Positions 1-64,000 of a stretch of 64,000 nt of DNA are shown here, in pieces. The position numbers and the translations under genes are program-made. The first letter of the stretch is position 1. Each line of letters begins with the position of its first letter. Under the pieces are notes generated by a model. The model was not told the origin of the DNA, searched no databases, and saw only the letters and a list, made by a program, of their open reading frames with translations. The stretch comes from Streptomyces fulvoviolaceus (GTDB lineage: Bacteria; Actinomycetota; Actinomycetes; Streptomycetales; Streptomycetaceae), in NCBI RefSeq assembly GCF_000718165.1, contig NZ_JOEY01000016.1, forward strand, positions 186,001 through 250,000. Reading direction: 5' to 3'.

Positions 1-4
1 ACAC

Positions 5-35
5 ACCAACCCGGCCCCTGCCGGGCCGGGTTGGT
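5..35. terminator. Perfect hairpin downstream of the sigma factor gene
   Basis: A 13-bp perfect inverted repeat (5-17 pairs with 23-35) encloses a 5-base loop. It lies 27 bases beyond the stop of the minus-strand sigma factor gene, so it can end that transcript. It would also work for a gene arriving from the left edge. Confidence 0.7.
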
Positions 36-61
36 TCAGTCACCCTTGGCTGCGGCCGCGG

Positions 62-976
62 TCACTCCTCGACCGTCAGCCCCTTCCGCAGCCGCACCAG
101 TGTCCGCGACAGCAGTCGCGACACGTGCATCTGCGAGATACCCAGCTCGTCGCCGATCTCCGACTGGGTCATGCCCGCGACGAAGCGGAGGGAGAGGATC
201 TTCCGGTCCCGGGAGGGCAGTTCGGCGATCAGCGGCTTCAACGACTCGACGTACTCGACGCCTTCGAGTTCGTGGTCCTCGTAACCGATGCGGTCCGCGA
301 GGGCACCTTCGGCGTCGTCCTCCTCCGGCTGGGCGTCCAGCGAGGAGGCGGTGTACGCGTTGGACGCGGCCATGCCCTCGACGACCTCGTCGTTCGTGAG
401 GCCCAGGCGCTCGGCCAGTTCACCCACCGTCGGCGCCCGGTCCAGCTGCTGGGCCAGCTCGTCGCCGGCCTTGGCCAGGTCGAGCCGCAGCTCCTGCAGT
501 CGGCGCGGTACGCGCACGGACCACGAGGTGTCACGGAAGAAGCGCTTGATCTCGCCGACGATCGTCGGCATCGCGAAGGTCGGGAACTCGACGCCGCGGC
601 TCAGCTCGAAGCGGTCGATCGCCTTGATCAGGCCTATCGTGCCGACCTGGATGATGTCCTCCATCGGCTCGCTGCGCGAGCGGAAGCGGGAGGCGGCGAA
701 CTTGACCAGGGCGAGGTTGAGTTCGACGAGCGTGTTGCGGACGTACGAGTACTCGTGGGTGCCTTCCTCCAGCGACTCCAGCCGCGCGAAGAGGGTCTTG
801 GACAGGGCCCGTGCGTCCACCGGCCCCACCTCGTCGAAGGGCGGGATGTCCGGAAGCCCGGCGAGCAAGCCGTCAGGGTCGACGGGTACGTCGTGATGCT
901 CGATGGGATCCAGATGTTCCGGGGGGGATGTCGACGTCGCCTCTTGGGTATGCGGTGCGTCGAGCCGGGGTGACAT
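62..976 (-). CDS. sigI: Stress-type RNA polymerase sigma factor (SigB/SigF family, SigI-like)
   Basis: This is a 304-residue sigma-70 family protein of the SigB/F/G group, which directs RNA polymerase to stress or developmental promoters. Region 2 lies at about residues 75-145 and contains the core-binding motif EDIIQVGTIGLIKAIDRFE. Region 3 follows, and region 4 near the C-terminus has the helix-turn-helix MTQSEIGDELGISQMHVSRLL. I chose the third of three in-frame ATGs because GGAGG sits 5 bases before it; an upstream ATG at 1000 would add 8 residues. It diverges from an anti-anti-sigma and an anti-sigma gene, the same trio known as sigI-arsI-prsI in S. coelicolor (established knowledge). 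The family is certain; the exact orthologue rests on remembered gene order. Confidence 0.88.
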   Translation of the reverse strand: MSPRLDAPHTQEATSTSPPEHLDPIEHHDVPVDPDGLLAGLPDIPPFDEVGPVDARALSKTLFARLESLEEGTHEYSYVRNTLVELNLALVKFAASRFRSRSEPMEDIIQVGTIGLIKAIDRFELSRGVEFPTFAMPTIVGEIKRFFRDTSWSVRVPRRLQELRLDLAKAGDELAQQLDRAPTVGELAERLGLTNDEVVEGMAASNAYTASSLDAQPEEDDAEGALADRIGYEDHELEGVEYVESLKPLIAELPSRDRKILSLRFVAGMTQSEIGDELGISQMHVSRLLSRTLVRLRKGLTVEE

Positions 977-1137
977 GATGTCCTCCATCGTTCTCGGCAT
1001 ATGTAATGGCTGCCGAAGCCAGTGCGTGCACTGCGGTGTGCGGCGCCTCCAAAGCCGGCCGTGGTTGAGTACGTGTCTCTACTAGCCCTACCCGCTTTCC
1101 CGAGCCGACCGCAAGTGTGTTCTGTGCGGTTATGTCC

Positions 1138-1161
1138 GTTTGCGTGTGATTGTTCGGGTGT
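1138..1161 (+). promoter_or_regulatory. Candidate SigB-type promoter for the anti-anti-sigma gene
   Basis: GTTT (1138-1141), 14 bases, then GGGTGT (1156-1161). This fits the GNNT-N14-16-GGGTAY pattern of Streptomyces SigB-group promoters and ends 70 bases before the ATG at 1232. On the other strand GGGTAG (1093-1088) with a poorer -35 could serve the sigma gene. If real, the sigma factor would control its own regulators. Confidence 0.45.
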
Positions 1162-1231
1162 CGGAGGGTGTGGAGAAGGCGTAGTGTTCGAGGGCGTCAG
1201 ACAGCAGCCAGGACGTCGGGAGAGAGACGGC

Positions 1232-1609
1232 ATGGACCGCAGGACAGTCGGCAGCGCACAGTCGGGCCGGCTTCTTGTCGAGGTGCGGGAAGAGGGCTCC
1301 AGCGCCGTCGTGATTCCGGCAGGTGAGTTGGATCACCACACGGCCGATTTGTTGCGTGAGCCACTCGAGGACTGCCTCGCCAAAGGATTCAGCCGGCTCG
1401 TCGTGGACTGCTCACGGCTGGAGTTCTGCGACTCCACCGGACTCAACGTCCTCCTGGGGGCGCGCCTGAAGGCCGAGGCGGCCGGGGGCGGGGTGCATCT
1501 CGCGGGGATGCTGCCGGTCGTGGCGCGGGTCTTCGAGATCACCGGGGCGGATGCGGTCTTCACCGTCCATGACACCCTGGACGCGGCTCTGGCGGACGAG
1601 ACCGGCTGA
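1232..1609 (+). CDS. arsI: Anti-anti-sigma factor (STAS domain, ArsI-like)
   Basis: This is a 125-residue single STAS domain of the SpoIIAA/RsbV type. In partner switching the unphosphorylated form binds the anti-sigma kinase and frees the sigma factor; phosphorylation switches it off. The phospho-acceptor motif CDSTGLN is intact, with Ser68. The ATG at 1232 has GGGAGAG 7 bases upstream and gives the normal family length; the reading frame is open further upstream but that extension has no STAS character. The anti-sigma gene follows 210 bases later and the sigma gene diverges to the left, so the three form a self-contained switch. Confidence 0.88.
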   Translation: MDRRTVGSAQSGRLLVEVREEGSSAVVIPAGELDHHTADLLREPLEDCLAKGFSRLVVDCSRLEFCDSTGLNVLLGARLKAEAAGGGVHLAGMLPVVARVFEITGADAVFTVHDTLDAALADETG

Positions 1610-1819
1610 GCCCGCTCGTCCCCCCTGTGACCGGCACTTTCCGGGTGTCACGCGTTTCGTGCCGAATACAGGGGTGTTCTGCCGGTCCGGTCGGGCAGGA
1701 GACATCCGTACTGACTGTTCGGTGAATGGCTTTGCGGTGGCACTCGTAGTGACACTTGCAGCGACACTTGCGGTGACTTTTTGAATTGTGAACTGGTGAA
1801 TCGGTGAGGTGAAGCGCTG

Positions 1820-2335
1820 ATGAGCACCACCCGGCCCTACTCGCCGGGCGACCGTGGCCCGGAGTCCAGCGGCGCTTCCGGGGCGTCCGAGGGGGGCGCG
1901 GACGTGCCGTCCGGGCCATCGGCGGGCCGGCAGGTCCGCACGCTGAGTTTCGACGGCGAGAGCGGTGTCGTCCCGCTCGCCCGCGACTTCACCCGCCAGG
2001 CGCTGTACGCGTGGGGCTGGCTGCCCGCCGCCACCGCCGATCAGCGGGCCGCCGCGGAGGATGTCCTTCTCGTGGTCTCCGAGCTGGTCACGAATGCCTG
2101 CCTGCACGCCGAGGGGCCGGACCAGCTCTGGATCGCCTGTGACAACAAGGTGATCCGGGTCGAGGTCTCCGACCGGGGGACGGGGCAGCCTGCGCCGCGG
2201 ACGCCGCACAGGGCCGGCCGCCCGGGTGGTCACGGGATGTTCATCGTGCAGCGACTTTGTCTGGATTGGGGAGTTGTGCGTACTCCTGGGGTTGCCGGTA
2301 AGACGGTGTGGGCGGAGTTGGGGGCGCCCGCCTAG
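1820..2335 (+). CDS. prsI: Anti-sigma factor / serine kinase (RsbW-SpoIIAB type, PrsI-like)
   Basis: This is a 171-residue GHKL ATPase. After a 40-residue disordered leader come the N box SELVTNACLHAEG (Asn92), the G1 box SDRGTG (118-122) and the G2 box GRPGGHGMFIVQ (133-143). Such proteins sequester a sigma factor and use ATP to phosphorylate the anti-anti-sigma factor. The neighbouring STAS gene and divergent sigma gene supply both partners. RBS GGTGAGGTGAAG precedes the ATG. The 210-base gap before it holds imperfect GTGACACTTGC direct repeats (about 1759-1786) and no other gene. Confidence 0.85.
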   Translation: MSTTRPYSPGDRGPESSGASGASEGGADVPSGPSAGRQVRTLSFDGESGVVPLARDFTRQALYAWGWLPAATADQRAAAEDVLLVVSELVTNACLHAEGPDQLWIACDNKVIRVEVSDRGTGQPAPRTPHRAGRPGGHGMFIVQRLCLDWGVVRTPGVAGKTVWAELGAPA

Positions 2336-2385
2336 AGGGGTGCCGCTGCCTGTGATCTGGCGGCTGCCGGCCGTCTGTGGTTTGT

Positions 2386-2440
2386 TGCGCCCACGCGGCG
2401 GAGCCGCATATGGACACAGCCCCGCGCCCCTGAAGGGGCG
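2386..2440 (-). repeat. Dispersed intergenic palindromic repeat, family A, copy 1
   Basis: About 55 bases matching four other copies at 6798, 9540, 10951 and 48717. The shared core is a GCGGC-TCC-GCCGC hairpin next to a GGGGCGCGGGGCTGTAT-like arm. This copy is in minus orientation just after the anti-sigma gene and may act as a weak terminator. Confidence 0.75.
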
Positions 2441-2553
2441 CTTCCGCATCCCCACACTTCCAACACGCCCTTTGTCTTCCCTCCTCTGGGCCCCCGGCGT
2501 ACCTTGACGGCCGATCTGATGTGCCGTCAGGAAATCGAAGGGGAGCGGAAATC

Positions 2554-3234
2554 GTGTCGTACCGGAAACGAACCGCCGCGCTCGCGTCCGCCGCGGCCCT
2601 GGCCGGCTCGGCGGTGCTGATGGCCGCCCCCGCCGCCCACGCCGAGGTCGTCGACGTGAAGTACCAGTGCAAGACGCCGATCGGTGACAAGAGCGCCGTC
2701 TCGCCCATCGACATCAAGGGCGTCAAGAGCGGCAGCGGCTACAAGATCACCATGTCCTGGCAGAAGGGCGTCTCGTCCAGCCCGGTCGAACTGGGCAAGG
2801 GCGCGATGAACCCGAGTGCCGTCGTCAAGCTGGGCGGCGCCGACAGCGGCACCGTGGCGGTGTCGGGGCCGGCCAACCAGGCCGCGATCCCGGCCGACAC
2901 CCCCATCAAGATCAACGACCTGAGCGGCACGTACACCCCGAAGAAGTCCGGCAAGGTCACCTTCACGGCGGGCGTGCTCACCATCAAGGCGCTCGGCACG
3001 ACGACCACGTGCACGCCCACCAACAGCCCCGGCCCGTCGCTGACCCTGGACGTCACCGCCGCCAGCGGCGCCTCCGACTCCTCCCCGAGCGACAGCGGCT
3101 CCGGCTCCGAACTCCCGCAGACCGGCCCCGAGGACTCGGCGATCGCCCTCGGCACGCTCGGCGGCACGGTGCTGCTCGCGGGCGCGGCGGGCGCGCTGTG
3201 GCTGACGAGGCGGAACCAGGCGGCTCGGCGCTGA
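2554..3234 (+). CDS. Exported surface protein with LPQTG sorting signal
   Basis: This 226-residue protein has a signal peptide (cleavage likely after AHA, residue 30), one beta-rich domain of about 125 residues and a Ser-rich linker. It ends in LPQTG (187-191), a hydrophobic segment and RR, the layout of sortase substrates that become linked to the wall. The domain (motifs YQC..PIGDKSAVSPI and GVLTIKALGTTTTCTP, with two Cys likely paired) recurs in the gene at 5255 and resembles the domain I know as DUF6801. GTG at 2554 was chosen because AAGGGGAGC lies just upstream and the signal peptide then starts normally; a GTG at 2521 would add 11 residues. Function unknown; it leads a four-gene surface-protein block. 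Confidence 0.85.
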   Translation: MSYRKRTAALASAAALAGSAVLMAAPAAHAEVVDVKYQCKTPIGDKSAVSPIDIKGVKSGSGYKITMSWQKGVSSSPVELGKGAMNPSAVVKLGGADSGTVAVSGPANQAAIPADTPIKINDLSGTYTPKKSGKVTFTAGVLTIKALGTTTTCTPTNSPGPSLTLDVTAASGASDSSPSDSGSGSELPQTGPEDSAIALGTLGGTVLLAGAAGALWLTRRNQAARR

Positions 3235-3246
3235 CCGGGCTTCTGG

Positions 3247-3299
3247 CCCACGCCCGCCCGTCGCCCGGCCACCGCCCCTCAACGAGGCGCTTCGCGCCG
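3247..3299 (+). repeat. Repeat family C, copy 1
   Basis: A 53-base block including CGCCCCTCAACGAGGCGCTT that is almost the same as 57362-57412 downstream of whiB. It contains a small hairpin and sits in an intergenic spacer in both places. Confidence 0.6.
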
Positions 3300-3321
3300 C
3301 ACCTGCTTGATGGAGCCGCCG

Positions 3322-4158
3322 ATGCCGTCCGCCGCCCGTGTCCTGTCCCTGACCCTGTTCGCCCTGCTGTGGGCGGCCCCGACGGCCACCGCCGCCGAGG
3401 GCTGGTCCCTCGCGCCCTTCGGCGGCCGGCCCGTCCTGTACGCCGAGGGCGAGCCCGGGGCGGTCCTCCAGGACACGGTGTCCGTGGCCAACCGCGGCGA
3501 CAGGCCGGTCACCGTACGGCTGCACGCCGACGGCGTCACCTTCGCGGACGCCGCCGTACGCGTCCCCGCCCGCACCCGCGCCGACGTCCCCTTCACGGTG
3601 ACCGTCCCGGCCGACGACCGCACCGCCGAGATCGTCGCGCGCGACACCGACGGCCGCACCCAGCAGATCCGTCTCCAACTCCGCGCCACCGTCCCGGAGT
3701 TGTCCGCGCTGACCGTCGAGCACGTGTCCGTCCGCGCCGACCGCATCACGTACGAGCTGGTCAACCGCGGTACGACGACCCTCGTACCGAAGCTCACCGT
3801 GCGCGCGGACGGCCTCTTCGGCCCGGTCCTCGACCGCGCCCCGCGCACGCTCCCCGTCGAGCTGCCCCCGGGCCGCCGCGTCGAGCTCGGCGAGCCATGG
3901 CATGACCGGCCCGCCCTGGACGCGGTCGACGTGCGTCTGACGGTCACGGCGGCGGGCGGCGCGCGCGACACGGCCGGCGCGTCGGCGTGGTTCGTGCCGT
4001 GGGGTGCGGTGGCGGTGGCGGTGGCGGGGGCCGCGGGTGCGGTGGCGGCGACGGGCGCCCTCATCGTCGTACGACGTCGAGGACGCCGTACGCCCGAGGG
4101 CGGCGAGGCACCTCAACCCCCACGCGCGGAAGCCGAGTTGACGGGAGCGATGACGTGA
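3322..4158 (+). CDS. Exported, membrane-anchored Ig-like protein
   Basis: This 278-residue protein has a signal peptide of about 24 residues (ending TATAA) and a beta-rich extracellular region of about 190 residues. The phrase QDTVSVANRGDRPVTVRLHADGV resembles the DUF916/COG1470 type of surface Ig-like domain. One transmembrane helix at about 225-250 and a short basic tail follow, so it should be held in the membrane facing out. ATG at 3322 follows GGAG. Its stop overlaps the next gene's GTG by four bases (GTGA), implying co-translation. Exact role unknown. Confidence 0.75.
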   Translation: MPSAARVLSLTLFALLWAAPTATAAEGWSLAPFGGRPVLYAEGEPGAVLQDTVSVANRGDRPVTVRLHADGVTFADAAVRVPARTRADVPFTVTVPADDRTAEIVARDTDGRTQQIRLQLRATVPELSALTVEHVSVRADRITYELVNRGTTTLVPKLTVRADGLFGPVLDRAPRTLPVELPPGRRVELGEPWHDRPALDAVDVRLTVTAAGGARDTAGASAWFVPWGAVAVAVAGAAGAVAATGALIVVRRRGRRTPEGGEAPQPPRAEAELTGAMT

Positions 4159-5258
4159 GCGGCAAGGTGCGGATTCCGGCGTTGGCGGCGGTGCTCGCGT
4201 TGTGCTTCGCGTTTCTGGCGGGCACGACTGCCGCGGCCGACGGGCCGACCGTGAAGCTGTCCAAGTCCCAGGCGGGGACCGGGGGTTCGATCACCGTGAC
4301 CGGCGAGGGCTGGCGGGCGCGGGCGCTGCTGATGATCCTGGTCTGCGGGCAGTCCGTGCCGTCGCGGGGTGTGGTGGGTGGCACCAACTCCTGTGCCAAC
4401 GCGGACGGCAGGGCCGTGACGACCGACTCCGCGGGCCGTTTCAGCCGGAGGCTGCCGGTCGCCGAGCCGCCGGTGCCGTGCCCGTGCGTCGTGCACGTGG
4501 CGACGGTGACCGGGGCGAAGGCCGAGGCCGACGCGATCTTCCAGGTGGCCGGGCACGCGGTCGAACCGCTGCCCGCGGAGACGTCCGGCGGACGCCTGTC
4601 CGTCCTCACCGACACCCGGCTCGACGGCTCCAGCGGGCTGCTGACCTGGTTCGGGGCGCCGCCCGCCCGCACCCTCGTCTTCACCGTCGGCAACGTCGGC
4701 ACCTCCACCGTCAAGAACCCCGTCTTCCAAGTCGGCACCGCCCACGGCGTGTTCGCCCCGCAGTGGGAGGAACAGCAGTGGCGGGGCACGATCCAGCCCG
4801 GCAAGAAGGCGCGGATCGAGCTGCCCGTCGAGCTGCCGGGCGGCGCGCACGGCGACTACACGGTGTCGCTGAAGTACGGCGGGAAGGTCCTCGCCGAGCA
4901 GCCCTGGGGCGTGGGCCGGCCCTGGGGCGTGACCCTGTTCTGGGTCCTGGTCTGCATCGTGGTGCCGGCCGCGGTGTTCCGCGCCGGGATGGCGGTGGTG
5001 GACCGGGTGCGGCCGCGCCGCAGGTCCGGCGGCATTCGTCACCGAGAGCTGCGGATGCCCGAACTCTCCCTGCGCCTGCCCGGGTTGAAGCGCCGGACCG
5101 AGGCGCCCACCCCTGACACCACCTCGACCCTGCCGTGGTTCACCCCGGATGCCGATCCGGGGACGGCCGGTCGGCTCTCCGCACCGCACGACGACAGCCC
5201 GACGAGTCCTACGGCTCCCACGAGTCCTACGACTCCCACCCAGAAGGGACACCCGTGA
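4155..5258 (+). CDS. Exported, membrane-anchored protein with neocarzinostatin-like N-terminal domain
   Basis: This 367-residue protein has a signal peptide (core ALAAVLALCFAFLAG) and then a domain opening with VKLSKSQAGTGGSITVTGEGW. That opening and the Cys pairs (CGQ..CAN, CPC) recall the neocarzinostatin-type Ig fold of actinobacterial surface proteins. A second beta domain follows, then a transmembrane helix at about 255-280 and a cytoplasmic tail ending in Thr/Pro repeats. It starts with GTG inside the previous stop and ends by overlapping the next GTG, so it sits in the middle of a coupled run. No enzymatic motif is visible. Confidence 0.72.
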   Translation: MSGKVRIPALAAVLALCFAFLAGTTAAADGPTVKLSKSQAGTGGSITVTGEGWRARALLMILVCGQSVPSRGVVGGTNSCANADGRAVTTDSAGRFSRRLPVAEPPVPCPCVVHVATVTGAKAEADAIFQVAGHAVEPLPAETSGGRLSVLTDTRLDGSSGLLTWFGAPPARTLVFTVGNVGTSTVKNPVFQVGTAHGVFAPQWEEQQWRGTIQPGKKARIELPVELPGGAHGDYTVSLKYGGKVLAEQPWGVGRPWGVTLFWVLVCIVVPAAVFRAGMAVVDRVRPRRRSGGIRHRELRMPELSLRLPGLKRRTEAPTPDTTSTLPWFTPDADPGTAGRLSAPHDDSPTSPTAPTSPTTPTQKGHP

Positions 5259-6790
5259 GCATGCGAAGGAGAGTCACACCGGCCACCGGGCCGAGAAGAG
5301 CGGGCGCGGCGGGCCCAGGAGGTGCCGGTGAGGTTCAGGCACGCCCCCACGCCGCCCGGCACGCAGTCTCGCCGCACCGGCCAAAGGTCCTGGTAGCTCT
5401 GCTGCGAGCACCTTCATCCGGCACGCCGAGAGCACACACCGGCTGCGACACCGGCCGCTGCCGCTGTGGGCGCGGGAACGCACCCGCACCTCACCGGCAC
5501 CGCCTCGCGCTGGCGCTCGGCGGGGCGGTCGTCCTGCTGGGCGTGGCCGCGGTGCCCGCGCAGGCCGCGGAGGTGTCGTTCGCGACCCACTGCGTGCCGC
5601 CCGCCGGGATCGACCCCGTCGACGGCACGTCCACGGTGGAGATCACCGCGCCGGCGACCGCGAAGGTGGGTGACGAGGTCGAGGTGGTGTGGAAGTTCGT
5701 GCAGGCCGCCTCCAAGAACCCCGACATCATCGACCTGCCGGAGAACTCGGTCCAGCCGTCCGGCACCCTCAAGGCGGCCGGGGCACAGACCACCGACATC
5801 GCGATGACGGGGCCGCGCGAGAACCCCGCCATCCCCAAGGGCGGCGACATGGTGCTGGCCGACATGAAGGGCACGCTGAAGCTGACGGCGCCCGGAGAGG
5901 TCACGCTGACGCCGGACGCGTACACCGTCAACGCCATGTCGACGAACACGGAGTGCTCGCCGACGGAGACGGTGGGGTCGGCGGCGACCATCAACGTGGA
6001 GGAGGGGGACGGGAGTTCCCCGACGCCGACCACGTCCGCCGAGCCGACCGACAGCGCCACGCCGACCGACGGCGCGACCCCGACCCCGAGCACGAGTCCG
6101 AGCGCGACTGAAACCGGCGGCGGCCAGACCGACTTCACCGGCAAGGAGGTCGAGATCCCCTACACCTGCGACTCGCCCCTCGGCGAGAAGAAGGCGACCT
6201 CCCCGATCCAGATCAACGCCAAGAAGGACGGCGGGAGTTACGACCTCACCGTGAAGTTCGGCAAGTCGGTGATGGACAGCCCGGCCGACATCCCGGCGGA
6301 CTCGGTCAAGCCGTCGATGGAGGTCGTCCTGGGCGGCGACGACACGGGCACGGTCCACGTCGAGGGCCCGACCAACTCCGAGGCCATCAAGTCCGGCGAC
6401 CCGATCGAGATCCCCGACCTGACCGGCACCTACAAGCCGGGCGCGACCGGTTCGTCGACCCTGTCACCGGGCGTCCTCACGATCGAGGCCCTCGGCACGA
6501 CCACGACCTGCAAGCCGGACAAGACGTCGGTCTCCCTGACCCTGGACACGACGGAGCAGGAGGGCGGCGCGGCCGGCGGCTCTTCGAGCACGGGCGGTTC
6601 GTCGAGCACGGGCGGTTCGTCGAGCACGGGCGGTTCGTCGAGCACGGGCGGTTCGTCGACCGACGGTGGTCTGGCGGCGACCGGCGCTGATGATCACGCC
6701 GCGCTGAAGGCCCTGGGCCTGGTGGCAGGGACGGCAGTCCTGCTGGGCGCGGCGGTGTTCACGTTCATGCCCGGACGAAGGGCACGCTGA
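5255..6790 (+). CDS. Exported surface protein with two DUF6801-like domains and LAATG sorting signal
   Basis: This 511-residue protein has a hydrophobic export segment (ALGGAVVLLGVAAVPAQA) only after about 88 basic and Pro/Arg-rich residues, which is odd. Two related beta domains follow, separated by a Pro/Ser/Thr linker; the second closely matches the domain of the protein at 2554. Five GGSSST units precede LAATG, a hydrophobic stretch and GRRAR, the LAXTG type handled by class E sortases in Streptomyces. GTG at 5255 overlaps the upstream stop and has AGAAGGGAC 5 bases before it; ATG at 5261 is the alternative. A strong AGGAGG at 5317 precedes an out-of-frame GTG (5328) that opens only 22 codons, so the leader may have suffered a frameshift. 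Confidence 0.75.
   Translation: MSMRRRVTPATGPRRAGAAGPGGAGEVQARPHAARHAVSPHRPKVLVALLRAPSSGTPRAHTGCDTGRCRCGRGNAPAPHRHRLALALGGAVVLLGVAAVPAQAAEVSFATHCVPPAGIDPVDGTSTVEITAPATAKVGDEVEVVWKFVQAASKNPDIIDLPENSVQPSGTLKAAGAQTTDIAMTGPRENPAIPKGGDMVLADMKGTLKLTAPGEVTLTPDAYTVNAMSTNTECSPTETVGSAATINVEEGDGSSPTPTTSAEPTDSATPTDGATPTPSTSPSATETGGGQTDFTGKEVEIPYTCDSPLGEKKATSPIQINAKKDGGSYDLTVKFGKSVMDSPADIPADSVKPSMEVVLGGDDTGTVHVEGPTNSEAIKSGDPIEIPDLTGTYKPGATGSSTLSPGVLTIEALGTTTTCKPDKTSVSLTLDTTEQEGGAAGGSSSTGGSSSTGGSSSTGGSSSTGGSSTDGGLAATGADDHAALKALGLVAGTAVLLGAAVFTFMPGRRAR
6575..6664 (+). repeat. Five tandem 18-bp units encoding GGSSST
   Basis: The unit GGCGGTTCGTCGAGCACG occurs at 6593, 6611 and 6629, with diverged copies at 6575 and 6647. 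It codes for a flexible wall-spanning spacer just before the sorting signal and is a likely site of copy-number change. Confidence 0.9.
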
Positions 6791-6797
6791 CCGACCT

Positions 6798-6850
6798 CAG
6801 GGGCGCGGGACTGTATCCATATGCGGCTCCGCCGCGTGGGCGCCCAGCCA
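6798..6850 (+). repeat. Dispersed intergenic palindromic repeat, family A, copy 2
   Basis: It matches the other family A copies, with GGCGCGGGACTGTATCCATA followed by the GCGGCTCCGCCGC hairpin. It begins 8 bases after the stop of the LAATG protein gene. Confidence 0.75.
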
Positions 6851-6858
6851 CACAGAGC

Positions 6859-6900
6859 GACGGGGCCGTCGGAACCCACCTGGGTTCCGACGGCCCCGTC
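6859..6900. terminator. Bidirectional terminator, 20-bp perfect stem
   Basis: 6859-6878 pairs perfectly with 6881-6900 around a 2-base gap. It sits between two convergent genes, the surface-protein block and the peptide transporter, and can end both transcripts. Confidence 0.9.
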
Positions 6901-6915
6901 GACTCGGGCCCACGG

Positions 6916-8412
6916 CTAGCGAACGCTGCCCATGAGCTCCTTGACCTTGTTCCGGTACATCCACACCGCGACACCGGCGACCACGGCAAGCGTGGCCTCC
7001 AGGGCGACGACACCCGTCTTGTTGAGGTCGACACCGGCGATGGACAGCAGCCCCGTCGTGGCGTCACCCGCGGTGACCGCCAGGAACCACACACCCATCA
7101 TCTGCGAGGCGTACTTCGCGGGCGCCATCTTCGTCGTCACCGACAGGCCCACCGGGGACAGCAGCAGCTCACCCACGGTCTGGACGAAGTAGATCGCCAC
7201 CAGCCACATCGCGGCCGCCTTGTGACCGCCCTCGGCGATCGACAGCGGGGCGAGGAAGAGGAAGAAGGACGCGCCGACCAGGACCAGACCCGAGGAGAAC
7301 TTCACGATCGTGCTGGGCTCCTTGCCGCGCCGGTTCAGCGCGAGCCAGAACCAGGCGAAGACCGGGGCCAGGGCCATGATCAGGACCGGGTTGACCGACT
7401 GGTACCAGGAGACCGGGAACTCCCAGCCGAAGACGGTGTTCTCGGCGGAGGCGTCGGCGAAGATCGACAGGGTCGAGCCGCCCTGGTCGTAGATCATCCA
7501 GAAGACGGCCGCGGCGACGAAGAACCAGATGTACGCCGACATCGACTTCTGCTCGGTGCGGTCCAGGCCCTTGTCGCGCTTGATGCGGGTCAGCACCATG
7601 ACCGGGATGATCACGCCGAGCAGGGTCAGCGGGACCAGGATCCAGTTCAGCGTGTAGTGGCCGGAGAAGCCGACGATCGCGTAGAAGACGACGGCGATGC
7701 CCGCCCAGATCGCGGCCTTGCGGAGGGTGGAGGCCTTCTCCTGGTCCGACAGCGGGGTCGGGACGACGCTGGAGCGGTCGGCCAGGTGGCGGCTGCCGAT
7801 CAGGAACTGGGCGAGACCCAGCGCCATGCCGACCGCGGCGAGCGCGAAGCCCAGGTGCCAGTTGACGTTCTCGCCGATGGTGCCGATGACCAGCGGCGCG
7901 GCGAACGCACCGAGGTTGATGCCCATGTAGAAGACGGTGAAGCCACCGTCGCGGCGGGCGTCGTCCGGGCCCTCGTAGAGGTGGCCGACCATCGTGGAGA
8001 TGTTGGCCTTCAGCAGACCCGAGCCGATCGCCACGAGACCGAGACCGGCGTAGAAGGTGCCGGAGTTCGGCAGGGCCAGCGTGAGGTGGCCGAGCATGAT
8101 GACGCCGCCGGCGACGGCGACGGTCTTGCGCGGGCCCCAGACCCGGTCGCCGAACCAGCCGCCCGGCATCGCCAGCAGGTACACCAGTGAGACGTACACG
8201 GAGTAGATCGCGGTCGCGGTCGCCGCACTGAGGTGCAGGCCGCCCGGGGCGACGAGGTACAGCGGGAGGAGAGCCCTCATGCCGTAGTAGGAGAAACGCT
8301 CCCACATCTCGGTCATGAAGAGAGTGGCCAGTCCGCGGGGGTGGCCGAAGAAGGTCTTCTCGGAACCGGGGGTGCCCGGAGTCACCGAGTCCTTCGTCAG
8401 GCTGGACGCCAT
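6916..8412 (-). CDS. Proton-coupled oligopeptide transporter (POT/PTR2 family)
   Basis: This 498-residue protein has about 14 predicted membrane helices. Both PTR2 signatures are present: GGWFGDRVWGPRKTV near the N-terminus and FTVFYMGINLGAF in helix 5. The TM1 motif ERFSYYGMR matches the ExxERFxYY proton-coupling motif of the family. It should import di- and tripeptides using the proton gradient. ATG at 8412 has AAGGAA close upstream and gives the usual family length; an in-frame start at 8538 would add 42 non-conserved residues. It stands alone, convergent with the surface-protein block. Confidence 0.92.
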   Translation of the reverse strand: MASSLTKDSVTPGTPGSEKTFFGHPRGLATLFMTEMWERFSYYGMRALLPLYLVAPGGLHLSAATATAIYSVYVSLVYLLAMPGGWFGDRVWGPRKTVAVAGGVIMLGHLTLALPNSGTFYAGLGLVAIGSGLLKANISTMVGHLYEGPDDARRDGGFTVFYMGINLGAFAAPLVIGTIGENVNWHLGFALAAVGMALGLAQFLIGSRHLADRSSVVPTPLSDQEKASTLRKAAIWAGIAVVFYAIVGFSGHYTLNWILVPLTLLGVIIPVMVLTRIKRDKGLDRTEQKSMSAYIWFFVAAAVFWMIYDQGGSTLSIFADASAENTVFGWEFPVSWYQSVNPVLIMALAPVFAWFWLALNRRGKEPSTIVKFSSGLVLVGASFFLFLAPLSIAEGGHKAAAMWLVAIYFVQTVGELLLSPVGLSVTTKMAPAKYASQMMGVWFLAVTAGDATTGLLSIAGVDLNKTGVVALEATLAVVAGVAVWMYRNKVKELMGSVR

Positions 8413-8803
8413 GGTCGTTCCTTGCTGCTCGGGACGCGCTTGTGCTTGAGCGGCTGCCACGCGCCCGGTGGTCGCCGTCCCCTCCTGGGGGACCGGCCAC
8501 AGGTCGTTCCTTTCAAGGCTGGCCGAGCCAGCCCGCACACAAAAGAGACCTTCAGCGTCAAATCCTCGCCAAAGGTCCCCACGGTGCTACAGGCGTTCAA
8601 TCACCATACGACAGGACACAGCAGGATATGGAAGGACTTGAGACGCGGATCACAGGTGACAGGGGAACCGTACACACCTTTTCTAAGGTGTCTGCACCCT
8701 TCACACCGCACAGACACAGGTTCGCCCCGGTAAGCCCAAAGGTAAGAATCACGGGGTTGCGATCACACCCCAGCACCTGTCAAGGGCGGTCTACCATCAG
8801 GTC
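8413..8803. other. 391-base intergenic region between divergent genes
   Basis: There is no credible gene here. It must hold the promoters of the peptide transporter (minus) and the response regulator (plus). A 7-bp inverted repeat with a 4-base loop (ACACCTT at 8674-8680, AAGGTGT at 8685-8691) could be a protein-binding site. No clear -10/-35 pair could be assigned. Confidence 0.5.
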
Positions 8804-9481
<678 letters not shown>

Positions 9482-9539
9482 GTTCGCGGGTTGCGCCGTG
9501 GTGGCTTGTGTGGGTGCGCGGCTGACCGTCGGCGGTGGC

Positions 9540-9598
9540 TGGTCGCGCCCACGCGGCGGAGCCGCAAATTGGGACGGCCCCGCGCCCCTAAGGGCGCG
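9540..9598 (-). repeat. Dispersed intergenic palindromic repeat, family A, copy 3
   Basis: Minus-orientation copy lying between the response regulator and its kinase. The GCGGCGGAGCCGC core hairpin and the CCCCGCGCCCCTAAGGGCGCG arm are both present. Confidence 0.75.
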
Positions 9599-9641
9599 AT
9601 TCCCGCACCGTTCGTCATAGAGCCACTGCCCGGAGGGACCC

Positions 9642-10916
9642 GTGCGTCGCCGTCTTATCCAGTCCACGCTTGCCGTCGTGCTCGTGGTCATCGCCGTGTT
9701 CGGTGTGTCCCTCGTCATCGTCGAGACGCGCACCATCAGCAACAGCGCGCAGGAGCGGGTGGACTCCGAGGCGATCCGGCTGGCCGGGATCGTGGACAGC
9801 AGGCTGTTCGCCGCGGAGGACGTCACGGCGCAGGTCCTGCGGGACCAGGTCGCGCAGGATCGATACGCCGTGATCCGGATCCCGGGCAGGTCACCGATCG
9901 AGGTCGGGACCAAGCCCACCGGTGACGTCATCAGCTCGACGGAGGAGGGCGAGGAGGGCGAGACGGTCACCGTGCAGGAGCCGCGCTCCTCGGTGACCCG
10001 GGAGGTCGGACGTACGCTCCTGATCATCGGGCTGGTCGCCCTGCTCGCGGTGATCGCCGCGGTGCTGCTGGCGATCCGCCAGGCCAACAAGCTCGCCTCC
10101 CCGCTCACCGACCTCGCCGAGACCGCCGAACGCCTCGGCTCCGGCGACCCGCGCCCACGGCACAAGCGGTACGGCGTCCCCGAACTGGACCGGGTCGCCG
10201 ATGTGCTGGACTCCTCCGCCGAGCGCATCGCCCGCATGCTCACCGCGGAACGCCGGCTCGCCGCCGACGCCTCCCACCAGCTCCGTACGCCGCTGACGGC
10301 CCTCTCCATGCGCCTGGAGGAGATCACCCTCACCGACGACCCGGACACGGTGAAGGAGGAGGCGAACGTCGCGCTGACGCAGGTGGAGCGGCTGACGGAC
10401 GTGGTCGAGCGGCTGCTGACGAACTCCCGCGACCCCCGTACCGGCAACGCCGTCACCTTCGACCTCGACGAGGTCATCCAGCAGCAGCTCGCCGAGTGGC
10501 GGCCCGCCTACCGCGGCGTCGGCCGGGCGATCGTCAGCTCCGGCAAGCGGCACCTGACGGCGGTCGGCACGCCCGGCGCGGTCGCGCAGGTGCTGGCCGC
10601 GCTGATCGAGAACTCCCTCATGCACGGCGGCGGCACCGTCGCCCTGCGTACCCGTGTCACCGGCAACCAGACCGTCATCGAGGTCACGGACGAGGGGCCC
10701 GGTGTCCCGGCCGACCTCGGGGCGCGGATCTTCGAGCGGACCATCAGCGGCCGCAACTCCACGGGCATCGGCCTGGCGGTGGCCCGGGACCTCGCGGAGG
10801 CCGACGGAGGGCGCCTGGAGATGCTCCAGACCAAGCCGGCGGTGTTCGCCCTGTTTCTGTCGCGTACGCCGCTGAAGAAGTCGGTGACGGAGGACGAGGA
10901 GCCGACGGTCCGCTGA
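9642..10916 (+). CDS. Sensor histidine kinase
   Basis: This 424-residue membrane kinase has TM1 at about 8-27, an extracytoplasmic sensor of about 95 residues, TM2 at 124-145 and a HAMP linker. The HisKA domain carries phospho-acceptor His212 in DASHQLRTPLTAL. The ATPase domain has the N box LIENSLMHGGG (Asn324), VTDEGPGVP and TGIGLAVARDLAEADGG. The start is GTG with GGAGGG 4 bases upstream. It pairs with the response regulator at 8804. The sensor region contains an acidic run (EEGEEGE) that could bind cations or cationic peptides, but that is inference. Confidence 0.92.
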   Translation: MRRRLIQSTLAVVLVVIAVFGVSLVIVETRTISNSAQERVDSEAIRLAGIVDSRLFAAEDVTAQVLRDQVAQDRYAVIRIPGRSPIEVGTKPTGDVISSTEEGEEGETVTVQEPRSSVTREVGRTLLIIGLVALLAVIAAVLLAIRQANKLASPLTDLAETAERLGSGDPRPRHKRYGVPELDRVADVLDSSAERIARMLTAERRLAADASHQLRTPLTALSMRLEEITLTDDPDTVKEEANVALTQVERLTDVVERLLTNSRDPRTGNAVTFDLDEVIQQQLAEWRPAYRGVGRAIVSSGKRHLTAVGTPGAVAQVLAALIENSLMHGGGTVALRTRVTGNQTVIEVTDEGPGVPADLGARIFERTISGRNSTGIGLAVARDLAEADGGRLEMLQTKPAVFALFLSRTPLKKSVTEDEEPTVR

Positions 10917-10950
10917 GCGGGTCCGGCGAAATCCACTCCGGGTTCGGCAG

Positions 10951-11012
10951 CGCCCCGTAAGGGGCGCGGGGCTGTATCGATTTGCGGCTCCGCCGCGTGG
11001 GCGCGACCAGCC
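10951..11012 (+). repeat. Dispersed intergenic palindromic repeat, family A, copy 4
   Basis: Best-preserved copy: a CGCCCC-gtaa-GGGGCG hairpin, the GGGGCTGTATCGAT segment and the GCGGCTCCGCCGC hairpin. It lies between the convergent kinase and GtrA genes and may serve as a terminator. Confidence 0.75.
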
Positions 11013-11054
11013 CCCACCGGCCCGCGGTAAATGAACTGCATACCCAGCGGAGCG

Positions 11055-11567
11055 TCAGCGCACCGGCAGCTTGGGCCGGGGCTTCGGCGCCGCCCTCTCG
11101 GCCTCTTCCAGGAATGACTCCGCGCTCGCCACGGCCTCCCGGGCCGGCAGGGTCTTGAACACCCACGAGCGGTACGACCAGAACCGGAAGAGCGTCGCGA
11201 CGCCGATGCCGAGGAACTTGAAGACGTTGCTCTGCAGCGGGCTGTCCCAGCCGAAGCCGTACGTCGCCGCGTAGAGCACGCCGTTCTCGATCACCAGGCC
11301 GACCGCGCTGAACAGCAGGAACAGGGTCAGTTCCTTGGTGCGGCCGCTCTTGTCACGGTCCCGGTACGTGAAGTAGCGGAAGCCGATGTAGTTGAAGACG
11401 ATCGCCACGACGGTGGCGATGATGCTCGCTCGCACGACCGGCAACTCGGTCAGATGCCGGACCAGGTTGAACACGACGAGATTGACCAGAAGTCCCGCAC
11501 CGCCGACGGCGCCGAATTTGGCGGCCTCGCGCACGAGCCTTCGCAGCCCTGAGGAACCACGTCCCAT
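11055..11567 (-). CDS. GtrA-family membrane protein
   Basis: This 170-residue protein has four predicted membrane helices and the GtrA opening motif KFGAVGGAGLLVNLVVFNLV. GtrA proteins are thought to flip or help transfer lipid-linked sugars for surface glycans. Conserved YFTYRDR and FKFLGIG-type loops are present. It converges with the kinase gene and diverges from purK. A role in envelope glycan assembly would suit the window, but the substrate cannot be told from sequence. Confidence 0.85.
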   Translation of the reverse strand: MGRGSSGLRRLVREAAKFGAVGGAGLLVNLVVFNLVRHLTELPVVRASIIATVVAIVFNYIGFRYFTYRDRDKSGRTKELTLFLLFSAVGLVIENGVLYAATYGFGWDSPLQSNVFKFLGIGVATLFRFWSYRSWVFKTLPAREAVASAESFLEEAERAAPKPRPKLPVR

Positions 11568-11742
11568 GGTCGTACAGTCCCCCAGTCGGTCGGTTTGAGC
11601 AACCGTCGGTCGGATTCGTCAACCCAACCATGCTAACCATCCCCCTTGTCGGTTGCCTGTGGACGAACTCACAGAGACCGGTAAGAGGTGCGGTAAGAGG
11701 AGCGGAATCCGGCCGCCGTGGCGCGGCCGATACCCTGGGGGC

Positions 11743-12882
11743 GTGACGTTCCCGGTAGTCGGCATGGTCGGCGGGGGGCAGCTCGCTCGTATGACACACG
11801 AGGCGGGCATCCCGCTCGGCATCAAATTCAAGCTTCTCAGTGACACCCCACAGGATTCCGCGGCGCAGGTCGTCAGCGATGTCGTCATCGGCGACTATCG
11901 CGACCTCGACACGCTGCGTGACTTCGCGCGGGGCTGCGACGTGATCACCTTCGATCACGAACACGTACCCACCGAGCACCTGAGGGCCCTGGAGGCGGAC
12001 GGTATCCCCGTCCGCCCCGGCCCCGACGCGCTCGTGCACGCCCAGGACAAGGGCGTGATGCGGGCGAGGCTCGACGCGATCGGGGTGCCGTGCCCACGGC
12101 ACCGCATCGTGAGCGACCCGGCGGACGTGGTCGCCTTCGCGGCGGAAGGCGACGGCTTCCCGGTCGTCCTCAAGACCGTCCGCGGCGGCTACGACGGCAA
12201 GGGCGTGTGGGTCGTCGACTCCGTCGAGGAGGCCGCGGACCCCTTCCGCGCCGGCGTGCCCGTGCTCGCCGAGGAGAAGGTCGACTACGTCCGTGAGCTC
12301 GCCGCCAATGTCGTACGGTCCCCGCACGGCCAGGCCGTCGCCTACCCGGTGGTCGAGTCCCGGCAGGTGAACGGCGTCTGCGACACGGTGATCGCCCCGG
12401 CCCCCGACCTGGACGAGACCCTGGCGCTGCGGGCCGAGGAGATGGCCCTGCGCATCGCCAAGGAACTGGACGTCGTCGGCCACCTCGCCGTCGAGCTGTT
12501 CCAGACCCGCGACGGCCGCATCCTCGTCAACGAGCTCGCGATGCGCCCGCACAACTCGGGCCACTGGACGCAGGACGGCGCGATCACGTCCCAGTTCGCC
12601 AACCACGTCCGCGCGGTCCTGGACCTCCCGCTCGGCGACCCCCGCCCGCGCGCGAAGTGGACGGTCATGGTCAACGTGCTCGGCGGTGACTACCCCGACA
12701 TGTACTCCGCGTATCTGCACTGCATGGCCCGTGACCCCAAGCTGAAGATCCACATGTACGGCAAGGACGTGAAGCCCGGACGCAAGGTCGGCCACGTCAA
12801 CACCTACGGCGACGACCTGGACGACGTCCTCGAGCGCGCACGTCACGCAGCCGGCTACCTGAGAGGCACGATCACAGAATGA
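11743..12882 (+). CDS. purK: 5-(carboxyamino)imidazole ribonucleotide synthase PurK
   Basis: This 379-residue ATP-grasp enzyme converts AIR, bicarbonate and ATP to N5-CAIR in purine synthesis. The N-terminal [12 protein letters not shown] nucleotide motif, [13 protein letters not shown] in the ATP-grasp fold, and [26 protein letters not shown] near the metal site are all present. GTG at 11743 begins directly before the first strand; 30 further in-frame codons upstream have no family character. Its stop overlaps purE by four bases (ATGA), so the two products of consecutive steps are co-translated. Confidence 0.95.
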
Positions 12883-13403
12883 GCCCCGTTGTTGGCATCG
12901 TCATGGGGTCGGACTCCGACTGGCCCGTCATGGAGGCCGCCGCCCAGGCCCTCGACGAGTTCGAGATCGAGTACGAGGTCGACGTCGTCTCCGCGCACCG
13001 CATGCCGCGCGAGATGATCGCGTACGGCGAGGAGGCGGCCGGGCGCGGACTCAAGGTGATCATCGCGGGCGCCGGGGGCGCCGCCCACCTCCCGGGCATG
13101 CTCGCCTCGGTCTCCCCGCTGCCGGTCATCGGCGTGCCGGTCCCGCTGAAGTACCTCGACGGCATGGACTCGCTGCTGTCGATCGTGCAGATGCCGGCCG
13201 GTGTCCCGGTCGCCACCGTCTCCGTCGGCGGCGCGCGCAACGCCGGTCTGCTCGCGGCCCGGATCCTCGCCGCCCACGACGAGGAACTCCTCCGCCGTAT
13301 GCGCGAGTTCCAGCAGGAACTCAACGACCAGGCCACCGAGAAGGGCAAGCGCCTGCGGACCAAGGTCGAGGGCGCGGGCAACGGCTTCGGCTTCGGGAAT
13401 TGA
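12879..13403 (+). CDS. purE: N5-CAIR mutase PurE
   Basis: This 174-residue class I PurE converts N5-CAIR to [18 protein letters not shown], the catalytic SAHRMP and [11 protein letters not shown] motifs are intact. ATG overlaps the purK stop. The C-terminus is shaped by an insertion: the stop codon TGA is part of the TTGAA that ends an IS element, so the last residue (Asn) is the element's doing. Removing the element between its TTGAA end and the GTGAA at 14757 would give ...GGG AAG TGA, ending in Lys at the same length. Confidence 0.95.
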
Positions 13404-14756
13404 ATGCTCCTCCTCGTACCGAGGGGGATTCCTGGCTCACGCCGCTCGGTCGCTCGGCGAGCGGTCGAGTCTTACGCGATCGGCACCAGCCGGGTTCAGA
13501 CCAGCCCGGACGAGCATCACGCGTGCGGAGTTCTTGTCCCTGGGGGATACGGCTCCGCAGGCAATGCAGGTGTAAGTACGTTCCGAAAGAGGAAGTGCGT
13601 GCTTGGTTCTCGCTCCGCACTGCGCGCAGTCCATCGTGGTGTGCGCGGGATGGACGAGACGGACGTCACGCCCGTGCTTGCGGCCCATCTCGATCAGGGC
13701 CCGCTTGGTTGCGCCGATAGCCGCATCGGCGGCCTTGCGTGCCCTGGTGGTCCTGGCGAGGAACTTGGGACGGAAGTCCTCGACCGCGATTGCGTCATGA
13801 TCCCTGACCACTTTCTTTGCCCACTTGCGGCCAGTGTCCTGCCGCTGGCGGGCGACTTTCTTGTGGGCCTTGGCCCGCAGCCGTTTCGCTGCCCGGTAGC
13901 CCTTCGAAGCAGTCTGCCCGCTCTTCGGCTTGCGGCGGGCTGCCATCCGGTCGTACCGGGTCACCGTTTTCCTGGCCTTCCGGCCGTGTTCTGCGTGGGG
14001 GAGGTCGTGTGCGTCGCTGGTGGTGGTCGCGGTGTCCTTCACTCCCCAGTCGATCCCGATCACCGCGCCCGTGGTGGGCAGGGGCATCACCTCTGCCGGA
14101 ACAACGAACGAGCAGTACCAGTGGCCCAGGGAGTCCTGGTACACGCGGACCGAGGACGGTTCCGCCGGAAGATTCCGCGACCACACCACCGTCAGCACGA
14201 TCCCGCCCGCCAGATGCAGGCGGCCTTGCTGCAGCCGAAAGCCGCGTCTGGTGTAGCTCAGTGTCGGTCGCGCCTCGTACTTCTTCTTGTACTTCGGCAT
14301 CCCGGCGCGGCGATGTATGGGCAGCCCCTGCCCGATGTCCTTGAGCGCCTTGGCCCGGGACTTGCCGAAGTCGCGAATGATCTGCTGCTGCGGAACCGAA
14401 CCACCCTCTCGCAGCCATGCGTTGCTCGCCCTTGCCTCGGTGAGCATGCGGTCGAGGCGGGCCGGGCCACACGCCTCGCCGGCCCGGTGGGCTTTTGTGG
14501 AACGGGCGACACACTCGTTCCAGATCCACCGGCAACGAGCCCACTCGGCATCGAGCGCGGCACCGGCGGTCGACGAAACGCGCAGCCTGTAGGTGTTGCG
14601 GGTATGCCTTTCCAGTGCAGCCACCCTCAGCTCCGCCACGCTCTCACTCCCTTGGCAATCCTCCGCGGAATACCGCGACGGCCCCGGTCTTTGGAGGAGA
14701 CCGTACGTACGACGGCCGCACACCCGTGCCCGATCTCGCGATCACCATGCCAAGTG
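13400..14756 (-). mobile_element. IS200/IS605-type element carrying only tnpB
   Basis: The element's right end, read on the minus strand, shows GGAATCCCCC, a hairpin (13412-13416 pairs with 13420-13424), GGAGGAGCA and finally TTCAA. This matches the typical right end of IS605-group elements and the 3' end of their guide RNAs. At the left end TTCAC (14761-14757 on the minus strand), a common target motif of this group, abuts a 6-bp inverted repeat (14742-14747 with 14755-14760). No tnpA is present, so movement would need a helper transposase. Boundaries are inferred from these motifs and from the purE reconstruction. Confidence 0.8.
13437..14639 (-). CDS. tnpB: TnpB, RNA-guided RuvC nuclease of an IS605-type element
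   Basis: This 400-residue TnpB has all three RuvC acids: Asp197 in GIDWGVKD, Glu287 in IAVEDFRPK and Asp368 in PRDKNSAR. The zinc finger has Cys338, Cys341, Cys358 and Cys361. TnpB proteins cut DNA next to a target motif, guided by an RNA made from the element's right end, and help keep the element in place. GTG at 14639 follows GGGAG by 7 bases and begins the conserved RHTRNTYRLRVS region; an upstream in-frame start adds 28 unlike residues. The gene ends 34 bases from the purE stop, leaving just room for the RNA 3' end. All catalytic residues are kept, so it may be active. Confidence 0.92.
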   Translation of the reverse strand: MAELRVAALERHTRNTYRLRVSSTAGAALDAEWARCRWIWNECVARSTKAHRAGEACGPARLDRMLTEARASNAWLREGGSVPQQQIIRDFGKSRAKALKDIGQGLPIHRRAGMPKYKKKYEARPTLSYTRRGFRLQQGRLHLAGGIVLTVVWSRNLPAEPSSVRVYQDSLGHWYCSFVVPAEVMPLPTTGAVIGIDWGVKDTATTTSDAHDLPHAEHGRKARKTVTRYDRMAARRKPKSGQTASKGYRAAKRLRAKAHKKVARQRQDTGRKWAKKVVRDHDAIAVEDFRPKFLARTTRARKAADAAIGATKRALIEMGRKHGRDVRLVHPAHTTMDCAQCGARTKHALPLSERTYTCIACGAVSPRDKNSARVMLVRAGLNPAGADRVRLDRSPSDRAA

Positions 14757-14918
14757 GTGAACAGCGGCACGCGTGTTCGCGTCTCTCCGGTGTTGCCGGC
14801 CTGCTGCCCGGTCCCCGCGCCCATGAACCGGTAGGGCGACACTTCGCGTCGCGACGCCAGGTTCCGATTCCTCCCCCGGCGACAACGCCGGGGCCTCCGC
14901 AAGAAACAGGTGATGCCC

Positions 14919-16097
14919 ATGACCTCACTCGACGAAGCCCGGCAGTTCCTGCGGGAGTTCCCCGTCGTCGACGGTCACAACGACCTCCCCTGGGCGCTGC
15001 GCGAACAGGTCCGCTACGACCTCGACGCGCGGGACATCGCCGCCGACCAGAGCGCCCATCTGCACACCGACCTGGGCCGGCTGCGGGCGGGCGGCGTCGG
15101 TGCGCAGTACTGGTCGGTGTACGTCCGCTCGGACCTGCCCGACGCGGTGCCGGCGACGCTGGAACAGATCGACTGCGTACGGCAGTTGATCGACCGCCAT
15201 CCGGCCGACCTGCGGGCCGCGCTCACGGCCGCGGACATGGAGGCGGCGCGCGCGGAAGGCCGTATCGCCTCTCTGATGGGCGCCGAAGGTGGCCACTCGA
15301 TCGCCAACTCCCTCGCCACGCTGCGGGGGTTGTACGCGCTCGGCGTCCGCTACATGACCCTCACCCACAACGACAACGTGGACTGGGCGGACTCGGCGAC
15401 GGACGAGCCGGGCGTCGGGGGCCTGTCGGCCTTCGGGCGTGCGGTGGTGCGCGAGATGAACCGCGAGGGCATGCTCGTCGACCTCTCGCACGTGGCGGCG
15501 ACGACGATGCGGGACGCGCTGGACGCGACGCTCGCGCCGGTGATCTTCTCCCACTCCTCCTCGCGGGCCGTGTGCGACCATCCCCGCAACATCCCCGACG
15601 ACGTCCTGGAACGTCTCCAGGGCAACGGCGGTATGGCGATGGTCACCTTCGTCCCGAAGTTCGTGCTCCAGGCGGCGGTGGACTGGACGGCCGCCGCGGA
15701 CGAGAACATGCGCGAGCACGGCTTCCACCACCTCGCCACCACCCCGGACGCGATGAAGGTCCACCGCGCCTTCGAGGAGCTGCACCCGCGTCCGGTCGCC
15801 ACGGTGTCGACGGTGGCGGACCACCTGGACCACATGCGCGAGGTCGCGGGCATCGACCACCTCGGCATCGGCGGCGACTACGACGGCACGGCCTTCACGC
15901 CGGACGGCCTGAACGACGTCTCCGGCTATCCGAACCTGATCGCGGAGCTCCTCGACCGCGGCTGGTCCAAGTCCGACCTCGCCAAGCTGACTTGGCGGAA
16001 CGCGGTACGGGTCCTGGGCGCCGCGGAGGACGTGGCCCGCGGCCTTCAGACGACGCGGGGGCCGTCCAACGCGACGATCGGGTCGCTCGACGGCTGA
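14919..16097 (+). CDS. Zinc dipeptidase (peptidase family M19, renal dipeptidase type)
   Basis: This 392-residue TIM-barrel hydrolase should cleave dipeptides, including L-Xaa-D-Xaa forms. The binuclear zinc ligands are all visible: His20 and Asp22 (DGHNDLPW), Glu123 (GAEGGHS), His191 (DLSHV), His212 (FSHSSSR) and Asp320 (GIGGDYDG). ATG at 14919 was chosen for the spacing from AAGAAACAGG; ATG at 14913 or GTG at 14910 would add two or three residues. A homologue in S. coelicolor has been structurally studied as a dipeptidase (established knowledge). The gene ends inside the remains of the old-yellow-enzyme gene on the other strand. Confidence 0.93.
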
Positions 16098-16271
16098 GCG
16101 TCGAGGGTGGGGTAGTCGGTGTAGCCGACCGCCCCGCCCACCGCCTCGGTCGCCTCCGCCGTGAACCGCGTCCACCGCTGAGGCGACCCGCCGTATCCGT
16201 CCGTCCTGCGGTTGGTGTTCCCGGCGAGGAACTGGTGCAGCAGATGCCCGTTGGCCGAGTGCACCTCGACC

Positions 16272-16550
16272 GTTCCTTTGGACTGGGCGGGAGTGAGTCC
16301 GCTCAGCCGCACGCCCCGAACGGTCTTGGGCGCACTGGTCCCCGGCGTACTCAACCCCGGGGCGGTGACACGCATCCTGTGCGTGGTCCGGGCCCGGGAG
16401 GCCAGTTCCCTGTGCGACCTGGCCATGTGGGTACGGCCAGAGGCGACGGGGAGGCCCTGAACCATCACTCCGGTGGAGCAGGGGCCCCGCACGCTGGCGC
16501 CGTACCCGGCGTCCCAGATCGTTGCACTCCCCGGCGAGCAGTTGCCGACC
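16272..16550. mobile_element. 275-bp insertion with GACC target duplication
   Basis: The block lies inside the old-yellow-enzyme remnant and is flanked by GACC at 16268-16271 and 16547-16550. Removing it with one GACC restores the family sequence GFEGVEVH exactly. At 279 bp it keeps the frame. The ends share GGGAGTG-type subterminal sequence in inverted orientation but no clean terminal repeat, and there is no transposase, so it looks like a small non-autonomous element. Confidence 0.6.
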
Positions 16551-16925
16551 CCCTCGAAACCCGCCTCGACGGCCCGCCGGGCGGCCGCGGCGAAGTCGGC
16601 GACGGTGGACCGGATGTCGTCCACGGTCATCTCCCGGGGCACGACGGACGGCCGGTGCCCGCCCGGAGTGAAGATCGTCTCCGGCAGCGGCACGGGGGAG
16701 GGCGCGACCGGCGTCAGACCGGTGGTCGCCGGGTGGCTGGCCCGTCCGCCGTGCTGGAGCTGGAGGAACATCCGCCCGCCGGCCGCCCGCACGGCCTCGG
16801 TCACCCGCCGCCAGCCGGCCGTGTGCCGGTCGGTGTGGATCGCGGTGATGTTCGGATACGTCTGCCCGACCGCGTTCGGCGTCGAGGCCTCGCCGATGAT
16901 CAGGCCGGCCGAGGCACGCTGGGCG

Positions 16926-16968
16926 ATGGGGGTCCCCCCGGCTCGAGCGAAGTCGAGAGCTGGGGGAG
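16926..16968. repeat. 43-bp palindromic insert, family B, copy 1
   Basis: ATGGGGGTCCCCCC, a CTCGAGCGAAGTCGAG hairpin, then TGGGGGAG. The outer CCCCC and GGGGG arms also pair. It breaks the reading frame of the old-yellow-enzyme gene. A close relative lies in the CopC-CopD gene at 23314. Confidence 0.85.
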
Positions 16969-17107
16969 GGTGGCCATCAGGTCGGTGGGGGTGCCGTCTG
17001 CCTCCGCGCGGTTGCGGGTGAGCGGGGCCATCACGAGGTGGTGGGGGAGCGCGAGCCGGCCGAGCCGGGCCGGTGCCAGGAAGTCCGGTGTGTTCGTCAT
17101 GGCCGTA

Positions 17108-17138
17108 CGCTAGAACCTGACACTGATGTCAGATTCAA
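17108..17138 (-). promoter_or_regulatory. MerR-type operator with 19-base promoter spacer
   Basis: On the minus strand TTGAAT (17138-17133) and CTAGCG (17113-17108) are 19 bases apart, longer than the usual 17. The dyad CTGACA-ctga-TGTCAG (17117-17132) fills the spacer. This is the layout on which MerR regulators twist DNA to activate. It sits between the divergent MerR gene and the broken reductase. Confidence 0.65.
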
Positions 17139-17171
17139 GTCTGGTGATTCAAGCCCGGGGGGGCGCCGCTC

Positions 17172-17531
17172 ATGCGGATCGGTGAACTGGCGCGGCGGAC
17201 GAACGTGAGCGAACGGTCGCTGCGCTACTACGAGGCCCAGGAACTGCTGGCCGCCGACCGCACGCCCGGCGGGCACCGGGACTACCCGGAGGCGGCCGTC
17301 GACCGGGTCATCCGGATCCAGGAGCTGTACGCGGCCGGACTGCACAGCGAGAAGATCCGGCAGCTGCTGCCCTGCATGCGCGACCAGGACGGCGGCCCCT
17401 CCACGATCGCCACCCCGCGCCTGGTCGCCGACCTGACCGAGGAACGCGAGCGCATCGACCGCCTGATCGCCGACCTCGTCCGCTCCCGGGAGACGCTGGA
17501 CGACGTGATCGACGCGGCCCGGGATCACTGA
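17172..17531 (+). CDS. MerR-family transcriptional regulator
   Basis: This 119-residue protein has an N-terminal winged helix (MRIGELARRTNVSERSLRYY...LLAADRTPGGHRDY) and a C-terminal coiled-coil dimerisation helix ending RETLDDVIDAARDH. There is no cysteine cluster typical of metal sensors; a single Cys lies in LLPCMRD. It diverges from the old-yellow-enzyme pseudogene across a MerR-like dyad, so it was probably that gene's thiol- or electrophile-responsive activator and now may regulate only itself or distant genes. ATG at 17172 is the only start consistent with the domain. Confidence 0.9.
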   Translation: MRIGELARRTNVSERSLRYYEAQELLAADRTPGGHRDYPEAAVDRVIRIQELYAAGLHSEKIRQLLPCMRDQDGGPSTIATPRLVADLTEERERIDRLIADLVRSRETLDDVIDAARDH

Positions 17532-17637
17532 ATCGGCGGACCCCCGTACGCCCCACCCACCAGGAAGCCCCCTCCGCTCCGTGCGACGGTGACCGTACTG
17601 CTGATCACGACGCCGATCACGACGTACGGAGCCCGCC

Positions 17638-18756
17638 ATGGCAGACCTCCAGGACGAACTGCACACCACCGCCGAGGTGGGCGGGCTCGACGACTTGCCC
17701 GCCGATCCCTTCGAGGCGGCGCCGTACACGCCCGTCTCCGACCCGGGCACCTCGCCCCTGGAGCGCGCCCACGCCATCCTCGCCGTGCACCCCGTCGCCG
17801 ACGGCTACAGCGGGTTGCCCTGGGCCCTCAGGCACCTGCCGTGGTTCGACCTGGAGCTCGGCGAGAGCGCCGTCGACACGGACGTGCCGCGGCTGCGCGA
17901 GGGGCATGTCGGCGCGCTGATGTGGTCGCTGCACCTGCCCGAGGGACTCGACGGGGACCGGGCCGTCGGCGCCACGCTGGAACAGCTGGACCTCGTCAGG
18001 ACGGTCGTACGGAACCATCCCGAGGGCCTGCGGCTCGTCGGCACCGCCGGTCAGACCACCGACGCCCGTCACTGCGGCCGCGTCGCCGTGCTGCTCGGCC
18101 CCGCCGGAGCCGCCGCGCTCGGCGACTCGCTCGGCATCCTGCGCTCGCTGCACGCCCTCGGCCTGCGGGTCCTCACCCTGAGCGGCGCGTCCTGGGCCAG
18201 CGAGGCGGGGTTGACCCGGTTCGGCGAGGAGGTGCTGCGCGAGATGAACCGCCTCGGTGTCCTCGCCGACCTCTCCGGTGCCGCCGAGGGCACGATCCTG
18301 CGGGCGCTCGCGGTCTCCAAGGCACCCGTGCTGTGCACCCGCTCCGCCGCCCGCGCCCTGCGCCCCCACCCGGCCAACCTCCCCGACGACCTGCTCGCCG
18401 AGCTGGGTGCCGCCAAGGGCCTGTGCATGGTCCCGCTGACCGCCGAGCAGACCGGCCCGACGGTCCGGGACGTCGCCGACCACCTGGACCACGTCCGCAC
18501 GGTCGCGGGCCCCGAGTGCGTGGGCCTGTCCGGCACGTACGACGCCGGCACCGCCCACCCCCAGGAGCTCGGCGACGCCTCCTGCTACCCGAACCTCATC
18601 GCCGAACTCCTCGACCGCGGCTGGAGCGAGGAGGACCTCGCCCTCCTCACCTGGGGCAACGTCCAACGCGTCCTGCGCAGCGCCGACTTCACCGCCCGAG
18701 CGGCCCAGGAGCGCCGGGAGCCGTCGACGTCGAGGATCGCGGACCTGGACGGCTAG
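17638..18756 (+). CDS. Metal-ligand-deficient paralogue of M19 dipeptidase (likely pseudoenzyme)
   Basis: This 372-residue protein is collinear with the active dipeptidase at 14919 ([46 protein letters not shown]). Every zinc ligand is replaced: His-x-Asp becomes Tyr57-x-Gly59, Glu becomes Ala156, the two His become Gly214 and Arg235, and the last Asp becomes Thr300. The frame is fully open with normal codon bias, so it appears to be maintained. It has a 35-residue N-terminal extension. A non-catalytic role such as binding a ligand or partner is inference. It shares its orientation with the dipeptidase, separated by the reductase remnant and the MerR gene. Confidence 0.85.
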   Translation: MADLQDELHTTAEVGGLDDLPADPFEAAPYTPVSDPGTSPLERAHAILAVHPVADGYSGLPWALRHLPWFDLELGESAVDTDVPRLREGHVGALMWSLHLPEGLDGDRAVGATLEQLDLVRTVVRNHPEGLRLVGTAGQTTDARHCGRVAVLLGPAGAAALGDSLGILRSLHALGLRVLTLSGASWASEAGLTRFGEEVLREMNRLGVLADLSGAAEGTILRALAVSKAPVLCTRSAARALRPHPANLPDDLLAELGAAKGLCMVPLTAEQTGPTVRDVADHLDHVRTVAGPECVGLSGTYDAGTAHPQELGDASCYPNLIAELLDRGWSEEDLALLTWGNVQRVLRSADFTARAAQERREPSTSRIADLDG

Positions 18757-18760
18757 CCGC

Positions 18761-19144
18761 TCACGGATGCTCGATCCGGCAGAGGCAGAACGGATGCCCT
18801 GCCGGATCGGCGTACACCCGGAAGTCCTCCTTGTCCTCCTGGTGCAGCGGCCGCGCCCCCAGCGCCAGCACCTTCCCCTCGGCCGCCTCGATCTCGGCCC
18901 AGGTCGCCCCGGCGTCGAAGTCGAGGTGGAACTGCTGCGAGTTCCGGTCCGCGCGCGGCCACTCCGGCGGGGTGTACCCCTCCGCCCGCTGGAAGCCGAG
19001 CCGCGGCCCGCCCGGGATCGGGAGTACGACCCAGTCGTCGTCCTCGGATCGGGGTGTACCGCCCACCACCCCGGCGTAGAAGGCGGCGAGCGCGTGCGGG
19101 TCGGGGCAGTCGAGCACGACGGTGCGGAAACGTGCCACAGTCAC
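18761..19144 (-). CDS. VOC-superfamily protein (glyoxalase/bleomycin-resistance fold)
   Basis: This 127-residue protein is made of two beta-alpha-beta-beta-beta modules, with motifs VVLDCPDPHALAAFYAGVVG, QQFHLDF and VYADPAGHPFCLC. Actinobacterial members of this type are often annotated as glyoxalase-like with no known substrate. GTG at 19144 has AGGAGG 7 bases upstream. It lies 16 bases downstream of a close paralogue and ends 4 bases from the pseudoenzyme stop. The pair probably arose by tandem duplication. Confidence 0.88.
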   Translation of the reverse strand: MTVARFRTVVLDCPDPHALAAFYAGVVGGTPRSEDDDWVVLPIPGGPRLGFQRAEGYTPPEWPRADRNSQQFHLDFDAGATWAEIEAAEGKVLALGARPLHQEDKEDFRVYADPAGHPFCLCRIEHP

Positions 19145-19160
19145 GACGGTTCCTCCTGGT

Positions 19161-19529
19161 TCAGCAGGCGCAGAGACAGAACGGGTGCCCGGCCGGGTCG
19201 GCATACACACGCCAGCCCCGTGAGCGGTCCTCCGCGTCCAGCGGCTTCGCGCCGAGTGCCAGCACGCCCTGCTCGGCCGCGTTCATGTCCTCGACGGTCA
19301 GGTCCAGGTGGAACTGCTGGGAGGCGTCGGGTGCGGGCCACTTCGGCGGTACGAATCCCGCGGCGGCCTGGAACGCCAGCGTTTGTCCGCCGGGCAGCTT
19401 CAGGTCCACCCAGTCGGCGTCTCCGGGGTCTCCCTCCACGGTGCCGCCCAGCACCTCGGCGTAGAAACCGGCCAGCGCGCGCGGGTCGGGACAGTCCAGG
19501 ACGACGACGCCCAGTTCGGCGAGAGCCAT
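19161..19529 (-). CDS. VOC-superfamily protein, paralogue of the adjacent gene
   Basis: This 122-residue protein has the same layout as its neighbour: VVVLDCPDPRALAGFYAEVL, SQQFHLDL and VYADPAGHPFCLC. ATG at 19529 has AGGAGG 5 bases upstream. It is the first gene of a two-gene unit and diverges from the CGNR regulator over a spacer rich in GGTAAC-type half-sites, so the regulator may control it. Substrate unknown. Confidence 0.88.
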   Translation of the reverse strand: MALAELGVVVLDCPDPRALAGFYAEVLGGTVEGDPGDADWVDLKLPGGQTLAFQAAAGFVPPKWPAPDASQQFHLDLTVEDMNAAEQGVLALGAKPLDAEDRSRGWRVYADPAGHPFCLCAC

Positions 19530-19556
19530 GACTTCCTCCTCGAAGCTCGGAGCGAG

Positions 19557-19617
19557 GGTTACCTCTTGATGCTGGCAACCGGTAACGGTTACTGCATACT
19601 CCCTCATAGGAGGTAAC
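19557..19617. promoter_or_regulatory. Cluster of GGTAAC/GTTACC half-sites with an AACCG-GTAA-CGGTT dyad
   Basis: GGTTACC at 19557, the perfect dyad AACCGGTAACGGTT at 19577-19590, and GGTAAC at 19612 lie in the 97-base divergent spacer between a VOC gene and the CGNR gene. Repeated half-sites in such a spacer suggest an operator; the binding protein may be the CGNR product. Confidence 0.5.
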
Positions 19618-19626
19618 GTCGCAAGC

Positions 19627-20136
19627 ATGAGTGAGAGATCGGCCGCACCGGGGGGCCTGGCTCTGGTCGAGTCCCTGGTGAACACGCTGGAGATCGACAC
19701 GGGCGCCGACGCGCTCGACACGGCGGACGGCCGGGCGCGCTTCGGGCTCACGGAGGACGAGGCCGTGGACGCTCGCGAGCTGCGTGAATCACTGCGCGCG
19801 GCCCTCCTCGCCCACGCCGGCCACCCGCCGCACCGCTCGGTGACCCCGCTGGGGGAGCTGCTGGCCCGGGCGCCCCTCGTGCTCACGGTGGACGACGGGG
19901 ACGGCTCGGCCGCCCTCGCCCCCGCCGACGGCCGCTCCCTGCTCTCCCGCGTCGCGGCCGCCGTGGCCGAGTCGCTGGTCGCGGATTCCTGGACCCGCCT
20001 GAAGGCCTGCGAGGCCGCCGACTGCCACTGGGCGTACTACGACCGCAGCCCGGCGGGCCGCGGTCGTTGGTGCTCGATGCAGGTGTGCGGGGCGCGCGCG
20101 AAGATGCGGCGGTATCGGGCGAGGGGGGCGCCGTAG
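19627..20136 (+). CDS. CGNR zinc-finger protein (ABATE domain), probable transcription regulator
   Basis: This 169-residue protein has an N-terminal ABATE-type region (FGLTEDEAVDARELRESLRAALL) and a C-terminal CGNR-type zinc finger with Cys in CEAADCHWAYYD and WCSMQVCGARAKMRRYR, where the usual CGNR reads CGAR. Members are thought to be stress-linked DNA-binding proteins. AGGAGG lies 13 bases before the ATG, a long spacing. It diverges from the VOC pair. Its stop codon lies within a large inverted repeat. Confidence 0.85.
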   Translation: MSERSAAPGGLALVESLVNTLEIDTGADALDTADGRARFGLTEDEAVDARELRESLRAALLAHAGHPPHRSVTPLGELLARAPLVLTVDDGDGSAALAPADGRSLLSRVAAAVAESLVADSWTRLKACEAADCHWAYYDRSPAGRGRWCSMQVCGARAKMRRYRARGAP

Positions 20137-20248
20137 GGGTGCGGCGTCATGCCGGGTGCGGGGCCGTCGTGGCCGGTCGCGCCCACGCGACAAGCCACGA
20201 CGAACCCGCACCCGCCCGACGGCATGACGTGGCACCCCCTACGGCGCC
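20127..20248. terminator. 122-base imperfect inverted repeat spanning two convergent stops
   Basis: The outer arms (GGCGCCGTAGGGG from 20127; CCCCCTACGGCGCC to 20248) carry the stop codons of both convergent genes. An inner perfect hairpin (GTCGTGGC at 20166-20173 with GCCACGAC at 20194-20201, and TCGCG with CGCGA) caps it. Part of the loop resembles family A repeats. Likely a bidirectional terminator. Confidence 0.75.
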
Positions 20249-20994
20249 TACTCCTCCTCCGCCCCTCCGCGCGGAGCGGACGCCGCCCGCGAGCCCACCA
20301 GCAGCAGGCACAGGACCGCGACACCGGCGACCAGGCCGGCCAGGACGAGCAGGGGATCGAGGGGGCGGACCGTCGACGCGGTGGTCTGGGTCGCGGGCAG
20401 CTGTGCCGCCGTCTGCGGTGACCCGGACGCCTGCGGCGCGTTCGACGCGGCCGCCCCGGCAGTGGTGGGAGACGTCGACGGCGGCATGCTCATGCTCGGC
20501 ATGCTGCTCGCCGCGGTCCGGGTCGGCTCCGTCGCGTGGTGCCCCGACGACGTCGACGATGTCGAGGAGCTCGTGTGCTGGTGCGTCGCCGGCGCCTTCG
20601 ACGTCGTCGCCGGGGCCGCCGCGCGGACCGTGATCCCGGCCGTCATGTCCGGGTGGACGGTGCAGTAGTAGCCGTAGGACCCGGCCGTGCCGAACGTGAA
20701 GCTCCAGGTGTCTCCCTTGTCGAGCATGGGGGAGTGGATCGAGACCGGACCCGAGGTGGTCTTCACGTCGTGCGGTGCCGTGTCGTAGTTGGTCCAGGTC
20801 ACCGTGGACCCGGCCGGGACGGAGAGGGTCGCGGGTGAGAAGGCGTACCCCTTCATCGCCACGCTGTACGAGGCCGCCGACGCCTGTCCGGAGGGGAGCA
20901 ACGGCAGGGCGAGGAGGGCGAGTACGGCGATGACGGCGGCGCTCCGGACCGCCCGCCCGGGTGTCGACCGTATCGACCCTTGCGCGGCCCTCAC
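20248..20994 (-). CDS. Exported cupredoxin with His/Met-rich stalk and membrane anchor
   Basis: This 248-residue protein has a signal peptide (core AVIAVLALLALPLLP) and a plastocyanin-like domain of about 90 residues with type 1 copper ligands in APHDV (His) and YYCTVHPDM (Cys, His, Met). A stalk rich in Ser, Thr, His and Met follows (THQHTSSS, GHHATEP, MPSMSMPP), then a C-terminal helix and a short acidic tail. It should bind copper outside the membrane for electron transfer or delivery. GTG at 20994 overlaps the YceI stop (GTGA), so the two are co-translated. Confidence 0.85.
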   Translation of the reverse strand: MRAAQGSIRSTPGRAVRSAAVIAVLALLALPLLPSGQASAASYSVAMKGYAFSPATLSVPAGSTVTWTNYDTAPHDVKTTSGPVSIHSPMLDKGDTWSFTFGTAGSYGYYCTVHPDMTAGITVRAAAPATTSKAPATHQHTSSSTSSTSSGHHATEPTRTAASSMPSMSMPPSTSPTTAGAAASNAPQASGSPQTAAQLPATQTTASTVRPLDPLLVLAGLVAGVAVLCLLLVGSRAASAPRGGAEEE

Positions 20995-21479
20995 GCGAAC
21001 TCCGCCGCGACCAGCAGCCGCAGCCGCGTCGCCGGGAGCCGCCACGGCAGCCGGAACCCCGTGGCGCGGTGCAGCAGCCGGTACGGCAGCCGGGCGGTGC
21101 CCGCGACGAGCAGCCGGTCGTCGGTGTGGTCGACCACGCGCAGGCGCAGCAGGACGGGGAAGGCGACGTCGTCGATGTCGAGGTCGGCGGTGAGCTGGAG
21201 GCGGCCGGCAGTCTCCTCGACGCGCTCGGTGGTGAGCGCGGCCCGCAGCTCACGGCCGTCGAACTCGAAGCGGAACTCGGGGTGTTCGGCCTCGGGGGAC
21301 ACCTCCAGGGATGCCCCGGCGAGGGACACGCGGCGCCGCCGTACCGGCAACGGCCCGTACCAGGCGGTGAGTTCGACCAGCGAGCGGCCGGGGGCCACGG
21401 TGTAGCGGCCGGGCAGGGGGAGCGCGCCGGTGCGGGACTCCGGCGGGGGTGGAACGGTGGGCAGGGTGACGGTTGTCAT
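20991..21479 (-). CDS. YceI-like domain protein
   Basis: This 162-residue protein resembles the YceI lipocalin-like fold (PLPGRYTVAPGRSLVELTAWYGPLPVRRRRV, LQLTADLDIDDVAFPVLLRLR). YceI proteins bind isoprenoid-type lipids. No signal peptide is visible, so it may act in the cytoplasm or be exported another way. ATG at 21479 has GAGGAG 7 bases upstream. It lies between two cupredoxin genes and overlaps the second. Confidence 0.78.
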   Translation of the reverse strand: MTTVTLPTVPPPPESRTGALPLPGRYTVAPGRSLVELTAWYGPLPVRRRRVSLAGASLEVSPEAEHPEFRFEFDGRELRAALTTERVEETAGRLQLTADLDIDDVAFPVLLRLRVVDHTDDRLLVAGTARLPYRLLHRATGFRLPWRLPATRLRLLVAAEFA

Positions 21480-21598
21480 CCCGAACTCCTCGGAAGCGGT
21501 TCCCGGAATGTGGCGGGGGTGTGGAGAATGGACCGTGGACGCCGCTCCGGCCGGCTGAGCCCCGGCCGGAGCGGCGTCCACCTGTGTCGCGGACCGCG

Positions 21599-22582
21599 TC
21601 AGCAGTTGTTGGTGACGAAGTCCGTGGTGGGCGCGAGCAGGTGCTCGGCCCAGACCGTGTGCATCTTCACGTAGGAGTCGACGTTGAGCAGATCGGTGAT
21701 CTGCTGTCCGAGCGACTCCTCCAGGTGCGCCGAGTTGATGTGGGCCAGCAGCACGCTGAGGGTGTCGTCGAGCACCGTGCCCCCGCCCTCGGTGGCGGGC
21801 CTGAGGATGCTCTCGATCCACACCGTGTGCATCTTGATGTACGAGTCGAGCGCCAGTGCGTCCTGCACCTGCTGCCCCGGAGACGTCTCCAGGTGCGCGG
21901 CATTGATGTGCTGCAGGATCGGCAGCAGCACGTTCTGGATGCTGGTGCACTGCTCGCCGTCACCGGAGCCGTCGGTCGGCGTGGCCGTCGGCGTGGCGGT
22001 CGGCGTGGCCGTGGTGGTCGGCGTCGCGGTGGGGGTGGTCGTAGGCGTGGCCGTGGGTGTGGCCGTGGGTGTCGCCGTCGGCGTGGGGGTCGAACCGCCG
22101 CCGGAGGCCGCGACGACCTTCACCGACGCCACCATGTCCGGGTGCACCGCGCAGTAGTACTCGTACGTCCCCACCTTGGTGAAGGTGTACGACCACGAGT
22201 CGCCCTGCTGCAGCGTCCCCGAGTCGAAGGAGACCGGGGCCTTGGTCGTGGTGACCGTGTGCGGCGCGCTGTCGTGGTTGGTCCACTGGACGGTCTGGCC
22301 GACCTCGACGACGAGCTGCTTCCCGTCGCCGTACTTGTAGCTCATGATGTCGACCTGGTAGTCCGGCGCGGCGGCGGCGGCCTGCTGTGCGTCGGCAGCG
22401 GCGGCAGCGGGCGCCTGAGCCGCGCCCGCAGCCTGCTCCGAGGTGGTGGAACCCGAGGCCGCGCTCAGCAGTCCGAGACTGAGCACCGCGGCCAGTGCCG
22501 CTCCGAACCCCGCGACCAGCAGGCCCCGGTTCCCGGTACGCGGCCTGCGCCGCCGTACACCGGTCTCGTTACTTTCTTTCAC
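21599..22582 (-). CDS. Exported cupredoxin with Thr/Pro spacer and two HINxAHLE repeats
   Basis: This 327-residue protein has a Tat- or Sec-like leader (RRRRPRTGNRGLLVAGFGAAL) and a cupredoxin domain with ligands in SAPHTV (His) and YYCAVHPDM (Cys, His, Met). A spacer of about 40 residues of Thr-Pro-Thr-Ala repeats follows. Two copies of a roughly 50-residue module then end the protein, each with L..L..HIN.AHLE....QQ..D.L.LDSY.KMHTVW. I do not recognise this module; conserved His, Glu and Met could bind metal, or it may be a helical adhesive domain. GTG at 22582 has AGGAG 5 bases upstream. Confidence 0.82.
   Translation of the reverse strand: MKESNETGVRRRRPRTGNRGLLVAGFGAALAAVLSLGLLSAASGSTTSEQAAGAAQAPAAAAADAQQAAAAAPDYQVDIMSYKYGDGKQLVVEVGQTVQWTNHDSAPHTVTTTKAPVSFDSGTLQQGDSWSYTFTKVGTYEYYCAVHPDMVASVKVVAASGGGSTPTPTATPTATPTATPTTTPTATPTTTATPTATPTATPTDGSGDGEQCTSIQNVLLPILQHINAAHLETSPGQQVQDALALDSYIKMHTVWIESILRPATEGGGTVLDDTLSVLLAHINSAHLEESLGQQITDLLNVDSYVKMHTVWAEHLLAPTTDFVTNNC
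21963..22090 (-). repeat. Low-complexity Thr/Pro/Ala-coding repeats
   Basis: Short GTCGGCGTGGCC-type units (6-12 bases) in imperfect tandem encode the spacer of the cupredoxin. It is a slippage-prone stretch. Confidence 0.75.
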
Positions 22583-22609
22583 GTCAACTCCTATGTGCAT
22601 TGGGGGAGT

Positions 22610-23980
22610 TCAGCGGCCGGGGTCGGCCGTGACCAGCAGACTCGTCACGACGAGCACGACGAGGACGAGCCCCGTCTCGACCGCGACCGAGTAACCGAAG
22701 GGCCGCACGGTGGCGGCGTCGCCGCGCAGCAGCACGGCGAGATCTAGGCGGGTGCGCACCCACTGGCGGCTCGCGTACGCGGCCAGCAGGACGCCCCCGA
22801 GAACGGCGGTCTTGATGAGCAGCAGGTGCCCGTACGAGGTGTGCAGCAGGGCGTCGTACGACCCCACCACCTGCCAGGCGAGCACCAGCCCGGCGACGAC
22901 GATGCCCGTGACGCTCACGGCCGCGAGCCGTGAGTAGCCCGGCACCACCACCGCCAGCTCCCCGGGCCGTCGGCGCGGCAGCACGGCCAGCGCGAGCATG
23001 GCCAGGCCGCCGATCCACAGCGAGGCGCCGAGCAGATGGACGACGTCGGCGACCGCGCCCCAAGTGGGCTCACTGCCCTCGGAGTTGTGGCCCGTCATGC
23101 CGGTCGTACGCAGCAGTCCGAACGTCACCGCGAGGGCGCCCACCCGCCAGCCGGGCGAGCGGGAGGTGCCCGCCCCGCCCTGCAGCAGGGCGCCGAGCAC
23201 CACGGCCGCGAGCACCCACATCAGACCGCGCGCGGCGAGCACGACGCCGGGTTCGGTGGCCAGCACGTCCGCGTACGTCGAGGCGCGCAGCGCGTCCCGC
23301 AGGCCGCCGAAGGATGGGGGTCCCCCCGCGCGAGCGAATTCGAGCGTGGGGGAGTACGCCCCCTGCAGCCCGATCGCCGCGACCGTCGCCAGCAGTCCGC
23401 CCGTCCAGGCCAGCCCGAGCAGCGCCCGGGCCCGCGGCTCGTACGCGCCGCGCGGCCACAGCAGCGTGATGAAGGCGAGCCCGCCGATGAACAGGGCCAG
23501 CGAGAGATAGCCGGCCCAGCGGGCGGCGACGAGGCCCCTGCGCACCGAGGGGGACGGTGCGGGAAGGGGGGATACGGCCTCGTCGCCGCCGGCCCGGGGG
23601 GTGGCCGCTGCGCCGACGGTGAAGCTGAGCCGGCCGGAGGAGGCGTGTCCGTCCTCCTCGTCGACGACGGACCAGACGACGGCGAGTCGCTGACCGTGCT
23701 CCACGGTGGGGAGGGCGATCCGCACGCCGTCCTTCGACGCCCGGGTGACCGGGAGCCGGTCGCCGTCCTCCGTCAGCACCCGTACGTCGGCCACGTCGAC
23801 GGCCTCGTCGAAGGTGAGGGTGAGCCGCTCGGGCGCCTTCTTGAGCTCGGCGCCGTCCTTGGGGGACGCGCTCACCAACTCGGTGTGGGCGGAGGCGGGC
23901 GTGCTGAGCAGGGCGCAGAGGAACGGGGTGAGGAGCAGCAGGAGCAGGGCGCGGCGGACGGTCGTCGTCGTGGGGGTCAT
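22610..23980 (-). CDS. CopC-CopD fusion, copper-binding and membrane protein
   Basis: This 456-residue protein has a signal peptide, then a CopC domain whose mature end starts at His in ASAHTELVSASPKDG, with DEEDGHASSG carrying further copper-type ligands. A CopD membrane domain of eight or so helices follows (SLWIGGLAML, TSYGHLLLIKTAVL). The fusion should bind periplasm-side copper and pass it across the membrane. A 41-bp palindromic insert (23314-23354) is read in frame as part of a loop (SPTLEFARAGGPPS). ATG at 23980 overlaps the preceding gene's stop. The cupredoxin gene follows 27 bases after its end. Confidence 0.9.
   Translation of the reverse strand: MTPTTTTVRRALLLLLLTPFLCALLSTPASAHTELVSASPKDGAELKKAPERLTLTFDEAVDVADVRVLTEDGDRLPVTRASKDGVRIALPTVEHGQRLAVVWSVVDEEDGHASSGRLSFTVGAAATPRAGGDEAVSPLPAPSPSVRRGLVAARWAGYLSLALFIGGLAFITLLWPRGAYEPRARALLGLAWTGGLLATVAAIGLQGAYSPTLEFARAGGPPSFGGLRDALRASTYADVLATEPGVVLAARGLMWVLAAVVLGALLQGGAGTSRSPGWRVGALAVTFGLLRTTGMTGHNSEGSEPTWGAVADVVHLLGASLWIGGLAMLALAVLPRRRPGELAVVVPGYSRLAAVSVTGIVVAGLVLAWQVVGSYDALLHTSYGHLLLIKTAVLGGVLLAAYASRQWVRTRLDLAVLLRGDAATVRPFGYSVAVETGLVLVVLVVTSLLVTADPGR
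23314..23354. repeat. 41-bp palindromic insert, family B, copy 2
   Basis: ATGGGGGTCCCCCC, a GCTCGAATTCGAGC-like hairpin, and TGGGGGAG match the insert at 16926. Here the gene stays open and the insert is translated within a loop of the CopD domain. Confidence 0.85.
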
Positions 23981-24597
23981 GGCGTCGCCCCCGCCGACGG
24001 GGAGGGCGAGGCGATTCCGCCGAGGAGGCTGCCGACCGGGGCGAGGCCTACGCAGGGGGAGGCCGACGGGGATGGGGACGGGGAGGCGTCCGTGCCGTTG
24101 AGGAGACCGAACACGGAGTCCGTGATGCCGGTCAGGAGCGGTTCCACGAGGGTGACCTCGCCGTCCTCGCAGGTGTCGGCGTCGGCCGGGGGCGAGGTGC
24201 TGTCCGACGGGGAGGGGGTGGGCGCGGGGGAGGTGCTGCCGGTGGGCGGCAAGGTCGTGTGGCCGGAATGGCCGCTGTGGTCGGTGCCGGTGCCTGTGCC
24301 GGTTCCCAGGCCGCCGGTGCCGTACCCGGTGCCGACGCCGACACCGCCGTACCCGGGCAACTCACCTGTGCCCACGGGGACTTGGCCCGTCCCGGCCCCC
24401 GGAGCCGAGGCGGCCGGCGCAGGGCTCATCGGTGCCGTGGCCGCCGGGGGTACGGCGGCCTGGTCGGAGCCGGACGCGGAGGTGGCGCCGATGCCGGACG
24501 CGTAGCCCAGCACGATCACCACGGCGCCGACGAGCGCTCCGGCCACCATCTCGTCGCGATGGTCCCGTGGCCACTCCGCCCTGCGGAACAAGGGCAT
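23977..24597 (-). CDS. Membrane-anchored low-complexity protein with His motif
   Basis: This 206-residue protein has one N-terminal transmembrane helix (MVAGALVGAVVIVLGYASG). A long extracellular tail of Gly, Thr, Ser and Pro includes GTGTDHSGHSGHTTLP, a possible copper-binding His cluster. Two Cys (DTCEDGE, SPCVGL) could form a disulfide around LLTGITDSVFGLLNGTD. RBS GGAGTG precedes ATG. It leads the copper-type block and overlaps the CopC-CopD gene by four bases. I know no family for it. Confidence 0.7.
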   Translation of the reverse strand: MPLFRRAEWPRDHRDEMVAGALVGAVVIVLGYASGIGATSASGSDQAAVPPAATAPMSPAPAASAPGAGTGQVPVGTGELPGYGGVGVGTGYGTGGLGTGTGTGTDHSGHSGHTTLPPTGSTSPAPTPSPSDSTSPPADADTCEDGEVTLVEPLLTGITDSVFGLLNGTDASPSPSPSASPCVGLAPVGSLLGGIASPSPSAGATP

Positions 24598-25022
24598 GGA
24601 TCACTCCTGGCATGGTCAGATCAAGCCGATCGATGGATGCGGCGAATGGGGACCAGTGGAGTGGAGGGCGGATTCCGCATGACTACGCGTCGGTTAACCG
24701 ATCGTTGCCTACCTCTCTTTTGCAGGTGCTTGGTCTGTGAGAACGGTCAATTCCGCTAAATGCTCGAATGTGAATCGAACTCGTGTTGAGGATTCCGGGG
24801 AGGGCTGCATATGCCAGCCGGGGTGCCCGTGCCGTTCAGGCGCAGAAAGGCCCCGGCGCTCACTCGCGCCGGGGCCTTGCCCTGACTTTTCGTCCACGAA
24901 ATCCCCGCGAAAGAGTTCGGGCCTTCACGGGCCTTCACCGGAATTCCAGAAACTCCCTCGAATCCGTCAGGAATTCATGGAACTCGAAATCCGGTCGGAA
25001 GTCCTCGGGCTCCTCGGGTCCC
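24598..25022. other. 425-base region: promoter of the copper block, small ORF and terminator
   Basis: The left part must hold the minus-strand promoter of the copper-type block. ATG at 24811 with GGGGAGGG 6 bases upstream opens a 24-codon plus-strand ORF (to 24885) whose 3' half is the hairpin at 24847. The rest, up to the UDP-glucose dehydrogenase stop, shows no gene; it includes repeated GGGCCTTCAC units (24919-24938). Confidence 0.5.
24847..24878. terminator. 13-bp perfect stem terminator
   Basis: AAGGCCCCGGCGC (24847-24859) pairs perfectly with GCGCCGGGGCCTT around a 6-base loop. It lies downstream of the minus-strand UDP-glucose dehydrogenase gene. Confidence 0.85.
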
Positions 25023-26366
25023 TCAGGCCGTGGGCCGCCCCATCGCCCGGTAGGTCCACCCGGCCTTCCGCCACAGCTCCGGGTCGAGCGCGTTGCGCCC
25101 GTCGAGGATCAGCCGGACCGACGCGACCTCGCCCAGCGCCGCCGGGTCCAGCTCGCGGAACTCCCGCCACTCCGTCAGATGGAGTACGGCGTCGGCGCCC
25201 CGGACCGCCTCGACGGCCGTGTCGGCGTACCCGAGCGTCGGGAAGACCCTGCGCGCGTTGTCCATGCCCTTCGGGTCGTACACCGTCACCTGGCCGCCCT
25301 GGAGGTGGATCTGCCCGGCGACGTTGAGCGCGGGCGAGTCCCGTACGTCGTCCGAGTCGGGCTTGAAGGTGGCGCCCAGCACCGCGATCCGCTTCCCGAG
25401 GAACGGCCCGCCGCCCAGCGCCTCACGCGCCAGCTCCACCATCTGGCCGCGTTGGCGCATGTTGATCGAGTCGATCTCGCGCAGGAAGGTCAGAGCCTGG
25501 TCGGCACCCAGCTCACCGGCCCGCGCCATGAAGGCGCGGATGTCCTTGGGCAGGCAGCCGCCGCCGAAGCCGATCCCGGCCCGCAGGAACTTCTTCCCGA
25601 TCCGGTCGTCGTACCCGATGGCCTCGGCGAGCCTGGCGACGTCGCCGCCGGAGGCCTCGCACATCTCCGCCATCGCGTTGATGAAGGAGATCTTGGTGGC
25701 CAGGAAGGAGTTCGCGGACGTCTTCACCAGCTCGGCGGTCGGGAAGTCGGTGACGACGAAGGGCGTGCCCTCGGAGAGCGGCGTCGCGTACACCGTGCGC
25801 AGCAGGCTCTCCGCCCGCTCGCTGCGCACGCCGACCACGATCCGGTCGGGGTGCAGCGTGTCGTCGACGGCGAAGCCCTCGCGCAGGAACTCCGGGTTCC
25901 AGGCCAGCTCGGCGTCCTCGCCGACCGGCGCGTTCTCGGCCAGGTAGGCGGCGAGCCGGTCCGCGGAGCCGACGGGGACGGTGGACTTGCCGACGACCAG
26001 GGCCGGGCGCGTGAGGTGCGGCGCGAGGGAGGCGATGGCGGAGTCGACGTAGGACATGTCGCAGGCGTACTCGCCGTGCTTCTGCGGGGTCGTCACGCAG
26101 ACGAAGTGGATGTCGCCGAACTCCGCGACCTCGGCCCAGTCCATGGTGAAGCGGAGCCGCCCGCTGGAGCCCTCGATGCCGGCGACGTGCTTGCGCAGCA
26201 GGTCGTCGAGCCCGGGCTCGTACATCGGGGCCTCGCCCCGCTCCAGCTTCTCGATCTTCTCGGGCACGACATCGAGCCCCAGCACCTCGAACCCGAGCTC
26301 GGCCATGGCCGCGGCGTGGGTGGCGCCGAGGTAGCCGGTGCCGATCACGGTGATCTTGAGGCTCAT
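25023..26366 (-). CDS. UDP-glucose 6-dehydrogenase
   Basis: This 447-residue NAD-dependent enzyme oxidises UDP-glucose to UDP-glucuronate, a precursor for acidic wall polymers or exopolysaccharide. It has the N-terminal Rossmann motif VIGTGYLGATHAAAM and the substrate motif ELVKTSANSFLATKISFINAMAE. The catalytic Cys is in GIGFGGGCLPKDIRA, and a C-terminal UDP-binding domain contains FKPDSDDVRDSPAL. ATG at 26366 is the natural start. UDP-mannuronate or UDP-GlcNAc dehydrogenase is less likely. It is divergent from the acyl-CoA dehydrogenase. Confidence 0.92.
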   Translation of the reverse strand: MSLKITVIGTGYLGATHAAAMAELGFEVLGLDVVPEKIEKLERGEAPMYEPGLDDLLRKHVAGIEGSSGRLRFTMDWAEVAEFGDIHFVCVTTPQKHGEYACDMSYVDSAIASLAPHLTRPALVVGKSTVPVGSADRLAAYLAENAPVGEDAELAWNPEFLREGFAVDDTLHPDRIVVGVRSERAESLLRTVYATPLSEGTPFVVTDFPTAELVKTSANSFLATKISFINAMAEMCEASGGDVARLAEAIGYDDRIGKKFLRAGIGFGGGCLPKDIRAFMARAGELGADQALTFLREIDSINMRQRGQMVELAREALGGGPFLGKRIAVLGATFKPDSDDVRDSPALNVAGQIHLQGGQVTVYDPKGMDNARRVFPTLGYADTAVEAVRGADAVLHLTEWREFRELDPAALGEVASVRLILDGRNALDPELWRKAGWTYRAMGRPTA

Positions 26367-26502
26367 GGATGCTCCAGAGAGGGACGTCGTTCGGTGCGCT
26401 GCCCGATCCTAGTCGGGGCGTGGCGGAGCCCCTCAGGGGGCAACTTTCCCGCTGTCGCCAAGCTCACGTATCACTCCAGTGGGCAGGCCTCTAAAATTTG
26501 GG

Positions 26503-26516
26503 TTACTTAACGGTAA
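26503..26516. promoter_or_regulatory. Possible operator TTAC-ttaacg-GTAA
   Basis: A short inverted repeat lies 41 bases before the acyl-CoA dehydrogenase start in an otherwise AT-richer stretch. TetR- or GntR-type fatty-acid regulators often use sites of this kind, but the regulator is not identified. Confidence 0.3.
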
Positions 26517-26556
26517 TTAGCACCGTCATCACAGTGTCCTTGGAGCGTGAGACACC

Positions 26557-27714
26557 TTGGCCGGATCGGCTGACTTCGACCTGTACCGCCCGTCCGAGGA
26601 GCACGACATGCTCCGGGACGCCATCCGCTCGCTGGCGGAGGCGAAGATCGCGCCGTACGCCGCCGCGGTCGACGAGGAGGCACGCTTCCCGCAGGAGGCG
26701 CTGGACGCGCTGGTGGCGAACGACCTGCACGCGGTGCACGTACCCGAGGAGTACGGCGGCGCGGGCGCCGACGCGCTCGCCACGGTGATCGTGATCGAGG
26801 AGGTGGCGCGCGCCTGCGTCTCCTCCTCCCTGATCCCCGCGGTGAACAAGCTGGGCTCGCTCCCGGTGATCCTCTCCGGCTCCGAGGACCTGAAGAAGAA
26901 GTACCTCTCGCCGCTGGCCAAGGGCGACGGGATGTTCTCGTACTGTCTCTCCGAGCCGGACGCGGGCTCCGACGCGGCCGGCATGAAGACGAAGGCGGTC
27001 CGCGACGGCGACCACTACGTCCTCGACGGCGTGAAGCGCTGGATCACCAACGCCGGCGTGAGCGAGTACTACACGGTCATGGCCGTGACGGACCCGTCGA
27101 AGCGCTCGAAGGGCATCTCGGCCTTCGTCGTCGAGAAGTCGGACGAGGGCGTCTCCTTCGGCGCCCCGGAGAAGAAGCTCGGCATCAAGGGCTCCCCGAC
27201 CCGCGAGGTCTACCTCGACAACGTCCGCATCCCGGCCGACCGCATGATTGGCGAGGAGGGCACCGGTTTCGCCACGGCGATGAAGACCCTCGACCACACC
27301 CGCATCACCATCGCCGCCCAGGCCCTCGGTGTCGCCCAGGGCGCCCTCGACTACGCCAAGGGCTATGTCCAGGAGCGCAAGCAGTTCGGCAAGCCGATCG
27401 CCGACTTCCAGGGCATCCAGTTCATGCTCGCCGACATGGCCATGAAGATCGAGGCCGCCCGCGCCCTGACGTACCAGGCCGCGGCGAAGTCCGAGCGCGG
27501 CGACAAGGACCTCACCTTCCAGGGCGCGGCCGCCAAGTGCTTCGCCTCGGACGTGGCGATGGAGGTCACCACGGACGCGGTCCAGCTGCTGGGCGGTTAC
27601 GGCTACACCCGTGACTACCCGGTCGAGCGGATGATGCGCGACGCGAAAATTACACAGATCTACGAGGGCACGAACCAGGTCCAGCGGATCGTGATGGCAA
27701 GGAACCTTCCCTAG
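26557..27714 (+). CDS. Acyl-CoA dehydrogenase
   Basis: This 385-residue FAD enzyme catalyses the first step of fatty- or branched-acyl-CoA oxidation. The signatures YCLSEPDAGSDAAGM, RWITNAG, DHTRITIAAQALGVAQGAL, QFGKPIADFQ and QLLGGYGYTRDYPVERMMRDAK are present. The catalytic base Glu is in YEGTNQVQRIV. The start is TTG; GGAG lies 13 bases upstream, a loose spacing. The last 70 bases include AAA ATT ACA codons (27645-27653), rare in this window. They lie next to an integrative element and may mark an attachment site. Confidence 0.93.
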   Translation: MAGSADFDLYRPSEEHDMLRDAIRSLAEAKIAPYAAAVDEEARFPQEALDALVANDLHAVHVPEEYGGAGADALATVIVIEEVARACVSSSLIPAVNKLGSLPVILSGSEDLKKKYLSPLAKGDGMFSYCLSEPDAGSDAAGMKTKAVRDGDHYVLDGVKRWITNAGVSEYYTVMAVTDPSKRSKGISAFVVEKSDEGVSFGAPEKKLGIKGSPTREVYLDNVRIPADRMIGEEGTGFATAMKTLDHTRITIAAQALGVAQGALDYAKGYVQERKQFGKPIADFQGIQFMLADMAMKIEAARALTYQAAAKSERGDKDLTFQGAAAKCFASDVAMEVTTDAVQLLGGYGYTRDYPVERMMRDAKITQIYEGTNQVQRIVMARNLP

Positions 27715-27791
27715 TCAGGTTTTTGCAGGTCAGCGGCGCTTTTGAGGGTTCGCAGGGAATGACCGGCTGGAAACGGCTACTGACCAGCACA

Positions 27792-27827
27792 AACAGCACA
27801 GACCCCGGCATGATGCCGGGGGCTGTT
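27792..27827. terminator. Terminator between convergent acyl-CoA dehydrogenase and integrase
   Basis: CCCCGGC (27803-27809) pairs with GCCGGGG (27815-27821), and outer AACAGC (27792-27797) pairs with GCTGTT (27822-27827). It is usable from both sides. Confidence 0.7.
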
Positions 27828-27839
27828 GCCGTATGCGGA

Positions 27840-28871
27840 TCAGGCGACCTCTGACCCCTCCGTGGGGTCGTCAGCGCCGGGCGTCAGCATCGTTGCGATG
27901 GCGGCCCGGCCGCGCTGCTCGGCTCCTTCGAAGATGTAGTGGTAGTGCTCCCTCAGTACGTCCGTGCTGCTGTGGCCCATCCAGTCGGCCACGTCGTTCT
28001 CGGGGACTCCGGCGTACAGCAGCCGCGACCCGTAGTAGTGCCGGAGTGAGTGAGCCTTGCAGTATTTCACCTGCCCCTTGCCCAGAGCCTCCATCCAGAT
28101 CTTCGGGTAGAAGTACGACGCGTAGAGGTACCCGGTCCGCGTCACGTTGGGGAAGAGAAGCCGTTCCGGCCCCCATGCGCCGTGGTTCCTGATGTGCCGC
28201 CGAAGCTCGAAGGCGACGTTCGGAGGGAGGGGAACGGTACGTCCTGGCTCGCCCTCGTCGCGAGCCTTGATGTGCCGACGCTGAATCGCGCTGTTCTTGC
28301 CCGATTCACTGTCACCGTCCTCCGTAATCTGGAAGTCGACCCGAAGCGTCTCGGCCTTGAAGTCGATCTGATCGCGGGACACCGCCATGGCCTCACCCAA
28401 CCGCAGACCACACCCGGCCATGAGCCACAGCAGCGCGCGGTATCGGGGCGGAGCAGCATCCAGCATCGCCAGCACTTCCCGCGTCGTGAGTCGCCGCGCG
28501 GTGCTCTTGTGCTCTCTGATCTCCTTGGCGCGACTCCCGGCACCCTTGACCTTCTTGCACGGGTTCCGGCCGATGATCTCGTTGGCGACGGCCCAGTCCA
28601 TCATCCCGGAGAAGAACGAGAACCGCTGACGTCGTGTGCGGGCCGAGAGCTTCCGGTCCTGCTCCATCCACAAGAGCCACTGCTCAACGTCAGGGACCTT
28701 CATAGACACGATGGAACGGGCCTTGAAGAACGGCTCAATGGTCGTGTTGAGGATGGACCGGTACTGCTTCTTGGTGCTGTTCTCCAGCTTCCTTTGATTG
28801 GTCCACTGCTCCCAGACGGCCGTCACCGGCTGCTTGCCCAACCGGTCGTTGAGGTACGTCCCGGCTGTCAC
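27840..28871 (-). CDS. Tyrosine-type integrase, without N-terminal arm-binding domain
   Basis: This 343-residue protein has a core-binding domain (NSTKKQYRSILNTTIEPFF) and a catalytic domain. Visible catalytic residues are Arg in MAGCGLRLGEAM, His-x-x-Arg in HSLRHYYG, His in MGHSSTDVLREHY and a Tyr in HYHYIF. It should recombine attachment sites of the element. Relatives usually have another 50-80 residues with a zinc-finger-like arm domain; here the first residues (TAGTYLNDRLGK) begin where that domain would end. GTG at 28871 overlaps the ATPase stop by four bases. The frame stays open upstream but encodes nothing integrase-like. Confidence 0.88.
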   Translation of the reverse strand: MTAGTYLNDRLGKQPVTAVWEQWTNQRKLENSTKKQYRSILNTTIEPFFKARSIVSMKVPDVEQWLLWMEQDRKLSARTRRQRFSFFSGMMDWAVANEIIGRNPCKKVKGAGSRAKEIREHKSTARRLTTREVLAMLDAAPPRYRALLWLMAGCGLRLGEAMAVSRDQIDFKAETLRVDFQITEDGDSESGKNSAIQRRHIKARDEGEPGRTVPLPPNVAFELRRHIRNHGAWGPERLLFPNVTRTGYLYASYFYPKIWMEALGKGQVKYCKAHSLRHYYGSRLLYAGVPENDVADWMGHSSTDVLREHYHYIFEGAEQRGRAAIATMLTPGADDPTEGSEVA

Positions 28872-29275
28872 CGGCGCAGCTCGAACCAGGTGACTTTTCC
28901 TGCCCCGGCGGATACCGTCCGGCTGCCCCAAGCCTGAGCGCACCGGCTCACCAGTAACAGCCCCCGACCACCGGCGAGTGCGATGTCGCCGCTGGTCGGC
29001 GAGGGCAGTACGCCGCTCTCGTCGCACACGCCGACATGGAGCGTGCGGTCGCACCAGCGCACGCCGACGATCACGGAGCCGGTGGCGTAGCGGTATGCGT
29101 TGCCGCACAACTCGCTGGTCAGCAGCTCTGCCGTATCGGCGAGGTCGGACAGCGAGTGGCGCGTGAGGATCGAGCGGACGGTGTTGCGAGCGACGCCGGA
29201 GCCGATGGCGTGGTGGGGGAGGGTGAGACGGTACTCCCAGGAGTCGTCCGGCGGTTCGGGCGGAGGTTTGTTCAT
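28868..29275 (-). CDS. GHKL ATPase, anti-sigma-factor type
   Basis: This 135-residue protein has the N box ELLTSELCGNAYRYATG and the G2-like box ALAGGRGLLLVSRCAQAWG. The family includes serine kinases that hold sigma factors and many orphan Streptomyces copies beside XRE/DUF397 genes, as here. ATG at 29275 follows AAGGGAG. The integrase start overlaps its stop, so integrase output would follow its translation. Its target is unknown. Confidence 0.85.
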   Translation of the reverse strand: MNKPPPEPPDDSWEYRLTLPHHAIGSGVARNTVRSILTRHSLSDLADTAELLTSELCGNAYRYATGSVIVGVRWCDRTLHVGVCDESGVLPSPTSGDIALAGGRGLLLVSRCAQAWGSRTVSAGAGKVTWFELRR

Positions 29276-29530
29276 CGTTGAACTCCCTTCCAGGTAGCGA
29301 CGGTTGATACGACGCCCTGCTCACGCGGTGGCGCCGCCGCCTGCCGCATGGGGTGCGGTGGCGGTGCCCTTCCGGGGCCGTGAGGAGCGTGGAGGAGCGC
29401 TCTGCCTTCGAAGGTAGAAGTGCGATGTTCTGAGGTGCAACATTCTCGAGTAGCTTCACTCGACCGTGTGACTAGACGGTCGAAGCACTCGACGGAAGAC
29501 TCAACTCGCATTACCAGCAAGGGAGTCCAG

Positions 29531-30394
29531 ATGCCGCCCAGGAGGTACCCGACCGTCAGGCAGAAGCGCCTGGGGGCGGAGTTGCGCAGACTCCGAGAGG
29601 CCGCCGGCCTGTCCGGGGAGCAAGCTGCCGAGGCTCTTGAATGCAGCAAGGGAAAGATCAGCCGCGTAGAGACGGGCATGAGCGGGATCCGTATCGCGGA
29701 GCTGAAGGCGTTGCTTCAGGCGTACGGCGTGGACGACGGCGAACTCGTAGAGGCACTCGTGGAGATGGCACGCGAGGGCCGTAGGCGGAACTGGTGGAAC
29801 CAGTACGAGAGTGTTCTGCCGCCGGGATTCGCCGACCTCGCCGAGCTGGAGTCGAAGGCGCAGAGTCTGCACTCCTGGGAGACGATCCTCGTGCCCGGTC
29901 TCCTCCAGACTCCCGACTACATGCGTGTCCTCTTCCGGCGTGGCCGACTTGAGCCTCCGGAGGGAGAGGTGGAGGCTCACGTGCGAGGACGGATGCACCG
30001 CCAGCAGACCCTTTACGACGGCGATGGGGCGCCGGACCTGTGGTTCGTGCTCTACGAGGCGGTGCTGCACGCGCAGTTCGGTGGCCCGGACGTCATGCGG
30101 GAGCAGTTGCTGCAGCTGACGCGGATGGCGCAGCGCGACCATGTGACGGTGCAGGTACTGCCGTACACGATCGAGTCCCATCGAGGAGTGAACGGCCCCT
30201 TCGGGATCGTCGGCATGCCGGACCCCGGAATGGACGTGGTGCGGACGGAGACCGCCCTGTCATCTCTGTACGTTCAGGATGACGCTCAAGTGGCCGCGTA
30301 TAAACTGATGTTCGATCAGTTGAGGGCGACTGCCCTCGGCCCCGGACCGTCACTGAAGCTCATACGGGATGTAGCCGAGCGGCTTCGATTCTGA
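29531..30394 (+). CDS. XRE-family regulator with DUF5753-type C-terminus
   Basis: This 287-residue protein has an N-terminal helix-turn-helix (RLREAAGLSGEQAAEALECSKGKISRVETG). The large C-terminal domain contains WETILVPGLLQTPDYMRVLFR and TVQVLPYTIESHRGVNGPF, typical of Streptomyces regulators paired with DUF397 proteins. ATG at 29531 has GGGAG 5 bases upstream. It diverges from the ATPase and is followed after 11 bases by the DUF397 gene. Such sets influence development and antibiotic production in some species (known of the family); its role here is open. Confidence 0.9.
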   Translation: MPPRRYPTVRQKRLGAELRRLREAAGLSGEQAAEALECSKGKISRVETGMSGIRIAELKALLQAYGVDDGELVEALVEMAREGRRRNWWNQYESVLPPGFADLAELESKAQSLHSWETILVPGLLQTPDYMRVLFRRGRLEPPEGEVEAHVRGRMHRQQTLYDGDGAPDLWFVLYEAVLHAQFGGPDVMREQLLQLTRMAQRDHVTVQVLPYTIESHRGVNGPFGIVGMPDPGMDVVRTETALSSLYVQDDAQVAAYKLMFDQLRATALGPGPSLKLIRDVAERLRF

Positions 30395-30405
30395 GCGAGG
30401 TATAG

Positions 30406-30600
30406 GTGCCCGACCCCGTGTGGCAGAAGTCCAGCTTCTCCGGCGACGACGCGAGCCGGGACTGCGTGGAAGTCGCAGCCGCCCCCGGCAGGGAGAGGCT
30501 GCTGCTGCGCGAGTCCGACGAGCCGGCCACCGTACTCCTCACGACGCCTGCGTCGATGCGCGCGCTGCTGGGCGCCTTCAAGACGCCCTCCTGTGACTGA
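30406..30600 (+). CDS. DUF397 small protein
   Basis: This 64-residue protein has the DUF397 pattern VWQKSSFSGDDASRDCVEVA...LLLRES. DUF397 proteins nearly always accompany an XRE regulator of the upstream kind and probably form a functional pair with it. GTG start with GAGCGAGG upstream. It is likely co-transcribed with the regulator. Confidence 0.9.
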   Translation: MPDPVWQKSSFSGDDASRDCVEVAAAPGRERLLLRESDEPATVLLTTPASMRALLGAFKTPSCD

Positions 30601-30817
30601 GTACGCCAGTTGGTTCTGACCGACTCTCGCTCGTATGCCCATGCGGGAACGCGACCGGGCGACCGGATCGTTGCTGGAGGCGGAGAAGAGTCCGCCGGTG
30701 ACGGAGTAGCTGACCTGGCCTCCGCCAGGGCTGATGACCGATGTGACGTTGGCCAGGCGGCAGCCTGTTGGCATCCGGCAAACGGGCCGCTGCGGCTGAG
30801 CGAGAAGGGATCACGCC

Positions 30818-31537
30818 GTGCCGCACACGCTGAACCTCTGGCGTCAGAAGCTGGGAAAGGTACCCGAGTCGGTCTGGCAGGACAGCGAGCTCCAGGTGCT
30901 GATCCTGGCAGACAACGGACTGACGGACCTCCCACCCGAGATCGGCCGACTGCTTCGGCTGACCACCCTGGACATCGCCCACAACCATCTCGCATCGGTG
31001 CCCGACGAACTCGGCTCCCTGGTCGGCCTCAACGGCTGCCTCTACCTTCACGACAACGACTTGACCGAGATCCCCGACGCCCTGGGAAATCTGACGCGGC
31101 TGCGCTACCTCAACGTTGGCGAGAACACCCTCACCGCCCTGCCCGAGGCCATCGGCCGGATGACCGACCTGATCGAGCTCCGGGCGCAGTACAACCGACT
31201 GGCCACGCTGCCCGACAGCATCGGCCGCCTCCGCAACCTGCGCGAACTCTGGCTCCGAGGGAACGCGATCGCGAGCCTGCCGCCGTCTGCAGTCGACCTT
31301 CACGAACTACGCCACCTGGACCTGCGGGAGAACGCACTCGCCGAGCTACCGGAGATCCTGGCGAGACTGCCCCGACTACGCCAGCTTGACGTGCGAAGCA
31401 ACCACCTCACCCGGCTGCCGGACTGGGTCGTCGACATGCCCTCGCTGGAAAAGCTGGATCTGCGCTGGAACTCATGCGAACCCTCCCCGCAGACGCTGAC
31501 CCATCTGGAGCGGCGGGGATGCGTCGTCCTGACCTGA
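30818..31537 (+). CDS. Leucine-rich-repeat protein
   Basis: This 239-residue protein consists almost wholly of about eight 23-residue leucine-rich repeats of the pattern LPxxIGxLxxLxxLxLxxNxLxx (for example LTTLDIAHNHLASVPDELG). No signal peptide, membrane helix or enzymatic domain is visible, so it is probably a cytoplasmic protein-binding scaffold. GTG at 30818 follows AGAAGGGA by 8 bases. The 217 bases before it hold no gene. On an integrative element such a protein might bind a host factor, but that is inference. Confidence 0.85.
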   Translation: MPHTLNLWRQKLGKVPESVWQDSELQVLILADNGLTDLPPEIGRLLRLTTLDIAHNHLASVPDELGSLVGLNGCLYLHDNDLTEIPDALGNLTRLRYLNVGENTLTALPEAIGRMTDLIELRAQYNRLATLPDSIGRLRNLRELWLRGNAIASLPPSAVDLHELRHLDLRENALAELPEILARLPRLRQLDVRSNHLTRLPDWVVDMPSLEKLDLRWNSCEPSPQTLTHLERRGCVVLT

Positions 31538-31704
31538 CTGAGGGAGGCCCCTTCGATCTCCCATGACGCGCGTTGTCTCAGCCTCCGCAGCAACTGGCTC
31601 CGAGGGCGCAATCAGGGCGCATGGGGCGGAGAACCGCGCGGATCATGAGAACTATCGATCATTGCTTCCCAGGTCAGCACTTCGATCGTGGTGACGGGAT
31701 GCTC

Positions 31705-32142
31705 CTACCTGCTGTCTCGTGCCCTTTCGTAAGCGGCCAGTTCCTCCGCACTGCCAACGAAGGCCGGGCCGCAGTGCGCCGGCAGTCGCTCGATGACCAT
31801 CGTTACCGCGGCCTGTGCGCTATCTGTCTCGGCGATCCGCGGGCTGCTCCGGCTCGGCCCTTCCACGTAGTACCGGCCGTCTCCCAGTGCGCCGATGTAG
31901 GGGATGTCCCAGGTGGGGCGGAACTCAGTGCACCTGCTGAAGTGCAGCTCCCACATACCGGTCCACGGGTAGAGCCGGCGTAGCTGCGGCTCGGCATACG
32001 CCACCCGCACCATCTCGGTGAACGGCCCCAGGAGCGGCGTGTCCTCCGGCGGGGAGGGCTCGCCGACAGTGGTCAGGATCTGGTGCCAGGCGGCTTCGAC
32101 GATGTCGGTCACACCACGATTGTGCGGGTCCTGCGTCCGCAT
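31705..32142 (-). CDS. DUF6193-like protein of unknown function
   Basis: This 145-residue soluble protein has motifs MWELHFSRCTEFRPTWDIPY and AETDSAQAAVTMVIERLPAHCGPAFVGS, which I associate with the Streptomyces family DUF6193. No catalytic motif is visible. It opposes the leucine-rich-repeat gene with a 167-base spacer in which I see nothing. It starts at ATG 32142, only 34 bases from the transposase remnant. Confidence 0.7.
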   Translation of the reverse strand: MRTQDPHNRGVTDIVEAAWHQILTTVGEPSPPEDTPLLGPFTEMVRVAYAEPQLRRLYPWTGMWELHFSRCTEFRPTWDIPYIGALGDGRYYVEGPSRSSPRIAETDSAQAAVTMVIERLPAHCGPAFVGSAEELAAYERARDSR

Positions 32143-32176
32143 CGTCGAAGATCGCCTACTGGCGGATCATGGCGGG

Positions 32177-32320
32177 GTGCGTCGACATGAACTCACCGAT
32201 CAAGAGCGGGAGTTACTTGCTCCGCTCCTGCCCTGGGTTGTGACCGGCAGGCCGAGGAAGGACGACCGGCAGGTCATCAACGGGATGGTCTATAAGATCC
32301 GCACGGTCTCTGCTACCTGA
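32177..32320 (+). pseudogene. N-terminal fragment of an IS5-type transposase
   Basis: This 47-codon fragment, RRHELTDQERELLAPLLP...GRPRKDDRQVINGMVYKIRT, matches the start of IS5-family DDE transposases. It then stops (after SAT), where intact proteins continue with IPWRDLP. None of the catalytic DDE residues are left. It marks an older insertion within the integrative element. Confidence 0.8.
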
Positions 32321-32422
32321 GCGGGCAGGCCAGTTCGGGAGCGGCCGGGTTCGGTGAGCAAGCCACCACAGCCAGGGACAGGTAGGCAGGCCGTTCCAGA
32401 TAGACGCCTCCTTGAGTACCGC

Positions 32423-32700
32423 TTACGAGATCTCTACGAGGCCCTCGCCGTGGGGTGGCGGGAAGGCGTCGGAGACGTTTCCCTGGACCACGATGGAGCC
32501 ACTCGCCGAGCGGTACACGTTCGGGCAGTCGTCGTCATCGCAATTGGGTCCGCCGAACTTGCCGGTAAGGCGCGTCAGGTCCTCGCGTGCCGTGGTGCCC
32601 CCTTGCCTTCCGCCCGGTCGGGGCTCTTCGGGAACGACGCTATGGAATGCATCACGGCTCGTCCACGCCGACTCCGGACTATTCCTGATCCGGAATAAAC
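32423..32700 (-). pseudogene. Remnant of a small conserved gene, cut by a nonsense codon
   Basis: The readable part contains FGGPNCDDDDCPNVYRSASG and VVQGNV...HGEGLVEIS, a pattern often seen beside XRE/DUF397 genes. After EIS comes TAA, and the same frame then reads AVLKEAS, the normal family ending (E-x-VLKEA). So a premature stop has clipped the last few residues. The start is unclear. It may still be made as a slightly short protein. Confidence 0.5.
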
Positions 32701-32889
32701 GATCTTGAAGGCCAGTCGATCGGCCCAACGGTCACGCGGCTCTGGAGGAGGGGTGAAGGCCGTGGCGCATCGACGCTGAGACATTCGGGACGGATTGTTC
32801 CCGTCCGCCCGATGGCGCCGGGGCGGTGGCGGGCGTAGGACGGAAGGGCACGGGGCCCGCTCGGGCTCCCGCATCCCCCAGGAGGAGCC

Positions 32890-33252
32890 ATGACCCAGGC
32901 CGGAAGCATGACCGCGATGAGCAAGGAGATGCAGGACTGCGTCGCCGCGTGCATGGACTGCCACAGCGTCTGCGAGGAGACCATGAGCTCCTGCATGCAG
33001 ATGGGCGGCCAGGCCCAGATGCAGATCATGCGCGCGCTCATGGACTGCGCCGAGACGACCCGGATGTGCGCGGACATGATGATGCGCCGCTCGCCCATGT
33101 CGGCGGAGATGTGCGCGATGTGCGCCAAGGCGTGCGAGATGTGCGCCGAGGCGTGTATGGCGATGCCGGACGATCCCCAGATGATGCGCTGCGCGGAGGC
33201 GTGTCGTCGCTGTATGGAGACCTGTCGCGCGATGGCGGGCATGGCGATGTGA
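32890..33252 (+). CDS. Cys-rich four-helix copper-binding protein (DUF326/Csp type)
   Basis: This 120-residue protein has regularly spaced Cys along predicted helices (CVAACMDCHSVCEE, MCAMCAKACEMCAEACM, CAEACRRCMETC). This is the pattern of copper storage proteins, which hold many Cu(I) ions inside a helix bundle. There is no signal peptide, so it fits the cytosolic type. AGGAGG lies 5 bases before ATG. It is flanked by its own terminator at 33273. Metal binding is inferred from the family. Confidence 0.88.
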   Translation: MTQAGSMTAMSKEMQDCVAACMDCHSVCEETMSSCMQMGGQAQMQIMRALMDCAETTRMCADMMMRRSPMSAEMCAMCAKACEMCAEACMAMPDDPQMMRCAEACRRCMETCRAMAGMAM

Positions 33253-33272
33253 CGCCGCTCGTCTGACCGTGG

Positions 33273-33300
33273 TCGAGGGCACCCACTCGGGTGCCCTCGA
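33273..33300. terminator. 12-bp perfect stem terminator after the copper-binding gene
   Basis: TCGAGGGCACCC (33273-33284) pairs with GGGTGCCCTCGA (33289-33300) around ACTC. It starts 20 bases after the stop. Confidence 0.85.
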
Positions 33301-33324
33301 TCATGCTTGGGGCAGGCTGGGCGC

Positions 33325-34140
33325 ATGACGGATGCGACCGAGGCCTTCGACGCCGCCGAGCGCGGGATGTGGGAGGGGAGGGTGGAGGCGTACGCCGCGA
33401 GCTTCGCCCGGCTGTGCGCCCACCCGGTCGGGGCGCTGCTGGACGCGGCCGGGGTCGGGGCGGGGTCGTACGTCCTCGACGCCGGTACCGGGACCGGTAC
33501 GGCGGCCCTCGCGGCCCTGGAGCGCGGGGCACGCGTGCGTGCGGTGGACGCCGACGCGGGGATGGTGGCCGCGGCACGGGAACGCGGGGTCGATGCGCGT
33601 GTCGCCGCCCTGCCCGAACTCCCTTACAGGGACGGTGAGTTCGACGCCGTCATCGGCAACTTCGTCCTCAACCACGTCGGCCGCCCCCGCGCCGCCCTCG
33701 CCGAACTGCGACGCGTACTGAGGCCGGGCGGGAGCGTCGCGCTGACGACGTGGGGCGCGCGGCGCGGAGCCGGGCAGGACCTGCTCGGGCGGGCCTGCGA
33801 GGCGGCGGGGGCCGTACCGCCGTCCTGTCTGCCGCGGCTGGATCTGAGGGAGGACTTCGTCCGTACGGCGGACGGGCTCGCCGAGCTGCTGGGCGAGGCC
33901 GGGTTCGTGGCGGCGGAGGCGGCCGAACTCGCCTGGGACCACCGGGCCACCGTCGAGGAGTGGTGGGGCGGCGCCGCGGGCGGGGTCGCCACCATCGGGC
34001 TCGTCGTCACCTCGCAGGAGCCGGAGACCGTCGTACGGATCCGGCGGGAGTACGAGCGGCTGAGTGCCGAATTCGCCGTGACCGACGGGGAGTTGGCGCT
34101 GCCCCACGTCGCCCTGCTCGCGCAGGGAAAGCGGGCGTAG
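33325..34140 (+). CDS. Class I SAM-dependent methyltransferase
   Basis: This 271-residue protein has motif I VLDAGTGTGTAALAAL, the acidic residue ending strand 2 (VRAVDAD), GEFDAVIGNFVLNHV and LRRVLRPGGSVALTTW. These place it with UbiE/Methyltransf_11-type small-molecule methyltransferases. ATG at 33325 gives the usual length. It stands alone after a terminator. The substrate cannot be predicted. Confidence 0.88.
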   Translation: MTDATEAFDAAERGMWEGRVEAYAASFARLCAHPVGALLDAAGVGAGSYVLDAGTGTGTAALAALERGARVRAVDADAGMVAAARERGVDARVAALPELPYRDGEFDAVIGNFVLNHVGRPRAALAELRRVLRPGGSVALTTWGARRGAGQDLLGRACEAAGAVPPSCLPRLDLREDFVRTADGLAELLGEAGFVAAEAAELAWDHRATVEEWWGGAAGGVATIGLVVTSQEPETVVRIRREYERLSAEFAVTDGELALPHVALLAQGKRA

Positions 34141-34344
34141 GGAACGGGCGGTCTGGCGCCGCTACGCCGCGGGCGGCGGCACCGGTGGGGTCAGTCGGCG
34201 TATCTGCGGCGCCTTCCCGGACACGGCCCTAGGCGCCCTGGGACCCGAGGAGCAGTGTGGTCCCGCATGGGTCGCGACCGTCCGGCGTTCTGACCGGGGT
34301 CGCCCGCAACGGGGGCACTTCTCAAGCTTCAACGGGGGCACGTC

Positions 34345-36986
34345 ATGAGCACAGCACGCCCGGAATCATCCGGAAATTCCGGCAACGACGAGTTCAGCTA
34401 CGTCGACAAAGCGAGTGGCAAGCGCAGGACCTTCCGGCCGTCGGACAGCGAGGCGATGGTGCGGCTGCCGGCCGACGCCACGGGGGACACCCTCACCGGC
34501 CTGGTCGAGGCCGCACCGCTGCTCTCCGTCAGCCAGGGCTACAACCTGGACCGCGGTTTCGCCGCGGTGTACATCAACCCGGCCGCCCACACGGACGCGG
34601 CCGCACTCCAGGAACAACCGGAGGTCGTCGGATCCCTGCCGGTGATGATCGACGAGAACGGCGCGTCACGGTACTTCGTACCCGGCGAGCTCTCCGTCCA
34701 GTTCCGCCCCGACGTCACCCGGGAGCGCGCCGAGCAGCTCATCTCCGAGCACGGCAGCAGCGTCGCCGTCGCCCGCCGCACCCCCGGGGCCTACACCCTG
34801 GAGGTCCCCGAGGGCCACGAACTCTTCGCCACCATCAAGGAGTTCAGCGAGCTGGACGAGGTGCGGTTCGCCGAGCCCTCCGAGGCCGGGTTCAACGACG
34901 CGCTGCCCTACCTGCCCGACGACCCGGACTTCGACCGTCTGTGGGGCATGCGCAACACCGGCCAGGCCGTCGGCGGCATCGGCGGCACCGCCGGCGTCGA
35001 CATCAGCGTCTCGGACGCCTGGGACCACACCCGCGGCGACCCGAACGTCATCGTCACCGTCATCGACACCGGCGCCGACCTCGACCACCCCGACCTCAAG
35101 GACAACTTCCTGTCCCGCGGCTCGGAGGACTGGGACTTCGCCGACGCGGGCGACGGCGTGCCCGAGGACGACGACGGCCACGGCAGCCATGTCGCCGGCA
35201 CCATCGCCGCGGTCGACAACAAGATCGGCGTCATCGGAGCCGCTCCCGGCTGCCGCATCATGCCGCTGCGCATCAACCTGACCGCAGGCATGAACGACAA
35301 CCGCGCCGACGCCATCAACTACGTCCGCGCCCAGGCCCTGGCCCACCCCGACCGCCGCTACGTCGTCAACTGCAGCTGGCGCACCAGCGGCGACCACGCG
35401 GGCATCCGTACGGCCGTCCGGGACGCGACCGCCGCGGGCGTCCTGATCTGCTTCGCCGCGGGCAACGACGGCAGGAACACCGACGTCACCCCGCAGTACC
35501 CCGGCGTCTATCCCGAGGTCATCGCGGTCGCCGCCCTGGACTCGAACAACACCAAGGCCGGCTTCTCCAACTTCGGCACCAACGTCGACGTCGCCGCACC
35601 CGGCGTCAACATCTGGTCGACGTACCTCGGCGGCAACTACCGCTTCCTGAACGGCACTTCGATGGCCTCCCCGCACGCCGCCGGCGTCGCCGCCCTGGTC
35701 TGGGCCCGCAACCTCGAACTCACCGGCGACCAGGTCCGCCGTATCGTCGAGAGCACCTGCGACGACGTGGACGCCGCCAACCCCGGCTTCGCCGGACTCC
35801 TCGGCCGCGGCCGCGTCAACGCCTTCCGCGCCGTCACGAGCCCCCTGGTCTTCCCTGCCGACACGACGGTCGACGCGGATCTGACGGGCGACGGCCGCGC
35901 GGACATCGTGGGCTTCGGCGACGCGGGCGTGTGGGTGTCCCTGAACAACGGCAACGGCACCTTCCAGGGGCCCCAGCTCGTCGTGAACAACTTCGCCTAC
36001 GCGGCAGGCGGTTGGCGCACATCGAAACACCCGCGCTACCTCGCGGACCTGACGGGTGACGGCCGGGCGGACATCGTCGGCTTCGGCAACGCGGGTGTCT
36101 ATACGTCCCGCAACAACGGCAACGGAACGTTCCAGGCTCTGCAGCTGGTCGTGAACAACTTCGGCTACGACGCCGGGGGTTGGCGCGTGGAGCGGCACCC
36201 GCGCTTCCTCGCGGACCTGACGGGTGACGGCCGGGCGGACATCGTCGGGTTCGGGAATGGCAACGGCACGTTCCAGGCTCTGCAGCTGGTGGTGCAGAAC
36301 TTCGGCTACGACGCCGGGGGTTGGCGCGTGGAGCGGCATCCGCGCTTCCTGGCGGACGTGACGGGTGACGGCCGGGCGGACATCGTGGGCTTCGGGAACG
36401 CCGGCGTGTGGGTGTCCCGCAACAACGGCAACGGCACCTTCCAGGCTCCGCAGCTGGTGGTGCAGAACTTCGGCTACGACGCCGGGGGTTGGCGCGTGGA
36501 GCGGCACCCGCGCTTCCTCGCGGACCTGACGGGTGACGGCCGGGCGGACATCGTCGGGTTCGGGAGCTGGCCGTGGGCAACTTCGGCTACTCGGCGGGCG
36601 GTTGGCGCACGGAGAAGCACCCGCGCTTCCTGGCGGACGTGACGGGCGATGGCCGCGCGGACATCGTGGGCTTCGGGGACGCGGGCGTGTGGGTGGCCCT
36701 GAACAACGGCAACGGCACCTTCCAGGCCCCGCAGCTCACAGTCGCCAACTTCGCCTACGTCGCGGGCGGTTGGCGTGTCGAGCGGCACCCGCGCTTCCTC
36801 GCTGACCTCACCGGCGACCGCCGCGCCGACATCATCGGCTTCGGCAACGCCGGGGTCTGGGAGTCCCTCAACGGCGGCAACGGCACGAACTTTGCCGCGC
36901 CGCAGCTGGTCGTGCAGAACTTCGGCTACGACGCCGGCGGCTGGCGCGTCGAGAAGCACCCGAGGATCGTCGCCGGACGCAGGTGA
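34345..36986 (+). pseudogene. S8 subtilisin-like protease with VCBS/FG-GAP repeats, frameshifted near the C-terminus
   Basis: The open frame from ATG 34345 runs to 36642 (765 codons). The catalytic triad is present: Asp in VIDTGADLDHPDL, His in DGHGSHVAGT and Ser in NGTSMASPHAAG, with the oxyanion Asn in FAAGNDG. From 35880 a 56-residue unit (ADLTGDGRADIVGFG..GVWVS.NNGNGTFQ.PQLVV.NF.Y.AGGWR) repeats, as in calcium-binding propeller domains. At about 36564 a deletion removes most of one unit and shifts the frame; units continue in another frame to 36986. The protease domain is intact, so a shortened product ending in unrelated residues may still work. No signal peptide is visible, which is unusual for this family. 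Confidence 0.8.
35880..36975 (+). repeat. Tandem 168-bp coding repeats, partly deleted
   Basis: Seven or so near-identical units occur. One (around 36250) lacks nine codons in frame and one (around 36564) carries an out-of-frame deletion. This shows active slippage or recombination between units. Confidence 0.85.
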
Positions 36987-37003
36987 CGAAGGCTCCCCCG
37001 GGA

Positions 37004-37039
37004 CGGGCCGGCCGGGTCCCGCCAGATCCGGCCGGCCCG
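37004..37039. terminator. 12-bp perfect stem between convergent genes
   Basis: CGGGCCGGCCGG (37004-37015) pairs with CCGGCCGGCCCG (37028-37039). It lies between the protease gene and the first LCP gene. Confidence 0.75.
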
Positions 37040-37070
37040 GCCGTGCTCAGTCCTCAGCCTTGCTCAGCCC

Positions 37071-38381
37071 TCAGTCGGAGACCGTGACCTTCTCGTCGTT
37101 CTTCAGCTCGTCCACCAGCGTCTTCAGCTTCGTCTTGTCCCAGATGAGGTTGCCGTTGACGGAGCCGGAGGTCGGCATGTTCATCGACTTGCCGTCGCCG
37201 CCGTTGACGCCCTTCATCGCCCAGAACATCTTGGCCAGGTCGTACAGGCCCATGTCCTTGTCGACGACCAGCGAGTCCAGGCCCGCACCCATCGTCGGGT
37301 AGAGCTTGAAGGGGTTGAGGATCGTGCTCGGCGTGGCGACCTGGTTGGCCAGCGCGTTGAGGAACTTCTGCTGGTTCTTCGTACGGTCCAGGTCGGAGCC
37401 CGCCAGCGCGTACCGGGTGCGCACGAAGGCGAGGGCCTGCTCGCCGTTCAGGGTCTGCTTGCCCGCCTCGAAGTCGGCGCCGGACTTGGTGTCCTTCATG
37501 CCGCCCTTCGGGATCTCGATCTCGACGCCGCCCACCGCGTCCACGATGTTCGCGAAGCCGGCGAAGCCGATCTCGACGTAGTGGTCGATGTGCAGACCGG
37601 TGTTGTACTCGACGGTCCGCACCAGCAGCTCGGGGCCGTCCTCGGCGTAGGCGGCGTTCAGCTTCACCTGCCGGCCGGTGCCCTCGTAGGTCTTGCCGGA
37701 CTCGGAGCCCTTGTACGTCGGGATCTCGACGTTCGAGTCACGCGGCAGCGAGATCAGCGTGTCGCCGTTGCTGCCGGTGTGCAGGATCATCATCGAGTCG
37801 GTGCGCTTGCCCTCGGCGGAGCCGGTGTGCAGCTTCTTCTTCTCCTCGGCGGACATGCCGGCGCGGCTGTCGGAGCCGACGATGAGGTAGTTCGTGCCCT
37901 CGCCCGTCTCCGGTCGGTCGATGACCTTGGACAGGTCGACGTCGCGGTTGAGCTTGGAGTCGGCCCAGAAGTACGTGCCGATGGTCGTCGCGACCAGCAC
38001 GGTCACCACGGTGATCGCGGTCCACTTGATGCGCTTGCGCCAGTTCGGCGCGGGCCGCGGACCCCGGCCGCCCGGGTCGCCCGGTCCGCCGTGGTCGCCG
38101 CCGCCGGGCGCGCCGTAGACCTGGCCGGTGTTGTAGCCGCTGTCGTATCCGCCGCCGTGCCCGTCGTAAGAGCCGTCACCGCTGCCGTTGACGTACGACG
38201 GCTGCTGCGGGACGCCGTTGCCGTACGGCGGGGCGGAGGGGTTGGAGCCCCCGTAGCCGCCCGAGGCGGGACGGCGGACCTGCCGCATGACACGGGCGCT
38301 CTCAGGCTGTGCGCCTGCGCTGCCGCGTCCGTACCGGTTGCCGCGGTTGTCGTCGGACCATGCCTCGGGCCAATCGTTCAT
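37071..38381 (-). CDS. LytR-CpsA-Psr (LCP) family wall-polymer ligase 1
   Basis: This 436-residue protein has a cytoplasmic Gly/Tyr-rich N-terminus of about 115 residues, one membrane helix (AITVVTVLVATTIGTYFW) and an extracellular LCP domain. Motifs are YLIVGSDSRAGM, MMILHTGSNGDTLISLPRDSNVEIP, KLNAAYAEDGPELLVRTVE and ALAFVRTRYALAGSDLDRTKNQQKFL, including the Arg and Asp residues that bind the polyprenyl pyrophosphate. LCP enzymes attach teichoic-acid-like or other glycopolymers to peptidoglycan. It lacks a LytR_C domain. It is one of six in 11.5 kb. Confidence 0.93.
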   Translation of the reverse strand: MNDWPEAWSDDNRGNRYGRGSAGAQPESARVMRQVRRPASGGYGGSNPSAPPYGNGVPQQPSYVNGSGDGSYDGHGGGYDSGYNTGQVYGAPGGGDHGGPGDPGGRGPRPAPNWRKRIKWTAITVVTVLVATTIGTYFWADSKLNRDVDLSKVIDRPETGEGTNYLIVGSDSRAGMSAEEKKKLHTGSAEGKRTDSMMILHTGSNGDTLISLPRDSNVEIPTYKGSESGKTYEGTGRQVKLNAAYAEDGPELLVRTVEYNTGLHIDHYVEIGFAGFANIVDAVGGVEIEIPKGGMKDTKSGADFEAGKQTLNGEQALAFVRTRYALAGSDLDRTKNQQKFLNALANQVATPSTILNPFKLYPTMGAGLDSLVVDKDMGLYDLAKMFWAMKGVNGGDGKSMNMPTSGSVNGNLIWDKTKLKTLVDELKNDEKVTVSD

Positions 38382-38499
38382 GGGCCCAGTGTGCAGGGAA
38401 CGGCTGTGTCCTTTACAAGGGTCGTAGGAAAATCAGGGCACCGCTGTTGCGAACCCAACACAAAGTCCGCAGATGTCACCTCGGCATAAGGTGGAGGCC

Positions 38500-39057
38500 A
38501 TGACAGACCAGGCCGCCGCGGCGGAATCGGACACTCCGGATATCCCCGGCAGGCCCACCTCGGCGTCCCGGACCACGCTCAGCCACATCATGACCCAGGC
38601 GGACACCAACCTTCTGGGGACCGTGCACGGCGGCGTGATCATGAAACTCGTGGACGACGCGGCGGGAGCGGTGGCCGGCCGGCACAGCGGCGGACCCGCC
38701 GTCACCGCGTCCATGGACGAGATGGCCTTCCTGGAGCCGGTCCGCGTCGGCGACCTCGTCCATGTGAAGGCCCAGGTCAACTGGACCGGCCGGACCTCGA
38801 TGGAGGTCGGGGTACGGGTCCTCGCCGAACGCTGGAACGAGTCCACCCCGGCCACCCAGGTCGGCTCCGCCTACCTCGTCTTCGCCGCGGTCGACGCCGA
38901 CGGCAAGCCGCGCCGGGTGCCGCCGGTGCTCCCGGAGACGGAGAAGGACGAGCGGCGCTACCAGGAGGCCCAGATCCGCCGCACCCATCGACTGGCGCGG
39001 CGGCGGGCGATCGTAGAACTGAGGGAGAAGCGGGCGGCCGAGGGACTCGACGACTAG
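38500..39057 (+). CDS. Acyl-CoA thioesterase, hotdog fold
   Basis: This 185-residue protein of the YciA/BFIT type has QADTNLLGTVHGGVIMKLVDDAAG, the active-site helix with Asn/Gly-His, then HSGGPAVTASMDEMAFLEPVRVGDLVHVKAQV. It should hydrolyse acyl-CoA thioesters. ATG at 38500 has GGTGGAGG 2-8 bases upstream. It diverges from the first LCP gene and converges on the second with an 8-base gap. A charged helical tail of about 40 residues follows the domain. Confidence 0.9.
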   Translation: MTDQAAAAESDTPDIPGRPTSASRTTLSHIMTQADTNLLGTVHGGVIMKLVDDAAGAVAGRHSGGPAVTASMDEMAFLEPVRVGDLVHVKAQVNWTGRTSMEVGVRVLAERWNESTPATQVGSAYLVFAAVDADGKPRRVPPVLPETEKDERRYQEAQIRRTHRLARRRAIVELREKRAAEGLDD

Positions 39058-39064
39058 CGACGGG

Positions 39065-40531
39065 TCACGCGCACCCCACCTCGTCCCCCGTCACCACCCC
39101 GAACTCGCCCTGGTACTCGTCCTCGGCCCGCACCTTCCTGACCTGCTTGTAGTCGGCGCCGACGATCACCTTCAGCGTCGCCCCCTGCCCCTTCACCGCC
39201 CGCAACTCGCTCCCGGGCAGCGCGGCGGCGATCGATTTCGCCGAACGGTCCCAGCGGGGGTCGTAGGCGACGACGGTCCGCTTCTGCGTGCGGTCGGCGG
39301 CGTTCACCGGCATCCGCGTCGTACGGAACCCGGTCGCCGCGAGCGCCGCGTCCACCCGCTTGCCGAGCCCGCCGGTGGCCGTCCCGTTCTCCACCTGGAC
39401 ACGGATCTGCTGCGGGGCCACGGCCACCCGCAGCGCCTTGCTCTTCGGCTTGTGCGCGGCCAGCGGCTTGTCGTCACGCAGGGCCCTGAAGAGTCGCTCG
39501 GACTTCTTCGGGTCCCATTTCAGCGTGGAACCGACTCCCTTCACGGCGTATCCCATCGTCCCGATCGGCACGGTGGTGAACTCCGACGAGGAGGGGGAGA
39601 AGTTCCGCATCGCCCGCCCGAGGTCCAGCAGCTCGTCCGTGCCGAAGCCCTTGTCGGCCCGTACGGAGCCCAGCACGGCCCGCGTGATGTCCCGGAACTT
39701 CATCGGGTTGAGCAGGATCCCGGAGGAGGTGGTCCGGTCGATCAGCGCGGCGAGGAAGCGCTGCTGGCGCTTCATCCGGCCGAGGTCCGAGGCCCCGTCG
39801 ACGTGCCGCGAGCGGACGTACTGCAGGGCCTGCCCGCCCATCAGCCGGTGCCGGCCGGCCGCCAGGTCGAGTCCGGTGTACGCGTCCTTCAGCGGGTCGG
39901 CGTTGCAGATCTCGACGCCGCCGAGCACGTCCACGGTCTTCATGAAGCTGGTGAAGTCGACCTCCAGATAGTGGTCGATCTTCACGTGGGTCATGTGCTC
40001 GACCGTGCGCACGGTCAGGTTCGGGCCGCCCTCCGCGTACGCCGCGTTGATCTTGACGGGGTGTCCGCCGTGACGTTTCCCCGTGGTCCGGTCGAGGTGC
40101 GGGGGCGTCATGGCGTACGAGTCGCGCGGCAGGCTCACCACGCTCGCCCGCTCCCGGTCCTCCGAGATGTGCACGATCATGATCGTGTCGGTGCAGTGGC
40201 AGGGGGCGCCGCCGAGCCGGTACTTCTGCCGCTCGGCCTCGGTGATCTTGTCCCGTCCGTCGGTGCCGACGAGCAGGACGTTCATCCCGTGCCCGGCTCT
40301 CGGCCGGTTCTTCATGTCCTTGAACGGGTCGACCCGGGCGATGTCCGCGTCCAGGCTGGTGACCACCGAGTGACCGATGCCGGCGGACGCGAGCACCACC
40401 ACGGACACCGTGGTCACCGCCCGCATGGCCCAGCGCGGCCGCTTCCGCCGTACGGGGGGTCGCGGCGAGCGGGCCGGCTGCGGTCGGCGCTGTGGACGGG
40501 CGGCGGGGGAGCGGCGGGGCGGCGTGGGCAT
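39065..40531 (-). CDS. LCP family wall-polymer ligase 2 with LytR_C domain
   Basis: This 488-residue protein has a basic Pro/Arg-rich leader and a membrane helix (VTTVSVVVLASAGIGHSVV). The LCP domain contains NVLLVGTDGRDKI, MIVHISEDRERASVVSLPRDSYA, KINAAYAEGGPNLTVRTVE and QYVRSRHVDGASDLGRMKRQQ. A LytR_C domain (IRVQVENGTATGGLGKRVDAAL) follows. ATG at 40531 has GGAGG 9 bases upstream; 25 more codons are open upstream without LCP character. Between the Cys-His-Cys of GGAPCHCTD and the core, an insertion not present in ligase 1 is seen. Diverges from the glycosyltransferase gene. Confidence 0.92.
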   Translation of the reverse strand: MPTPPRRSPAARPQRRPQPARSPRPPVRRKRPRWAMRAVTTVSVVVLASAGIGHSVVTSLDADIARVDPFKDMKNRPRAGHGMNVLLVGTDGRDKITEAERQKYRLGGAPCHCTDTIMIVHISEDRERASVVSLPRDSYAMTPPHLDRTTGKRHGGHPVKINAAYAEGGPNLTVRTVEHMTHVKIDHYLEVDFTSFMKTVDVLGGVEICNADPLKDAYTGLDLAAGRHRLMGGQALQYVRSRHVDGASDLGRMKRQQRFLAALIDRTTSSGILLNPMKFRDITRAVLGSVRADKGFGTDELLDLGRAMRNFSPSSSEFTTVPIGTMGYAVKGVGSTLKWDPKKSERLFRALRDDKPLAAHKPKSKALRVAVAPQQIRVQVENGTATGGLGKRVDAALAATGFRTTRMPVNAADRTQKRTVVAYDPRWDRSAKSIAAALPGSELRAVKGQGATLKVIVGADYKQVRKVRAEDEYQGEFGVVTGDEVGCA

Positions 40532-40659
40532 GGGAGGACACCTCCGCTGGGGCCGAACGTGGGATCGTGAGCACCGTAGGCCCATACGATCTGCGACGAC
40601 CGGCACCGCCCCGGGCGGGGCGCATCCGTGTCCCCCGTTCGCGGTAACGTGAGCCCCCT

Positions 40660-41688
40660 ATGAACGCCAAGCCCGACGTGCGACTCCCCGCCGTTTCTGT
40701 GATCATGCCCGTCCTCGACGAGGAGCGGCATCTGCGCGGAGCCGTCCAAGCGATCCTCGCGCAGGAGTACGCCGGCGAGATGGAGGTCGTGATCGCCCTC
40801 GGTCCGTCCACGGACCGTACGGACGAGATCGCCGCCGAGCTCGTCAGTGAAGACCCCCGCGTGCACACCGTCCCGAACCCCACCGGCCGCACGCCCGCCG
40901 CCCTCAACGCCGCGATCAAGGCCTCCCGCCACCCGATCGTCGTCCGCGTCGACGGCCACGGCATCCTCTCGCCCAACTACATCGCGACCGCCGTACGGCT
41001 CCTGGAGGAGACCGGCGCGCAGAACGTCGGCGGCATCATGCATGCCCAGGGCGAGAACGACTGGGAGCACGCGGTCGCCGCCGCCATGACCTCGAAGATC
41101 GGCGTCGGCAACGCCGCCTTCCACACCGGCGGCGAGGCCCACGCGGCCGAGACCGTCTACCTCGGCGTCTTCCGGCGCGAGGCCCTTGAGCAGCAGGGCG
41201 GCTACAACGAGGAGTTCATCCGTGCCCAGGACTGGGAGCTCAACTTCCGGATCCGCGAGGCGGGCGGACTGATCTGGTTCTCGCCCGAGCTGAAGGTGTC
41301 GTACCGCCCGAGGCCCTCGGTGAAGGCCCTCGCCAAGCAGTACAAGAACTACGGCCGCTGGCGGCACGTCGTCGCCCGCTACCACGAGGGCTCCATCAAC
41401 CTGCGCTACCTCGCCCCGCCGACCGCCGTGTGCGCGATCGCGGCCGGGATCGTGGTGGGCGCCGCACTCACCCCGTGGGGCTTCGTGATCCCCGGCGGCT
41501 ACCTCGCGGCGATCGTCCTCGGGTCCCTGCCCGCGGGCAGGGGGCTGCCGCTGAAGGCCCGGCTGCAGATCCCCGTCGCGCTGGCCACGATGCACATGAC
41601 GTGGGGCTGGGGCTTCCTGACCAGCCCGCGCTCGCTCGCCAAGCGGGTCATCGCCTCGCGGCGGCCGGCGGTCCTCAACAACGCGTGA
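40660..41688 (+). CDS. Family 2 glycosyltransferase, membrane-associated
   Basis: This 342-residue GT2 has VSVIMPVLDEERHLRGAVQAIL, the nucleotide-sugar DXD-like site VVRVDGHGIL, the acceptor loop FIRAQDWELNFRIREAGG, and two C-terminal membrane helices. It should add a sugar to a lipid-linked acceptor on the inner face. Succinoglycan-type transferases are close in motif. It stands among the LCP genes, suggesting it helps make the polymer they attach. Start ATG at 40660. Confidence 0.9.
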   Translation: MNAKPDVRLPAVSVIMPVLDEERHLRGAVQAILAQEYAGEMEVVIALGPSTDRTDEIAAELVSEDPRVHTVPNPTGRTPAALNAAIKASRHPIVVRVDGHGILSPNYIATAVRLLEETGAQNVGGIMHAQGENDWEHAVAAAMTSKIGVGNAAFHTGGEAHAAETVYLGVFRREALEQQGGYNEEFIRAQDWELNFRIREAGGLIWFSPELKVSYRPRPSVKALAKQYKNYGRWRHVVARYHEGSINLRYLAPPTAVCAIAAGIVVGAALTPWGFVIPGGYLAAIVLGSLPAGRGLPLKARLQIPVALATMHMTWGWGFLTSPRSLAKRVIASRRPAVLNNA

Positions 41689-41712
41689 GGCCGCGCTCCT
41701 GAGAGCGCGGCC
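41689..41712. terminator. 10-bp perfect stem between GT2 and LCP ligase 3
   Basis: GGCCGCGCTC (41689-41698) pairs with GAGCGCGGCC (41703-41712). It starts directly after the glycosyltransferase stop and 8 bases from the convergent LCP stop. Confidence 0.85.
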
Positions 41713-41719
41713 CCCGGCT

Positions 41720-43390
41720 TCACCACACGTACGGCGCGTACACCGGCATGCAGGCGTCCTTCTCCGACCCGTTGATCGCGTCCGCACTGTCCGGCAGGTC
41801 GCCGGCCTCGGGGGTGTCCTGCTCGGGGTAGCTGTTCCCCTCGCGCCAGTCGCTGCCGATGGTCACCACCGTGGTGGTGGCGTCGGCCGCCGAACGCACC
41901 TGGCTGCTCGGGATGTTGAGCGCCTCCGCGACCGAGACCGCGTTCGCCTTGCCCTGCGCCCCCGTGCTCTCCGGGTATGTCACCTGCGTCCGCGTCCGCG
42001 GATCCTGCGTGGTGATGGCTCCGGCCTTGGTGAAGCCCTTGCCCTGCAGGACGGTGGCGATCGCGCTGGCCCGCCCGGACACCGGAGCCTGGTCGTCACC
42101 GGCCGTGCCGTTGACGACGGTGACCGACAGCCCCGCGGCCGGCGCGGCGGCCGGACCGCTCTTCGACGCCGACGGGCTGGGCGAGGCGGACGCGCTGGTC
42201 GCCTTGCCGTTCTTGTCGAAGGGCACGTCGTCACGGAGCATCGCCCACATCTTGTCGGCGTCGTCCGGCTTGGGCAGCAGATGGTCCTTGTTCTGGTAGT
42301 CCTCGATCGACGGCATCGTCGTCGAGGTGATGCGGTTCGTCGGGACCGTCTTGAGCTGCATGGCCAGGTCGTACAGCTCCTTGCCGGTGCCGATCTCCTC
42401 GGACACCGTCAGGGCCTTGGTGGCCGCCTCGGCCAGGCCCAGCAGCCGGGGGGCGTCGGTGAAGACGTTCTGGCTCTTGAGCGTGCGGATCATCGAGTTC
42501 AGGTACATGTGCTGCGCCTTGGCCCTGAGCGGGTCGCTGCCCCAGGCGTGCCGGGTGCGCAGCCACTGCAGCGCCTTCTTGCCCTTCACCTTCGTGGTGC
42601 CGGCCTTCAGCTTCAGGCCGGAGCCGCCGGGCACCGCCGCCGTCGGGTGGTCCCACACGTTCTGCTTCACACAGACCGGGACACCGCCGATGGCGTCCGC
42701 CATGTCGACCACACCGGCGAAGTCGATCATCATCCAGTGGTCGATGTAGGCACCGGTCAGGTTCTGCCAGGTGGCCAGCGTGCAGCCCGGACCGCCGCGT
42801 TGCAGCGACTCGTTGATGAGGGTGTTCTTCGCCGGGTACGTCTCCCCGGTGTCCGGGTCGGTGCACTTCGGTATGTCCACCCGGGTGTCGCGCGGGATGC
42901 TCACCATGGACGCGCTCTTGCGGTCCGCCGAGAGGTGGACCAGCATCTGCACGTCGGCCAGGGGCTTGCTGCCGACGCTCGACTTGCTGCCGCCGAGCTT
43001 CACGTTCTCCGCGGAGTTACGGCTGTCGGAGCCGATCAGCAGGATGTTGATCGGCGTCTGCCCCGCCGAGTTGGGCTTCGTCTTCTCCACGTCGGACTCG
43101 CCGTTGTTGCGGTTGCCCGTGTCGATGTTGCCGTTCAGATGGCGGTAGTAGAGGTATCCGGCCCCGGCCGAGACAAGTATCAGTACCGCAAGGACGATCG
43201 CGGACCAGCGGAGCACCCGCCGGCCCCCACGTCGTCGCTTGCCGCGCCGATGACTGCCACCCCGCCCGCCACCCTGGTCACCGCCCCCGTCCCCGTCGCC
43301 GCCGCCCGTCTGCGTCCGCGGACGCTCCTCCTGGACCAGCTCACCGGGCTCGTGCCGCGATCTGCCTCCGCGCACACCACTCTGCGCCAT
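41720..43390 (-). CDS. LCP family wall-polymer ligase 3 with LytR_C domain
   Basis: This 556-residue protein has a long Gly/Arg-rich cytoplasmic region and a membrane helix (AIVLAVLILVSAGAGYLYY). The LCP domain contains NILLIGSDSRNSAE, MLVHLSADRKSASMVSIPRDTRVDIP and QWLRTRHAWGSDPLRAKAQ. After a Ser/Pro linker a LytR_C domain appears (LSVTVVNGTAGDDQAPVSGRASAIATVL). ATG at 43390 has GGGAGG 7 bases upstream. The family's usual NAAYAEGGP is replaced by NESLQRGGPGCT, shared in kind with ligases 4-6. Confidence 0.92.
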   Translation of the reverse strand: MAQSGVRGGRSRHEPGELVQEERPRTQTGGGDGDGGGDQGGGRGGSHRRGKRRRGGRRVLRWSAIVLAVLILVSAGAGYLYYRHLNGNIDTGNRNNGESDVEKTKPNSAGQTPINILLIGSDSRNSAENVKLGGSKSSVGSKPLADVQMLVHLSADRKSASMVSIPRDTRVDIPKCTDPDTGETYPAKNTLINESLQRGGPGCTLATWQNLTGAYIDHWMMIDFAGVVDMADAIGGVPVCVKQNVWDHPTAAVPGGSGLKLKAGTTKVKGKKALQWLRTRHAWGSDPLRAKAQHMYLNSMIRTLKSQNVFTDAPRLLGLAEAATKALTVSEEIGTGKELYDLAMQLKTVPTNRITSTTMPSIEDYQNKDHLLPKPDDADKMWAMLRDDVPFDKNGKATSASASPSPSASKSGPAAAPAAGLSVTVVNGTAGDDQAPVSGRASAIATVLQGKGFTKAGAITTQDPRTRTQVTYPESTGAQGKANAVSVAEALNIPSSQVRSAADATTTVVTIGSDWREGNSYPEQDTPEAGDLPDSADAINGSEKDACMPVYAPYVW

Positions 43391-43534
43391 ACCCCTGCCT
43401 CCCCACCCTGCGCCGGACACACGGGGTCCCCCGCGTCTGTTGGACCATCGACAGGCCCGATCGGATGTACCCCCTCGTAACATCCGTCCCGGACAAGTTC
43501 TGCGCATAGTCAGACGCGTGCCGGACCCGTTAGG

Positions 43535-45214
43535 TCACTTCGCGCACTCAACCTTGTCGGCCGTCGACTTCTGAACCTCGTCCGGCACCGTCGTCGGAGT
43601 GGTCAGTGAAACGCCGGCGCCCTTGAAGTCCTTGCCCAGGGTCAGGGTCATGGCGGGCAGACCCTGGGAGTTGGCCACACTCTCGCCCGGCTTCATCGCC
43701 GAGCCCGACAGACCCATGATGGCGGCGAGCCTACGCGCCTGGTCGGCCTGTTCGGGCGCGTATTCGAGTGTCGTCTTCTTGAGCGCGGTGTCCGCGTTGC
43801 CCGCGTTCTCGGACTTGAGCACACCCTCGTCGTTCTGCAGGTACACGAGTTGGGCCTGGGCGCTGCCCGCCGCCGCACCGCCGTTGAGGATGCGCACCCG
43901 CACCTCCGAGGCGGCGGACTTGGTGCCCTTCAGCCGGGCGGCGACCGCGGCCTTCTCCTTCTTCTTCTGCGCCTTGACCTCGGTCAGGGACACGTCTTCC
44001 TGGATCATCGAGAACAACTGCGTGGCCTGCGGCTCCTGCAGGACGACGGTCGCCTTCACCTTCTCGGTCGGGTTGTCGATCACCGGCACCGTCGCGAAGG
44101 TCAGGTTCTTGGTCTCGAACTTGCTCAACTCACCGCCGAGGTCGGCCAGTTTCCTTATCGTGTCGATCTCGGAGTCGACGGTCAGTGCCTTGGTGGCCGC
44201 CTCCGCCAGCTTCAGCATCTTGTTCGGGCTGGTCAGGGTGTCGTTCGACTTGAGCTTGCGCATCAGCGAGCTCAGGAACTGCTGCTGCAGCTCGATCCGG
44301 CTCAGGTCGCCGCCGAAGCCCACGGAGTGCCGCGTCCGCACGAACGCCAGCGCCTCCTCGCCCGCCAGCGTGTGCTCGCCCTTCGGCAGATTCAGCTTGG
44401 AGTCCGGGTCGTCGATGTCCTTGGCGAGGCACACCTCGACCCCGTCGACCGCCGTGGTCAGCGTCTTGACCGCGTTGAAGTCGGCCACCATGAAGTGGTC
44501 CATCTCCAGCCCGGTCAGCGCGGTGACGGCCCGCATGGTGCAGCTCGGCGTCCGCTCCTGCTGCCCGAGGCTCGTGTTGAAGCGGACGTCCGTCTCGCCC
44601 GGGATGACCTCGGTGGAGCCGTCCTCCTGCGTCGTCGGGCAGTCCGGGATGTCCGTGATCAGGTCGCGCGGGATGCTCAACACCGTCGCGTTCGTACGGT
44701 CCTTGGAGACGTGCAGCACCAGCGTGGTGTCCGCGTGCCCGGCGCTGCCGCTGTCGCCGTAGCCGTCGTTGCCCGAGCCGGTGCGCTTGTCGGTGCCGAT
44801 CAGCAGGACGTTGATCGCCCGGTCCTTGCTGAAGCCGCCGGTGCCGGCGCCGTCGTCGGGGACGGACTCGATGTTGCCGTTGAGGTGCTCGTAGTAGAGG
44901 TAGGCGGCGCCGCTCAGCCCGACCAGCAGGAAGGCCATCGTGCCGCCGGTCCACAGCAGGGCCTTCTTCGCCCGCTTCGGCTTCTTCTGCACCGGCCGGC
45001 GCCCGCGCCGACCCGGAGGCGGCCCGTCGGGTGCGGCGCCCCGCCGGCGCGAGGGGGCAGGGGCCACGGGAGCCGCGGGTCTACGGGGCCCCGGGACGGT
45101 CGGCTGCGGCGCGGAGGGAGTGAGTCTCAGCTCGTATTCGCCGGTATTCGGATTGAGTACCCACTGGTCTGCCGGGTCGACATTGCCGGCCCGGCCACGG
45201 CCCTGTGCGTCCAC
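43535..45214 (-). CDS. LCP family wall-polymer ligase 4 with LytR_C domain
   Basis: This 559-residue protein has an N-terminal 30-residue motif (DPADQWVLNPNTGEYELRL) shared with ligase 5, then a basic linker, membrane helix and LCP domain. Motifs are NVLLIGTDKRTGSGN, LVLHVSKDRTNATVLSIPRDL and LAFVRTRHSVGFGGDLSRIELQQQFL. The LytR_C domain is VRILNGGAAAGSAQAQLVYLQN. GTG at 45214 has GGAGG 10 bases upstream. It is a tandem duplicate of ligase 5, in the same direction, with a 117-base spacer that has kept a conserved promoter block. Confidence 0.93.
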   Translation of the reverse strand: MDAQGRGRAGNVDPADQWVLNPNTGEYELRLTPSAPQPTVPGPRRPAAPVAPAPSRRRGAAPDGPPPGRRGRRPVQKKPKRAKKALLWTGGTMAFLLVGLSGAAYLYYEHLNGNIESVPDDGAGTGGFSKDRAINVLLIGTDKRTGSGNDGYGDSGSAGHADTTLVLHVSKDRTNATVLSIPRDLITDIPDCPTTQEDGSTEVIPGETDVRFNTSLGQQERTPSCTMRAVTALTGLEMDHFMVADFNAVKTLTTAVDGVEVCLAKDIDDPDSKLNLPKGEHTLAGEEALAFVRTRHSVGFGGDLSRIELQQQFLSSLMRKLKSNDTLTSPNKMLKLAEAATKALTVDSEIDTIRKLADLGGELSKFETKNLTFATVPVIDNPTEKVKATVVLQEPQATQLFSMIQEDVSLTEVKAQKKKEKAAVAARLKGTKSAASEVRVRILNGGAAAGSAQAQLVYLQNDEGVLKSENAGNADTALKKTTLEYAPEQADQARRLAAIMGLSGSAMKPGESVANSQGLPAMTLTLGKDFKGAGVSLTTPTTVPDEVQKSTADKVECAK

Positions 45215-45250
45215 GCGTCCGAATCCTCCGTCGGGGCATAGCGGTCAGCT

Positions 45251-45273
45251 GGATCGCTCACACTATCCGTCCA
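45251..45273 (-). promoter_or_regulatory. Duplicated upstream block before LCP ligase 4
   Basis: A 23-base block (GGATCGCTCACACTATCCGTCC on the plus strand) is repeated with one change at 47189-47211 before ligase 5. It lies at about the same distance from each start (about 37 and 115 bases). Preservation next to diverged flanks suggests a promoter or operator, with TAGTGT or ATAGTGT as possible -10 on the minus strand. Confidence 0.5.
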
Positions 45274-45331
45274 GTACGGAAGTCACCGAACGAGTCACTC
45301 AATCAGTCATCGAACTCGGAACGGTTTCTGG

Positions 45332-47074
45332 TCACTTGGCGCACTCGACCTTGTCCGCCGTGGACTTCTGAACTCCCTCCGGGGTCGCTCCCGACGAGGA
45401 GTCGAGCTTCACCCCGGCACCCTTGAAGTCCTTGCCCAGCGTCAGCGTCATCGTGGGCAGGCCCTGGGAGTTGGTCACGCTCTCGCCCGGCTTCATCTGC
45501 GATCCGGTCAGGCCCAGGATGGCGGCGAGCCGGCGTGCCTGGTCCGCCTGGTCGGGGTCGTACTCGAGCGTGGTCTTGCTCTGCGTCTTCTCCGCGTTGC
45601 CCGCGTTCTCGGACTTGGACACGCCCTCTTCGTTCTGCAGGTACTCGAGCTCGGCCTGCGCACTGCCCGCGGCGGCACCGCCGTTGAGGATCTGGACCCG
45701 CACCTCGGAGGCGGCGGACTTGGTGCCCTTGAGCCGGGCGGCGACCGCGGCCTTCTCCTTCTTCTTCTCCGCCTTGACCTCGGTGAACGAGACGTCGTTC
45801 TTGATCATGTCGAAGACCTGGGGAGCCGTCGTCTCGTTGAGGACGACGGTCGCCTTCACCTTCTCCGCCGGGTTGTCGAGCACCGGGATCGTGGTGAACG
45901 TCAGGTTCTTGACGTTGAGCTTGCCCAGCTCCAGACCGAGGTCCTTCAGCTTGCTGATGGTGTCGAGCTTGGAGTCGACGGTCAGCGCCTTCGTGCCCGC
46001 CTCAGCCAGCTTTATCATCTTCGCCGGGTTGGTCAGGGTGTCGTTCGACTTCAGCTTGCGCATCAGCGCGCTGAGGAAGTTCTGCTGCAGCGTGATCCGG
46101 CTCAGGTCGCCGCCGAACCCGACCGCGTGCCGGGTGCGCACGAACGCGAGCGCCGTCTCGCCCGAGATGTGCTGCATGCCCTTCTTCAGGTTCAGGTGCG
46201 AGTCCGGGTCGTTGATGTCCTTGCCGAGGCAGACATCGACCCCGCCGACCGCCGTGGTCAGCGTCTTGACCGCGTTGAAGTCGGCCACCATGAAGTTGTC
46301 GGGCTTGATCCCGGTGAGCTCGGTGACGGTCCGCATGGTGCAGCTGGGCGTACGTTCGTCCTGGCCCAGGCTCGTGTTGAAGCGGACGCCGTCCGTGCCG
46401 TCGATGGTCTTGGTGGTGCCGTCCTCCTGCGTGGTCGGGCAGTCGGGGACGTCGACGATCAGATCGCGCGGGATGCTCAGCGCGGTCGCGTTGGTGCGGT
46501 CCTTGGAGACGTGCAGCAGGATCGTGGTGTCGGCGTGCCCGACGCTGCCGGAGTCGCCGTAGCTCTCGTTGCCCGCGCCGGTGCGCTTGTCCGTGCCGAT
46601 CAGCAGGATGTTGATGGCCTTGTCCTTGCTGAAGCCACCGGTGCTCGCGCCGTCGTCGGAGACGGACTGGATGTTGCCGTTGAGGTGCCGGATGTAGAGG
46701 TACCCGGCGCCCGCCCCGGCGACCAGCACGAACGCCATCGTGCCGCCGGTCCAGAGCAGGACCTTCTTCGCCTTCGACTTCTTCTTGACCGGCCGTCGCC
46801 CGCGCCGCCCCGGCAGCGGCTCCTCCGGCGGAGCGCCCCGGCGCCTGCGCGGCGGCGGGACGTCACGGCCGGGGGCCACGGGGGCCGCCGTACGGCTTCG
46901 GGGTGCGCCCGCGCCCATCTGGTGCGCGGAGGGCGCGGATCTACGAGGTGAGGGGACGGCCGACTGCGGTACGGAAGGGCTCAGTCGCAGTTCGTATTCG
47001 CCTGTGCTCGGATTGAGTACCCACTGGTCTGCGGGGTCGATGTTCTCCGCCCGCCCACGGCCTTGCGCGTCCAC
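45332..47074 (-). CDS. LCP family wall-polymer ligase 5 with LytR_C domain
   Basis: This 580-residue protein is the closest paralogue of ligase 4 in every domain: DPADQWVLNPSTGEYELRL, NILLIGTDKRTGAGN, LLHVSKDRTNATALSIPRDL, LAFVRTRHAVGFGGDLSRI, and LytR_C VQILNGGAAAGSAQAELEYL. It has a longer basic linker before the membrane helix (TMAFVLVAGAGAGYLYI). GTG at 47074 follows GGAGG by 12 bases. Extracellular Lys-rich segments (VKAEKKKEKAAVAARLKG) sit between the LCP and LytR_C domains in both copies. Confidence 0.93.
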   Translation of the reverse strand: MDAQGRGRAENIDPADQWVLNPSTGEYELRLSPSVPQSAVPSPRRSAPSAHQMGAGAPRSRTAAPVAPGRDVPPPRRRRGAPPEEPLPGRRGRRPVKKKSKAKKVLLWTGGTMAFVLVAGAGAGYLYIRHLNGNIQSVSDDGASTGGFSKDKAINILLIGTDKRTGAGNESYGDSGSVGHADTTILLHVSKDRTNATALSIPRDLIVDVPDCPTTQEDGTTKTIDGTDGVRFNTSLGQDERTPSCTMRTVTELTGIKPDNFMVADFNAVKTLTTAVGGVDVCLGKDINDPDSHLNLKKGMQHISGETALAFVRTRHAVGFGGDLSRITLQQNFLSALMRKLKSNDTLTNPAKMIKLAEAGTKALTVDSKLDTISKLKDLGLELGKLNVKNLTFTTIPVLDNPAEKVKATVVLNETTAPQVFDMIKNDVSFTEVKAEKKKEKAAVAARLKGTKSAASEVRVQILNGGAAAGSAQAELEYLQNEEGVSKSENAGNAEKTQSKTTLEYDPDQADQARRLAAILGLTGSQMKPGESVTNSQGLPTMTLTLGKDFKGAGVKLDSSSGATPEGVQKSTADKVECAK

Positions 47075-47188
47075 GGTTGTCTGAATCCTCCGTCGGGGCC
47101 ACGCGGCGCCTTCCCCCTCAAAGGCGCTCGGGTCTCTCGGTCTCGCCGGTGCGTGGTCTCCAGGACGGTCCTAGTGGCCGGGTACACC

Positions 47189-47211
47189 GGATCGCTCACA
47201 CTAGCCGTCCA
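47189..47211 (-). promoter_or_regulatory. Duplicated upstream block before LCP ligase 5
   Basis: The partner of the block at 45251-45273. It lies in a 246-base spacer between ligases 5 and 6 in which no gene is seen; the left part of the spacer (47215-47310) is AT-richer. Confidence 0.5.
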
Positions 47212-47320
47212 ATTCGCCGACAGGTTACGACGGTGACAAATTCCACGTCGCTTCCACGTCCCTACAACTGGGCAATCCGCCCATTTGCTTTGACACCGCT
47301 TCATCGCCTTGGCGAATGCT

Positions 47321-48616
47321 TTACCCGCAGGCGTCCTCGGCGGCCGTGTTGCCGCGGAAGGTGGGCGCGGGGGAGGTGTCGGCGGCGGGTTCGTCGGGGC
47401 GCTTCCCGCGGCCCTTCCCGTTGTCGTATCCATCGCTGTACTCGTCGTACGAATAGTCGTAATCGTCCTCGTAGGAGTACTCGCTGTAGTCGCCTGATTG
47501 CTCATTCGATTGCTCGGGTGAATCCTCGGCGCTCTCCGCCGGGACTTCCTCCGTCACTTCCACCGGCTTGTCCCTGCGCAACCGTTCGAAGAGCTGCTCC
47601 GCCTCGGCTTTCACGAGCTGGTCGCGATTGGCGTTGTAGGTGTACGACTCCCGCGGCACCGTGAGGAATTGCACGCGTTCGGTGGGGATGTCGCGCAGCC
47701 CGCGCACGAGTTCGTACAAACCACGCAGACTCGCCAGATCCGGATCGGTGGTGAGCGAGGAAGTGGCCGCGTCCAGCACGGGATAGAGCTTCACGGGATT
47801 CAGCAGCACGTCATTGCTCTGGACCTTGTTGACGAGTGCCCCGAGAAATCGCTGCTGACGGTCCATCCGGTCGGTGTCGCTGCCGTCGCCTAGCGACTTG
47901 CGGGCGCGCACGTAGCCGAGCGCCTGCTCCCCGTTGAGCGTCACCCGCCCCGCGCGGAGCTTCAGCTTGGCGGCCTTGTCGTCGATCGGTTCCTTCAGAC
48001 ACACCTGAACACCGTCGACGGCGTCCACCATGTCCTTGAAGCCGTGGAAGTCGACGACCATGTGATGGTCGACACGAATGTCCGTGAGCTTCTCGACGGT
48101 CCGGATCGTGCAGGCCGAACCGCCCGTCTGGAAGGCGGAGTTGAACATCGCGAACATGGGCTCGGTACGGCTGCCGTCCGGGCGCAGACAGGCCGGCACG
48201 TCGACCATCAGGTCGCGGGGGAGGGAGACGGCGGTGGCGCTGCGCCGGCCGGCGGGCAGGTGCAGCAGGATCGTCGTGTCGGACCGCTCGGTCCCCGAGT
48301 CCCGCCCGTAGCGGGCGTTCCCGTCCCCGGACCGCGAGTCCGACCCGATCAGCAGGATGTTCTGCGCCCCGCGCACCAGCGCCGTGGGCCGCTCCTTCTC
48401 GTACCGCGCGAGCTCGGCGGCCGCCGCGTCGTCCGGCGTGATGTTCCCGTCGAGCTTGGCGTACGCGGCCCACCCGGCTCCCGCCGCACCGGCGACGACA
48501 ACGGCGACGCCGAGCCCGGTGTATCGCAGCCACCGCCGCCGACGCCGCCGTATGAGCCCCTTGCCGGTGGCCGACGCCCCTGCGCCAGGACCGAGGGTGC
48601 CTGCGCTGTCGGTCAC
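47321..48616 (-). CDS. LCP family wall-polymer ligase 6 with acidic Tyr/Asp-rich tail
   Basis: This 431-residue protein has a basic N-terminus (LIRRRRRRWLRY), a membrane helix and an LCP domain with NILLIGSDSRSGDGN, ILLHLPAGRRSATAVSLPRDL and LGYVRARKSLGDGSDTDRMDRQQ. There is no LytR_C. Instead the extracellular tail is strongly acidic (YSYEDDYDYSYDEYSDGYD) and ends with a basic patch and a lone Cys. GTG at 48616 has GAGAGGG 7 bases upstream. The tail might bind calcium or wall polymers; that is inference. Confidence 0.92.
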   Translation of the reverse strand: MTDSAGTLGPGAGASATGKGLIRRRRRRWLRYTGLGVAVVVAGAAGAGWAAYAKLDGNITPDDAAAAELARYEKERPTALVRGAQNILLIGSDSRSGDGNARYGRDSGTERSDTTILLHLPAGRRSATAVSLPRDLMVDVPACLRPDGSRTEPMFAMFNSAFQTGGSACTIRTVEKLTDIRVDHHMVVDFHGFKDMVDAVDGVQVCLKEPIDDKAAKLKLRAGRVTLNGEQALGYVRARKSLGDGSDTDRMDRQQRFLGALVNKVQSNDVLLNPVKLYPVLDAATSSLTTDPDLASLRGLYELVRGLRDIPTERVQFLTVPRESYTYNANRDQLVKAEAEQLFERLRRDKPVEVTEEVPAESAEDSPEQSNEQSGDYSEYSYEDDYDYSYDEYSDGYDNGKGRGKRPDEPAADTSPAPTFRGNTAAEDACG

Positions 48617-48716
48617 GTGCGGAGCCCTCTCGTGGCGTAGAGCGTGCTGGCTCTACGACCATGCCCTGGAGGGGCTGTGCGAGGGGACCGGTACTGAACC
48701 ATCCGGGTGACTGCAT

Positions 48717-48777
48717 GCCCTGAGGGGCGCGAGGCTGTATCAATATGCGGCTCCGCCGCGTGGGCGCGACCAGCCGC
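48717..48777 (+). repeat. Dispersed intergenic palindromic repeat, family A, copy 5
   Basis: GGGGCGCGAGGCTGTATCAATA and the GCGGCTCCGCCGC hairpin, in plus orientation, between the TIGR03089 stop and the start of LCP ligase 6. Confidence 0.75.
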
Positions 48778-48809
48778 ACGCGACCCGCACCCGGCGACGG
48801 GCAGTCTCG

Positions 48810-49565
48810 TCAACGGCGAGTGGCCGTAACCCGCTCACTCTCGATCCGCTTGGCCAGAGCCTCCTCACCCAACTGCCCCAGGTTCCGGCACAACACCACG
48901 GAACCCCCCGTGGCGAGCGGCCCGTACAACCCGGCGTTCAGCCCCTCCCAGGTGTCGTACGACAGCCCGGACAGCAGTCGGGAACCAGGCCCCGTGAGCC
49001 CCAGCCCCGTCGCCTCCGCCCGAGCCCGCTCCACAACCTCCGCCCCGCTGAACTCCCGCCCGGCCACGATCAGAGAGGGCTCCTCGGGGTCGACCGGGGC
49101 AAACGGCGCAAACCGATCCCCCTGGCTCGGCACCTCCACGGCGTAGTCGGCGAACCCGGCCGGGGGCTGCGGGAAACGCCCGCCCAGCGGCCGCAGGGCC
49201 AGCGCGACCCGCTCCCCGGAGCACGAGCCCGCCGCGTCCAGCGTCTCGGGCCCGCTCACCACGACATCCGCCGCCGCAGGCGACCCGCCGACGTCCGCGA
49301 CCACCCCCACCGACGCACACGCCAGCAGCCACACCGCCGTCTGCCAGTGCGCGGGCAGCAACAGCGCGACCCGGTCGCCGGGCGCGGCGGCGAGATCGCC
49401 CTGGAGGAGGTTCGAGGTCTTGGCCACCCAATTGGCGAAGGTGGCCACGGACAATTCGACACGTTCGCCCGTGGCATCGTCGTAGAAGGTCACCAGGGGG
49501 CGTCCGGGGTCCGCGGCGAGCGCGGAACGCAGCAGGTCGGCAGGGGTGCGGTCGGTGGCGTTCAC
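48810..49565 (-). CDS. TIGR03089-family protein, AMP-binding-enzyme-like
   Basis: This 251-residue actinobacterial protein resembles the N-terminal part of acyl-adenylate synthetases (LVTFYDDATGERVELSVATFANWVAKTSNLL, ALLLPAHWQTAVWLLACASVG). It lacks the adenylation core motifs, so it is unlikely to activate acids. GTG at 49565 gives the family length. It lies between LCP ligase 6 and the divergent amidase gene. In other actinobacteria it also neighbours LCP genes, as far as I recall. Confidence 0.82.
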   Translation of the reverse strand: MNATDRTPADLLRSALAADPGRPLVTFYDDATGERVELSVATFANWVAKTSNLLQGDLAAAPGDRVALLLPAHWQTAVWLLACASVGVVADVGGSPAAADVVVSGPETLDAAGSCSGERVALALRPLGGRFPQPPAGFADYAVEVPSQGDRFAPFAPVDPEEPSLIVAGREFSGAEVVERARAEATGLGLTGPGSRLLSGLSYDTWEGLNAGLYGPLATGGSVVLCRNLGQLGEEALAKRIESERVTATRR

Positions 49566-49670
49566 CCACAGAAGCGTACGCGGGCGGACAGGCGTGCACG
49601 GAAGGGCCGGGGCACCGGTTCGGCGCAATGCCGCCCGACGGCCCGTCAATTCCCCGATGGACAGATTTAT

Positions 49671-51071
49671 ATGGCTATGTCCAAGATCAGGGGCATGCGT
49701 GGACTCCTTGCTTCCTCGATCGGCGTCACCTGCGCGGTCGCCCTCGCCCTTCCGCTGACCCCGCCCGCAGCCGCGGCGAACCCGGCGGCCGCGAGACCGG
49801 CGTCGACCGCGAGAGAGGCGCCGGCCGCGGAACCGCTCGGCAGTACCCAGTCGCTGCCTCTCGCGCCCCTCACCCGCGACCGCTCGCTCGGCCCCGCCGC
49901 CGAACAGGGCCTGACCCGCCGGGACGTACGGCACTTCTCCCTCGTCGGCGTCGTCTGGGACAACCCGGACACCCAACTGCACGGCCGCGTCCAGGTCCGC
50001 ACCCGCGCGACCGACTCGGCCACCTGGTCCGGCTGGCAGGACCTCGAGACGCACAACGCCGACCACTACGCCGACCCGGACACGGCCGAGCGCACCTCCG
50101 GCCGCGTCCGCGGCGCCACCGCACCGCTGTGGGTGGGCGACTCGGACGGTGTGGAGGTACGGGTCCGCGCGGACACCGACGGTGAGCAGGCGGCTTCCTT
50201 GCTCCCGTCAGGCCTGCGCCTGGAACTGGTCGACCCGGGGGAAGAGGCGCCGACGGAGGAAGCCTCCGCTGCAACTCCTCCCCGCCACCTCGCGCCGACC
50301 GCCGAGCCCGCCGAGGCCCTCACCGCCGTGGACGCCTCCGCCGCCAACGCCGGCCTGGCGCCCCTCGGTGCCACCGAGATCCCGGCGCTGAACCGGAGCG
50401 AGACCGAACAGGAGCTGTACGCCCTGCGCGCCGGCGAGCTGACGCGGCAACAGCAGTCGAGGCCGAAGATCGGCCCACGTCCGCGCATCGTCACCCGGCG
50501 CGGCTGGGGCGCCGACGAGAAGCTGCGGGAGAAGAAGTTCGTCTACACGAAGCGGGTCAAGGCCGCCTTCGTGCACCACACGGCGACCGGCAACGGATAC
50601 CGCTGTGCGCAGGTTCCCTCCCTCATCCGCGGTATCTACCGCTACCACGTCAGGAGCATGGGCTGGCGCGACATCGGCTACAACTTCCTCGTCGACAAGT
50701 GCGGAAACATCTACGAGGGCCGCGCCGGGGGCGTGGCGAAGCCGGTCCTCGGCGCACACACGCTCGGTTTCAACACCAACAGCATGGGGATCGCCGTCCT
50801 CGGCACCTACGGCTACACCAAGCCGTCCGCCGCCGCGGTGCGGGCCGTCGCCAGGCTCACCGCGTGGAAGCTCGGCCTCTTCGGCGCCAATCCGCGCGGC
50901 AAGACATACCTGAAGTCGGGCGGTGGCAATCTCTACCGCAAGGGAAGGAACGTTCGACTCAATGTGATCTCCGGCCACCGGGACGGCTTCTCCACGGAGT
51001 GCCCCGGCCGGCAGCTCTATCGCAAGCTCGGCTCGGCCCGCGCGACCGCGGCCCGTTACCAGGGGCGCTGA
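49671..51071 (+). CDS. Exported N-acetylmuramoyl-L-alanine amidase (PGRP/amidase_2)
   Basis: This 466-residue protein has a signal peptide (GLLASSIGVTCAVALALPLTPPAAA) and an N-terminal beta-rich region of about 200 residues with DTQLHGRVQVRTRATDSATWSGWQDL. The zinc amidase domain follows: His in FVHHTATGN, DIGYNFLVDKCGNIYEGRAGG, then His and Cys in SGHRDGFSTECPG. It should cut the bond between muramic acid and L-Ala in peptidoglycan during growth or spore-wall remodelling. The start is uncertain: ATG at 49671 or 49677, with only a weak RBS. Confidence 0.9.
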   Translation: MAMSKIRGMRGLLASSIGVTCAVALALPLTPPAAAANPAAARPASTAREAPAAEPLGSTQSLPLAPLTRDRSLGPAAEQGLTRRDVRHFSLVGVVWDNPDTQLHGRVQVRTRATDSATWSGWQDLETHNADHYADPDTAERTSGRVRGATAPLWVGDSDGVEVRVRADTDGEQAASLLPSGLRLELVDPGEEAPTEEASAATPPRHLAPTAEPAEALTAVDASAANAGLAPLGATEIPALNRSETEQELYALRAGELTRQQQSRPKIGPRPRIVTRRGWGADEKLREKKFVYTKRVKAAFVHHTATGNGYRCAQVPSLIRGIYRYHVRSMGWRDIGYNFLVDKCGNIYEGRAGGVAKPVLGAHTLGFNTNSMGIAVLGTYGYTKPSAAAVRAVARLTAWKLGLFGANPRGKTYLKSGGGNLYRKGRNVRLNVISGHRDGFSTECPGRQLYRKLGSARATAARYQGR

Positions 51072-51203
51072 GGGCCGGGCCATCGCCGTCGGGGGGACAA
51101 GGGCGTAATGCCGCAGGTCATCGAGGGCGTCGCACAACGGTCTGCATACACTGGCCGGCCGAAAGACAGTTCGGCCGGTCCCGGCAGGAAGCAGAGACGA
51201 CAG

Positions 51204-52286
51204 GTGACAGAAGCGATCCTCCTGGTCGGCGGCAAAGGCACCCGGCTGCGCCCGCTCACGGTCAACACGCCCAAGCCCATGGTCCGCGCGGCCGGGGTCC
51301 CGTTCCTCACGCATCAACTGGCGAGAGCGAGAGCGGCGGGAGTGGACCACATAGTCCTGGCCACTTCCTACCTCGCCGAGGTCTTCGAACCCCACTTCGG
51401 CGACGGCTCCGCGCTGGGCCTGACCATCGAATACGTCACCGAGGACGAGCCCCTGGGGACGGGCGGGGCGATCCGCAACGTCGCCTCCCGCCTCCACTCG
51501 GCCCCCGACGATCCGGTCCTGGTCTTCAACGGCGACATCCTGACGGGCCTGGACATCAGGGCGCTGGTGGACACACACGAACGGACGGGTGCGGACGTCT
51601 CGCTGCACCTGACGAAGGTGACGGACCCCCGGGCCTACGGCCTGGTCCCCACGGACGGGACGGGCAAGGTCCTGGCCTTCCTGGAGAAGCCCCAGACCCC
51701 CGAGGAGATCGTCACCGACCAGATCAACGCGGGTGCGTACGTCTTCCGCCGCTCGGTGATCGACACGATCCCGGCGGGCCGCCCGGTATCGGTGGAGCGC
51801 GAAACCTTCCCCGACCTGCTGTCGGCGGGCGCTCACCTGCAGGGCATGGTCGACTCGACCTACTGGCTGGACCTGGGTACCCCGGCGGCCTTCGTACGGG
51901 GCTCGGCGGACCTGGTCCTGGGCAGGGCCCCGTCCCCCGCGGTCCCCGGCCGCTGCGGCGACCGTCTGATCCTCCCGACGGCCAGGGTCGCCCCCGACGC
52001 GAAGCTGACCGGCGGCACGGTGGTGGGCGAGGGCGCGTCGGTGGCGGAAGGCGCCCGGGTCTCCGGCTCGACCATCCTCCCCGGAGCCGTCATCGAACCC
52101 GGCGCCGTCATCACCGACTCCCTCATCGGAACCCGAGCCCACATAGGCGAACGCTCCATCCTCACGGGCACGGTCATCGGCGACGGCGCGATCATCGGCC
52201 CCGACAACGAACTCCGCGACGGAATACGCGTGTGGTGCGACGCGAGAATCCCGGCGGGGGCGGTGCGGTTCTCTTCGGACCAGTAG
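51204..52286 (+). CDS. Sugar-1-phosphate nucleotidyltransferase (mannose-1-P guanylyltransferase type)
   Basis: This 360-residue protein has the nucleotidyltransferase signature LLVGGKGTRLRPLTVNTPKPM, LGTGGAIRNVA, FNGDILTGLD and the LEKPQTP loop. A left-handed beta-helix follows (TGGTVVGEGASVAEGARVSGSTIL). It should make GDP-mannose or a related NDP-sugar for glycans. GTG at 51204 fits the family start; upstream in-frame codons are not family-like. It follows the amidase by 132 bases and fits the envelope theme of the region. Confidence 0.9.
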   Translation: MTEAILLVGGKGTRLRPLTVNTPKPMVRAAGVPFLTHQLARARAAGVDHIVLATSYLAEVFEPHFGDGSALGLTIEYVTEDEPLGTGGAIRNVASRLHSAPDDPVLVFNGDILTGLDIRALVDTHERTGADVSLHLTKVTDPRAYGLVPTDGTGKVLAFLEKPQTPEEIVTDQINAGAYVFRRSVIDTIPAGRPVSVERETFPDLLSAGAHLQGMVDSTYWLDLGTPAAFVRGSADLVLGRAPSPAVPGRCGDRLILPTARVAPDAKLTGGTVVGEGASVAEGARVSGSTILPGAVIEPGAVITDSLIGTRAHIGERSILTGTVIGDGAIIGPDNELRDGIRVWCDARIPAGAVRFSSDQ

Positions 52287-52507
52287 GACGGGTGCGCCCC
52301 AGCCCCCCAACGCCGGCCGGCATCTGTCAGCCCGTCCGGCGTTTGAGGACGAGGCCGTTCAGGCCGAAGGGGGGTCTGGGGCGCAGCCCCCAGCGGGGTC
52401 GAAGAGGCAGCGCCCCTGGTGATGGGACGGGTAGGGGCGGCGGGGGCGAGCCACATCCATCAGCGGCTCCGCCGCGGGGACAACGCCGACCCCCACACCC
52501 CGCCCCC
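52287..52507. repeat. Intergenic Streptomyces-type palindromic repeat region
   Basis: The 221-base gap holds a CGTCCGGCGTTTGAGGACGA block at 52335 followed by GGTCTGGGGCGCAGCCCC (hairpin GGGGC-GCA-GCCCC) and a GCGGCTCCGCCGC hairpin at 52464. This combination is common between convergent Streptomyces genes and probably acts in termination. No gene is seen. Confidence 0.6.
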
Positions 52508-53512
52508 TCACAACCGCCCGATATCCCCCCGAGGCATCCGCGGCGCCCGCCGCCCCGGCACCCGCCCACTCAACAAGATCAACCGAGCCGCCCGATGCCG
52601 CTGCCCCGCATACGGCTCCAGCAACGACAACATCACCGCATCATCCGCATCCCGATCCCCACCCAACGCCCACCCCACGATCCCCGGCAGATGCAGATCC
52701 CCCACGGTCACCGCATCCGCCGCCCCATGACTCCGCTGCACAACCTCCGCCGAAGTCCAGGGCCCCACCCCCGGCACCACCTCCAACCGAGCCTGCGCGT
52801 CAGCCGGCGCCAGAGCCACGGCCTCCTCCAGCCGCCGGGCCACCCGCACAGCCCGCAGAATCGTCGAGGCCCGCTTGTTGTCGACCCCCGCCCGATGCCA
52901 CTCCCACGAAGGAATCAACGCCCACTCCCGAGGCGGAGGCATCACCCACAACCGCCCACCCGCCGCAGGCCCGGGCGCCGGCGACCCGAACTTCCGCACC
53001 AGCAACCGCCAGGCCCGATACGCCTCATCCGTCGTGACCTTCTGCTCCAGAATCGACGGAACCAACGACTCCAGCACCAGCCCGGTCCGCGTCAGCCGCA
53101 GCCCCGGCCGCCGATGCCACGCACGAGCGACAACCCGATGCCGAGGCGCGAAAACAGAAGGATCATCGGCGGCTCCCAGCAACTCGGGCAACCGCTCCAG
53201 CAGCCACGAGCCCCCCGGCCCCCAGGCCTCCCCGCGCACCTCACCGTCGTGGACGGAAACCCGCAGCGTCCCCGGCCCCGCAGGCGTGAGACTGGCCCGC
53301 CACACGGACCCGTCCGGCAAAGCCCGGAACGTGGGATCCCCCGGCCCCCGCCGCAGTGGCCCGAGCACCAGCCCGAGATCGACCGGCCCGTCCGGCACAT
53401 ACGTCCGCACGCGCCCCGCCCCCGCGCCCACGGCCGCCCGAGCACCGGGCACGACGACCTCCCCGCCGCGCACGGTCGTACGCGTGGGCCGGGGAGCGAA
53501 CCGTCCTGCCAC
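52508..53512 (-). CDS. DNA-3-methyladenine glycosylase-like protein (HhH-GPD, AlkA type)
   Basis: This 334-residue base-excision repair enzyme has the helix-hairpin-helix LEVVPGVGPWTSAEVVQRSHG followed by the catalytic Asp in VTVGDLHLPGIVGWAL. PSILEQKVTTDEAYRAWRLL is the preceding GPD helix. It should remove alkylated purines. It lacks the Cys iron-sulfur loop of Nth-type enzymes. GTG at 53512. It lies 59 bases after fbiB in the same direction and may share its transcript. Confidence 0.9.
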   Translation of the reverse strand: MAGRFAPRPTRTTVRGGEVVVPGARAAVGAGAGRVRTYVPDGPVDLGLVLGPLRRGPGDPTFRALPDGSVWRASLTPAGPGTLRVSVHDGEVRGEAWGPGGSWLLERLPELLGAADDPSVFAPRHRVVARAWHRRPGLRLTRTGLVLESLVPSILEQKVTTDEAYRAWRLLVRKFGSPAPGPAAGGRLWVMPPPREWALIPSWEWHRAGVDNKRASTILRAVRVARRLEEAVALAPADAQARLEVVPGVGPWTSAEVVQRSHGAADAVTVGDLHLPGIVGWALGGDRDADDAVMLSLLEPYAGQRHRAARLILLSGRVPGRRAPRMPRGDIGRL

Positions 53513-53571
53513 GAATGAAGTCCCTGGGGTACGAGAGGAGCCCTACGAGAGTAGGCGCAAGCCGGTGTGCG

Positions 53572-54882
53572 TCACCGCACCTCGATGAACGCCCCCGCAT
53601 CCCGCTCGGCCCGAGGCCGAGGCTCCTCCGCAGGATGCCCCACCGCCACGGCCCCCATCGGATCCCACTCCTCCGGCAGCCCCAGCACCTCCCGCACGAC
53701 ATCCCGGCAGAACATCGTCGACGACACCCAGGCCGACCCCAGCCGCTCCCCGGCCAGCGCGACCAGGAAGTTCTGCACGCCGGCCCCCGTGGCGACCACG
53801 AACATCTCCCGCTCGGCCCCGTCCCGCCGCGCGTCGCCATACGCATGCGACCCGTCCATCACCAGACACGGCACGACCAGATACGGCGCCTTGCGCAGCA
53901 CATCCCCCCGCCGCACCCGCTTGGCGATGGACTCCTCGGACTTCCCGTCCCGGCGCAGATCGCCGATCCAGGCGTCCCGCATGGCGTCCAGCAGTTCGGT
54001 CCGCGCCGCCTCCGACTCCAGCAGCACGAACCGCCACGGCGTCGTGTGGTGCGGAGCCGGCGCCGTCACCGCCGCGGCCACGGCCCGCCGTACGGCTCCG
54101 GGATCGACGGGCTCGTCCGTGAAGGCCCGTACGGTACGGCGCTGAGTGACCGCCTCCCGCACCGCCTCCGAGGTCCCCAGCCGGAACATGTCGTCCCGCG
54201 CGTCGCGCACCATGGCCCGTGCCCCCTTCCCGTGCTCCTCGGCCACCACGTGCGCCAGCCCGCGCACGACGGCGACGGGCAGCCCGGCGGCCTTGCCCTT
54301 GACGAGATCACCGGCGGCGGCCAGTTCGTCGGCCGTCGCCACGACGGTCGCGCTGAGCGGATTGCCGTACCCGTCCGTGCCCCCGCGAAGGTCGTCGAGC
54401 ACCCGCACCCCGGCGGCGCCGATCGCGACGTCGGTGAGCCCCGCGCGCCACGGCCGCCCGAAGGTGTCCGTCACGACGACGCCGACCTCGACGCCGAGAG
54501 CGTCCCGGAGTCCGTCGCGTATCGCCCGCGCGGACGCGTCGGGGTCCTCGGGCAGCAACAGGACCGTCCCGGAAGGGGTGTTGGAGGCGTCGACCCCGGC
54601 CGCGGCCATGACGAGCCCCTGCCGGTTCTCGACGATCCTGAGCGCCCCACGCCGCGCCACGACCCGTACGGTCTCGGCGTCGATGGCGGCCTCCCGGTCG
54701 ACCGCCTCGACGATCCGGCCCTCCGCCTTGGACACGATCTTCGAGGTGACCAGCAACACGTCCCCGTCGGCGAGCCCCGGCTCGGCGGCGGCGATCAGCT
54801 TGGCGAGGTCATCGCCCCGCTGCACCTCGGGAAGACCGGGCACGGCCCAGACGCGATAGCCCTCGGCAGACACCTCGCTCAA
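53572..54882 (-). CDS. fbiB: Coenzyme F420:L-glutamate ligase with nitroreductase domain (FbiB)
   Basis: This 436-residue two-domain FbiB has an N-terminal CofE-like ligase at 1-240 ([38 protein letters not shown]). A C-terminal FMN-binding nitroreductase-type domain at about 250-430 follows ([37 protein letters not shown]). It adds the poly-glutamate tail to F420-0, and the C-terminal domain is needed for full tail length and for reducing dehydro-F420 (known of the family). TTG at 54882 overlaps the fbiA stop; GTG at 54873 is possible. Confidence 0.95.
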
Positions 54883-55838
54883 ACCGCCCGCACCTCCTCC
54901 GCCAGCGCCAACGCCTGGCGGGCCATCTCCGTGGTCGCGTCGAGGTCGGTCATCATCAGCGGTACGGCCCGGCAGCGGATCCCGGCGGCCTCGACCCGCT
55001 CGACCACGCCCGCGTCCACGGTGTCCACGAGCCAGCCGTCCAGCAGCCCGGAGCCGTAGTGTTCGGCGACCGCCGCGGCCGTCGACTCCACGCCGACCGC
55101 CGCGAGCACCTTGTCGGCCATGCCGCGCACGGGCGCGTCCCCGACGATGGGGGACAGCCCCACCACCGGCACCCCGGCCTCGGCGATCGCCTCGCGGATA
55201 CCGGGCACGGCGAGGATGGTGCCGACGGAGACGACCGGGTTGGAGGGCGGGAACAGCACGACATCGGCTTCCGCGATCGCCTCCAGGACTCCGGGCGCGG
55301 GCTTCGCCTGCTCCGCACCCACCGGCACGATCGCCTCGGCCGGCACCGAGGCCCGCAGCCGCACCCAGTACTCCTGGAAGTGGACGGCCTTGCGCTCGCC
55401 GTCGACCTCGACGGCGACATGCGTCTCGATGCGGTCGTCACTCATCGGGATCAGCCGCACGCCCGGCTTCCACCGGTCGCACAGCGCCTCCGTGACCGCG
55501 CTGAGCGAATACCCCGCGCCGATCATCTGCGTCCGCACGATGTGCGTGGCGAAGTCCCGGTCCCCGAGCCCGAACCACTCGGGTCCGACGCCGTACGCCG
55601 CGAGCTCCTCCTTGAGGTGGAAGGTCTCGTCGGCCCGCCCCCAGCCCTGCTCCTCGTTGATGCCGCCGCCGAGCGTGTACATCACCGTGTCGAGGTCCGG
55701 GCAGACCTTCAGCCCGAAGAGGTGGATGTCGTCCCCGGTGTTGCCGATGACCGTGATGTCCGCGTCCGGCACGGCCTGCTTCAGACCGCGCAGGAACCGG
55801 GCACCACCGATGCCGCCTGCCAGAACCACAATGCGCAT
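54879..55838 (-). CDS. fbiA: 2-phospho-L-lactate/PEP transferase FbiA (CofD)
   Basis: This 319-residue protein has the opening [21 protein letters not shown], then [23 protein letters not shown] and [21 protein letters not shown]. It transfers the phospho-lactyl or enolpyruvyl moiety to the deazaflavin Fo. ATG at 55838. Together with the overlapping fbiB it gives two of the late F420 steps; fbiC and fbiD are not in the window. The cysteine dioxygenase gene lies 34 bases upstream in the same direction. Confidence 0.95.
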
Positions 55839-55872
55839 GGGAGCAAGTCTTGCAGGCGGGTACGACAACGCG

Positions 55873-56382
55873 TCATGCGGTTACGACGTCCACGTCGTCG
55901 TAGGTCGCGGGGGCCGTGCACGCCGTGTGCATCGGCATCTCCGTCAGACCCGGGTAGTAGACGTGCAGGCTTATGGCCGGCTCCAGGGCGTCGTTGACCA
56001 CCTCGTGCACGTACCCCGGCGCGAACACCCGCTGCGAGCCCGTCCCCAACGCGCGCGTGCCCCGCTCGGTCCGCTCGGTCAGCGTGCCCTCCAGGACCGT
56101 CAGGACACCGGAGGAGCGGCCGTGGTCGTGCAGCCCGCTGCCCTGTCCGGGCACCCAGGACAGCAGCCACACCTCGTAGCCGGGACCGGTACGCAGCCGG
56201 TGGTACCAGCGGGTCGTCGCGTCGTACTGGACGAGGTGCGCCCACTGCGCGCGGTCGGCGGCGATGGAGCGTGCCAGGCCCACGAAGTCGGCGACGGTGG
56301 CCGGGTGCTCGCTGGGGGCCCGGAGGAGGTGCGGAACTTCGAGGATGTCGCCGGCGATCTGGAGGTCGCTGTCGCTGTTCAT
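55873..56382 (-). CDS. Cysteine dioxygenase-family protein
   Basis: This 169-residue cupin has iron ligands in GSGLHDHGRSSGVLTVLEGTL (two His) and YVHEVVN (His). Such thiol dioxygenases oxidise cysteine or related thiols to sulfinates. ATG at 56382. It leads a probable operon with fbiA and fbiB, which has no obvious metabolic logic. Thiol substrate not predictable. Confidence 0.88.
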   Translation of the reverse strand: MNSDSDLQIAGDILEVPHLLRAPSEHPATVADFVGLARSIAADRAQWAHLVQYDATTRWYHRLRTGPGYEVWLLSWVPGQGSGLHDHGRSSGVLTVLEGTLTERTERGTRALGTGSQRVFAPGYVHEVVNDALEPAISLHVYYPGLTEMPMHTACTAPATYDDVDVVTA

Positions 56383-56477
56383 GGAGTGCGGTGGTTCCTC
56401 AGTGAAAGAAGGTCAGAGGGAACGGAGGCCGGGTCCCGCCCGGTTCACGGACGACTCGGCCGACAGCTGGAGCAGGT

Positions 56478-56894
56478 ATGGCTCAACAGCTGGAACAGCA
56501 ACAACAGCTACAGCGAGCGCGGACAGCACCGAGGGACCCGGCGGTGCGGGTCGAGGTGAGTGCCAAGTTCGCGAGCATGCCCACAAGGACAGCGGTTCAC
56601 ACCTTCACTGTCAACTCGACGCCCGGCATGTGGGACATGTTTCACCTCATCCGGTTCATCTCCGAGGCGAAAGGTTTGTTCATACGCCCATCGGGACACA
56701 TGGCGCACAACCGGGCGCACAGGCCGCATTCATGCGCGCGCGTGCGGAACGAGATCGAACTTCTGGGCGTCCTTCCCCGTACAGGTCCGAAAGCTGGCTG
56801 CGGGGTCGGAGACCCTCCCGGGCCCCATCTGCTTGTCAAGGTTTATGCCGATTTGAACACTTTCCGCAAGGCCTTGGTTCCGCAGAGTGAATAA
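56478..56894 (+). CDS. Hypothetical protein upstream of whiB
   Basis: This 138-residue ORF has a Gln-rich start (AQQLEQQQQLQRAR) and a globular-looking part (AVHTFTVNSTPGMWDMFHLIRFI), ending with HLLVKVYADLNTFRKAL. GGAG lies 8 bases before ATG. Third-position GC is lower than in neighbours, and I know no family, so it could be a recent or spurious gene. It diverges from the cysteine dioxygenase and ends 126 bases before whiB, in the same direction. Confidence 0.5.
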   Translation: MAQQLEQQQQLQRARTAPRDPAVRVEVSAKFASMPTRTAVHTFTVNSTPGMWDMFHLIRFISEAKGLFIRPSGHMAHNRAHRPHSCARVRNEIELLGVLPRTGPKAGCGVGDPPGPHLLVKVYADLNTFRKALVPQSE

Positions 56895-56917
56895 GGGGCC
56901 CAATAGCAGATCTCGGC

Positions 56918-56947
56918 TTGACTCGCCCGGAGCAGCACACTTGTAAT
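56918..56947 (+). promoter_or_regulatory. Candidate whiB promoter
   Basis: TTGACT (56918-56923) and TGTAAT (56942-56947) are 18 bases apart and end 73 bases before the whiB ATG. whiB of S. coelicolor is known to have more than one promoter and to be under BldD control; I could not place a BldD site with confidence. Confidence 0.45.
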
Positions 56948-57020
56948 TTCACTCGTGTCGTTCAGCCGAAATCGGTAACGGCTACATCACGGGGACGCGA
57001 AAGACAGACGAGGGGCGCAC

Positions 57021-57284
57021 ATGACCGAGCTGGTGCAGCAACTGCTGGTCGACGACGCGGACGAGGAACTCGGCTGGCAGGAGCGCGCGCTGTGCGCCCA
57101 GACCGACCCCGAGTCCTTCTTCCCCGAGAAGGGCGGATCCACCCGCGAGGCCAAGAAGGTCTGCCTCGCCTGTGAGGTCCGCTCCGAGTGCCTCGAATAC
57201 GCCCTCAACAACGACGAGCGCTTCGGGATCTGGGGCGGCCTGTCCGAGCGCGAGCGCCGCCGGCTGAAGAAGGCCGTGGTCTGA
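57021..57284 (+). CDS. whiB: WhiB, sporulation septation regulator
   Basis: This 87-residue iron-sulfur regulator has four Cys ligands: one in RALCAQTDPESFFPEKGGS, two in KKVCLACEVRSEC (CxxC) and the last in that same stretch. The GIWGGLSERERRRLKKA motif binds the region 4 of the principal sigma factor. WhiB works with WhiA to stop aerial growth and start sporulation septation (established). GAGGGGCGC precedes ATG. The sequence agrees over nearly its full length with the S. coelicolor protein as I remember it. Confidence 0.97.
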   Translation: MTELVQQLLVDDADEELGWQERALCAQTDPESFFPEKGGSTREAKKVCLACEVRSECLEYALNNDERFGIWGGLSERERRRLKKAVV

Positions 57285-57361
57285 GCGGTCGTACAGGGTC
57301 CATGGGCAGGTTGTGAACGGCCCGTCGCAGGTGGGTTGTCCACAGGCGGCGGGCCGCCGTC

Positions 57362-57412
57362 ATGCCCACCCGTCGCCCGTCCACCGCCCCTCATCGAGAC
57401 GCTTCGCGCCGC
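57362..57412 (+). repeat. Repeat family C, copy 2
   Basis: Partner of the block at 3247-3299 (CCACCGCCCCTCATCGAGAC then GCTTCGCGCCG), lying in the 233-base spacer after whiB. The spacer shows no gene. Confidence 0.6.
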
Positions 57413-57517
57413 CCCTTTTGGTTCTCCCGATAGTGTGGGCGCTCGTCCGAGACGCCTCGCCGCCCCCAGGGGGCACAGGCGTCCACCGCAGTCCACCGAA
57501 CCGGGGCCCGTACCTCG

Positions 57518-60500
57518 ATGTCCGTGCACAGCCACACGGCAGGTCAACACGACGCTGCCACTCCTGAGTTTCCGCGTCATGTGGTGACCGCGGTGCTCGT
57601 CTCCCACGACGGCGCCCGCTGGCTGCCCGACGCGCTCGCCGGGCTGCTCGGCCAGGAGCGCCCCGTGCAGTTCGCCATGGCCGCCGACACCGGCAGCGCG
57701 GACGCCTCCGCCCAGCTGGTCACCGACGCCCTCGGCGCCGAGCGTGTCCTGCACCTCGCCCGGCGCACCGGCTTCGGCCAGGCCGTCGAGGAGGCGAACC
57801 GCACGGCTCCCGCCCTCACTCCGGACGAGCTGCCGTACCTGAAGCGGCCGAGCGGCTGGGACCCCGTCACGCGCACGTGGCGCGACGACGCCTACGACCT
57901 GCCGGAGCTCCCCCACGGAGAGCCGGTGCAGTGGCTGTGGCTGCTGCACGACGACTGCGCCCCCGAACCCGACGCCCTCGCCCAGCTGCTGCGGGTCGTG
58001 GAGAACGAACTGGAGCTCGGCCGGGACGACGTCGCCGTCGTGGGCCCCAAGCTCCGCGGCTGGTACGACAAGCGGCAGCTCCTCGAGGTCGGCGTCACCA
58101 TCGCCCACTCCGGCCGCCGCTGGACGGGCCTGGACCGCCGCGAACAGGACCAGGGCCAGCACGACCACGTCCGGACCGTCCTGTCGGTGTCCACCGCCGG
58201 CATGCTGATCCGGCGCGATGTCTTCGAACAGCTCGGCGGTTTCGACCGGCGGCTGCCCCTCATGCGCGACGACGTCGACCTGTGCTGGCGCGCCCAGGCC
58301 GCCGGCCACCGTGTCCTCATCGCTCCCGAGGCCGTCGTACGCCACGCCGAGGCCGCCTCCCGCGAGCGCCGGGCCGTCGACTGCGCGGGCCGCACCACCG
58401 CCTCCCCGCACAAGGTCGACAAGGCCGGTGCCATCTACACCCTGCTCGTCAACACGCGTACGGCCGTGCTGCCCTGGGTGCTGCTGCGGCTCGTGCTCGG
58501 CACCCTCCTGCGGACCCTCGCCTACCTCGTCGGCAAGGTCCCCGGACAGGCCGTCGACGAGATCCGCGGTCTGCTCGGCACGCTCCTGCGGCCCGAGCGG
58601 ATCATCGCCGGGCGCCGCAGGCGCGGCAAGCCGGTGGTCGACAAGGCTGAGCTCAGGCAGCTGTTCCCGCCGCCCGGCGCGACCGTGAGGGCCACCGTCG
58701 AACAGGCCGCGGGCAACCTCTTCGGAGGCTCCGACGCCGAGGCCGCCCTGGCGGCCGGACGGCACGGCGGCGGCATCGAGTCCGGGCCCGGCGGCGACGA
58801 CGCCGACTTCCTGGAGATCGAGCAGTTCGCCCGCCTCAAGCGCATCGCCCGCCAGCCCGGCCCGGTGCTCTTCCTGCTCCTGCTGCTCGTCTCCCTGGTC
58901 GCCTGCCGCAACCTCCTCGGTGGCGGCGCGCTCGCGGGCGGCGCCCTGCTGCCCGCCCCGGCCGACGCGAGCGAACTGTGGTCGCGCTACCTGGACGCCT
59001 GGCACGCGGTGGGCGCCGGCGGCACCCCGTCCGCGCCGCCGTACCTGGCGATCGTGGCCGTGCTGGCCTCCGTGCTGTTCGGCTCGACCGGCCTCGCGGT
59101 CACGGTCCTGCTGGTCTGCTCGGTGCCGCTGGCCGGCTTCACCGCCTACTTCGCCTCCCGCCCGCTCGTCGAGTCGCGCCTGCTGCGCGCCTGGGCGGCC
59201 GTCGTCTACGCCTTCCTGCCCGCCGCCACCGGCGCCCTCGCCGGCGGCCGCATCGGCACCGCCGTGCTCGCCATCCTGCTGCCGCTCATCGCGCGCGCGG
59301 GCATCGCGGCCAGCGGCCTCACACACAGCTCGGGCGCGCGCGGCAGCTGGCGCGCCACCTGGGCGTACGCCCTGCTGCTGACCGCCACCACCGCGTTCAC
59401 GCCGATCATCTGGCCCATCGCGCTGCTCCTCGGCATCGGCCTGCTCGCGGTGCGCCGCACCGACATCACCGCCTACGGCCTGCGCTTCCTGGCCCAGCTC
59501 GGTACGCCCCTGCTGGTCCTGGCGCCCTGGTCGCTGACCCTCCTCCCCTTCGGCTTCTTCCAGCAGGCAGGCCTGGAGTACGGCTCCTCGGCCGCCTCCG
59601 CCCTCGACCTGCTCGGCGCGAGCCCGGGCGGCCCCGGCACGGTCGACGGGCTGATGCTCATCGGCATCGTCCTGGCCGCGCTGGCCGCCCTGATGCGCAC
59701 GGAGCGTCAGTTCGGAATCTGGACGGCCTGGTCGGTCGCCCTTGTCGGCCTCGTGTTCGCGGTCCTGTCCAACAGCTCGACCTGGGCCGGCCCCGCGACC
59801 CTCGTCTACGGCCTCGCCCTCCTCGCGGCCGCCGCCATGGGCGCCGACGGGGCACGCGCGCGTGTGGCCGAGCAGAGCTTCGGCTGGCGCCAGCCGGTCG
59901 CCGCGCTGATCGCCTTCGCCTCCGCCGCGGGCCCGCTGCTCGTCGCCGCCGGCTGGATGATCGGCGGCGCCGACGGACCGCTGGAGCGGCGCGACCCCGT
60001 GCAGGTGCCCGCGTTCGTCGCCGAGGAGAGCGGCACTCGCGACCAGGCCCGCACCCTCGTCCTCGACAGCGACTCCGCCGCCCACGTCGGCTACATGCTG
60101 GTGCGCGGTTCCGGCGCCCGCCTCGGCGATGCCGAACTCGCCGCGGCCGACGGCGAGAACAGCAAGCTGGACAAGGTCGTCGCCAACCTCGTCGCCGGTT
60201 CCGGCGCCGACCAGGCCGACCAGCTCGGCAAGTTCGCCGTGCGCTATGTCCTCGTCCACAAGGGCGCACCCCGCGAGGTCGCGCGCGTGCTGGACGCCAC
60301 GCCCGGCCTGTCCCGGCTCAGCCAGCAGGACGGCAGCGGGCTGTGGCGGGTCGACCAGGACGTCGCGCGCGCCACGATCGTCGCCGGCTCCGGCACCCCG
60401 ACGGCCGTCGCCGCCGGGCCCGTCGAGATCCACACCACGATCCCGGCCGGCGCCGACGGCCGCGTCCTGCGCCTCGCCGACACCGTCGACGAGGGCTGGA

Positions 60501-61198
60501 CGGCCACCCTGGACGGCAGGCCGCTGACCCGCACCACGGTCGACGGCTGGGCCCAGGGCTTCGAACTCCCCGCGTCCGGCGGCACGTTGGACGTCACCTT
60601 CGACGACCCGATCGGCCACACCGCCTGGTTGTGGGCCCAGGGCTTCCTCGCCGTCGTCCTGGTCGTGCTGGCCCTGCCGGGCCGGCGCCGCGACATCGAC
60701 GACGACCTTCCCGAGGAACCGGCCGTCCCCGCCCAGGCCGTGGCCGGCGAGGGCCGCCGCGCCCGCCGCCTGCGCGCCCAGGCCGAGGCCGAGGCCGAAG
60801 AGGCGGGCCAGTCCGACGACTTCCCGCCTCCTCCGCAGGAGGCCCCCGCCCCCGCCGCCGTCCCGCAGCAGCAGTCCTACGGCGAGTGGGACAGCCCCAG
60901 TTACGCGAACGCCGAGTACGGCACCTATGGCGGCGAGCAGTACCAGGGCACCGCCCAACAGCAGTACCCGGCGGGCGGATACGACCAGCAGTACCAGGCG
61001 GACCCGTACCAGGCCGGCCAGTACGACCCGTACGCCTACAACGGCCAGTCCCAGCAAGCGTCGTACGACCAGTACGGACGGTACGAGCAACAGCAGTACG
61101 ACCAGGGCTACGACGCCACGTACGACCCGGCGCAGCCGCAGCCGCCGCAGCACCCGCACGATCCCGACAGTGAGCGCCCCGACGGGAGTCAGCAGTGA
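57518..61198 (+). CDS. Giant membrane glycosyltransferase (GT2 fused to polytopic domain)
   Basis: This 1226-residue protein has an N-terminal GT2 domain at about 20-290 with VTAVLVSHDGARWLPDALAGL, WLLHDDCAPEPDALAQLL and the acceptor-side FDRRLPLMRDDVDLCWRAQAAGHR. About 14 membrane helices follow, interspersed with a large extracellular beta-rich region (about 880-1060), then a cytoplasmic tail rich in Gln, Tyr and Gly (QQYDQGYDATYDP). It may transfer a sugar to a lipid and handle it across the membrane. ATG at 57518. Its stop overlaps the next gene by four bases, so the two products probably act together. Confidence 0.9.
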   Translation: MSVHSHTAGQHDAATPEFPRHVVTAVLVSHDGARWLPDALAGLLGQERPVQFAMAADTGSADASAQLVTDALGAERVLHLARRTGFGQAVEEANRTAPALTPDELPYLKRPSGWDPVTRTWRDDAYDLPELPHGEPVQWLWLLHDDCAPEPDALAQLLRVVENELELGRDDVAVVGPKLRGWYDKRQLLEVGVTIAHSGRRWTGLDRREQDQGQHDHVRTVLSVSTAGMLIRRDVFEQLGGFDRRLPLMRDDVDLCWRAQAAGHRVLIAPEAVVRHAEAASRERRAVDCAGRTTASPHKVDKAGAIYTLLVNTRTAVLPWVLLRLVLGTLLRTLAYLVGKVPGQAVDEIRGLLGTLLRPERIIAGRRRRGKPVVDKAELRQLFPPPGATVRATVEQAAGNLFGGSDAEAALAAGRHGGGIESGPGGDDADFLEIEQFARLKRIARQPGPVLFLLLLLVSLVACRNLLGGGALAGGALLPAPADASELWSRYLDAWHAVGAGGTPSAPPYLAIVAVLASVLFGSTGLAVTVLLVCSVPLAGFTAYFASRPLVESRLLRAWAAVVYAFLPAATGALAGGRIGTAVLAILLPLIARAGIAASGLTHSSGARGSWRATWAYALLLTATTAFTPIIWPIALLLGIGLLAVRRTDITAYGLRFLAQLGTPLLVLAPWSLTLLPFGFFQQAGLEYGSSAASALDLLGASPGGPGTVDGLMLIGIVLAALAALMRTERQFGIWTAWSVALVGLVFAVLSNSSTWAGPATLVYGLALLAAAAMGADGARARVAEQSFGWRQPVAALIAFASAAGPLLVAAGWMIGGADGPLERRDPVQVPAFVAEESGTRDQARTLVLDSDSAAHVGYMLVRGSGARLGDAELAAADGENSKLDKVVANLVAGSGADQADQLGKFAVRYVLVHKGAPREVARVLDATPGLSRLSQQDGSGLWRVDQDVARATIVAGSGTPTAVAAGPVEIHTTIPAGADGRVLRLADTVDEGWTATLDGRPLTRTTVDGWAQGFELPASGGTLDVTFDDPIGHTAWLWAQGFLAVVLVVLALPGRRRDIDDDLPEEPAVPAQAVAGEGRRARRLRAQAEAEAEEAGQSDDFPPPPQEAPAPAAVPQQQSYGEWDSPSYANAEYGTYGGEQYQGTAQQQYPAGGYDQQYQADPYQAGQYDPYAYNGQSQQASYDQYGRYEQQQYDQGYDATYDPAQPQPPQHPHDPDSERPDGSQQ

Positions 61199-62676
61199 AC
61201 CGCACCACCCTGGCCCTCATCGCCGGCAGCGCCGCACTCGCCGTCGTCACCGGGTTCGCCACGCTCAGCACGCCGGACGCCGGCGCGGACACCGCCAAGG
61301 CAGCCGCCGAACTGCCCGTGGAGCGCACCAGCCTGCTGTGCCCGGCGCCCAGCACCTCCGACCTCGCGGAGACGTCGTACACGTCCTTCACGCCCGTCAC
61401 CAAGGGCGCGGAGAGCAGCGGCAAGGCCGAACTCCAGTCCGCCGGCGAGGAGTCGGCCGACAAGGCGGGCAAGAAGAAGGCCGACAAGCCGGTCCTGGAG
61501 CCCGAGGAGCCCGGCAAGCCGGCCATCGGGGACACCTCCGGAGGTGACTCGCCCGCGCTCATCGGCACCGCCGAGGGGAAGTTCGCGCCCGGCTGGACCG
61601 TCCAGGAGACCACCCAGGTCGTCGCGGGCACGGGCCGCGGCCTGCAGGGCGTCAACTGCTCCGCCGCGGACACGGAGTTCTGGTTCCCGGGCGCCAGCAC
61701 GGACGCCGACCGCACCGACTACGTCCACCTGACCAACCCCGACGACTCCGCCGCCGTCGTCGACATCGAGCTCTACGGCAAGAACGGCGCCCTGGAGTCC
61801 ACGGTGGGGGAGGGCATCACGGTCCAGCCGCACTCCAGCGAGCCGATCCTGCTGTCCACGCTCACCGACGAGAAGCAGACCAACCTGACCGTGCACGTCA
61901 ATGTCCGCAGCGGGCGTGTGGGCGCGGCCGTACAGGCGCTGGACGACAAGCTCGGCGGTGACTGGCTGGCGGCCTCCACGGACCCGGCCGGCAGCCTCGT
62001 CCTGCCCGGCATCCCGAAGGACGCCACCGCCGTCCGCCTGGTCGCCTTCACGCCCGGTGACGCCGACGCCGACCTGAAGGTGCGGCTCGCCTCGCCGACC
62101 GGGGAGTTCACCCCCGCCGGCAACGAGACGCTGCACGTGAAGGCGGGCATGACCACCGCCGTCGACCTCGGCGACGTCACCCGCGGCGAGGCCGGCTCAC
62201 TGATCCTGACACCCACCGACCAGTCCGTGCCGGTGGTCGCCGCCCTGCGGGTCACCCGGGGCAAGGGCGACGCCCAGGAGACGGCGTTCATCCCCGCCAC
62301 GCATCCCGTCGGCACGCGCGCGACGGTCGCCGACAACACCTCCAAGGGCTCCACGCTCTCCCTGACCGCGCCCACCCGCGCGGCCCGGGTCAAGGTCACC
62401 GCGTCGGCGGGCAGCGGCGGCGGTACGGCCGTATCGAAGACGTACACGATCAAGGCGGGTACGACCCAGAACATCGACGCCCCGGTCCCGAGCGGCGGGA
62501 AGGGCACGTACGCCCTGACGGTCGAGCCGGTGTCCGGAGGGCCCGTCTACGCGGCCCGCACCCTGGTGGAGACGGAGGAGGGAGTCTCGGGCTTCACGAT
62601 CCAGACCCTCCCGGACGACCGGGGGATGGTGGCCGTACCGGATGCGGAGCAGGACCTGTCGGTCCTGCAGAAGTAG
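61195..62676 (+). CDS. Exported DUF5719-family protein
   Basis: This 493-residue protein has an uncleaved or cleaved N-terminal hydrophobic segment (LALIAGSAALAVVTGFATLS), a charged linker, and several beta domains with EFWFPGASTDADRTDYVHLTNP and GITVQPHSSEPILLSTLTDEKQTNLTVHVNV. The set matches what I know as DUF5719, usually coded next to this giant glycosyltransferase. GTG overlaps the upstream stop (GTGA). It probably assists the transferase outside the membrane. Confidence 0.85.
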   Translation: MNRTTLALIAGSAALAVVTGFATLSTPDAGADTAKAAAELPVERTSLLCPAPSTSDLAETSYTSFTPVTKGAESSGKAELQSAGEESADKAGKKKADKPVLEPEEPGKPAIGDTSGGDSPALIGTAEGKFAPGWTVQETTQVVAGTGRGLQGVNCSAADTEFWFPGASTDADRTDYVHLTNPDDSAAVVDIELYGKNGALESTVGEGITVQPHSSEPILLSTLTDEKQTNLTVHVNVRSGRVGAAVQALDDKLGGDWLAASTDPAGSLVLPGIPKDATAVRLVAFTPGDADADLKVRLASPTGEFTPAGNETLHVKAGMTTAVDLGDVTRGEAGSLILTPTDQSVPVVAALRVTRGKGDAQETAFIPATHPVGTRATVADNTSKGSTLSLTAPTRAARVKVTASAGSGGGTAVSKTYTIKAGTTQNIDAPVPSGGKGTYALTVEPVSGGPVYAARTLVETEEGVSGFTIQTLPDDRGMVAVPDAEQDLSVLQK

Positions 62677-62716
62677 CTTCCTGCAGAAGCAGCACGGGCC
62701 GCGATCCGCGGGCGGT

Positions 62717-63166
62717 TCAGTCCTCGCCGTACCGCGGATCGACCGTCTCCGGGGTGAGCCCGAGCAGCTCGGCGACCTGCTCGACGACGACCTCGTGCAC
62801 GAGTGCCGCCCGCTCGTCGCGCCCCTTGGTGCGGATCTCCACCGGCCGCCGGTAGATGATCACCCGCGCCGGCCGTCCTTCCCGGGAGGGAACCGTCCCG
62901 CCCAGCGGCACCGCCTCGTCGTTCCACGCCTCGCCCGGCCCGTCCAGGCGGGGCACCTCGAGCACGAGGAAATCGATGTCGGCGAGCTGCGGCCACCGTC
63001 GCTCCAGTCGCTCGACGGAGTCCTGCACCAGGTCCGCGAACGCCTCGGCACGGCTGGCGGCCAGCGGCACCTGGGGTGGTGCGATCGGGCCGCGCATGCC
63101 TCGGCCGTGACGATCACGGCGGCGGGGCCCGGGGCCGGCGGCGCGGGGCGGTACAGGGTTGTCCAT
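62717..63166 (-). CDS. Minimal metallopeptidase family protein
   Basis: This 149-residue protein has IIYRRPVEIRTKGRDERAALV followed by HEVVVEQVAELLGLTPETVDPRYGED. The actinobacterial family annotated as zincin-like metallopeptidase has HExxxE at this place, instead of HExxH. ATG at 63166 (MDNPVPP) is chosen; 41 codons upstream are open but basic and non-conserved. It converges with the DUF5719 gene with a 40-base gap. Protease activity is unproven for the family. Confidence 0.82.
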   Translation of the reverse strand: MDNPVPPRAAGPGPRRRDRHGRGMRGPIAPPQVPLAASRAEAFADLVQDSVERLERRWPQLADIDFLVLEVPRLDGPGEAWNDEAVPLGGTVPSREGRPARVIIYRRPVEIRTKGRDERAALVHEVVVEQVAELLGLTPETVDPRYGED

Positions 63167-63522
63167 CACTGGTGAAGCGTAATCCTCGCCGCGGTCATGT
63201 GCCCGGCGCCCACGCGGCAACCCGGACGGTGGCCGGGGGAGCGTCCGGTCGTCTCGTACGGCATGTCGCCGGATGACCATTCCAGCCAAGGTTGGGCTCG
63301 TTTCCGTATCTCTCCAAGACCGTCGATCTCAAGTCAATTGACATGGTTTGTACCGAGTGGTGACCGGATTCAACTCCGTTCGGCCCTCCGAATACGGGTG
63401 TTGGCGCAGGTCACCGTGGTGTGTCCGGAGGGGCGTGTGGGGCGTTTCACAGCACGACACGGTGGAGTGACCTGGGGGAGAGTCGTCGCGGCCCGCTCAA
63501 GAGTGCGGTACCGTCCAACGTC
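63167..63522. other. 356-base divergent intergenic region
   Basis: It holds promoters for the metallopeptidase (minus) and DUF3499 (plus) genes. A perfect 10-base palindrome GTCAATTGAC (63333-63342) includes a TTGACA (63338-63343) that could be a plus-strand -35 element. I see no gene. Confidence 0.45.
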
Positions 63523-63900
63523 GTGAGCCCTGTACGTCGCTGTTCGCGCACCGCTTGCGGCCGCCCCGCCGTCGCGACGCTGACGTACGTCTACGCCGAC
63601 TCGACCGCGGTCCTCGGCCCGCTCGCCACCTACGCCGAACCCCACTGCTACGACCTGTGCGCCGAGCACTCCGAGCGCCTCACCGCCCCGCGCGGGTGGG
63701 AGGTCGTCCGACTCCTCGACAGCTCGGCTCCGGCCCGGCCCAGCGGCGACGACCTCGAAGCACTCGCCAACGCCGTGCGCGAGGCGGCCCGCCCCCAGGA
63801 GCGCGCGGCGGGTGCCGGCGGTGGTGGAGCCCGGGCGGCCGACCCGATGGAGGTCGCGCGCCGCGGCCATCTGCGGGTGCTGCGCTCGCCGGACAACTGA
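63523..63900 (+). CDS. DUF3499-family protein
   Basis: This 125-residue actinobacterial protein begins SPVRRCSRTACGRPAVATLTYVYADSTAVLGPL, then EPHCYDLCAEHSERLTAPRGWEVVRL. The C-x4-C and C-x3-C-x2-H pattern suggests a small zinc-binding fold. GTG at 63523 fits the family start; the frame is open upstream without family character. In other Streptomyces it precedes the phosphomannomutase gene, which would lie beyond the window. Function unknown. Confidence 0.88.
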   Translation: MSPVRRCSRTACGRPAVATLTYVYADSTAVLGPLATYAEPHCYDLCAEHSERLTAPRGWEVVRLLDSSAPARPSGDDLEALANAVREAARPQERAAGAGGGGARAADPMEVARRGHLRVLRSPDN

Positions 63901-64000
63901 GCCGTTCCGCCTGCCTCTTGAGTATGCGTTTCGCTGAATGACGCACGCCCATTGACGTGTTGTTGTTGCGGACACGACCATTCCGTAAGCCGAAGTGAGA

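Follow-up and report, generated by a model that had tools for sequence, protein, structure and literature searches.

Stop codons of host genes are over-occupied by a family of TnpB elements that includes the insertion at purE of Streptomyces fulvoviolaceus

Stop codons of host genes are strongly over-occupied, beyond chance and across the whole family, by the tnpB-only elements described here. In 64 of 152 copies with unique flanks, the element lies exactly on the TGA of a host gene, compared with 132 of 6051 NTCAC sites of a null set. One of these elements is found in the window, i.e., the complete analysed stretch of 64,000 nucleotides from Streptomyces fulvoviolaceus. It is inserted on the stop codon of purE, which it rebuilds with its own last bases, and the empty form of the site is present in related genomes. 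The sequence next to its right end, which would serve as the guide of the nuclease, is the end of the purE coding sequence.

The element and its ends

The element lies between purE and a dipeptidase gene, on the strand opposite to both.

12879..13403, plus strand: purE, AIR carboxylase (Pfam AIRC, 1.1e-65)
13380..13399, minus strand: predicted guide, the first 16-20 nt beyond the right end, which are the last purE codons (from position and analogy with the ISDra2 reRNA)
13400..13403, minus strand: right-end terminus TCAA, which replaces the target TCAC and restores the TGA of purE
13400..13502, minus strand: conserved reRNA-like scaffold with two variable hairpins, overlapping the 3' end of tnpB (39-copy alignment, covariation)
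13400..14909, minus strand: tnpB-only IS200/IS605-type element, 1510 bp (extent of homology, copies at unrelated loci)
13437..14639, minus strand: tnpB, 400 aa, RuvC residues D197, E287 and D368 (Pfam OrfB_IS605 and Cas12f1-like_TNB)
14640..14909, minus strand: left end region, with the tip CTGTTTCTTGCG common to many other copies
14757..14761, minus strand: TTCAC internal to the element (copies at unrelated loci, aligned tips, empty relatives)
14874..14893, minus strand: subterminal hairpin of the left end with 8-bp arms (direct reading of the sequence)
14910..14914, minus strand: target, or transposon-adjacent motif, ATCAC, which adjoins the left end
14919..16097, plus strand: M19 membrane dipeptidase (Pfam Peptidase_M19, 2.7e-115; next gene after purE in relatives, from which the start codon is inferred)

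The right end is as originally predicted. On the minus strand, the element ends in TTCAA at 13400 and supplies the T of the last purE codon AAT (13398-13400) as well as the stop TGA (13401-13403). Among the family copies, whose ends were placed by script, 148 of 152 terminate in TCAA. The other four terminate in TCAG, which is real in L013 and a misplaced end in at least one copy (L099).

The left end had been predicted at 14756, next to the TTCAC at 14757-14761. This placement was wrong, as the TTCAC lies inside the element, the real end is at 14909 and the real motif is the ATCAC at 14914-14910. Several observations lead to this boundary. With copies at unrelated loci in other genomes of the genus, the similarity reaches window position 14913 and thus comprises the element and TCAC (e.g., query 150-1664). 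The aligned left tips commonly read (N)TCAC followed by CTGTTTCTTGCG, and NTCAC adjoins the left end in 30 of 37 copies when left ends are counted by a strict rule, a looser one having given false ends inside the left hairpin. In addition, the M19 match starts 2-87 nt past the purE stop in 27 of 28 relatives with an empty site (410 nt in L127), which assigns the additional 153 bp to the element. Where both ends could be placed (34 family copies), the length is 1508-1548 bp.

The element fits the tnpB-only (IS1341-like) type of IS200/IS605 elements. Its TnpB carries the RuvC triad and, as read from the sequence, the zinc-finger cysteines of a C-terminal zinc-binding domain. The best-scoring solved structures are an AI-designed nuclease (9yyg, E 3.6e-30) and the TnpB of ISDra2 (8h1j, E 4.1e-26). 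The RuvC residues D, E and D are kept in 135 of the 136 intact copies of the family. Insertion takes place 3' of a short, fixed target and without target duplication, as seen from empty and filled purE sites and from the NTCAC count. Subterminal hairpins are present at both ends (left from the sequence, right from alignment and covariation). The window element has no Y1 tnpA of its own, and a search with 14 tnpA queries gave a single match, at L201, among the 152 flanked copies. The tnpA-like match near L201 is about 72 aa long and 60-75% identical. Five Y1 matches are found elsewhere in the window's genome. A 5-kb contig (G000:C126) holds L004, a tnpB fragment of the same family, 87% identical over 141 aa.

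The empty purE site

The purE gene was found in 58 of 61 genomes. Thirty loci were given, one of them the window; the other 29 are the top-scoring ones among 57 further genomes with a match, and 28 of the 29 are readable (L128 was excluded). None of the 28 has an interrupted purE. AAG is the last codon in 26 of them; 22 end in AAG TGA and 24 in any xxG TGA. The insertion therefore turned AAG-TGA into AAT-TGA, replacing Lys by Asn and leaving gene length and stop unchanged. An ancestral purE of equal length ending in Lys had been predicted, and the aligned ends of the element-free relatives agree with it and with insertion on the stop. The excision from which that prediction was derived (13400-14756, joining GGGAA to GTGAA) is right for the Lys and wrong for the junction, which is really GGGAA + GTGATGCCCATG, with excision up to 14909. 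The Lys holds in spite of the misplaced left end because both candidate junctions start with GTGA. Nearly the predicted junction is found in L107, which reads GGGAAG TGA TCCC ATG.

Through the insertion, the gap between purE and the M19 gene was widened by 1.5 kb. The left tip together with GTGA gives CAGGTGA immediately upstream of the M19 ATG at 14919, a Shine-Dalgarno-like sequence (14900-14921). The dipeptidase gene, though separated from purE, may retain a ribosome site in this way.

Age and selection at purE

The same purE stop is filled in genome G128 (L013) and in S. phaeochromogenes NRRL B-1248 (L144), two loci which are 96.2% identical across 4.7 kb. In the tnpB tree, the three purE copies form a monophyletic group. 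The element of G128 ends in TCAG and that of S. phaeochromogenes in TCAA; Asn is kept in both. Between the window and these two copies, dS is 0.37-0.39 for tnpB, 0.31-0.36 for purE and 0.39-0.45 for the M19 gene; over longer host frames the match is looser (host dS 0.23-0.27 vs tnpB 0.40-0.42). These values fit an element inherited along with its neighbourhood, with tnpB evolving no slower than purE. Judging from the sequence comparisons, the insertion is old and shared, and tnpB is under purifying selection, with a dN/dS of 0.18-0.20 against the two other purE copies and similar values for M19 (0.18-0.21). The stable niche that had been proposed for the element at purE is in line with this.

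Alternatively, the host could have kept the element at purE for a regulatory effect on purE and the dipeptidase gene, exerted by its antisense RNA or by the distance it puts between the two. The copy common to several species and the dN/dS of about 0.19 would suit such a function, but the same pattern recurs at dozens of other genes. TldR-type regulators are nuclease-dead and have lost the RuvC active site. No such loss is seen in the window's TnpB, where D197, E287 and D368 are all present, and we consider host exaptation very improbable.

Stop codon occupancy in the family

The family was collected from 172 loci, comprising two copies from the window's own genome, 30 loci of the first search (including the window), 60 further places among the matches listed by that search and the best 80 of 366. 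The four sets overlap in genomes, and the copies were chosen by their similarity to the window element. A right end could be placed in 163 of the 172; the nine others and 11 duplicate flanks were dropped, which left the 152 unique flanks. A host gene was called where 80 codons ran without a stop and the GC content by codon position resembled that of Streptomyces, a rule by which short or atypical genes are missed. The null sites were taken from 800 kb of 20 genomes, in fixed mid-contig stretches.

The excess on stop codons is found with each way of counting. With one copy per host gene (gene groups, purE copies merged by hand), 53 of 141 are on the stop; related copies are not independent, and Fisher p-values for such comparisons are consequently too small. 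A second null, drawn from the flanks of the copies and the window, has 61 of 2827 sites on stops. An earlier right-end rule, by which 33 of the 172 loci were lost, gave 55 of 131, and the first count of 91 copies gave 37 against 25 of 1362 null sites. With the change of rule, two loci earlier found on a stop (L062, L212) came to be among the nine dropped, and two others (L099, L203) changed class. A Pfam search of 42 of the 64 host ORFs points to varied genes; peptide deformylase, FolD, MoeA, UbiD and AIM24 are among the families listed.

A second TnpB family is represented in the window's genome. Its members L005 and L006 are 32-33% identical to the window TnpB and have the right end TCAA, and a Y1 tnpA adjoins L006. 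From 59 loci, 30 unique ones were retained, 27 of them with a placed right end. Nine of the 27 are on stops (about 0.6 expected), four are 1-100 nt past a stop (about 1.1 expected) and six are in coding sequence. As the positions just past stops are also raised, the exactness of stop siting is clear only in the first family.

Possible loss of harmful insertions

Of the 152 copies, 29 lie within coding sequence in a different frame or on the opposite strand, vs 3772 of the 6051 null sites. Such depletion would be left by a neutral filter, in which the transposase uses any TCAC, genic insertions are lost and those on stops survive by rebuilding TGA, the guide being irrelevant. The raised positions just past stops in the second family speak for it as well, and so does the lack of a difference in stop occupancy between broken copies (8 of 16) and intact ones (56 of 136). 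This comparison does not favour nuclease-dependent retention. If harmlessness alone decided, enrichment would be expected past the stops too; it is weak in the first family and present in the small second one. In the first family, the near-equally safe sites 1-100 nt past a stop hold 14 copies, at least one of which (L099) is a misplaced end, vs 8.94 expected, but the exact stops hold 64 vs 7.0. The neutral filter is an unlikely account of the pattern.

Possible target preference of the transposase

Alternatively, the enrichment might arise at insertion, if the Y1 TnpA prefers a longer motif or the state of the DNA at gene ends. At the first position past the target, A or T is far more frequent than in the genome, which is true of copies outside stops as well (60% vs 872 of 6051 null sites), and some stops are filled in several genomes by non-monophyletic copies. 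However, after matching of the first guide base, 7.0 of the 152 copies would be expected on stops vs the 64 observed, and among the 30 copies with a left-end TCAC, matched for the preceding base as well as for the first base of the guide, 13 are observed vs 1.17 expected. The A/T preference after the motif accounts for only about 7 of the 64 stop copies.

The presumably younger copies also point away from such a preference. Among copies that have a close relative elsewhere, 22 of 72 are on stops, vs 42 of 80 for those without one (p 0.008), where the 88% cut was chosen after the bins had been seen. From the closest to the most distant bin, the share is uneven (1/6, 13/31, 8/35, 28/49, 14/27, 0/4). 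All in all, an origin of the enrichment in TnpA preference is unlikely, though an additional preference of the transposase could add to it.

The last codon before an occupied stop is CTG in excess (23 of 64 vs 12 of 132). Selection for a synonymous change was considered and rejected, as other synonymous classes are depleted and the excess is accounted for by the preference for A or T at the start of the guide. In the tnpB tree, stop copies and other copies show no significant clustering, with nearest neighbours agreeing in 85 of 149 cases (mean of the shuffles 75.8; 70 of 500 reach 85). Controls free of TnpB are scarce, as only two of 31 tnpA loci (L361, L364) are without a TnpB match within the stretch.

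Stops used repeatedly

Besides purE, there are five stops that non-monophyletic copies occupy in two to five genomes each. Reuse is firm in three cases, namely AIM24 with five copies, L043/L147/L148 (L043 and L148 form a pair, L147 stands apart) and L166/L193. In L020/L041 and L050/L081, one tnpB of each is broken, which makes the tree placement unreliable.

A search for the AIM24 gene found it in 98 of 101 genomes; five genomes have a filled AIM24 stop (L064, L091, L098, L149, L199). In the best 30 of the 98 matching genomes, the gene ends in CTG TGA with NTCAC in every case, and in 25 of these 30, the match to one or more of the five observed guides extends over at least 16 nt. In most pairs of AIM24 copies, dS is higher for tnpB than for the host, which suggests separate arrivals; in L064/L098, the dS of tnpB is lower. 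Gene conversion among the copies at reused stops may have contributed.

Right end, predicted guide and target

The right end was aligned over 13400-13529 and its counterparts in 39 of the 152 copies. Of the 27 predicted pairs of the scaffold, 15 have changed on both sides in one or more copies of this alignment and still pair. An Rfam search of the right end gave three matches up to E 1, all far below the gathering scores. The predicted guide, by analogy with ISDra2, is TTCCCGAAGCCGAAGCCGTT, the end of purE. The original prediction of the purE tail as guide is supported by its position and by this analogy; for any TnpB element in this place, position would direct the guide at purE in the same way.

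In 11 of 36 other members of the genus, TCAC followed by the first 17 guide nucleotides has a single exact occurrence, which is at purE; there is no such match in the window's own genome or in 24 genomes of other genera. Among the 29 purE relatives, 11 match the guide for at least 18 nt beside NTCAC, and the others mismatch earlier. With TCAC and 12 nt, the own genome has two best matches. One is the occupied site itself, with TCAA, and the other is at C35:83090, with TCAC and one mismatch in the guide. With TCAA at the occupied site and TCAC beside the guide sequence in relatives, the element end would spare its own site and the targets would be open in some relatives.

Proposed explanation

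The target TCAC is GTGA on the other strand, a codon's third base followed by TGA, and the right end TCAA is TTGA. As both are in the same register, xxG TGA becomes xxT TGA on insertion. At purE, a tnpB-only element entered 3' of ATCAC at the stop (GTGA), on the strand opposite the gene. With TCAA in place of TCAC, stop and length are kept and the motif that would license cutting of the filled site is lost. The stop would be the sole place in a gene where a harmless insertion is combined with a guide in conserved coding sequence, and while the gene end stays conserved, TnpB could target empty alleles again and again. We infer the production of the reRNA, cleavage, homing and the role of conserved guides in the enrichment. 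That the stop codon joins a harmless site to a conserved coding guide, with TnpB re-targeting empty alleles, is our best reading, and we hold it to be slightly on the probable side.

Conserved guides would account for the exact siting on stops. They are modestly supported by the higher share on stops of copies without close relatives and by the presence of a highly conserved stop, that of AIM24, among the reused ones. Two results do not favour them, namely the equal occupancy by broken and intact copies and the uneven trend with age. More tentatively, and with less confidence than even chances would give, stops may be an evolved niche of TnpB elements of the TCAC/TCAA type. Their right end would mimic the target motif, rebuild the stop and erase the cutting motif, and their guide would become conserved coding sequence, so that conserved genes would carry, at their 3' ends, homing cassettes that need no splicing.

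Relation to known systems

Tn7 inserts at glmS, and some integrative elements rebuild the 3' ends of conserved genes. As in these systems, the conserved gene end would be a safe address; they rely on unrelated recombinases, whereas the address here is set by the motif of the transposase and also, should TnpB be active, by an RNA guide.

In ISDra2 of Deinococcus radiodurans, TnpB is an RNA-guided nuclease, the last ~16 nt of its RNA derive from the flank, and the authors propose that TnpB re-installs the transposon (Karvelis et al. 2021; PMC8612924). The window element shares with it the RuvC residues D/E/D, the guide (here predicted) from DNA beyond the right end and the cutting expected beside the target motif. 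It differs in its motif (NTCAC here, TTGAT in ISDra2) and in having no tnpA, which ISDra2 has. Haloarchaeal IS1341-type elements, as described in PMC3119063, likewise consist of tnpB alone, with near-terminal palindromes and a short targeting sequence. The available parts of that paper and of PMC7290912 make no mention of stop codon occupancy. For plasmids, a gene drive of insertion sequences by TnpB was described (Mears et al. 2025; PMC11870625). In that study, TnpB is likewise proposed to act against element-free copies; those are plasmid copies, whereas chromosomal gene ends would be concerned here. In the literature searched, in which few subscription papers were covered, no title or abstract on TnpB or IS605 insertion on stop codons was found.

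The occupancy of stops gives a countable rule for where one large TnpB group persists. It ties the transposon end (TCAA vs TCAC) to the neutrality for the host gene and the conservation of the guide together, and may let elements target conserved genes without harm to the host. The reason why TnpB is retained becomes testable, as empty and filled stops coexist in related Streptomyces.

Further groups

Two other groups of tnpA-tnpB elements were seen. In L133, L137, L139, L140 and L369, a further IS605 group, TCTAC stands beside the left tip; its complement GTAG contains the stop TAG in the same register. The near-identical tnpA-tnpB copies L351-L357 are found in one genome (G145) and are probably recent. 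Three of them (L352, L356, L357) have the right end GTCAC and the apparent left motif CATC, whose complement contains ATG and no stop. L351-L357 are a possible contrast family.
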